Under the pieces are notes generated by a model. The model ran no database searches and was not told where the DNA came from. It was given only the letters and a program-made list of their open reading frames with translations. Source: a virus. From it: DNA of 22,100 nt. Shown here piece after piece: positions 1 to 22,100 of this stretch. Where the stretch lies: the IMG/VR virus record IMGVR_UViG_3300027741_000300, positions 1 to 22,100 of that record; one strand, 5' to 3'. Position 1 is the first letter of the stretch, and each line of letters opens with the position of its first letter. Made by a program: the position numbers and the translations under genes.

Positions 1-153
1 TGACACTTTGTTGGTGCCTGTTGGTGCCTGTTGGTGCCTGTTGGTGCCTGTTGGTGTTAAACACCTTCCGTCAAATGGAATCGCTGATTCAATTAAATCC
101 ATAATTGCATTCATGCAAAACCTGCCTGGTTTACAGTCCTGCTCCTCAGCCAT
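1..153 (-). CDS. Partial small ORF containing 10-bp tandem repeats, function unknown
   Basis: An open frame starts at an ATG (153-151) and stays open to the left window edge, so the gene is cut off. The first 34 or so residues read as a plausible helical protein (MAEEQDCKPGRF near the start). The frame then runs through the tandem repeat at 11-56, which gives a T/G/N/Q/P-rich stretch. It begins 19 bp after the stop of the ribbon-helix-helix-like gene on the same strand, so the two could be co-transcribed. A GGTGG sequence about 9 nt upstream could act as ribosome binding site. The visible frame is only 51 codons, so chance openness is possible. No function is recognised. Confidence 0.4.
   Translation of the reverse strand, partial: MAEEQDCKPGRFCMNAIMDLIESAIPFDGRCLTPTGTNRHQQAPTGTNKVS
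11..56. repeat. 10-bp tandem direct repeat, TTGGTGCCTG, 4.6 copies
   Basis: TTGGTGCCTG occurs four times head to tail (11-50), followed by a fifth partial copy TTGGTG (51-56). The 10-bp period places each copy on about the same face of the helix, as in iteron or operator arrays. The array also lies inside the open frame of the partial minus-strand gene, where a 10-bp unit is not a multiple of three. The same hexamer occurs inverted (CACCAA) at 446-451 and 461-466 in the nearby divergent intergenic region. Confidence 0.9.
53..65. promoter_or_regulatory. Perfect 13-bp palindrome GGTGTTAAACACC, candidate operator
   Basis: GGTGTT and AACACC flank a central A, giving perfect dyad symmetry overlapping the last repeat copy. 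A near-identical dyad occurs at 387-399. Two-fold symmetric sites of this size suit a small dimeric regulator. Its use as an operator is inferred. Confidence 0.4.
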
Positions 154-172
154 AGCTGATAACCACCGAAAC

Positions 173-382
173 TTATCTTCCGGAATCTTGAATAGAATCG
201 CCCTTTTTGCCTTTGTTTTCTTTTTCATTATGATCTGATACAAAATCGTTGATTAACTTTTCTTGAGCGGCAGATGTGCTTTCAAAACCTTGTTCCATGG
301 CCGCTTTTTCAAACGCCATTTTTAAAGCCGCATCCACCCAAACCCCGACGAGCCTTTTGCTCTTGTCGCGTTGATTCGGCAT
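173..382 (-). CDS. Small ribbon-helix-helix-like DNA-binding protein (putative regulator)
   Basis: The product is 69 residues. After a basic N-terminus, residues 9-16 (KRLVGVWV) could form the beta strand of an Arc/CopG-type fold. Two helices may follow (about 19-31 and 36-47, around the FESTSAA turn), and the C-terminal tail is charged and rich in Lys and Glu. RHH proteins bind DNA as dimers through the paired strand and often repress their own promoter. The start is ATG 382. Upstream AGGTGA, about 12 nt away, lies inside a dyad (387-399), so protein binding or RNA pairing there could limit expression. It is read away from the lipoprotein and integrase and sits just upstream of the partial 1-153 gene. 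An arc-like repressor or a small antitoxin are both possible. Family assignment is by eye. Confidence 0.55.
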   Translation of the reverse strand: MPNQRDKSKRLVGVWVDAALKMAFEKAAMEQGFESTSAAQEKLINDFVSDHNEKENKGKKGDSIQDSGR

Positions 383-565
383 GAAAGGTGTTTATCACCT
401 CGGCGTTTCGCGTAAAGTTTTTTTTAAGAAAAATTTAAGAAAAAACACCAAACCAAACCACACCAACGAGTTGCGGAGTAAACACTAAAGCAAAAAACGA
501 CGCGCAACATGCGCAAAAAACTGCGCGCCCTTGAATTTCTGCCACCGTCGCACATAGTGGCGCGC
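383..565. promoter_or_regulatory. Divergent intergenic region with A/T tracts and CACCAA boxes
   Basis: This stretch separates the leftward RHH-like gene from the rightward lipoprotein gene. It contains an 11-bp direct repeat TTTAAGAAAAA at 423-433 and 434-444, which makes a strongly A-tracted, probably curved segment, and CACCAA boxes at 446-451 and 461-466. On the minus strand TTGGTG, an 18-nt spacer and TTAAAA could form a weak promoter for the RHH-like gene, but this is tentative. Confidence 0.4.
387..399. promoter_or_regulatory. Dyad GGTGTTTATCACC overlapping the ribosome binding region of the RHH-like gene
   Basis: GGTG and CACC arms flank TTTAT. Together with the 53-65 dyad this gives a consensus GGTGTTWAWCACC. 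On the minus strand it covers the AGGTGA that would serve as Shine-Dalgarno of the 173-382 gene, and could form a 4-bp hairpin with a 5-nt loop in the RNA. Autoregulation is inferred. Confidence 0.45.
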
Positions 566-1147
566 ATGAAACAAACGCGCCAAGCAATAGCGTTTCTCTG
601 TTGCGGTATTATCCTAACAAGCTGCGGTGAAAAGGTTTCTGAAGTGACGGCCGAGAAAGTTTCCGATCAGCCTGCAAAACTTTTGCCACCAACTCCAGCC
701 GTGCCGCCGGTTGTAAATTTGGAACCACCACAGGCGCGCGCACCGATTCAAACCCCAGAATTTGCAACGCAATACAAACAGGCAGAAGCAAAAGCGTTGC
801 GGGAATTCCCAGAGCTTGGAATTGCTGGCTCTGCTTTTAACCTTTTGTTTTTGAAATACGTACGAGACCAGCAAGCGCGTAGTTCCGAGCATTTTAAGTC
901 TCCCGAGTGGCCGTACAATTTTGCAAAACTTGTGAACGAGGAAATTTCAAAAATTCGAGCCGAAGAAAAGCGCCGTGCAACAACTCACGAATACTTTGCG
1001 CCACCACCGGTTTTTAACACGACTTCAGCTCCGGCCCCAGTCGCCACAATGCCGACAGTTTCAAGCGGGACCCATTGGGTCAACGAATTCACGCGGAAAG
1101 ACGGCACCGTTGTGCGCGGCCATTGGTCGGCAAATCCCACTCGGTGA
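566..1147 (+). CDS. Putative lipoprotein of unknown function
   Basis: The product is 193 residues from ATG 566. The frame opens earlier (509), but starting at 566 puts a typical lipoprotein signal at the N-terminus: MKQTR, a hydrophobic stretch, then lipobox LTSC with Cys20 as the predicted lipidated residue. A proline-rich linker follows (about 35-70), then a charged helical region. The C-terminal end carries an F-TRKDGT-VRGHW pattern resembling the short YTRKDGT-V-P-H motif found in many small bacterial and phage proteins. It is the only rightward gene on this side, is convergent with the integrase (6 bp between stops), and may be a lysogenic-conversion cargo gene. A spanin-type lysis role is less likely because it lies away from the lysis cassette. 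Confidence 0.6.
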   Translation: MKQTRQAIAFLCCGIILTSCGEKVSEVTAEKVSDQPAKLLPPTPAVPPVVNLEPPQARAPIQTPEFATQYKQAEAKALREFPELGIAGSAFNLLFLKYVRDQQARSSEHFKSPEWPYNFAKLVNEEISKIRAEEKRRATTHEYFAPPPVFNTTSAPAPVATMPTVSSGTHWVNEFTRKDGTVVRGHWSANPTR

Positions 1148-1153
1148 CCGGCT

Positions 1154-2329
1154 TTACCTCGACTCGCGGAGTAATGTTTCCGGTGTCAGTTTCCAAAATT
1201 CTTGTGCCATTCCCCGAGTGATAGTTTCGCCGCTAACCGTCTGCACCGCGCGATAGTGAGCAAAAAGCGTGTCTTCTCCTTGAGAGTGCCCCATCAGCGC
1301 CTTGAGCTGCGCCGCGTTCTGATGTGCAGCGTAGTGCATGGTTGCAAAGGTGTGTCGCAAAACGTCATGCACCCACCCATTCAAAAGGCCCGCATCTTCG
1401 CGGAGTCGATCCCAGCGTTTTCGATGTCCTGACACCGTGAAAGGAGTACCAACGGGCACAACACTTTGCCAAAACGCCAACCAAGATTGAGCCGCTGGCG
1501 CCAAGTCAATGACGCGTGTGCGCGAGGTCTTTGACGCTTTGGCCGTGATTCGCAAAGTCCCTTCCTCCGCGTGGTAACGATCAAGCGTTGTGCGCGCAAT
1601 TTCATCGGGTCGAACGCCAGCAAACAACGCCAATGCTAGCCACCCCAACAAAAGCCGATGTTCTGGCCGTACCGCTGTGGCAAGCAATTGCTGAACTTCA
1701 TTGACGCCAAGCGCTTGAATTTCTTCGGCGTCGCTTTTTGCGATTCGGATCCGATTTGCCGCACCTGAAAGGGGATTAGAGACTAAGGCCCCCGACAGCG
1801 TACACCATTCAAAGAACGCTTTGAGCGTCACCAGCCGGTTTGTATGCGTGGCGGGACTGTAGCCCGGTTCCGTGACAAATGGCAGCACCGCTTCCCGAGT
1901 GAGTTCCGCGACATTGTCCGTGCTGCTAATTTGAAAAAATGCCGTTAACGTGTTGACGCTTTGCCGAATATATTTTTCTGTTCGGTTCAACCGCGTCAGT
2001 TCTGCCTGGTAATCTTTGAGCAGTTTTTGCGATGGCGGCGCGGCTTTGGGCTCTTTGTAAGTCTCAAAGAACCAGCGAAAGACATCGTCAAGCGTTTTTC
2101 CAGTTCCATCCAAACGCGCAAGCCATTTTCCAAGCGTCGGATGCTCAACTGGGGCAGGAGTTAACGCATTTCGCCCTTTGGCCGCAACAAGGGCTCTGGC
2201 ATCGACCAAAGCGGTGGTTGCTTCGCCGCGCGTGCGAAATGATTTACGCACTCGAACCCCATCCACCAGACCAAGATCCAACTGCCAAACAACAGCTCCA
2301 GAGGGGTTTTTTCGTGCGCGAATTTTCAC
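1154..2329 (-). CDS. int: Tyrosine-family site-specific integrase
   Basis: The product is 391 residues from GTG 2329, with AAGG about 8 nt upstream. The N-terminus (1-50) looks like the small arm-type DNA-binding domain (VRVRKSFRTRGEA). Residues about 80-185 form the SAM-like core-binding domain. The catalytic domain has Arg240 (FAGVRPDE), a candidate Lys at 264/267, His321 and Arg325 (HDVLRHTF), His348 (MGHSQ) and the nucleophile Tyr359 (AHYRAV). All residues expected of an active recombinase are present. It would recombine the tRNA-derived core at 2472-2517 with the host tRNA-Thr gene. Its start lies just beside the arm-type repeats at 2360-2385, so binding there could also repress it. The tail after Tyr359 recalls integrases of Verrucomicrobiota/Planctomycetota, from memory only. 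Confidence 0.95.
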   Translation of the reverse strand: MKIRARKNPSGAVVWQLDLGLVDGVRVRKSFRTRGEATTALVDARALVAAKGRNALTPAPVEHPTLGKWLARLDGTGKTLDDVFRWFFETYKEPKAAPPSQKLLKDYQAELTRLNRTEKYIRQSVNTLTAFFQISSTDNVAELTREAVLPFVTEPGYSPATHTNRLVTLKAFFEWCTLSGALVSNPLSGAANRIRIAKSDAEEIQALGVNEVQQLLATAVRPEHRLLLGWLALALFAGVRPDEIARTTLDRYHAEEGTLRITAKASKTSRTRVIDLAPAAQSWLAFWQSVVPVGTPFTVSGHRKRWDRLREDAGLLNGWVHDVLRHTFATMHYAAHQNAAQLKALMGHSQGEDTLFAHYRAVQTVSGETITRGMAQEFWKLTPETLLRESR

Positions 2330-2399
2330 GCAAACCTTTTAGCACGCTGTGCCGGAAAAGTGACGTCAAAAGTGACGTGTGACGTCCTTTTGTGGCTTT

Positions 2400-2447
2400 T
2401 TGTGACCTATTTGTGAGCTGCTCTCACAATCTTTTTTTGTTTCACAA
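2400..2447. promoter_or_regulatory. TTGTGA boxes, two direct and two inverted, in the integrase-side arm
   Basis: TTGTGA lies at 2400-2405 and 2411-2416, and its complement TCACAA at 2424-2429 and 2442-2447. The inner pair forms a perfect 7-bp inverted repeat (TTGTGAG / CTCACAA) with a 5-nt loop. They sit between the GTGACGT cluster and the core, upstream of the integrase. They could bind an excisionase or repressor, or carry the integrase promoter. Confidence 0.45.
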
Positions 2448-2471
2448 GTCCTTGTCGGTAAAGACTTAGAC

Positions 2472-2517
2472 TGGAGCCAGTGGCGGGAATTGAACCCGCG
2501 ACCTACTGATTACGAAT
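2472..2517 (-). other. att core: 3' half of a tRNA-Thr(CGT) gene
   Basis: On the minus strand this reads as tRNA from the anticodon loop TTCGTAA (anticodon CGT) through the 3' anticodon stem, variable loop, T arm (GCGGG / TTCAATT / CCCGC), the acceptor 3' strand CACTGGC, discriminator T and an encoded CCA. The 5' anticodon-stem sequence that would pair is absent beyond 2517, so this is not a functional tRNA. It is the usual kind of identity block by which an integrating phage restores the host tRNA gene. Confidence 0.85.
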
Positions 2518-2743
2518 GAGGGGTTACAAATAACAAGTTGCTCATGCGCAACAACATATTAACCAATGCAAAAAAGCGTGTGACGTTTGGTGACGTCCAA
2601 TTTCACTCTGTGGCGTGAGTTGACGGGGTTCAATAAAGTGACAGTGTTTGTCATGATTAGAACCTGAACCATGGGGGTGGTTGAGTTCGACGAAACGAGT
2701 GAGCCCGGCCCGTCGTGTGACGGTGTCCGGGTTTTTCGCAAAA

Positions 2744-2815
2744 ACAGGGGTGGAGCATTGGCAGCTCGCCAGTCTCATAAGCTGGAGGCAGCAGGTTCGA
2801 TTCCTGCCCCCTGAA
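2744..2815 (+). tRNA. tRNA with anticodon CAT (Met elongator or Ile2)
   Basis: A full cloverleaf can be drawn. The acceptor CAGGGG pairs with CCCCTG, with an A-A mismatch at the outermost pair. U8 is present. The D arm is GAGC/GCTC with GG in its loop. The anticodon arm is CCAGT/GCTGG with loop CTCATAA, and the T arm is GCAGG/CCTGC with loop TTCGATT. CCA is not encoded, so a host CCA-adding enzyme would be needed. The anticodon stem lacks the three G-C pairs of initiator tRNA. CAT may be read as Met, or as Ile AUA if the C is lysidinylated. It directly abuts the 3' end of the endolysin gene on the other strand. Confidence 0.85.
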
Positions 2816-2816
2816 C

Positions 2817-3365
2817 TCAAACGGATCGCGTCGGATCCGTTGTCAACGCCAACAGGGCGTCTACTCGGTTAAGCCAACCGGCTAAAAAGTCGTGTTGCGT
2901 TGCGTCGTTGTCAGCGAGCATTCTGTAAAACGCTGGGCGTTGGTTTGCCAGTGCTTCAGCAACCGCGACCGAGCCCCGCGCATCAATTTCGGCGTGTAGC
3001 GCGGAAAGCGTTTTTGAACCAATTTTGCCGTCGGCGGCAGTTAACACAACGCGTTGCAAAAACAACGCGGCTTGGTGAAGTCCGCAGTTTACCGCAGCGT
3101 CGAAATGCGCCACGCAAACAGGCCACGGCATTTCGTCGCAGTGAGCCGGGAGCCAGTATTTTTGTAGATAGATTTGCTCAACTTCGCCTGGCTCGATCAA
3201 ACGGATGTCGCGTTCTGGGTGGCCAAACTCGCGTCGCCATTCGTTATACTCGCCTTGTAACAAACCAAAATTTGTTGAACCGCCGTGATCGTGCGGGTCG
3301 TTTGTGTAACCGCCTTCTTCCTCAAGAACAAACTTTAAGGCGCGTTGAAAATTACCCTCATTCAT
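2817..3365 (-). CDS. Endolysin, GH108-type N-acetylmuramidase
   Basis: The product is 182 residues from ATG 3365; the frame opens further upstream but only inside the previous gene. The N-terminal motif EGGYTNDPHDHGGSTNFG is the hallmark of glycoside hydrolase family 108 muramidases, with Glu17 as the expected catalytic acid. The central part (LQKYWLP, HFDAAVNCG) is also typical. The C-terminal portion (about 105-175: DGKIGSKTL, RPAFYRMLA, GWLNRVD) matches the companion peptidoglycan-binding type 3 domain. It cleaves the cell wall glycan at lysis. No signal peptide is seen, so release should depend on the holin-like proteins encoded upstream. It overlaps the preceding gene by 8 bp and is the last gene of the late train. 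Confidence 0.92.
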   Translation of the reverse strand: MNEGNFQRALKFVLEEEGGYTNDPHDHGGSTNFGLLQGEYNEWRREFGHPERDIRLIEPGEVEQIYLQKYWLPAHCDEMPWPVCVAHFDAAVNCGLHQAALFLQRVVLTAADGKIGSKTLSALHAEIDARGSVAVAEALANQRPAFYRMLADNDATQHDFLAGWLNRVDALLALTTDPTRSV

Positions 3366-3591
3366 CAGTTTTTTCACTAAACCCGTCATCTTCGTCCACC
3401 ATGCCGCAGCACGCGTCCAACCAGTTTTCAATTTGTTTCTGGCGCGCTAAAATGTTGCCACATCCCACTTGAAAGACGTCGGTGTTGGTCGGTTGCTCGG
3501 ATTGAGTGAAGATTTGAACGATTTCAAAATGCTCACTCAAAAGATCCATTGCGCGCCGCAAAATGGCGTCTTGAGCGTCAAGATTTGACAT
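3358..3591 (-). CDS. Small acidic protein of unknown function in the lysis cassette
   Basis: The product is 77 residues from ATG 3591. It is mostly predicted helix, with three cysteines (GCG, ACCG) and an acidic C-terminus (DEDDGF). It has no transmembrane segment or signal. It lies 4 bp after the holin-like gene and overlaps the endolysin start by 8 bp, so it is translated with the lysis genes. A regulatory or accessory lysis role is possible from position only; no family is recognised. Confidence 0.6.
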   Translation of the reverse strand: MSNLDAQDAILRRAMDLLSEHFEIVQIFTQSEQPTNTDVFQVGCGNILARQKQIENWLDACCGMVDEDDGFSEKTDE

Positions 3592-3595
3592 CAAG

Positions 3596-3760
3596 TTACG
3601 CTTTTTCGTTTCGCAACACGTCAATCACGCCAAAAACACCCATGATTGCCGTCGTAATCGCGCCGCCAACGCCGGTGGAGTAGAGGCCAGCCGCTGCACC
3701 GAGTTTTGCAACACCGAGCCAAGTTGACGGCTGTTGCAGGTAGTTTTTAAACAGATTCAT
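3596..3760 (-). CDS. Small holin-like membrane protein
   Basis: The product is 54 residues from ATG 3760, in an ATGA overlap with the stop of the gene before it. After a short polar N-terminus (FKNYLQQPSTW), residues about 15-47 are glycine- and alanine-rich and hydrophobic (LGVAKLGAAAGLYSTGVGG, then ITTAIMGVFGVIDVL), enough for one or two membrane spans with a charged end RNEKA. The QPSTW start, glycine-rich hydrophobic core and position beside the endolysin fit a small phage holin family. A second membrane protein sits directly upstream, so the two may act as a pair. Confidence 0.6.
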   Translation of the reverse strand: MNLFKNYLQQPSTWLGVAKLGAAAGLYSTGVGGAITTAIMGVFGVIDVLRNEKA

Positions 3761-3975
3761 ACTTTTTGAGTGTGTTCGAGCAGCTTTGCCCAAAGCTCTT
3801 TTCGATCAGACGAGCATTCCGCAATTTCACTTTCGAGTCGGTTCAAGTGCTCTTTGCGCTCTTCATTTAAGCGGTTGATCAACTCGTTGTTAACGCGTTG
3901 CATCCAAGCGATGGCGATGATCAGCAACAAAACGGGAAAGCCTTGGCCTTTTGCCAATTCGATAAGCTCTTGCAT
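3757..3975 (-). CDS. UviB/BhlA-like holin-associated membrane protein
   Basis: The product is 72 residues from ATG 3975. An N-terminal helix leads into one membrane span at about 13-25 (FPVLLLIIAIAWM). A long charged coiled coil of Glu, Arg, Lys and Asn follows (about 28-70). This one-span-plus-coiled-coil shape is that of the UviB/BhlA holin-like family. A spanin or antiholin with the same topology cannot be excluded. It is co-translated with the following holin-like gene. Confidence 0.55.
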   Translation of the reverse strand: MQELIELAKGQGFPVLLLIIAIAWMQRVNNELINRLNEERKEHLNRLESEIAECSSDRKELWAKLLEHTQKV

Positions 3976-3978
3976 GGG

Positions 3979-4461
3979 TTAATTAGGTTCAAGGACTGCA
4001 ATGCGGTTTGCTAACGCGTCCAACGCCGTTTGCAGTCCGATGATTGTGGTAATGGTTTGCGTGTGCAACTCACCTGCGTAATGGCCTGCGGGCTGTTTAC
4101 CGTTCAACGCGGTGCGAATGTCTGCCAACTGACTTGCTAGGTCGGCAAATTGCGCGGCGGTGGCAAAATCGCCAATGTCCTGCTTGGCTGCTAATGCAGC
4201 AACCAAGCCGGAAATTGACGAAACCCCAAGGCCGACAATGTCGCCGGGAGTGTGCTGATGAATTAGGGGAGACGCTCCCAAACTCACCAGCGTCACCGGT
4301 TCAGGATCTGGATTGATGCAAATCATTTCGCCATTTGCTAATTTGACAAACACCTTTCCGGTAAATTGTTGAAACGTGGGTTCGCCAACTTTGACTTCGC
4401 TGGGGTGCGGAATGGCTTCTGGAGTTTCAGCCATTCGCATTTGTAATATATTATCTATCAT
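3979..4461 (-). CDS. Tail fibre-like protein, short
   Basis: The product is 160 residues from ATG 4461. Residues about 30-95 resemble the head of the main fibre: a short beta-rich piece (VFVKLANGEMICIN), then an IHQH-PGDI-GLG histidine motif followed by LVAALAAKQDIGD. The C-terminal 60 residues are helical with repeated A/L/Q heptads (IIGLQTALDALANRIAVL), which suggests a trimeric coiled coil. Short fibres or fibre-assembly proteins with an H-x-H-I-xx-I motif are common near phage lysis genes. It is probably a side fibre or accessory adhesin; its exact role is unknown. Confidence 0.55.
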   Translation of the reverse strand: MIDNILQMRMAETPEAIPHPSEVKVGEPTFQQFTGKVFVKLANGEMICINPDPEPVTLVSLGASPLIHQHTPGDIVGLGVSSISGLVAALAAKQDIGDFATAAQFADLASQLADIRTALNGKQPAGHYAGELHTQTITTIIGLQTALDALANRIAVLEPN

Positions 4462-4491
4462 TTACGTTAATGATGTTTTGCCGTTTCCACT

Positions 4492-5583
4492 TTAGCCGCC
4501 GCTGTTGTTTGCGGCGTCAGCAGCAGCCCGAGCCTCAAGCTCCGAGCCGTACTCAGTCGAATTGTACGCCCAGTGGGCGTTGTGACTACCAGAGCCATCG
4601 TACACATTCACGCCGGTGTTTGCCGCGAGCCATGCGGGAAATTCCGCGTCGCCTTGAGCTGCCCGAGCTTCAGCCCGCGACGTATATTCCGTCTGGTTGT
4701 ACGCCCACTGGCCGTTGTAACTTCCAGTTCCGGATACATATTGATTAAGCCCGACGTTGTTCGCAAGCCACGATGGGTATTCTAAATCTGCTTTAGCTGC
4801 GGTTGCGGATAGGTAATCCGCATAAAAAACGGTATTATACGCCCATCTATCTCTAAACACGTTCAGCCCCACATTAGTTGCAACCCACGCTTGAAACGGA
4901 GCGTCAGCGTAAGCGGCGCGTGCAGCAGATTCTGAATTGTACTCCGTCGAGTTGTACGCCCACTGACCGTTGTGAGAACCATTGCTATGATACTGACTTA
5001 CGCCAATAAGACCGGCAAGCCATGTCTGGTACGCGGCTTCTTCTTCCGCAGCAGCTTGTTGCGCAGGTGTGCGACCCTCGTGCGCGTCCTTGTACGCTTG
5101 CAAATCGGCAGCGTCCGCAGCGTCCTGAGCTTCTTTAGCAGCTTGTTGCGCAGGTGTGCGACCCTCGTGCGCGTCCTTGTACGCTTGCAAATCGGCAGCG
5201 TCCGCAGCGTCCTGAGCTTCTTTAGCAGCTTGTTGCGCAGGTGTGCGACCCTCGTGCGCGTCTTTGTACGCTTGCAAATCGGCAGCGGCATCGGTGACCG
5301 TACCCGAGACGGTGCCGCTGTTGGTGGCCGTGCCGCTGAATGTCGCGTCTCCGGTGACACTGCCCGCATTGCTGGCCGTTCCGCTAAATGTGGCGTTGCC
5401 GGTGATCGTGCCGTTGGCGCGGTTCACAGCGGAATCTTGAAAGGTTGCGGCGCCAACAATCGAACCGCTGTTGGCGGACGTGTCCGAAACGGTAACGCCG
5501 TTTGCGGCAATGATGGTGCCAAAGTTTTCAGCGCCATTGACCAAACTAACCGTGTCTGCTGTAAGAGAAATTGAAGGATTCAT
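4492..5583 (-). CDS. Repeat-rich fibre/adhesin (beta-solenoid, helical repeats, four WAYN modules)
   Basis: The product is 363 residues from ATG 5583. It has three architectures in series. Residues about 20-96 are short glycine-rich repeats (GTITGNATFSGTASNAG), likely a beta-solenoid. Residues 101-180 hold 2.7 near-identical 29-residue alanine-rich helical units (DLQAYKDAHEGRTPAQQAA). Residues 186-353 contain four related modules of about 40 residues built on WLA-N-GVN-Y, NGQWAYN-TEY and EARAA-DA-F. Such composite repeats are typical of elongated surface proteins that bind receptors. The gene has its own space after a strong terminator (5595-5622), so it may be expressed separately from the main tail genes. 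No chaperone or peptidase domain is seen. Receptor binding is inferred. Confidence 0.65.
   Translation of the reverse strand: MNPSISLTADTVSLVNGAENFGTIIAANGVTVSDTSANSGSIVGAATFQDSAVNRANGTITGNATFSGTASNAGSVTGDATFSGTATNSGTVSGTVTDAAADLQAYKDAHEGRTPAQQAAKEAQDAADAADLQAYKDAHEGRTPAQQAAKEAQDAADAADLQAYKDAHEGRTPAQQAAAEEEAAYQTWLAGLIGVSQYHSNGSHNGQWAYNSTEYNSESAARAAYADAPFQAWVATNVGLNVFRDRWAYNTVFYADYLSATAAKADLEYPSWLANNVGLNQYVSGTGSYNGQWAYNQTEYTSRAEARAAQGDAEFPAWLAANTGVNVYDGSGSHNAHWAYNSTEYGSELEARAAADAANNSGG
5054..5287. repeat. 87-bp tandem repeat, 2.7 copies, inside the fibre gene
   Basis: Units start at 5054, 5141 and 5228. The first two are identical by eye. The third stops after about 60 bp and differs at one position (gtctttg versus gtccttg). 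The unit keeps the reading frame (29 codons) and encodes an alanine-rich helical segment. Near identity at the DNA level points to recent duplication or ongoing recombination. Confidence 0.95.
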
Positions 5584-5594
5584 GTTAAAAACGC

Positions 5595-5622
5595 GGGCGG
5601 GTCGCAAATGTTGCGCCCGCCC
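5595..5622 (-). terminator. Rho-independent terminator between fibre genes
   Basis: A GC-rich inverted repeat: GGGCGGG-T-CGCAA / TTGCG-CCCGCCC with an ATG loop and one bulged base, 12 pairs in all. On the leftward transcript it is followed by GCGTTTTTAAC. It lies between the stop of the fibre extension frame (5635) and the start of the repeat-rich fibre (5583). Confidence 0.8.
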
Positions 5623-5634
5623 TTTGGTTAATAA

Positions 5635-5937
5635 TTAGTGATTGTATTGCACACCGTTTAGCGTTACCGAACCGCTTCCCGTGATGGCGCACGCCACGTT
5701 TGCCAACGCTGAACTGGAAAGCGTCAACGAATAAGAACCGGTTGCGATGCTGAGCGGCTCGGTCCACACGTCGATGTTGGCAACGCAGTTTGCGAGCAAG
5801 GTTACCGCATCGGTGTTGTTGGGCAACCGCGTGGCCGGAGTCACGCCGTCAGCTCCAACCCAGTTCTGAATTGTACCCCATTGCGAGTTGAATGAGGCGA
5901 CGAATTTGGCCGGGGCTATCGTCGAGGGCCCGACTAA
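5635..5937 (-). CDS. Frameshift extension of the tail fibre (-1 frame C-terminal domain)
   Basis: In the -1 frame directly after the heptamer at 5937-5943 the sequence is open for 100 codons, beginning LVGPSTIAPAKF and ending in LNGVQYNH. The first part (FVASFNSQWGTIQNW) and the alternating beta-rich rest (SIATGSYSLTLSSSALANV) read like a fibre tip or carbohydrate-binding head. The first in-frame start-like codon is GTG at 5844, which would lose the first 31 residues and has no clear ribosome binding site. The simplest reading is a domain fused to the fibre by ribosomal slippage, giving a 461-residue long form. A pseudogenised fibre, or a sequencing error in the five-T run, would look the same. 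Confidence 0.6.
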   Translation of the reverse strand, partial: LVGPSTIAPAKFVASFNSQWGTIQNWVGADGVTPATRLPNNTDAVTLLANCVANIDVWTEPLSIATGSYSLTLSSSALANVACAITGSGSVTLNGVQYNH

Positions 5938-7019
5938 AAACCCTGGAACGTGCCGCCGCGAATTGTGGATTTGCTAGTAAGCAACATGCCCGGATCCGTT
6001 GGCAACGTCGCGGCGTTGCTTCCAAACGTAACCGAACCGATAATTGTGCCACCCGTGATTGACACGTTGCTGGCGTCCTGGCGTGACATTGAGGCCAGCG
6101 CGCCGGTTGCGCCAGAAATTGCGCTGTCAACTTCGCCTTTGGAATAGACTTCCAAATTGGTCCGCGCCGTCGATTTGTCGCTGAGGTCGGCAAGGTTTTG
6201 GTTTTTTGCCAAACGACCATTTGCGTTGTCGTTTGCAGAATCTGCGGCTGTCTGCGCAGCGTCAGCCGCGTCTTTGGCAACTTTTACAGCCGCATTTGTT
6301 TCGGATTTGGAGTACACGTCCAAATTGGTACGAGCGGCAGACGGGTCAGAGAGATCAGAAAAGTTTGAGGACTTCTTAAGGGAAGCATCAGCACCAGCCT
6401 GCGCGGTAACAATTGCGCTTTCAGCCGTAGTCAAACGACTGTCGAGGTTCTGACCTTCAAGCGTTGTTACGCGATTGCTAACATTTGAAATGCTCGTCGT
6501 AAGAGCAGAAACCGCACTGTCTTCATTTGCTAGCGCATCCTGAAGCTTTTTCAACGTCGCATAAGCTTCCGCCGCGCCACCGATCAAGTCGGTCAACTTT
6601 TGGTCGGTGTAACCCTGCGCTTCAGTTTTTGCAGTCGAAATTGCCGTGTCAGTCTGCGCCGTTGAGTAAACACCCAACGCCGTGCGCGCGGCCAAAATGT
6701 CAGAGAGGTCCGACAGGTTAGCCGACTTCTTAAGGGAAGCATCAGCACCAGCCTGCGCGTTGGAAGCCGCCGTGGTCAGCGCGTCAAGCGCGGTCTGAAG
6801 GCCGGTGATGTCGCTGATTGCGTGCCCGTGAATCGCAAGGGCAAACGTTGTTGAGTCCTTAAACGATAACACGGTGCCATCGTTCTTTTTTGCAAAGAGA
6901 ACACCATCAGCCGTGTTAATGGAGATTTCGGCAATTCCCAATTCCGCCGCGGCGGGAATAATTCCAGCAACGTCACTGAATTTGAGGTAAATGCTTTGGT
7001 AGTCGGGTGCTTGGCTCAT
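5934..7019 (-). CDS. Tail fibre protein (short, 0-frame form)
   Basis: The product is 361 residues from ATG 7019. The N-terminus (SIYLKFSDVAG) and a DGVLFAKKNDGT hairpin lead to IHGHAISDITGLQTALDAL, a common fibre joint. Three related repeats follow (near residues 92, 210 and 270), based on ASLKKS-NLSDLSD--AARTNL-VYSK, alternating with alanine-rich coiled coils. This is typical of trimeric phage fibres. The chain stops at TAG 5936-5934 right after RGGTFQGF, at the slippery heptamer described separately. It lies downstream of the tail-tip genes and upstream of the second fibre gene, and probably forms a host-binding appendage. Confidence 0.8.
   Translation of the reverse strand: MSQAPDYQSIYLKFSDVAGIIPAAAELGIAEISINTADGVLFAKKNDGTVLSFKDSTTFALAIHGHAISDITGLQTALDALTTAASNAQAGADASLKKSANLSDLSDILAARTALGVYSTAQTDTAISTAKTEAQGYTDQKLTDLIGGAAEAYATLKKLQDALANEDSAVSALTTSISNVSNRVTTLEGQNLDSRLTTAESAIVTAQAGADASLKKSSNFSDLSDPSAARTNLDVYSKSETNAAVKVAKDAADAAQTAADSANDNANGRLAKNQNLADLSDKSTARTNLEVYSKGEVDSAISGATGALASMSRQDASNVSITGGTIIGSVTFGSNAATLPTDPGMLLTSKSTIRGGTFQGF
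5937..5943 (-). promoter_or_regulatory. Candidate -1 frameshift heptamer G GGT TTT followed by TAG
   Basis: On the minus strand the fibre 0-frame codons are CAG GGT TTT TAG. The heptamer G GGT TTT fits X XXY YYZ and allows both tRNAs to re-pair at -1 (GGG, TTT), after which TTA GTC GGG opens the 100-codon extension. A weak GGGC/GCCC stem with an 11-nt loop could form from 5931, 5 nt downstream. Function is inferred. Confidence 0.55.
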
Positions 7020-7041
7020 ATTGTTGTTTTAGTTTGGATTG

Positions 7042-7290
7042 TTAACCGTGAAAAATGCCGCCGCGAATGGGTTGCGTGTGCAAATCTGAAATGTCGTCGG
7101 AAATGTGGTGATGAGGTTCCGGAGGAAAGGTCGCTGGCTTGTTTTGAATGGCGTCCCATGTCAAAGACGTAATTCCGCTGCCAGTGCCGATTTCTACGGT
7201 GACTTCATTAGGAGACCGACCGTCAACCGTGACGCTTGTAGCTCCTTGGCCATCTACCGAGACCGTGACGATGGGCGCGACGTCGATCAT
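7042..7290 (-). CDS. Small fibre/baseplate-associated protein
   Basis: The product is 82 residues from ATG 7290, in ATGA overlap with the gene before it; longer upstream starts in this frame lie inside that gene. The N-terminal half is beta-rich (PIVTVSVDGQGATSVTVDG). The second half has LTWDAIQNKP and PPEPHHHISDDISDLHTQ, the WDxIxNKP and histidine motif seen before fibre repeats in many phages. It ends in RGGIFHG, close to the RGGTFQGF end of the short fibre form. It may connect the fibre to the tail tip. Confidence 0.6.
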   Translation of the reverse strand: MIDVAPIVTVSVDGQGATSVTVDGRSPNEVTVEIGTGSGITSLTWDAIQNKPATFPPEPHHHISDDISDLHTQPIRGGIFHG

Positions 7291-7631
7291 GCGCGTGTCA
7301 CTGCCAAGATGAATTTGATGTTGCCGCCAATGACCACAACGCGCCCGCCACTTGGTGCAACCAACGCAACGTCCCACACAGCGGGTAAATCCGGCAGGTC
7401 GATGGTTTGAGCCGCTTTGACAGACCACGAAAACAAACCGTTTTGCGGATCAATAAGCGTAACCGTTGCTGAAAAGAGCAATTCAGCCAGGTTGCGTTTG
7501 GAACGCACTTCACTGGTTGCCGACCAGCCGCGAATGTCAACGGGCGCGCCGTGTTCTTTGTACGTCATGCTGAGGGCAAAATCTGCCCCGCATTGAAGCG
7601 TAAAATCATAGCTGCCGCGCAACGTCGTCAC
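7287..7631 (-). CDS. Tail/baseplate protein with BppU-like N-terminal fold
   Basis: The product is 114 residues from GTG 7631. The pattern YDFTLQCGADFALSMTYK, then PVDIRGWSATSEVR, a polar hairpin, and GLFSWSVKAAQTIDLP-- VWDVALVAPSGG is a small beta-sandwich repeatedly seen in phage tail proteins near fibres (BppU N-terminal type). It would sit at the distal tail and anchor fibres. It is followed at an ATGA overlap by the 82-residue fibre-linked protein. The family call is by pattern memory. Confidence 0.55.
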   Translation of the reverse strand: MTTLRGSYDFTLQCGADFALSMTYKEHGAPVDIRGWSATSEVRSKRNLAELLFSATVTLIDPQNGLFSWSVKAAQTIDLPDLPAVWDVALVAPSGGRVVVIGGNIKFILAVTRA

Positions 7632-7655
7632 ACCAGACGCGCCAGCGTCAACTCG

Positions 7656-7874
7656 TCATTCCATTCGATCGCAACAACCGCTTATTGCCTCGACACCTTC
7701 AGGCCACGCGCGGGCCGCGATTTCGTCTGAGATGGATTTATGCGCGCCAATGGGGCAGCCGGTTGAATTTTCAAACAAATTCATTGATGCCGAGCAGTGG
7801 CGCAACTGCTCGCATTGCTGGCAGGTTCTTAACCGTTTTTCTACAATCCAGCGCGGGCTCACGAGTTTTCCCAT
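7656..7874 (-). CDS. Small cysteine-rich protein, possible zinc-binding
   Basis: The product is 72 residues from ATG 7874, overlapping the preceding gene by 16 bp. It has six cysteines: a CxxC pair at 18/21, then Cys27, Cys40 and adjacent Cys67/68. The stretch IVEKRLRTCQQCEQLRHC resembles the opening of small metal-binding proteins found in some phage tail operons. CxxC with later cysteines suits a zinc or iron-sulfur site. Its place between tail-tip and fibre genes suggests a tail assembly or hub role, but this is not established. Confidence 0.5.
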   Translation of the reverse strand: MGKLVSPRWIVEKRLRTCQQCEQLRHCSASMNLFENSTGCPIGAHKSISDEIAARAWPEGVEAISGCCDRME

Positions 7875-9199
7875 GTGACGTTGTAGGCGACGTTCACCGA
7901 CCAATTTGCGTTGTTGTAATCGCGCCACATGCCGCTTTTGTTGACCGCAAACGAAAAACCCGTGGCCGATTGAGTCAATCTTGCGGGCAACCCATACTGT
8001 TTTTCAAAATCAGTTCCGGTGGGTTCAAACCGAATATCTACCACCGACGTTACAGGCCGCAAAAACCACCGCACCGGAAACCCAGCTTTTTCAAACCGCA
8101 ATTCCTTGAGAGTTTTTCGAATAGTCCCAAAATAAGGAGCACCAAACGGCGCTTTGTAAAACTCGGTGTAGGGAGGACCTTGAACAATGGTTGAAATTGG
8201 CGCGCCATATTTGTCGATGCGAATTTCTACTTCGTTGAGTTTTTCAATTTTTTCGGTGCCTTCCGAAACTCCGATTAGCTCAAACGGCAACGCAGCACTT
8301 TGGATCGTGTCGTCGTGACTTTCCGGATGAATTTCATTTTCAAGCCCATCAACCCATGTAACGCCAGGGTCAAAAAATTCTTTTGAATGAATAGTTAGAG
8401 GTGGGTTTTGGTCGTCATTGACCAGTTCACCATTTGCCCAGACAAATTGATTACCAGACAAATCCACTTTACGGGACCACAAATCACCAAGCCACGCGTC
8501 AAAGTCTTCTTTGGCGTCAAAAAATGTCGATGCCCGTTCGGTGTTTTCTGGAAGGGGATTAGGCGTTATGTCGTTAGGCGCACCCGGGAAAAAAATGGGC
8601 GGCGCTGTGTTGGTTAACAACAAGTTTAGCCAAGCCACAAATGCGTCGGGACTTTCAAAGATATACTCGTCGGGTTTTTGAGACGGTGGAAAAGTACCAG
8701 GAAACCACATGGAACCCGAGTTGATCAATTTGTCCAAAATTGGAACCGCTGTTGAAATCGGGTAAAACGGCACAAAGTTAATTTGACCGGCGTCATATTT
8801 TAACAGCACCTCTGCACCGGCTCCAAACTTAGGAAACGGGTAATCTGGTTGGACTTGGTAGACCGGAGCAGGAATTTGGCGAACCGCAAAACCGGCATAC
8901 GCGTCGCCTTTGACTAAAACAGGCGGTTGATTGTCCGGTGGTGGCGAACCGTCGTCTGGCGGCGTCACTACTGGCGCGGGTTGGACCACGTAGCCCGATT
9001 CTTTCTTTAGCCGATCACCTCCGCATTGTAGAGCCCGAGGCGAAAAAGCAACGTGCGGCGTTTTAGGTTTCCACGTGCCAACAATGCTTTCTTCTCGGAT
9101 GTAATAATCAAAAGCCGCGTGTTGTGACCACGTGTAATTGATGTTACAAGAAACAGTAAATTTCTTGAACCGAAGCCGATTCAAAAAACTGTTGCTCAT
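7859..9199 (-). CDS. Large tail-tip protein of unknown function
   Basis: The product is 446 residues from ATG 9199, in ATGA overlap with the gene before it. The N-terminal 60 residues are basic and beta-rich. A proline/aspartate linker follows (about 95-115: PPDDGSPPPDN). The long remainder is rich in Phe, Trp, Pro and Tyr, with acidic segments (DAKEDFDAWLGDL). The C-terminus ends with a beta-rich stretch (NVAYNVTWENS). No signal peptide, coiled coil or enzymatic motif is seen. Its place after the tape measure suggests a hub or host-contact protein, but it does not look like a lambda J or Tal protein. Confidence 0.6.
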   Translation of the reverse strand: MSNSFLNRLRFKKFTVSCNINYTWSQHAAFDYYIREESIVGTWKPKTPHVAFSPRALQCGGDRLKKESGYVVQPAPVVTPPDDGSPPPDNQPPVLVKGDAYAGFAVRQIPAPVYQVQPDYPFPKFGAGAEVLLKYDAGQINFVPFYPISTAVPILDKLINSGSMWFPGTFPPSQKPDEYIFESPDAFVAWLNLLLTNTAPPIFFPGAPNDITPNPLPENTERASTFFDAKEDFDAWLGDLWSRKVDLSGNQFVWANGELVNDDQNPPLTIHSKEFFDPGVTWVDGLENEIHPESHDDTIQSAALPFELIGVSEGTEKIEKLNEVEIRIDKYGAPISTIVQGPPYTEFYKAPFGAPYFGTIRKTLKELRFEKAGFPVRWFLRPVTSVVDIRFEPTGTDFEKQYGLPARLTQSATGFSFAVNKSGMWRDYNNANWSVNVAYNVTWENS

Positions 9200-9750
9200 G
9201 TTGCGACGTATTTAAGGTCACAAACGCTTGGAACCGGCGCGCTGCACAAATTTAAAATCTTTTGATAAGGTTGCCCAGCGTTGTCGATCTTTGTGATTAG
9301 CCGCGCAATGGGATAATATGCTTCGGCTTCAGATTGAGCAGGTATTGCGGCTTTGATCTCAAATTTTGCAGTGTCAATGAGCGTTGAATTTGCTTTGAAC
9401 GTGACCGTCATGAGCACGTAGCCATCCGTCCAGGCTAAATCAAGCGGCGGGTCGTCGGTCATTTGCATTCCAATGGGCAACACTCCTTGCGGCATTACAA
9501 GGCCCCAAGCAATCGTGATGCGCCAATCGCTTGCTGATTTGTTGGCTGCCGATACCTGCCACGGACAAGGCATTGTTGACGAGCTGCCGCCGGTGCTTGT
9601 GCCTGGGTCGATCACCAACGCAGTTCCGCCGGGACCGCGCGTAAATCTGCCGCCCATGACAGACGTGATTTGAGCGGCTCGGATCTCGTCTGAAAGTTGA
9701 TTCAGGTCTGAGATTTTTAACTCTTGGTTGGCAACAAAACGCGGAATCAT
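9196..9750 (-). CDS. Tail-tip associated protein of unknown function
   Basis: The product is 184 residues from ATG 9750. An N-terminal helix (ELKISDLNQLSDEIRAAQI) is followed by a glycine-rich strand region (GGRFTRGPGGTALVI) and a beta-rich body (PCPWQVSA, WRITIAWGLV). The start, a helix with DLNQLSDEI before a G-rich strand, resembles the beginning of phage fibre or baseplate attachment proteins. It follows the previous gene by 1 bp and overlaps the next, so it belongs to the same operon. Its specific function is unknown. Confidence 0.55.
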   Translation of the reverse strand: MIPRFVANQELKISDLNQLSDEIRAAQITSVMGGRFTRGPGGTALVIDPGTSTGGSSSTMPCPWQVSAANKSASDWRITIAWGLVMPQGVLPIGMQMTDDPPLDLAWTDGYVLMTVTFKANSTLIDTAKFEIKAAIPAQSEAEAYYPIARLITKIDNAGQPYQKILNLCSAPVPSVCDLKYVAT

Positions 9751-9751
9751 A

Positions 9752-10381
9752 TCAATACCAATCCGAATTCCAACCGCCTGGAGCGGAGCCCAAATAAACC
9801 GTTGTCACCCTGTAACCAGCTCCTTCTTGCACCGCTGAAATGCCATCGAGAAGAAAATTGACGCCACTTGGAACGCTGAATGGAAAGCTTTCGGAGGCAA
9901 TCTTTCCAACGCCTTCAAGGCTAGGCAATGTTTGCAAAAGTTCGGTTTTGCGCACGACAATTCGCGAAGCCTTGTACGAGGTCTGGCCGTACACCCATGC
10001 CTTGTATAAGTTTTGAATGTTGACGTCTGTGACAGAGTCGGCCCACTTGATATTGGCTGAATCAGTCGGATTTTCTTTGTACTTTAACCAAGCTTTCAAG
10101 TTGCCGTTGCCGGCCAACTTTGGGTGCGATTCGAGCGGTTCCTCAGAAGTCGAGACTTCAACCGCCCACGAAATGCCGTTTGTTCCGCCGCCGCCGCCGC
10201 CGCTGCCTGAGTCGTTTGTGTAAACGTTGGTTACGGTGCAACGGCCTGTGTCGTCCGTCTGAACACGGTACGAAGTTGCGCTCAAATCTGGTTCGAGCGT
10301 TTCGCTGAGCGACGAAAAAACAACCGTTTTGGTGTAAACGCCGCGCGAGTCGCGTTCTTGTGTCGTTGAAATTTTGGCCAT
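9752..10381 (-). CDS. Tail protein of unknown function, glycine-run linker
   Basis: The product is 209 residues from ATG 10381, 1 bp after the tape measure stop. The N-terminal domain (1-55) is beta-rich. A flexible GSGGGGGG run (about 58-66) joins it to a larger domain (70-209) with many aromatic residues, ending in APGGWNSDWY. By position, first after the tape measure, it could be the distal tail protein, but no recognisable Dit or lambda M/L motif is visible. Confidence 0.55.
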   Translation of the reverse strand: MAKISTTQERDSRGVYTKTVVFSSLSETLEPDLSATSYRVQTDDTGRCTVTNVYTNDSGSGGGGGGTNGISWAVEVSTSEEPLESHPKLAGNGNLKAWLKYKENPTDSANIKWADSVTDVNIQNLYKAWVYGQTSYKASRIVVRKTELLQTLPSLEGVGKIASESFPFSVPSGVNFLLDGISAVQEGAGYRVTTVYLGSAPGGWNSDWY

Positions 10382-10382
10382 G

Positions 10383-12113
10383 TTAATTTGGGAACACTCC
10401 GCCGCGTTTGTCGGAAATCATTTTTAAGAGTAAATTTGTTTGAGCGATGCGCTCGTTGGCTTGGCGTTGAGCCACGAGTTGATCGCGGGCTATTTTGCCC
10501 AGGTCAAACATGTCGACGCCGTTTTCCCGCGTAGATGCGCCAATTCGCGCAAACGATGAAAAGACGTTGGGAAGCTTGTTAAATTTTGCGGCTTCAGGTT
10601 CTGGACTTTGTAAATTGCCAGCGCCTAAACCGGTTGCCGTAGGGTTGTTTTTTACGGTTTGATTCAACAACGTGTTGTACCGACCAATTGCGCTATCAAT
10701 TAGCGTTTGAAGATTTGCAAAATCTTGATTTGGCAATTGCGGCCCAATTGGTCCTTCTTTTGCGGTTTTGTAAGCTGTGCCAATTTCAGAAAACAACGCC
10801 TTGATGTCATCCATGCTTTTGACAAAAACAGTGTTGTTAAACTCAATTTGTCCTTTGCCAACTTGAGCTCTTCCGGCTTGTTCAGTTAACAATCCGGTGC
10901 GATTCAGTTGAGAAACCTCTTCATCACTTACCATTTGGCGACTGATAAATGAATTGGCTCGAAGCGATGCCAAGACGGAAGCAATGCCTTGTTGAATTTG
11001 TCCGACAAAGATTTTGCCAACTCCAACAAATGCGTCGCGAAACGCCGCAAAGAATGAATTCAAATCGATGGCTTTTACTGCTACCGATAACGCAGATTGC
11101 AACCCGTATGCTATGGCAACGATTTTGTCGCTAAGTTCTTTTGCAAAACCTAAAGCCGCACTTTTCAAAGCCGTGCCAAATTCACCGCTTTTGACCAACT
11201 CGGCCAAAACGCCAAACGCGGCGCCAATGCGCAACCCCACTGAAGCAAGGTCGAGTTGCAGTAAATCTTCAACAATCTTCACCGCTGGAGTGAGGGCGGG
11301 ATGTATTTTTTCAAAGCCGCGAATGACATCCAAAAGGCCTTTTTTGGGCGCATCAATGATGCTTAAGATCTCCGGAGCAATTCCCGCCGCGATGCCGGTA
11401 AACAGTCCTTGAAGCTTTAATTTTGCGGCGTTGGCAATGTCTGCCAGCGTCGAACCTGAAGCTCCAAGTACAAGCGCGATGCGAGCAAACATTCCGGCGG
11501 CGGCCTGCATCATGTCCGCTTGCTTTCCCAACGCTTGAGCCGCTCCCGACATGGTGGTTGGGTTCATGGCAAAAACCATGCGTTGTCCATTTTCCCCCAT
11601 GAGCGCCAACGCAGACGCGGCTTGATCAGCGGGCGTTTTGATTTGGCCCACAGCGCGCGCAATTGTTTCAAGACGTTGTCCGGTGTTGAGGTTTTGCAGG
11701 CTTTGAAGGGTAACACCTGCATCAGACAACGCTTTGGTGGCGGCAGGCGTGTTTTTTGCGGCGTCCGATAACACCGCGTTCATTTTCTTTGTGGCATCAA
11801 CCAGCCCGTCGGAAGATCCGCCAACCATGCGGAAAGCTTCTTGCATCTGCATGAGCTGTGCCACCGTCAAGCCCGTTGATAAGCTGGCGGCCTGTAAATT
11901 GGCTCCCATGTCAATTACGCCTTTGATTGCGGCGGCGCTCGCCACTGCGGCGCCTGTCAATGCCGCTCCGATCGCTACTGTTGCTTGAGCAAAACGGGAA
12001 GGACCTTCCGAGTTAGCGGCCTGCTCCTGAAACTGCTTCACGGCGTTTTGCGCCATGGCAATCCCGGCTAAAAACCGTCCTGCATCGAGCGCTAGTTCTG
12101 CGACTGCTGCCAT
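10383..12113 (-). CDS. Tape measure protein
   Basis: The product is 576 residues, with start and previous stop sharing TAATG. The sequence is alanine-rich and helical, with a hydrophobic span at about 43-66 (ATVAIGAALTGAAVASAAA) and further hydrophobic helices near 200-255. Repeated motifs such as GLTVAQLMQMQEAFRMVG, DAAKNTPAATKALSDAGV and LMGENGQRM are standard in siphovirus tape measures. It sets tail length and is threaded through the tube. At roughly 1.5 angstrom per residue, a tail of about 85-90 nm would be expected. It follows the GT chaperone as usual, with one unknown gene between. Confidence 0.88.
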   Translation of the reverse strand: MAAVAELALDAGRFLAGIAMAQNAVKQFQEQAANSEGPSRFAQATVAIGAALTGAAVASAAAIKGVIDMGANLQAASLSTGLTVAQLMQMQEAFRMVGGSSDGLVDATKKMNAVLSDAAKNTPAATKALSDAGVTLQSLQNLNTGQRLETIARAVGQIKTPADQAASALALMGENGQRMVFAMNPTTMSGAAQALGKQADMMQAAAGMFARIALVLGASGSTLADIANAAKLKLQGLFTGIAAGIAPEILSIIDAPKKGLLDVIRGFEKIHPALTPAVKIVEDLLQLDLASVGLRIGAAFGVLAELVKSGEFGTALKSAALGFAKELSDKIVAIAYGLQSALSVAVKAIDLNSFFAAFRDAFVGVGKIFVGQIQQGIASVLASLRANSFISRQMVSDEEVSQLNRTGLLTEQAGRAQVGKGQIEFNNTVFVKSMDDIKALFSEIGTAYKTAKEGPIGPQLPNQDFANLQTLIDSAIGRYNTLLNQTVKNNPTATGLGAGNLQSPEPEAAKFNKLPNVFSSFARIGASTRENGVDMFDLGKIARDQLVAQRQANERIAQTNLLLKMISDKRGGVFPN

Positions 12114-12790
12114 TATTTTCCAAATGCCTCCTGTAACTGGGTTTCACCGCGCAATTTTGCTGCGGCCTCTAAACGAGAGATTTGACGTTTGGCGGCGTAA
12201 TCAAGCCGCCGTTGCATGTCGGTGACTTGGTTTGCAAATTTTGCGTTGTTGGTAGCCCTTACACCAAAACGCGATTCGGTTTTAGTAACTTGAACCGAAC
12301 CGTCTGTGGTTTTGTTTTGAGCCCAGTTAGGCGCTGAAACGCCGAATTTTTTGGAGGCCGCGTTCCAGCCCGATTGCAAAGCGCCAACGCGAGAATGCAA
12401 AAACGTTTCAACACCTTTGAACGCGTCGGTTGTTACCGTTAATTTTGGGCCGCCTGCAAATCTGCCGCGCGAATTGCGTTTGCCTTGCAGCCAGGACAAC
12501 GCTTTTTCTGCGGTAGCGGCTCTGCCTCCGATTGTTTGCGTAACCACTCGAAAAGCTTTTCGAAGGTCAACTGTGATACTGGTTTTTCCTCGCTGGTAAG
12601 ACACACTTAACAACGTGCCGCCTCCGGCTGGCGGCGTTACGTTGCGAACGTCGCGCAGGTAATCCCGAAATGACAACGCTACGGCACCAGGCAACCCGAC
12701 GCCGTCTTCAGCAAGGCCGATTGCAACGCGTTTAGCGGTGTTTGCCGCCCATTGCGCCTGAACTTGGCTGATGTCAAATTTCATCTCCAT
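12113..12790 (-). CDS. Tail assembly/minor tail protein of unknown function
   Basis: The product is 225 residues if started at ATG 12790; ATG 12784 (MKFDIS) is equally possible, and a longer form from 12820 lies wholly within the GT frame. The protein is basic and largely helical (ISQVQAQWAANTAKRVAIG, QRRLDYAAKRQ), with a middle basic stretch (GKRNSRGRF). It overlaps the end of the GT frame and the tape measure start, so all are translated together. Its position between chaperone and tape measure suggests tail assembly; no family is recognised. Confidence 0.6.
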   Translation of the reverse strand: MEMKFDISQVQAQWAANTAKRVAIGLAEDGVGLPGAVALSFRDYLRDVRNVTPPAGGGTLLSVSYQRGKTSITVDLRKAFRVVTQTIGGRAATAEKALSWLQGKRNSRGRFAGGPKLTVTTDAFKGVETFLHSRVGALQSGWNAASKKFGVSAPNWAQNKTTDGSVQVTKTESRFGVRATNNAKFANQVTDMQRRLDYAAKRQISRLEAAAKLRGETQLQEAFGK

Positions 12791-13010
12791 CGCAATTAAC
12801 GATTTGGTCAACTGCCGCAATCAACTCGTTGAGTTGAGCCGACACGGATGGGCCAGGCGCAACCGTCCAAGCGCCGCGCATCCATTGGATGGCGTGCCAA
12901 TATTGAAGGGCTCTTGATAGCGGCAGGTGCCATAAAATGAACTCCTCAGACCAACCAAACTCTTTTGCTAAGGAAGCCAGCAAGACCACCGGCCAAGCTG
13001 GCGCTACGAT
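12774..13010 (-). CDS. T domain of the GT tail assembly chaperone (reached by -1 frameshift)
   Basis: In the -1 frame after the heptamer at 13010-13016 the sequence runs IVAPAWPVVLLASLAKEFGW on to a stop at 12774, giving 78 residues. GWSEEFILWHLPLSRALQY is a motif style common in the C-terminal part of long tail chaperones. A GTG at 12989 could be called as a separate start, but the frame is open and in register with the slip site, so the natural product is a 215-residue GT fusion. GT proteins bind the tape measure and recruit tube subunits. Confidence 0.75.
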   Translation of the reverse strand: MVAPAWPVVLLASLAKEFGWSEEFILWHLPLSRALQYWHAIQWMRGAWTVAPGPSVSAQLNELIAAVDQIVNCDGDEI

Positions 13011-13016
13011 TTTCCC
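12976..13016 (-). promoter_or_regulatory. -1 programmed frameshift signal: G GGA AAA plus stem-loop
   Basis: The G-frame codons are CCG GGA AAA TCG TAG. The heptamer G GGA AAA (13016-13010) is the lambda-type slip sequence. Seven bases further on, GCCAGC (13002-12997) pairs perfectly with GCTGGC (12981-12976) around a 15-nt loop. Heptamer, spacing, stem and the in-frame stop just after the slip all fit programmed -1 frameshifting. Confidence 0.8.
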
Positions 13017-13420
13017 GGCGCGCCCTCCTCGGGAGATCCGGGACGGGGAACAATTTCAATTTGCGCCGCTGAAATGCGTTTGGAGATTTTGAATAACTGC
13101 TCGGTGAGTTGAGCAATGACGGACGGATGAAGTTGCGCTTCAAAATCTGCGGCCAAATCCAAAGCGGATCCGTCATCGAGCGCGCGTCGCACTAAAGAAA
13201 CGGGTTCCGATTGTGCCCATGCAAACGCAACTAACTGACGAGAAATTTCGTCTTCGGAAATTGGATCGGCTTTTGCAGCCTCTTCGGGCGAACGCAAAAA
13301 GATGCTCAACCCTAATTTGCGACACGCGCGCCCAGTCATAAGCGACATTGGACGCAACGTGATGTTTTCAATGATTGTGTCGCCTTCAAAGAAAGCGTCA
13401 TCAAGAGTGGTCGATTCCAT
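13004..13420 (-). CDS. Tail assembly chaperone G
   Basis: The product is 138 residues from ATG 13420. The frame is open further upstream, but that stretch overlaps sensible coding of the previous gene and reads as an off-frame Arg/Pro/Ser-rich translation. The body ITLRPMSLMTGRACRKLGLS, EISRQLVAFAWAQSEPVSLV and HPSVIAQLTEQLFKISKRI is the all-helical pattern expected of lambda-G-like chaperones. It ends in an acidic/proline tail at the slip site. It is made in excess over GT, and both are usually absent from mature virions. It overlaps the preceding gene by 85 bp. Confidence 0.75.
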   Translation of the reverse strand: MESTTLDDAFFEGDTIIENITLRPMSLMTGRACRKLGLSIFLRSPEEAAKADPISEDEISRQLVAFAWAQSEPVSLVRRALDDGSALDLAADFEAQLHPSVIAQLTEQLFKISKRISAAQIEIVPRPGSPEEGAPGKS

Positions 13421-13983
13421 AAATATCGGTTGAAATCTTCCAGCAACCGCGCTTGAACTTCCGGCGCACAGCGGTCTTTGTCCATGAGCAGGACCTTGTT
13501 GTTTTTTCGGATGCACAGCAGCGGTTTGACGCTTTTTAGCCAACCGCGGAAGTCGTAAAGCGCGTCGCGACGGGCGCGCAGTTTGGCGACTGGATGAGTG
13601 GGGTTTTGAGTTGCCCACGCTTTGCTTTGCCAAGCGTCGCGGAACTGTTGAAACCGCATCTTTACAGGCTTTTGAGCGGTGACTTTGGCGGCTGCAACTC
13701 GGGTTGCAAAGGTTTCAAACGTCAATGTTTCGCCGTTAAAAATTTCGCGCAACTGTTCCGGATCAATTACGTCGGAGCCAAAAATTGCTTCGTGCTCGGC
13801 GTTGAAGTTCCACCGCACTTGCCGTTTGGGCCCATCCGGCGTTTGTTCGACGGAATCAATGTAGTTGCACCCATCGGCAAGCTTACCTTCGCCGTCATAT
13901 AAAAATGCAAACGCCATGTCGCTGTTTTGGCTTTGCAACGGTGGCAAATCGTCAGCAATCGTAAATATACTCTTGTTCAACAT
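13336..13983 (-). CDS. Unknown protein between tail tube and chaperone genes
   Basis: The product is 215 residues from ATG 13983. It is mixed alpha/beta. A beta-rich first part (MAFAFLYDGEGKLADGC, RQVRWNF) is followed by a helical basic part with several Trp and Arg (RFQQFRDAWQSKAW, LRARRDALYDFRGWL). The last 26 or so residues are simply the off-frame reading of chaperone G. It carries the heptamer A AAA AAC (13507-13501), from which the -1 frame is open into G. No family is recognised; by position it may be a tail protein. Confidence 0.6.
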   Translation of the reverse strand: MLNKSIFTIADDLPPLQSQNSDMAFAFLYDGEGKLADGCNYIDSVEQTPDGPKRQVRWNFNAEHEAIFGSDVIDPEQLREIFNGETLTFETFATRVAAAKVTAQKPVKMRFQQFRDAWQSKAWATQNPTHPVAKLRARRDALYDFRGWLKSVKPLLCIRKNNKVLLMDKDRCAPEVQARLLEDFNRYLWNRPLLMTLSLKATQSLKTSRCVQCRL

Positions 13984-14003
13984 ATAAATTGAATTTTGGG
14001 AAA

Positions 14004-14345
14004 TTAAATTCCACCATCGCCACCGCCACCACTACCAACGCTAGCGGTCGGATATGCTTCGCCGCTTACTTCAAAACCGCTATAGCCGGTGTTTGAAGAG
14101 TTTTGCTTAATAGACGTTACCAAAATCAAACCGCTTAAATTGCTGGGGCCTGCGGCGGTCGAGCCCAGCGAAGAAATGATTGGGTCGCCTTTGCCTTTCA
14201 CGCTCCAAGTCATTTTCTTGTCGTGCGCACGCGCTTCAGAAAAAGCCCCGGTGAAATCGGTCAACACCACCACATCCGACTTCATTGAAACGCTAACCGC
14301 TTCAATCAAAGTCCCAGTTACTAGAGTAATTCCAAAAGATGGCAT
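14004..14345 (-). CDS. Tail tube-like protein, second of two related genes
   Basis: The product is 113 residues from ATG 14345, 2 bp after the preceding gene. It shares with that gene the start M-(A/P)-(T/S)-FG, an S-VV-LTDFTG--SEARAHDKK block with a KGKGD turn, SGL-LVT-IK, and a late EVSGEAYPTA strand. It ends in a glycine-rich tail (SVGSGGGGDGGI). Beta-rich small proteins at this place, after the tail terminator and before the chaperones, normally build the tail tube. Confidence 0.6.
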   Translation of the reverse strand: MPSFGITLVTGTLIEAVSVSMKSDVVVLTDFTGAFSEARAHDKKMTWSVKGKGDPIISSLGSTAAGPSNLSGLILVTSIKQNSSNTGYSGFEVSGEAYPTASVGSGGGGDGGI

Positions 14346-14347
14346 AA

Positions 14348-14650
14348 TTAGATGGCGACGTAGCCGGTGTAAGTAACTTCAGAAGTTGGATATTCTTGGG
14401 ATTCGTCCGTTTTGCTTTCCGTAACCGTAAGGCCGGAAAACACTCCCAAAGCGACGTCAGTCAAAACCACTTCACCTTTGGTTTTGATTGTAACCTTGGT
14501 AGTTTTCACTTTTTTTAGTCGTGCATCAACGGTCTTGCCCGTTTCATCTCGCAGCGTAATGACTTCGGCGGATTCTTCTTTTGAAGTTTCCTGAACGAAT
14601 CCGCTGGGCGCAGTTACCCCAAAAAGTTTTGTTGCTCCGAATGTAGCCAT
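14348..14650 (-). CDS. Tail tube-like protein, first of two related genes
   Basis: The product is 100 residues from ATG 14650. Its pattern is SAEVITLRDETGKTVDARLK, a KTKGEVVL turn, GVFSGLTVTESK and SEVTYTGYVAI, aligning loosely with the next gene over most of its length. It is predicted to be mostly beta. It follows the predicted tail terminator by 16 bp. Tail tube subunits of this small type are known in several siphophage groups. Whether both copies enter the tube, or one caps it, cannot be told. Confidence 0.6.
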   Translation of the reverse strand: MATFGATKLFGVTAPSGFVQETSKEESAEVITLRDETGKTVDARLKKVKTTKVTIKTKGEVVLTDVALGVFSGLTVTESKTDESQEYPTSEVTYTGYVAI

Positions 14651-14666
14651 ACCTTACAGAGACGCG

Positions 14667-15053
14667 TCAACTGCGAGGGCCGTAGCCGGTCAAGTAGACA
14701 AGGTGTTTTTCCCAACTCGTGTTCTCGCGTTGGTTATCCGTGTTTTGGGCGATGACGCCATACAGCGCGATGGGTCCCGTTGCAAAATACGGTTTCATGC
14801 TGCGAATGGCGGCATCAATGGCGTTGCAATCGGCTTGGTGTTGTCCTGGCGTTGTGTCGTCGGCCTGCGAAATGACAATGACGGTCAATGTGCCTTGTTC
14901 CAGCATTGAACCCACAACGACTTCGGCTCGAATATCAACAACAATTGCGGGCGCGTTTAGCTCGCGTGCGCTGTTGGCGGCGTAAACCGAGCGTTGAGGA
15001 AACGACGTTGCCAGATAACTAACAACGGCCTCGCAAAATTGAAGGTCGATCAT
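14667..15053 (-). CDS. Tail terminator / tail completion-like protein
   Basis: The product is 128 residues from ATG 15053, in ATGA overlap with the connector gene. The sequence begins with a helix (MIDLQFCEAVVSYLATSF), continues with a beta strand pair (PAIVVDIRAEVVVGS, GTLTVIVISQADD), then a helix (DCNAIDAAIRSM) and ends in WEKHLVYLTGYGPRS. This strand-helix layout with an exposed strand close to the end is that of lambda U/gp17-type tail terminators. Order after the head completion gene supports this. Confidence 0.6.
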   Translation of the reverse strand: MIDLQFCEAVVSYLATSFPQRSVYAANSARELNAPAIVVDIRAEVVVGSMLEQGTLTVIVISQADDTTPGQHQADCNAIDAAIRSMKPYFATGPIALYGVIAQNTDNQRENTSWEKHLVYLTGYGPRS

Positions 15054-15358
15054 GGCGATGGGGATGCAATCCCAATGATGAGTTGCAAGGCGTCTTCTTC
15101 AACTTCGGCCACACGACACGCGCGGCCCGCAATGGTGATCAAATCGCCATTTTTTGGGCGAGGGGACATGACGCCGCTCGGCACAAGTAACATGCCGGAA
15201 AGTTGCATGTTAAAACCGCCAACACGAATGGTTCGCTTTTCAATCAGGTGGTTTTCTTTGCCTTGGTAAACGTTGCCAGCGTGTTCGAACGTCACGCTGT
15301 CAACGATCGCAAGCGCGCGCGCAAAAGCCCGTCGTGAAGCATCCAAAACGCGGCTCAT
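15050..15358 (-). CDS. Head-tail connector / head completion protein (FII-like by position)
   Basis: The product is 102 residues from ATG 15358, in ATGA overlap with the gene before it. A helix (SRRAFARALAIVDSVTF) leads into a small beta barrel: YQGKENHLIEKRTIRVGGF, LSGMLLVPSGV, RPKNGDLITI and RACRVAEVEED. The barrel with the PKNGDLI-I pattern fits head-tail joining proteins of the lambda FII or gp16 kind. Confidence 0.6.
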   Translation of the reverse strand: MSRVLDASRRAFARALAIVDSVTFEHAGNVYQGKENHLIEKRTIRVGGFNMQLSGMLLVPSGVMSPRPKNGDLITIAGRACRVAEVEEDALQLIIGIASPSP

Positions 15359-15600
15359 TTCTTCTTTTGCGTCGGCGCGGGCTCGATCAGTTCTGGCGGT
15401 AATGCCATAGGAGCGGCAACGCCTTTTAAATCGGCAGCGCGTACGGTTTTGACCATGTCCGGCTCAAGTTGCGTGAATAACGCCCATTTGCCGATTCGAT
15501 CCGGATTTCGGAAGAAACGCGTGGCCTCTTCGGCGGAATCGGTGGAAAGGGCAACTTGAAAACCAGCGCCCTCGTTAATTGCTACAATGTGAACTTTCAT
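15355..15600 (-). CDS. Small protein after the capsid gene, unknown (FI-like by position)
   Basis: The product is 81 residues from ATG 15600. The frame is open slightly further, but the earlier start lies in the terminator hairpin. The sequence is MKVHIVAINEGAGFQVALS, then a helical part with EEATRFFRNPD and GKWALFTQLEPD, and a Lys-rich end. Lambda has the packaging accessory FI at this place, but no sequence likeness is claimed. Expression would depend on readthrough of the terminator just upstream. Confidence 0.5.
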   Translation of the reverse strand: MKVHIVAINEGAGFQVALSTDSAEEATRFFRNPDRIGKWALFTQLEPDMVKTVRAADLKGVAAPMALPPELIEPAPTQKKK

Positions 15601-15608
15601 AAAAGGAA

Positions 15609-15638
15609 AAGGGCCCTTGTTTGTGCGCAAGGGCCCTT
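15609..15638 (-). terminator. Hairpin terminator directly after the major capsid gene
   Basis: The perfect 11-bp inverted repeat AAGGGCCCTTG / CAAGGGCCCTT has an 8-nt loop. On the leftward transcript it is followed by TTCCTTTT, an imperfect U-tract. It lies between the capsid stop (15655) and the next start (15600). Partial termination here would raise capsid mRNA relative to downstream genes. Confidence 0.75.
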
Positions 15639-15654
15639 GAATTACTGCCTAAGA

Positions 15655-16554
15655 CTAGGCGCTCGTGACGCGAACGGCAAAAGGCGAACCCTTTGCAGCG
15701 CCCCACAGCGCAGCCATGGAGAGATAGAAGTTACCTTCGGTTGGTACGTACCAGCGGCGATACTGAACCGTCATGTTCAGCCCAGGGATCAGCATGTCGT
15801 AGACCTCGACGCCAGCTTGAGCGGCTCCGGTGGCATCGATGCGGCGGCTACCAACAACAATCGCGGAATTGTGCAGGGCAACAGCACCAAGGTTTTCCGT
15901 GTTGTCTGGGAAATAGTTGACTTCATAGATGTCAAACCCAGCAACGCGAGGAACGCGGCCTTCGGCTTTTTCGGCCGTGATGCCGGGGAATTCCGCGCTG
16001 TTAAGCGACTTTAGCAAACTAGCGTAATAATCGGAATTCGCCAACATGGCGCGGTTGCTGATCGGAGCGCGCAAAGGTTCCTTGTTCAAGGTAGCGCGCA
16101 AATCAATAACGTCCGAGCGGTCAAAATTGCCGCTGGTCGAAACATACGACGTCGAAAAATTTGCAGCCGTAAGCAACGCGTGAATTCGGCCATAAATCTT
16201 TTTACCCAGGACTTCAAAACCCGGATTGGTAAAGAGCGCGGGCAGATCAACAGCCGAACGCGAACGCTCAACGTCCGAAAACGCTTTGACGTATCGAGGA
16301 AAGCGGTTGAAGGGCACAGTGACGGCAACCGTGGTGCCAGCAGTTGCCGCATACATGGCAGAGCTGGGCGACGTGGAATCGTCGGCGTCGGTGTCGGGAA
16401 TGACATAACGCGACGTAATGGATTCCGCGTTTTGACTGACTTCAGGAGAGAAGTCGGTCGTGAACGCGGACATTGGAGCAAGAAGGTTCTGCCAGTAAGG
16501 CAGGCTTTCTTGAGCGATTTCTGCGAGGTTTACGCCTGCAAGTGTGTTGGCCAT
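15655..16554 (-). CDS. Major capsid protein
   Basis: The product is 299 residues from ATG 16554. Residues 1-60 (MANTLAGVNLAEIAQESLPY) resemble the N-arm region of HK97-fold capsid proteins of the P22/E-like lineages. The body has NRFPRYVKAFSDVERSRSAV, RAMLANSDYYASLLKSLNSA, AGFDIYEVNYFPDN and ending strands MTVQYRRWYVP. It follows the scaffold-like gene and precedes a strong terminator and the connector genes, the usual place. The fold assignment rests on length, composition and order. The upstream leader TTCAAAAAAATAGACT has no Shine-Dalgarno sequence. Confidence 0.82.
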   Translation of the reverse strand: MANTLAGVNLAEIAQESLPYWQNLLAPMSAFTTDFSPEVSQNAESITSRYVIPDTDADDSTSPSSAMYAATAGTTVAVTVPFNRFPRYVKAFSDVERSRSAVDLPALFTNPGFEVLGKKIYGRIHALLTAANFSTSYVSTSGNFDRSDVIDLRATLNKEPLRAPISNRAMLANSDYYASLLKSLNSAEFPGITAEKAEGRVPRVAGFDIYEVNYFPDNTENLGAVALHNSAIVVGSRRIDATGAAQAGVEVYDMLIPGLNMTVQYRRWYVPTEGNFYLSMAALWGAAKGSPFAVRVTSA

Positions 16555-16584
16555 AGTCTATTTTTTTGAAGGGTTTTGAAATGA

Positions 16585-16998
16585 TTACGCGCGGAGGATG
16601 GCGCGGTGTTTTGAATAAAATGCCGATTGCTGTTCAAGAGGCAGCTTGTGGAATGTTGCCCAAAGACCTTCTTTTGAGACGGAATCAGCCTCTTGTTTCA
16701 AAGGTGCCTGTGACGCGGGCTCCACGCCGACGCTGGCCAAGGTGGCAACCATTTGCGCGTTTGCGTTTGCCTCGGCGTTTTTCAAACTGGCGTTTTCAGT
16801 AAGTAATGCAGCGACCTGTTCGGTGAGCTGCGCATTTTCAGCGGTTACCGCCACGATCTTTTCGTTAATTGCAACACTGGACGTGTTGAGCGCGGTTAAC
16901 TGCTCGGACATTTCCGAAACTTTGGCGGTCAACTCGTCAACTTGTGCGGTTGCGGCAATTGCGGCCTGAGTTGCTTGCGCGAGAGAGGCAAATTTCAT
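16585..16998 (-). CDS. Putative capsid scaffolding protein (coiled coil)
   Basis: The product is 137 residues from ATG 16998. Residues about 8-85 form a continuous heptad-rich coiled coil (TAQVDELTAKVSEMSEQLTA, ENAQLTEQVAALLTENASL). An acidic linker follows, then a C-terminal helix EQQSAFYSKHRAILRA that is basic and could bind the capsid subunit. A helical protein of this kind between head protease and capsid gene is the usual scaffold. It may be cleaved by the protease. Confidence 0.65.
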   Translation of the reverse strand: MKFASLAQATQAAIAATAQVDELTAKVSEMSEQLTALNTSSVAINEKIVAVTAENAQLTEQVAALLTENASLKNAEANANAQMVATLASVGVEPASQAPLKQEADSVSKEGLWATFHKLPLEQQSAFYSKHRAILRA

Positions 16999-17014
16999 AC
17001 CTTTAAGAAAGCCG

Positions 17015-17851
17015 TCAACTGTTCACCATTTGCAGCAACTGAGCGTAAGCTTGGTTTTCCGTTGTGACCTCATCGATGAGGTTGGCTTGCAAACCGTCGG
17101 GCATCGCAAAAAAGCATTGCCCGCGCATTGTTTCCGGCGCGACCGCTCGGTTGCGAAGCACGACGGAACGGAACGTGTTGAACGCCGTTTGAACGTACGC
17201 CTGCATTGAGTCGCGTTGAGCTGGCGTCAAGGAAGGCCCGTGGCCGGCGGCTTTCAGGTCGCCTTCCGTGTTGGTAATGGGTTGAAACTCCATGCCGGCC
17301 GCAGACCAGGCGCGCGAAGTGTCCACCCATGGAACCAAAGTTCCGATTGATCCGACCGACGCGGACGAACTGGCCATTATTTTGTCGCAGTTCACTCCCA
17401 GCATGTACGCCGCCGAGTGCATTTCGTCATCAGTCCAAGCCACAGAAGGCACTGGGAGATTAAAAATTAGGTCGGCAATTTCACCGCAACCCGTGACAGA
17501 TCCGCCCGGTGAATCGAATTCAAACCACACACCGGCACACCCGTTTTCAATGACGTCGTTGAGTTCTTTTTCAAGGTCGTCGTAGGACGTGTTTCCGCAC
17601 GATTTGACAATTGAAGAAAGCCCCTTTCCTAGGACGCCGCAAACGTGAATGTGCGCAATGCCAGCGCCGTCAATGAACATCGGGCGACGCGGATTCACAA
17701 ACTCATCTAAATCCATTCCGCTGTCTTCCGCTTTGACGCCGTACGCGGTGCCGAGTTTAGACTCTAGCAGCATTCGAACCGACGCGTGACCGGCGGGCGT
17801 GATATGCCACGGCTTAAAGTTGACCTGTTCAATCAATCGTTGGAGTCGCAT
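17015..17851 (-). CDS. Head maturation protease, S49 (SppA/ClpP-like)
   Basis: The product is 278 residues from ATG 17851. The frame is open up to 18115, but AGGA stands 5 nt before ATG 17851 and the longer part duplicates portal coding. GIAHIHVCGVLGKG starts the fold and FEFDSPGGSV forms the oxyanion loop. Ser146 in MHSAAYML is the nucleophile, and Lys200 in GDLKAAG the likely general base. SSASVGSIGTLV is also typical. It resembles the protease portion of lambda C and would cleave scaffold and head proteins. It overlaps the portal end by 23 bp. A separate scaffold gene follows instead of an internal one. Confidence 0.9.
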   Translation of the reverse strand: MRLQRLIEQVNFKPWHITPAGHASVRMLLESKLGTAYGVKAEDSGMDLDEFVNPRRPMFIDGAGIAHIHVCGVLGKGLSSIVKSCGNTSYDDLEKELNDVIENGCAGVWFEFDSPGGSVTGCGEIADLIFNLPVPSVAWTDDEMHSAAYMLGVNCDKIMASSSASVGSIGTLVPWVDTSRAWSAAGMEFQPITNTEGDLKAAGHGPSLTPAQRDSMQAYVQTAFNTFRSVVLRNRAVAPETMRGQCFFAMPDGLQANLIDEVTTENQAYAQLLQMVNS

Positions 17852-19397
17852 AATTTCCTGTCTGTTCCATTTCACTTCCGTCAGCATTTTGATTTGGGTC
17901 GCCTTGATCCGGCGGGTTGCCGTTTGGCGTGATGATTCCAAAATCTGCGATGGGAATGCCGTACTCAGTCGCAATTTGCCGTTTAAGCTGCGCTTCGTAA
18001 GCACGATCGCGGTAATGCTCCTCAATGGTCTTTCCTCGCCAATCCTGAATGTCTGCCATGTTGGCCGAACCCATTTTGTAAGCTTCGCGGGCGTTTTGAG
18101 CCGACCAGCCGTCATCCGCTGTCAACTTGGCGGCATGAGTGAAACGCCATTTCAGGAACCCGCCGATTTCGCCGGAGTACGGCGGCAGGATTCCCAGTTT
18201 GATCGCTTTTGAGATCGCGTATCCCACACGCCGACGGGCGACGGTGGTCAGCAAGCGTTGACGACGTTCAATGGCGCGGTTCACTTTGTCGATAACCACT
18301 CGGACATTTGCGCCCGAGGCATCAAATCGGTAAAAAAATTCGGGCGGCATTTGAGCCGACAGCAGCGCGTTGCGGATTAGCCATTCGACAAGGCGTTCTT
18401 GCGCTTGGCTTGGCGTGGTTGGTGTGAGCTGCTCCAGCTTTTGGCCTGAGTCGGCTTTGAAATACCGAATCATGCCGCCGACCATTTCTTCATACTGAAG
18501 CTTTGCGCGTTCTACAACGCCTGTGCCGCTGAGGTCGTCCGCACCGCCAACGCCAGGCAAACCAAGGGCGGACGCCGGATCCATGGGATTTTGAAACCCG
18601 GTGTCGTTGTATTCCATCAACCCGATTGACGCGGCAATGGCTCCAGCGGTCTTGATGTAGCCTTGAACTTGAGACAGGTCGCGCAGATCCAACAAAGCAG
18701 CCGTCCAAGACGGAAACCCGCGCACCTGATCGGCTACCTTTGTGACCCGAAGAAAGTCTACCGAGTTTGCTGGGTAGATGCGATCATCCGCGGCGGTGAT
18801 GCCGCGCACCGCGTAGCCAATGGCGCGGTTTTGGTCGTTGAGAATTATTCCATTGTAACACCGACGTCCCTTGAACGGGCCGGTTTCAACCTTGGTGTCG
18901 TCGTTGCGCAAACCGAGTTGATGCCACGCAATTTGCTGTAATTGGGGAAAACCGGATTTGGCTTCCGTGTAAAGCGTGGTTGCATCTCCATCGCGTGTCA
19001 GTTGGGTGCAATCCAGCTCGATTCCTTCAGAAAACGAACCGCCGGAAACGTACGCAATCGGCATCCACGTTTCGTTAATCCATTCCTCAGCCAGCGCGCC
19101 CCAGCTTCGATCAATACCGCAGAACCGCGCCTTCCATGGTCCGCCGACAAAGGTTGAAAACTCTTCGGTGGCCCCGTGAATTGGGCCATAATTCCAGTAA
19201 AGGCGGTTTGAGCTGGAAACAATGTTGCGCCATTCGCTTGGCGTAACCTCGACATCAATGCGCTGGTTGTGTTGCTGCCAAAAGGGCCGCACGCCGTACC
19301 AACCCGCTTGAATGAGGCGCGGATTGTTTGGGTATGTGCCGCCCGAGTTTGCTTCAACCTTGGGTTTTCGGAATGCCGATAGAAGTTTTCCGAACAT
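17829..19397 (-). CDS. Portal protein, lambda B family
   Basis: The product is 522 residues, taking ATG 19397 (MFGKLLSAFRKPK), which starts 1 bp after the upstream stop; a GTG at 19445 would add 16 residues inside the previous gene. Features of lambda-type portals are present: SSSNRLYWNYGPIHGATEEF early, the W-I-A-vSGGSFSEG block, AIGYAVRGITAADDRIYPAN, DLRDLSQVQGYIKTAGAIAA, and a late stretch LLSAQMPPEFFYRFDASGAN. Length is close to lambda gpB (533). It forms the dodecameric DNA channel and motor base. Its C-terminus is polar and probably flexible. Confidence 0.92.
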   Translation of the reverse strand: MFGKLLSAFRKPKVEANSGGTYPNNPRLIQAGWYGVRPFWQQHNQRIDVEVTPSEWRNIVSSSNRLYWNYGPIHGATEEFSTFVGGPWKARFCGIDRSWGALAEEWINETWMPIAYVSGGSFSEGIELDCTQLTRDGDATTLYTEAKSGFPQLQQIAWHQLGLRNDDTKVETGPFKGRRCYNGIILNDQNRAIGYAVRGITAADDRIYPANSVDFLRVTKVADQVRGFPSWTAALLDLRDLSQVQGYIKTAGAIAASIGLMEYNDTGFQNPMDPASALGLPGVGGADDLSGTGVVERAKLQYEEMVGGMIRYFKADSGQKLEQLTPTTPSQAQERLVEWLIRNALLSAQMPPEFFYRFDASGANVRVVIDKVNRAIERRQRLLTTVARRRVGYAISKAIKLGILPPYSGEIGGFLKWRFTHAAKLTADDGWSAQNAREAYKMGSANMADIQDWRGKTIEEHYRDRAYEAQLKRQIATEYGIPIADFGIITPNGNPPDQGDPNQNADGSEMEQTGNYATPTID

Positions 19398-19398
19398 G

Positions 19399-19671
19399 TT
19401 ATCTGAAGAAAGCAACCGCGCGGCGCACCGGCGTTGTGAGGCCACGGATTTTGTGATCGATGGCCATTTGGCACAGCGTCATAAGTTGAGCAGGCGTCAA
19501 CATTGAGTCCGTGCGGAAATTGAATGTGGTGCCGTTAACGCTCGACGACACCAGCGAGCCATCCCCAGCGGCGACAATTTCAAATTGTGCGTCTCTCAGC
19601 GCGCGCAGCTCCGCCATGTCGCGCGCGATAAAAACGGGGAGTAAAGAGAGATAGTCGACATCGTCCGCCAT
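19399..19671 (-). CDS. Small head-tail joining protein (gpW-like by position)
   Basis: The product is 90 residues from ATG 19671, 3 bp after the terminase stop. Helix (VDYLSLLPVFIARDMAELRA), a short hairpin region (GSLVSSSVNGTTFNFRTDS) and helix (TPAQLMTLCQMAIDHKIRG) match the alpha+beta plan of gpW, which sits between terminase and portal genes in lambda. The C-terminal end is basic. gpW plugs the connector after packaging. Confidence 0.6.
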   Translation of the reverse strand: MADDVDYLSLLPVFIARDMAELRALRDAQFEIVAAGDGSLVSSSVNGTTFNFRTDSMLTPAQLMTLCQMAIDHKIRGLTTPVRRAVAFFR

Positions 19672-19674
19672 GCC

Positions 19675-21474
19675 TTAAGGCGTATCGTCAACCGCAGGCG
19701 TGAACCCGCCCGAGCTTACCCTGTCGGAATAAATGCCGAGCACGTAACACATGGCGACCAATTGCGCTTCGGCATCCCAAAGATGATTGGCGCCGACTTC
19801 GACGTAACGAAGTTCGATTTGTTTGGTTTTTTGGTTCACTACCTCGCGCAGCGCCTCGCCTTGCATGTGTTTCCGCCACAGCTCCGGCACGTCCTTTGGA
19901 AACTCAAACGCGGGCGGGCCTTCGGCGCGTAAACGAACCAATTGGTCTTTGATTTTGCGGTTGCTCCAGTTGTAATAACGAGCCGCCGGAGCGTTAATCT
20001 GCGTTGCGTTTTTGTGGTATTTCACCGGGGAAATAAACCGCCGAAACGAGACGCCTTTTCCCACATGAAGAAAGCTCTCTTCTTTTGAACCACGCATGGC
20101 GGTCCAGTTGAATTTTGAGCAGTCGTCGTACGACGCAACACCAAGCCAACCGCCCGCGTCCAATAACACCAAAGGATCGGGCGCTTTCAAACGCAGTTGG
20201 AGAGCGCGTAATTCATCCCGATGGAATAGACGCCCGGTCCAAAGCAATTTGCTCGAACCATCCGTGCGGATAGCGCGCGCCACAACCCAAAACCCGTCTT
20301 GAGCACGGTCGCAACTGATGATGCGGTGCGTTTCAGCCTCCACTTTGCGACCATCGGCAAAGTCCTCCATGGAATAGTCGCTGGCTTTCAAATCGACCTC
20401 GACAACTTCGGCTTCGATGCGCGAGGGCTCAGCCAGGCGCTGCATAGTGAATGTTGACCGCGCTTCGGGATTGCCTTTTTTACGCTCGCGTTCCGCAAGG
20501 ATGAATTGGCGGACTAGATCGACCCAAGCGACCCAGTAAATGCCCATGCTCGGAATTTGGCGCGACCTCCAACCGGGAATGTGAGTATTGCCGTCAGATT
20601 TGTAAGACGCTCGCAAAGCCATTGCGCGCCGAGCCGCCGGAGTGTCTGGCGTTTCGTGACCGCACCCCAAGCAAATGTGACGCACGGTCTCGGTGAGGGC
20701 GGACCAATCCCATTTTCCGGCTTTTGTTTTGGTCTCCTCCCACCGAATCGAGTTCCACTCAAACCGCTGCCAGTTGTTGCACGCTTCACAGGTGTAGCCC
20801 CAACGGAAGATTTTCCCAGAATCGAACTCTTCAACCAGGTCGTGATCAGCGGCGGGCCCTTGAGAAAGAAAAAGTGATTTGCGAATGGGACGATCGTGGT
20901 GCCGCTGTTTGAACTGACGGATCATGTCGCGATTCCAAAGCCAGACCTCGTCAGCAATGCCCCATTGAAGCGATTTTTCTTGAAGACTCGAAGTGTTGGC
21001 CGCGCCCAAGAATAAAGGCATGTGCGGAAAAATGATTCCGCGCTTGGTGATCAGCGAAGTGTCGTTTGGAAGAAGGACGTTGACCGGGTCGCAGGCTTTT
21101 AGGACCGGAGACAAACGAGAATTCACCCACGCCAGCACGGTGTCTTCGGTGTTTCCGAAGAAACCGGTTGGTCCGGGTTTTACCGAAACAACGTAACAGA
21201 GTAACGCCTCGATAAGGGATGTTTTGCCCGCACCTGGCGAAGCAAAGCAGGTGACCTGAGTGACGGCGTCGTCACACCAGTCGTTGATTACGTCGTTCCA
21301 CCACGGCGCAAGCGAACGCACAAAGACGCTAGATTTGTCCGAGTGGGGAAATTTAACGTGAGCTTCCATCCATTCCAACGGCGTCAAATTTGGCGTGCCG
21401 AGGATGAACTTTCCCCAGTTGCAAAACTGTAATGAGCCAGCCCGTTGACGAGTTTTGGAGTTAATGTGGACCAT
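19675..21474 (-). CDS. terL: Terminase large subunit, GpA family
   Basis: The product is 599 residues from ATG 21474. The ATPase part has Walker A SPGAGKTS (79-86) and a Walker B-like IADEVW (173-178, Asp175/Glu176), and the coupling region LFLSQGPAADHD near 202. A zinc-ribbon insertion is visible as CEAC (229/232) and CLGC (268/271). The nuclease half has Asp389 (IISCDRAQDG), Asp439 (LVLLDAGG) and Asp567 (NHLWDAEAQ) as metal ligands. All essential motifs are intact. It cuts and pumps DNA with the small subunit. Members of this family often generate cohesive ends. Confidence 0.95.
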   Translation of the reverse strand: MVHINSKTRQRAGSLQFCNWGKFILGTPNLTPLEWMEAHVKFPHSDKSSVFVRSLAPWWNDVINDWCDDAVTQVTCFASPGAGKTSLIEALLCYVVSVKPGPTGFFGNTEDTVLAWVNSRLSPVLKACDPVNVLLPNDTSLITKRGIIFPHMPLFLGAANTSSLQEKSLQWGIADEVWLWNRDMIRQFKQRHHDRPIRKSLFLSQGPAADHDLVEEFDSGKIFRWGYTCEACNNWQRFEWNSIRWEETKTKAGKWDWSALTETVRHICLGCGHETPDTPAARRAMALRASYKSDGNTHIPGWRSRQIPSMGIYWVAWVDLVRQFILAERERKKGNPEARSTFTMQRLAEPSRIEAEVVEVDLKASDYSMEDFADGRKVEAETHRIISCDRAQDGFWVVARAIRTDGSSKLLWTGRLFHRDELRALQLRLKAPDPLVLLDAGGWLGVASYDDCSKFNWTAMRGSKEESFLHVGKGVSFRRFISPVKYHKNATQINAPAARYYNWSNRKIKDQLVRLRAEGPPAFEFPKDVPELWRKHMQGEALREVVNQKTKQIELRYVEVGANHLWDAEAQLVAMCYVLGIYSDRVSSGGFTPAVDDTP

Positions 21475-22056
21475 ATATCAACCATTGACCTTTCAAAACT
21501 CATTGGAGTTACACCCCGGCAAATAAGCAGATTGACGACAGACGGAGTGATTGCGCCCGTTGGTAAAAAACTCTGGGATGCGGAAAAAACGATTCCGGCT
21601 TATTGTCAATTTTTGCGCGAAGGGCGAAAACTGAACCAACACGCCACAATCGGCGACGAAGATGAGGAAGGGGAAAACGCGGTTGCCGTGCGCATCAAAA
21701 AAACGAAGCGAGAGATTAGGCTGCTCGACTTGAAGATTGAAGCGGAGGAGGGGAGATTAGTGGGGCGCGACGTAATTTTGGACGACGTAAAGACGGCAGC
21801 GGCCTTGATTGACGCGGAATTGAAACGGGCGGCTAGCGACATCGTGAGCCAGGGAGCGGGATTAGCTCAGGCGGCGTTGCAACGAGTGGTCGCGGATCGC
21901 GTGAATTTGTTGGTAAACAGGCTTCAAATTGTGCTCACGCCCAAGCTTCCCCCGCTACGCAACGCAAAAAAGAAGGCAAATCCCAAAGCAAAACCGCGTA
22001 ACTCGGTAAAAAAACGCGCCAAAACAAAATCACCGGTTCAAAAAAATACGGACTAG
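21466..22056 (+). CDS. Terminase small subunit, Nu1-like, divergent from terL
   Basis: The product is 196 residues from GTG 21466, chosen because GGAG lies 5 nt upstream (a TTG at 21445 would add 7 residues). Residues 1-50 form a winged helix-turn-helix-like domain (STIDLSKLIGVTPRQISRLT, GVIAPVGKKLWD) as in Nu1/MerR-type DNA binders. A charged helical section (KTKREIRLLDLKIEAEEGRL) probably mediates oligomerisation, and the C-terminus is highly basic (residues about 165-196). It would recognise the packaging site. Unusually it is on the strand opposite terL and overlaps its first codons by 9 bp. An unrelated phage DNA-binding protein is possible but less likely. Confidence 0.75.
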   Translation: MDHISTIDLSKLIGVTPRQISRLTTDGVIAPVGKKLWDAEKTIPAYCQFLREGRKLNQHATIGDEDEEGENAVAVRIKKTKREIRLLDLKIEAEEGRLVGRDVILDDVKTAAALIDAELKRAASDIVSQGAGLAQAALQRVVADRVNLLVNRLQIVLTPKLPPLRNAKKKANPKAKPRNSVKKRAKTKSPVQKNTD

Positions 22057-22100
22057 GCATTTTTTTACAGGTTCGCGCTCGAAATTACCAAACGGTCGGC
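22057..22100. other. Short non-coding end of window
   Basis: A TTTTTTT run follows the terminase small subunit stop. No hairpin or gene start can be supported in these 44 bases. Confidence 0.4.

Follow-up and report, generated by a model that had tools for sequence, protein, structure and literature searches.

The 22,100 bases analyzed here (the window) make up a complete IMG/VR virus record, with an integrase, tRNA-Met, a lysin, tail and portal genes, a terminase and a capsid gene. The phage probably infects a verrucomicrobium, because its capsid protein is 48% identical to the P22-coat-like protein of Verrucomicrobia phage P8625. On the minus strand, a short tail gene is followed by a tail fiber gene, by an open -1 frame that would extend the fiber (here called the tip) and by a terminator-like hairpin (Table 1). 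The fiber belongs to a tail fiber family by PHROG (best match phrog_32345, E=4e-14; phrog_4465, 3.9e-12; and others), and its 361-residue part alone gives the match. The next fiber-like gene (4492-5583) contains direct repeats of 87 nt in three copies (5043-5303, 85-97% identical), alongside other, degenerate repeats.

The window and contig L005 both break, within positions 1-60 of each, in a seemingly identical tandem repeat (..APTGTNRHQQ..). This shared break suggests that the phage genome continues from the left end of the window into the replication genes of L005. The near-identical contigs L004-L006 (99.9%) end at window position 8817 and do not cover the fiber. Near-identical contigs come from the freshwater-type samples 3300009154 and 3300010885. 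The substitutions that distinguish such contigs are concentrated in the capsid gene (16276-16345) and in the gene at 17015-18115 (17630-17783).

Table 1. Features of the fiber locus and of the genes compared with it
Feature	Position	Strand	Basis and remarks
Terminator-like hairpin and T-tract	5587..5622	-	Directly after tip stop; folding z = -4.5
-1 frame tip, 100 codons (LVGPSTIAP...GVQYNH), stop TAA 5637-5635	5635..5937	-	Translation; no family match
Alternative 69-aa ORF from GTG 5844	5635..5844	-	GGAG 8 nt upstream, duplex -5.6 kcal/mol
Tail fiber, 0-frame form, 361 aa	5934..7019	-	ORF; ends ..STIRGGTFQGF, stop
Slippery heptamer G_GGT_TTT	5937..5943	-	Phase and distance from sequence; next codon is stop TAG 5936-5934
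82-aa tail protein	7042..7290	-	ORF; neighbor of fiber; ends ..QPIRGGIFHG, stop
Tape measure protein	10383..12113	-	Ends ..KRGGVFPN, stop; C_CCA_AAT abuts stop TAA; -1 reading nonsense
G/GT-type chaperone pair	12774..13420	-	G frame 13420-13004; G_GGA_AAA 13016-13010; 78-aa -1 T extension to 12774

Anatomy of the fiber gene end

The 0-frame of the fiber gene runs from an ATG at 7019-7017 to the TAG at 5936-5934 and ends CAG GGT TTT TAG on the minus strand, exactly as an earlier note on this DNA had read it. The heptamer GGGTTTT (5943-5937) is correctly phased as X_XXY_YYZ and borders the stop directly, at a distance of 0 codons, and the T-run at the end of the gene (5940-5936) consists of five T. 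Equally exact was the description of a -1 frame that is open for 100 codons, with 31 codons ahead of its first start-like codon; this codon, the first ATG, GTG or TTG of the frame, is the GTG at 5844-5842. In the slipped reading, the fiber-tip junction peptide would be ..GGTFQGFLVGPS.. / ..GGTFQGFLVGPSTIAPAK.

The heptamer had been called textbook. It fits the pattern, but it proves little alone, because the fiber gene contains two further in-frame heptamers, A_AAA_AAG and A_AAA_AAC, with -1 frames that close after 8 and 24 codons, and because the tape measure gene also ends in a heptamer and a stop. In-frame X_XXY_YYZ heptamers occupy 38 of the 5761 codons of this phage (0.66%). Of 678 ORFs of at least 200 aa in retrieved viral loci, 4 end with a heptamer immediately ahead of the stop. 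Both shifted frames of the same 678 ORFs yielded 76 start-poor extensions of at least 80 codons, many of them spurious, and none of the 76 was accompanied by a heptamer. The joint occurrence of a heptamer and a long extension comes to roughly 1% per genome, which is unusual, although a large scan would sometimes meet it by chance. When the window was scanned for ORFs with a heptamer within their final 10 codons and a -1 frame of at least 40 codons beyond the stop, only two candidate sites were recovered, the fiber and the G/GT-type chaperone pair. The same scan of relatives returned the homologous G/GT sites, along with hits that are accounted for by spurious ORFs or by an independently started gene downstream.

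A putative chaperone frameshift site in the same genome

The G/GT-type pair served as an in-genome positive control. These proteins were not recognized by PHROGs, and the pair was labeled on the basis of its architecture and position. The G_GGA_AAA at 13016 lies one codon ahead of a stop that ends a 138-aa gene, and AGGAGG closely precedes the heptamer. Relatives have homologous sites (L018:9544, L011:8813 and L015:9293), where the heptamer reads GGGAAAC (L018 and L011) or AAAAAAC (L015) and the extensions of 78-80 residues are homologous, with an invariant GAWT. The L015 heptamer runs straight into the stop, as at the fiber site. These sites thereby illustrate how a real site is conserved in this phage family, and they show that conspicuous stimulators are inconsistent even there.

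At the fiber heptamer, pseudoknot-free folding of the downstream RNA predicted nothing stable or unusual (z of -0.9 to +0.5), and no Shine-Dalgarno-like element was found in the upstream sequence, CGGCGGCACGTTCCA. We took a stimulator (a Shine-Dalgarno-like element 5′ or a stem-loop or pseudoknot 3′ of the heptamer) to be common but not universal and did not treat it as defining, since the G/GT sites of the relatives are also without an obvious one. Transcriptional slippage was set aside because a T-run of five is shorter than the runs at which it is known to occur.

Homologues of the tip were not found in IMG/VR peptide scans, GTDB genomes, tblastn searches of annotated phages, plasmids or the whole records of 26 relatives, nor was any detected with a DNA pattern across the site that tolerated different T counts. 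The fiber had no usable homologue in the same collections, and its matches in annotated phages were short and weak. Relatives were also identified by alignment of the terminase; the informative ones, L011 and L018, carry unrelated fibers.

The end of the 361-residue fiber and a shared C-terminal motif

Across window ORFs of at least 50 aa, the motif RGG.F occurs three times, always 2-3 residues from the stop: in the fiber (IRGGTFQGF), in the 82-aa tail protein (IRGGIFHG) and in the tape measure protein (KRGGVFPN). Because the motif is always near the stop and is carried by three tail proteins, the 0-frame stop of the fiber looks native, and this tells against a simple truncation of recent date. 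The fiber and 82-aa genes have a repeat in common at their ends (25 nt, 84%; family D9), and the RGG.F ends of these two proteins are therefore not independent of each other. The 82-aa gene reads CAC GGT TAA at its end and has neither a heptamer nor an extension, whereas the fiber gene has both. It is possible that RGG.F is a docking tail common to the tape measure protein, the 82-aa protein and the fiber. A DNA-pattern scan of IMG/VR for RGG.F hit nothing but unrelated proteins and short frames that arose by chance. In relative L018, the counterparts of the short gene and the fiber have a common C-terminal motif, AGTY, unlike RGG.F. Four successive fiber-type proteins of this relative (L090, 2830-7273) end in AGTY, AGTY, TTYF and TTYF.

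The motif bears on the strongest competing explanation, that the ancestral gene was a single frame of 461 residues with a longer T-run and that this contig has a one-base deletion, whether by mutation, as a phase-variable state or through an assembly error. Homopolymers are the usual sites of indels, the T-run is a homopolymer, and the two frames read smoothly into each other over it. There is also a precedent in this phage. At 13425, the window has one base fewer than the near-identical contig L006, the only 1-nt indel in ~13 kb. With the extra base, L006 has a clean stop at a gene boundary; the window is without this stop, so that the upstream gene (13983-13336) runs on, out of frame, for 29 residues over the gene that follows. 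Single-base indels thus separate assemblies of this phage, and the loss of a T at 5936-5940 is possible. However, the shortened fiber end has the RGG.F of two intact tail proteins, and an accidental stop would not account for this. The window contains 109 homopolymers of at least 5 bases and its other late genes look intact, indicating a low error rate, and it would take a coincidence for an indel to place a heptamer in the right phase. On balance, we consider the loss of a base somewhat unlikely.

Coding potential of the tip

By codon usage, the tip is only moderately coding-like. It scored 0.16 bits per codon, compared with medians of 0.29 for in-frame segments and 0.06 for open off-frame segments; its score was equalled by 25% of the open off-frame segments, and 12% of true in-frame segments scored as low. 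The -1 frame scored best from ~5920 to 5750. The 31 residues ahead of the GTG have a tail-protein-like composition, with a score that 3% of open off-frame segments reach; for the amino acid composition of the whole tip, 9% of these segments score as high. AlphaFold modeling of the tip alone gave an uninformative result (pLDDT 44). The tip had no family match in PHROG and no significant match in a PDB sequence search. Rfam gave no match. A noncoding tip would leave 351 nt ahead of the next gene, whereas most other gaps in the late region are <60 nt, a figure that allows for genes missing from the list. The hairpin behind the tip was absent from the output of a consensus terminator scan, probably because of a one-base bulge.

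A coding tip could also be a separate gene that starts at GTG 5844 and encodes 69 aa, with the 31 upstream codons as a spacer. GGAG lies 8 nt ahead of the GTG, with a duplex of -5.6 kcal/mol (15.5% of random positions reach -4.5 kcal/mol or better), the resulting 90-nt gap would be tolerable, and phage P8625 has an 82-aa gene directly after a fiber gene. However, the small protein of P8625 does not align with the tip, and the late genes as a set mostly start with ATG and have a Shine-Dalgarno signal no higher than background. The same frame already scores as coding in the 31 codons ahead of the GTG, and the heptamer at the fiber stop is left unexplained. A separate gene is therefore improbable in our judgment. 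Even less credible is a relic left by a recombination that put the RGG.F end onto the fiber and cut off an old tip, now untranslated: the 25-nt repeat common to the fiber and 82-aa gene ends would fit such an event, but the tip has kept an open frame of 100 codons and a protein-like composition, and the heptamer again goes unexplained.

A candidate programmed frameshift in a tail fiber gene

The weights given to these four explanations are judgments and were not computed. We tentatively favor, at a little short of an even chance, a -1 programmed frameshift in the fiber gene that would yield fibers of 361 and 461 residues, the latter as the minor form. Frameshifting is preferred to a recent truncation because RGG.F is carried by three tail proteins, the 82-aa gene ends without a heptamer, a noncoding tip would leave a gap of 351 nt, and a hairpin comes directly after the tip. 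The earlier note had proposed two fiber forms made in this way. The anatomy that it described stands, and the RGG.F end, the gap and the hairpin speak for the proposal, but neither a stimulator nor, in the collections searched, a homologue of the tip was detected.

In the proposed mechanism, most ribosomes would stop at the TAG and release the 361-residue fiber, its RGGTFQGF tail free. The others, fewer in number, would re-pair at G_GGT_TTT (Gly-Phe) and read on through TTA GTC GGG..., adding the 100-residue tip to give the 461-residue form. Slippage, its rate and the entry of both forms into the virion are suppositions of this model, as is a role for the tip in binding the host or capping the fiber. 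A more speculative extension, which we regard as unlikely on present evidence, is that slippage rations an adhesive tip. The short form would expose the RGG.F docking tail, the frameshifted form would hide it behind the 100-residue tip, and the rate of slippage would set the share of tipped fiber ends.

On mammalian ribosomes, G_GGU_UUU ranks with the heptamers most prone to shifting (PMC5009743), and a conserved GTTTTT has been proposed as a -1 site in tail chaperones (PMC12846349). C-terminal domains are added to phage capsid and tail-tube proteins by -1 or +1 frameshifts (PMC5009743, PMC6316719). SPP1 gp17.1/gp17.1* resembles the fiber in that a tail structural gene is frameshifted at its 3′ end past the stop, which adds 87 residues and gives two virion forms (PMC6316719). 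That shift has been demonstrated experimentally, is a +1 event at CCC_UAA and adds an Fn3 domain to a tail-tube protein, whereas the site described here is a candidate -1 site in a fiber gene. In gene 10 of T7 and T3 (10A/10B), a -1 slip near the 3′ end likewise produces a minor extended structural protein, in this case a capsid protein, and the first half of the T7 heptamer also has G_GU (PMC5009743). A terminator sequence >200 nt downstream is involved in T7 (PMC5009743); here, a predicted hairpin lies ~310 nt downstream. The Cps and Tsh structural proteins of Listeria phages A118, A500 and PSA also receive C-terminal extensions, and the tsh shift codon abuts the stop (PMC5009743). Unlike the fiber site, however, tsh shifts +1 on a proline codon, the capsid gene shifts -1 or +1, and neither encodes a fiber (PMC5009743). 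The lambda-type G/GT tail chaperone, of which this phage has an example at 13016, shares with the proposed fiber site a -1 slip at X_XXY_YYZ with a stop close behind. It is a chaperone encoded upstream of the tape measure and is conserved across relatives, in contrast with the fiber site, for which no tip homologue was found.

A search of the openly accessible literature found no frameshift-extended tail fiber. The known cases are capsid, tail-tube and tail-chaperone proteins of phages, and use in a fiber would be new. If the proposal is correct, the receptor-facing end of the fiber exists in a fixed mixed ratio, and host range or fiber assembly could depend on ribosome slippage. The presence of one C-terminal motif on three tail proteins is a separate lead on how tail parts find each other.

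Follow-up and report, generated by a model that had tools for sequence, protein, structure and literature searches.

Head-to-head terminase subunit genes in a tailed phage probably infecting Verrucomicrobiota

The small and large subunits of terminase act in one complex, and their genes are a textbook example of coupled, co-directional genes. They adjoin each other on one strand in nearly every tailed phage whose gene order is known (PMC3488191). The window analyzed here, a stretch of 22.1 kb that makes up the entire IMG/VR record IMGVR_UViG_3300027741_000300 of an uncultured virus, differs from this: a sequence-only reading had proposed that a Nu1-like small subunit gene (terS) runs rightward and the large subunit gene (terL) leftward, with start codons overlapping by 9 bp.

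These divergent, overlapping starts were confirmed. On the minus strand, terL extends from ATG 21474 to 19675 and encodes 599 aa, and because an in-frame TGA lies two codons upstream, this ATG is the earliest possible ATG, GTG or TTG start. The rightward open reading frame ends at 22056 on the plus strand and can begin at TTG 21445 or GTG 21466. A Shine–Dalgarno-like GGAG (21457–21460, plus strand), located antisense inside the first codons of terL, lies 5 nt ahead of the GTG, and alignment revealed that a start at this codon gives an N-terminus matching that of relatives in length. The overlap between terS (21466–22056, 196 aa) and terL is therefore taken as exactly 9 bp (21466–21474); a start at TTG 21445 would lengthen it to 30 bp. 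Two near-identical contigs contain the same junction, with zero differences across terS. Most genes of the minus-strand region 7859–21474 have no Shine–Dalgarno site near their start, whereas terS has one.

The leftward gene encodes a GpA-family terminase large subunit. Its product matched Pfam GpA_ATPase (3.9e-17; 63.2 bits against a curated cut-off of 25.6), GpA_nuclease (3.2e-8; 33.6 bits against a curated cut-off of 22.5) and PHROG_15 (2.8e-29), and the Walker A motif SPGAGKTS, the DE motif and the aligned Asp residues of the ATPase and nuclease are kept. Further leftward genes of the head module include a 90-aa gene between terL and portal (19399–19671), which has no PHROG match and is gpW-like by position only, the portal gene (17829–19445; Pfam Phage_portal_2, 4.9e-14), an S49-type head maturation protease gene (17015–18115; PHROG_53, 2.1e-43) and the major capsid protein gene (15655–16554; PHROG_267, 2.6e-15), all on the minus strand.

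The Nu1-like identity of the rightward gene was likewise upheld. Its product matched PHROG_57 (terminase small subunit) at 8.1e-14, with residues 4–153, or 150 of 196 aa, aligned to positions 13–169 of the 199-position profile, and six other long antisense open reading frames of the window gave no match at all. A TerS profile also recovers the gene among relatives. AlphaFold predicted helices at residues 6–13, 17–25, 68–94, 101–130 and 135–160, suggesting two N-terminal helix-turn-helix (HTH) helices followed by a long helical hairpin, or helical oligomerization region; pLDDT is above 85 for residues 71–160 and about 50–80 in the N-terminal part. Comparison of this fold with PDB structures yielded none at E < 0.001, profile matches to 7lwr, 6hn7 and 1j9i were weak (E 0.09–0.3), and a small terminase and a DNA packaging protein are among the weak matches to viral predicted structures. 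At its C-terminus, TerS carries a Lys-rich tail (21973–22053, plus strand; KKKANPKAKPRNSVKKRAKTKSPVQK) that is absent from the aligned relatives.

To place this layout among relatives, terL relatives were drawn from Verrucomicrobiota genomes and IMG/VR, and their terS genes were located by profile. When 26 genes from such loci were compared with PHROGs, 24 clearly matched PHROG_57, one matched weakly and one, a non-profile gene, had no match. In about 128 relatives from IMG/VR contigs and Verrucomicrobiota genomes, a count that includes near-copies, terS lies on the terL strand, mostly directly upstream. The two genes share a strand in 69 of the 71 IMG/VR loci with both genes, and the remaining two loci are the sister contigs of the window virus; the Verrucomicrobiota genomes contributed 35 same-strand loci and 24 more, a few of the latter with weak or distant TerS matches. 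Co-directional terS and terL genes are also present in the named phages P8625, CRP-811 and MQ-4. The premise that small and large terminase genes adjoin on one strand thus stands as a rule, in line with the literature (PMC3488191), and its "nearly always" has known exceptions in P2 and PY100. In some relatives, gene calling in G+C-rich DNA wrongly gave an antisense gene directly upstream of terL; in these, the TerS profile placed terS on the terL strand.

No head-to-head relative was found in overlapping sets of 387, 213 and 384 Verrucomicrobiota genomes or in an IMG/VR profile scan. Scans using TerL, TerS, portal and protease as single queries recovered the sister contigs only, and a TerL search of genome contigs found no relative. 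Among the loci compared, the head-to-head form occurs only in the population of the window virus, and it is a real and rare departure from the usual co-directional arrangement of the two genes. The relatives available for comparison are all distant: the nearest by terL (L276) has 34% identity over its length and an ordinary terS on the same strand, the two genes overlapping by 4 bp. When the window TerS was searched as a single sequence, it was closest to the TerS of L193–L198, which belong to the same part of the terL tree, a placement that fits flipping of terS in place. Among the nearest terL relatives, the TerS proteins of L276, L279 and L124 are 134–144 aa long with a profile match beginning at position 42–44, and they seem, from their sequences, to be without the HTH domain.

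The surroundings of terS were followed past the window in two IMG/VR contigs, 99.9% identical, that extend about 4.6–5 kb beyond its end. Leftward genes resume there, encoding a 142-aa orphan, a DnaC-like loader, a primosomal protein, a single-stranded DNA-binding protein (SSB), an Erf-like annealing protein and a Holliday junction resolvase, and relatives of the SSB indicate that the host is probably a member of the Verrucomicrobiota. Within the window, the recognizable genes are leftward except the one at 509–1147 and terS. With recognizable genes running leftward on both sides, terS stands as a single flipped gene between the modules for replication and packaging. The orphan (L005:5688–6116, minus strand) lies tail-to-tail with terS and has a low third-position G+C of 0.35; a recent insertion at this site may be linked to the terS flip.

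The orphan also bears on the best-surviving alternative, namely that the rightward gene encodes an HTH regulator and that the true small subunit is another, unrecognized protein. HTH domains are common to TerS and small regulators, annotations of TerS-like genes as MerR regulators exist, and small subunits can be without sequence similarity (PMC3488191), so that the orphan, on the terL strand right beyond terS, might be considered for this role; its structure model is poor (pLDDT 50), and structure therefore gives no ground for setting it aside. It is the one leftward candidate in the roughly 5 kb beyond the window, where the sequence-only reading had allowed for a true small subunit upstream on the minus strand, and it matched nothing in PHROGs, Pfam, PDB, phages or the 387 Verrucomicrobiota genomes. 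No second TerS was detectable with the TerS profile in the window and its extension (about 27 kb). As for the rightward protein, its PHROG_57 match spans both the HTH and the helical part, and hence at the sequence level the full TerS architecture, with no competing regulator family, and family relatives adjoin terL in more than 120 loci. We regard the regulator reading as quite unlikely.

Still less probable is that the flipped terS is an assembly artifact produced by a chimeric join. All three contigs represent one population (99.9% identity) with an incomplete genome, and as the samples may overlap, the assemblies are perhaps not independent. Against an artifact, the three records agree across the junction though they differ elsewhere, the overlap yields two intact, properly started genes with leftward genes resuming on the far side, and opposite-strand terS genes are present in unrelated prophages too. 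An invertible, phase-variable segment in which terS switches orientation within the population might be suspected from a single-gene flip in an otherwise one-directional array and from a tyrosine recombinase gene in the window, but is extremely improbable given that there are no inverted repeats around terS, that all three contigs have one orientation and that the recombinase matches ordinary phage integrases. The same search for bracketing repeats found none useful as marks of an inversion. We consider it likely that this is a tailed phage, probably of Verrucomicrobiota, in which a genuine terS has been flipped in place relative to the leftward replication, packaging, head and tail genes.

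The opposite-strand terS genes in prophages form a second layout. Five prophage loci (L147, L148, L278, L289, and L290) from three Verrucomicrobiota genomes, one of which (G763) contains three of them, have terL on one strand and a PHROG_57 gene on the other, as in the window. In contrast to the head-to-head arrangement of the window, this gene is downstream of terL, before portal where the latter was found; in L147 and L290 it sits between terL and portal. In the terL tree, L148, L278, L289, and L290 form a clade with full support and L147 branches nearby, whereas the window virus is located elsewhere, on a long branch. A common origin of the two layouts, which we also considered, is unsupported by this tree, and two or more separate origins of opposite-strand terS are therefore probable; the downstream antisense form was probably inherited through a clade. 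The terL of L148 is shortened, and this locus may be decaying.

Comparison with known systems places the window apart from each. Lambda (Nu1/A) and Verrucomicrobiota prophages (e.g., L122, L127, and L276) share with it the combination of a PHROG_57 protein and a GpA-type TerL, but their terS is directly upstream and co-directional, often with a 4-bp stop/start overlap, whereas that of the window is flipped. In P2, the terminase subunits are also on opposite strands, the large gpP leftward and the small gpM rightward in divergent late operons (NC_001895 annotation). The divergent starts in P2 are those of P and O, separated by a 173-bp gap with both transcription starts and one activator site, and M comes third in its operon; in the window, terS itself faces terL with zero gap, and the overlapping starts leave no P2-like intergenic region for divergent promoters. 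Yersinia phage PY100, named as an exception to same-strand adjacency, likewise has its subunits on opposite strands, but its terminase genes are widely separated (PMC3488191), whereas those of the window are adjacent and overlapping.

The arrangement has consequences for expression. The sequence-only reading had placed the two subunits under separate transcription units, each promoter necessarily lying inside the other gene. The first part holds to the extent that terS cannot share the terL transcript; the second is not forced, because transcription of the leftward genes upstream could continue into terL and no terminator rises above chance. Scans for sigma-70 promoters and terminators around the junction gave counts at chance on both strands, and folds of the 96-bp convergent gap were no more stable than those of shuffled sequences, with no convincing terminator. 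Each subunit would have its own transcript. For terS this would be a lone rightward message with a promoter in the antisense strand of terL; terL would be expressed either from a promoter within terS or through extension of the leftward upstream message into it. Such read-through would cover the whole of terS in antisense and might hinder its expression. Packaging might, as the sequence-only reading proposed, be gated by the timing of the rightward transcript. A stronger version of the interference idea, in which leftward read-through of the head operon suppresses terS, so that TerS is made only before, or is low during, late expression and this interference limits packaging initiation, appears rather unlikely. 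TerS and TerL would still meet as proteins and form an ordinary DNA-recognizing holoenzyme, and the likely consequence of the layout is an uncoupled dosage or timing of TerS rather than a new packaging mechanism.

One sequence motif recurs near gene starts. GTTGACG occurs 15 times against 4.8 expected and precedes the start codon by 21–22 bp in four of 36 genes (about 3e-8 per test, with some 1200 tests): 22 bp before terS (21444–21450, plus strand) and 21 bp before three leftward genes (14665–14671, 17013–17019, and 19686–19692, minus strand). In two of these four start-proximal copies, the motif includes the stop codon of the gene before, and the excess is partly accounted for by codon usage.

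Together, the head-to-head pair and the opposite-strand layout kept in a clade suggest that co-directional coupling of the terminase genes is dispensable in Verrucomicrobiota phages, and they provide a natural setting in which to ask whether packaging is limited by the dose or timing of TerS. The layouts are also a warning that, in phages of this kind, rules based on synteny will overlook TerS or give it the wrong label. Annotations of Fusobacterium phages ON464760–ON464762 list probable TerS genes as MerR family regulators.
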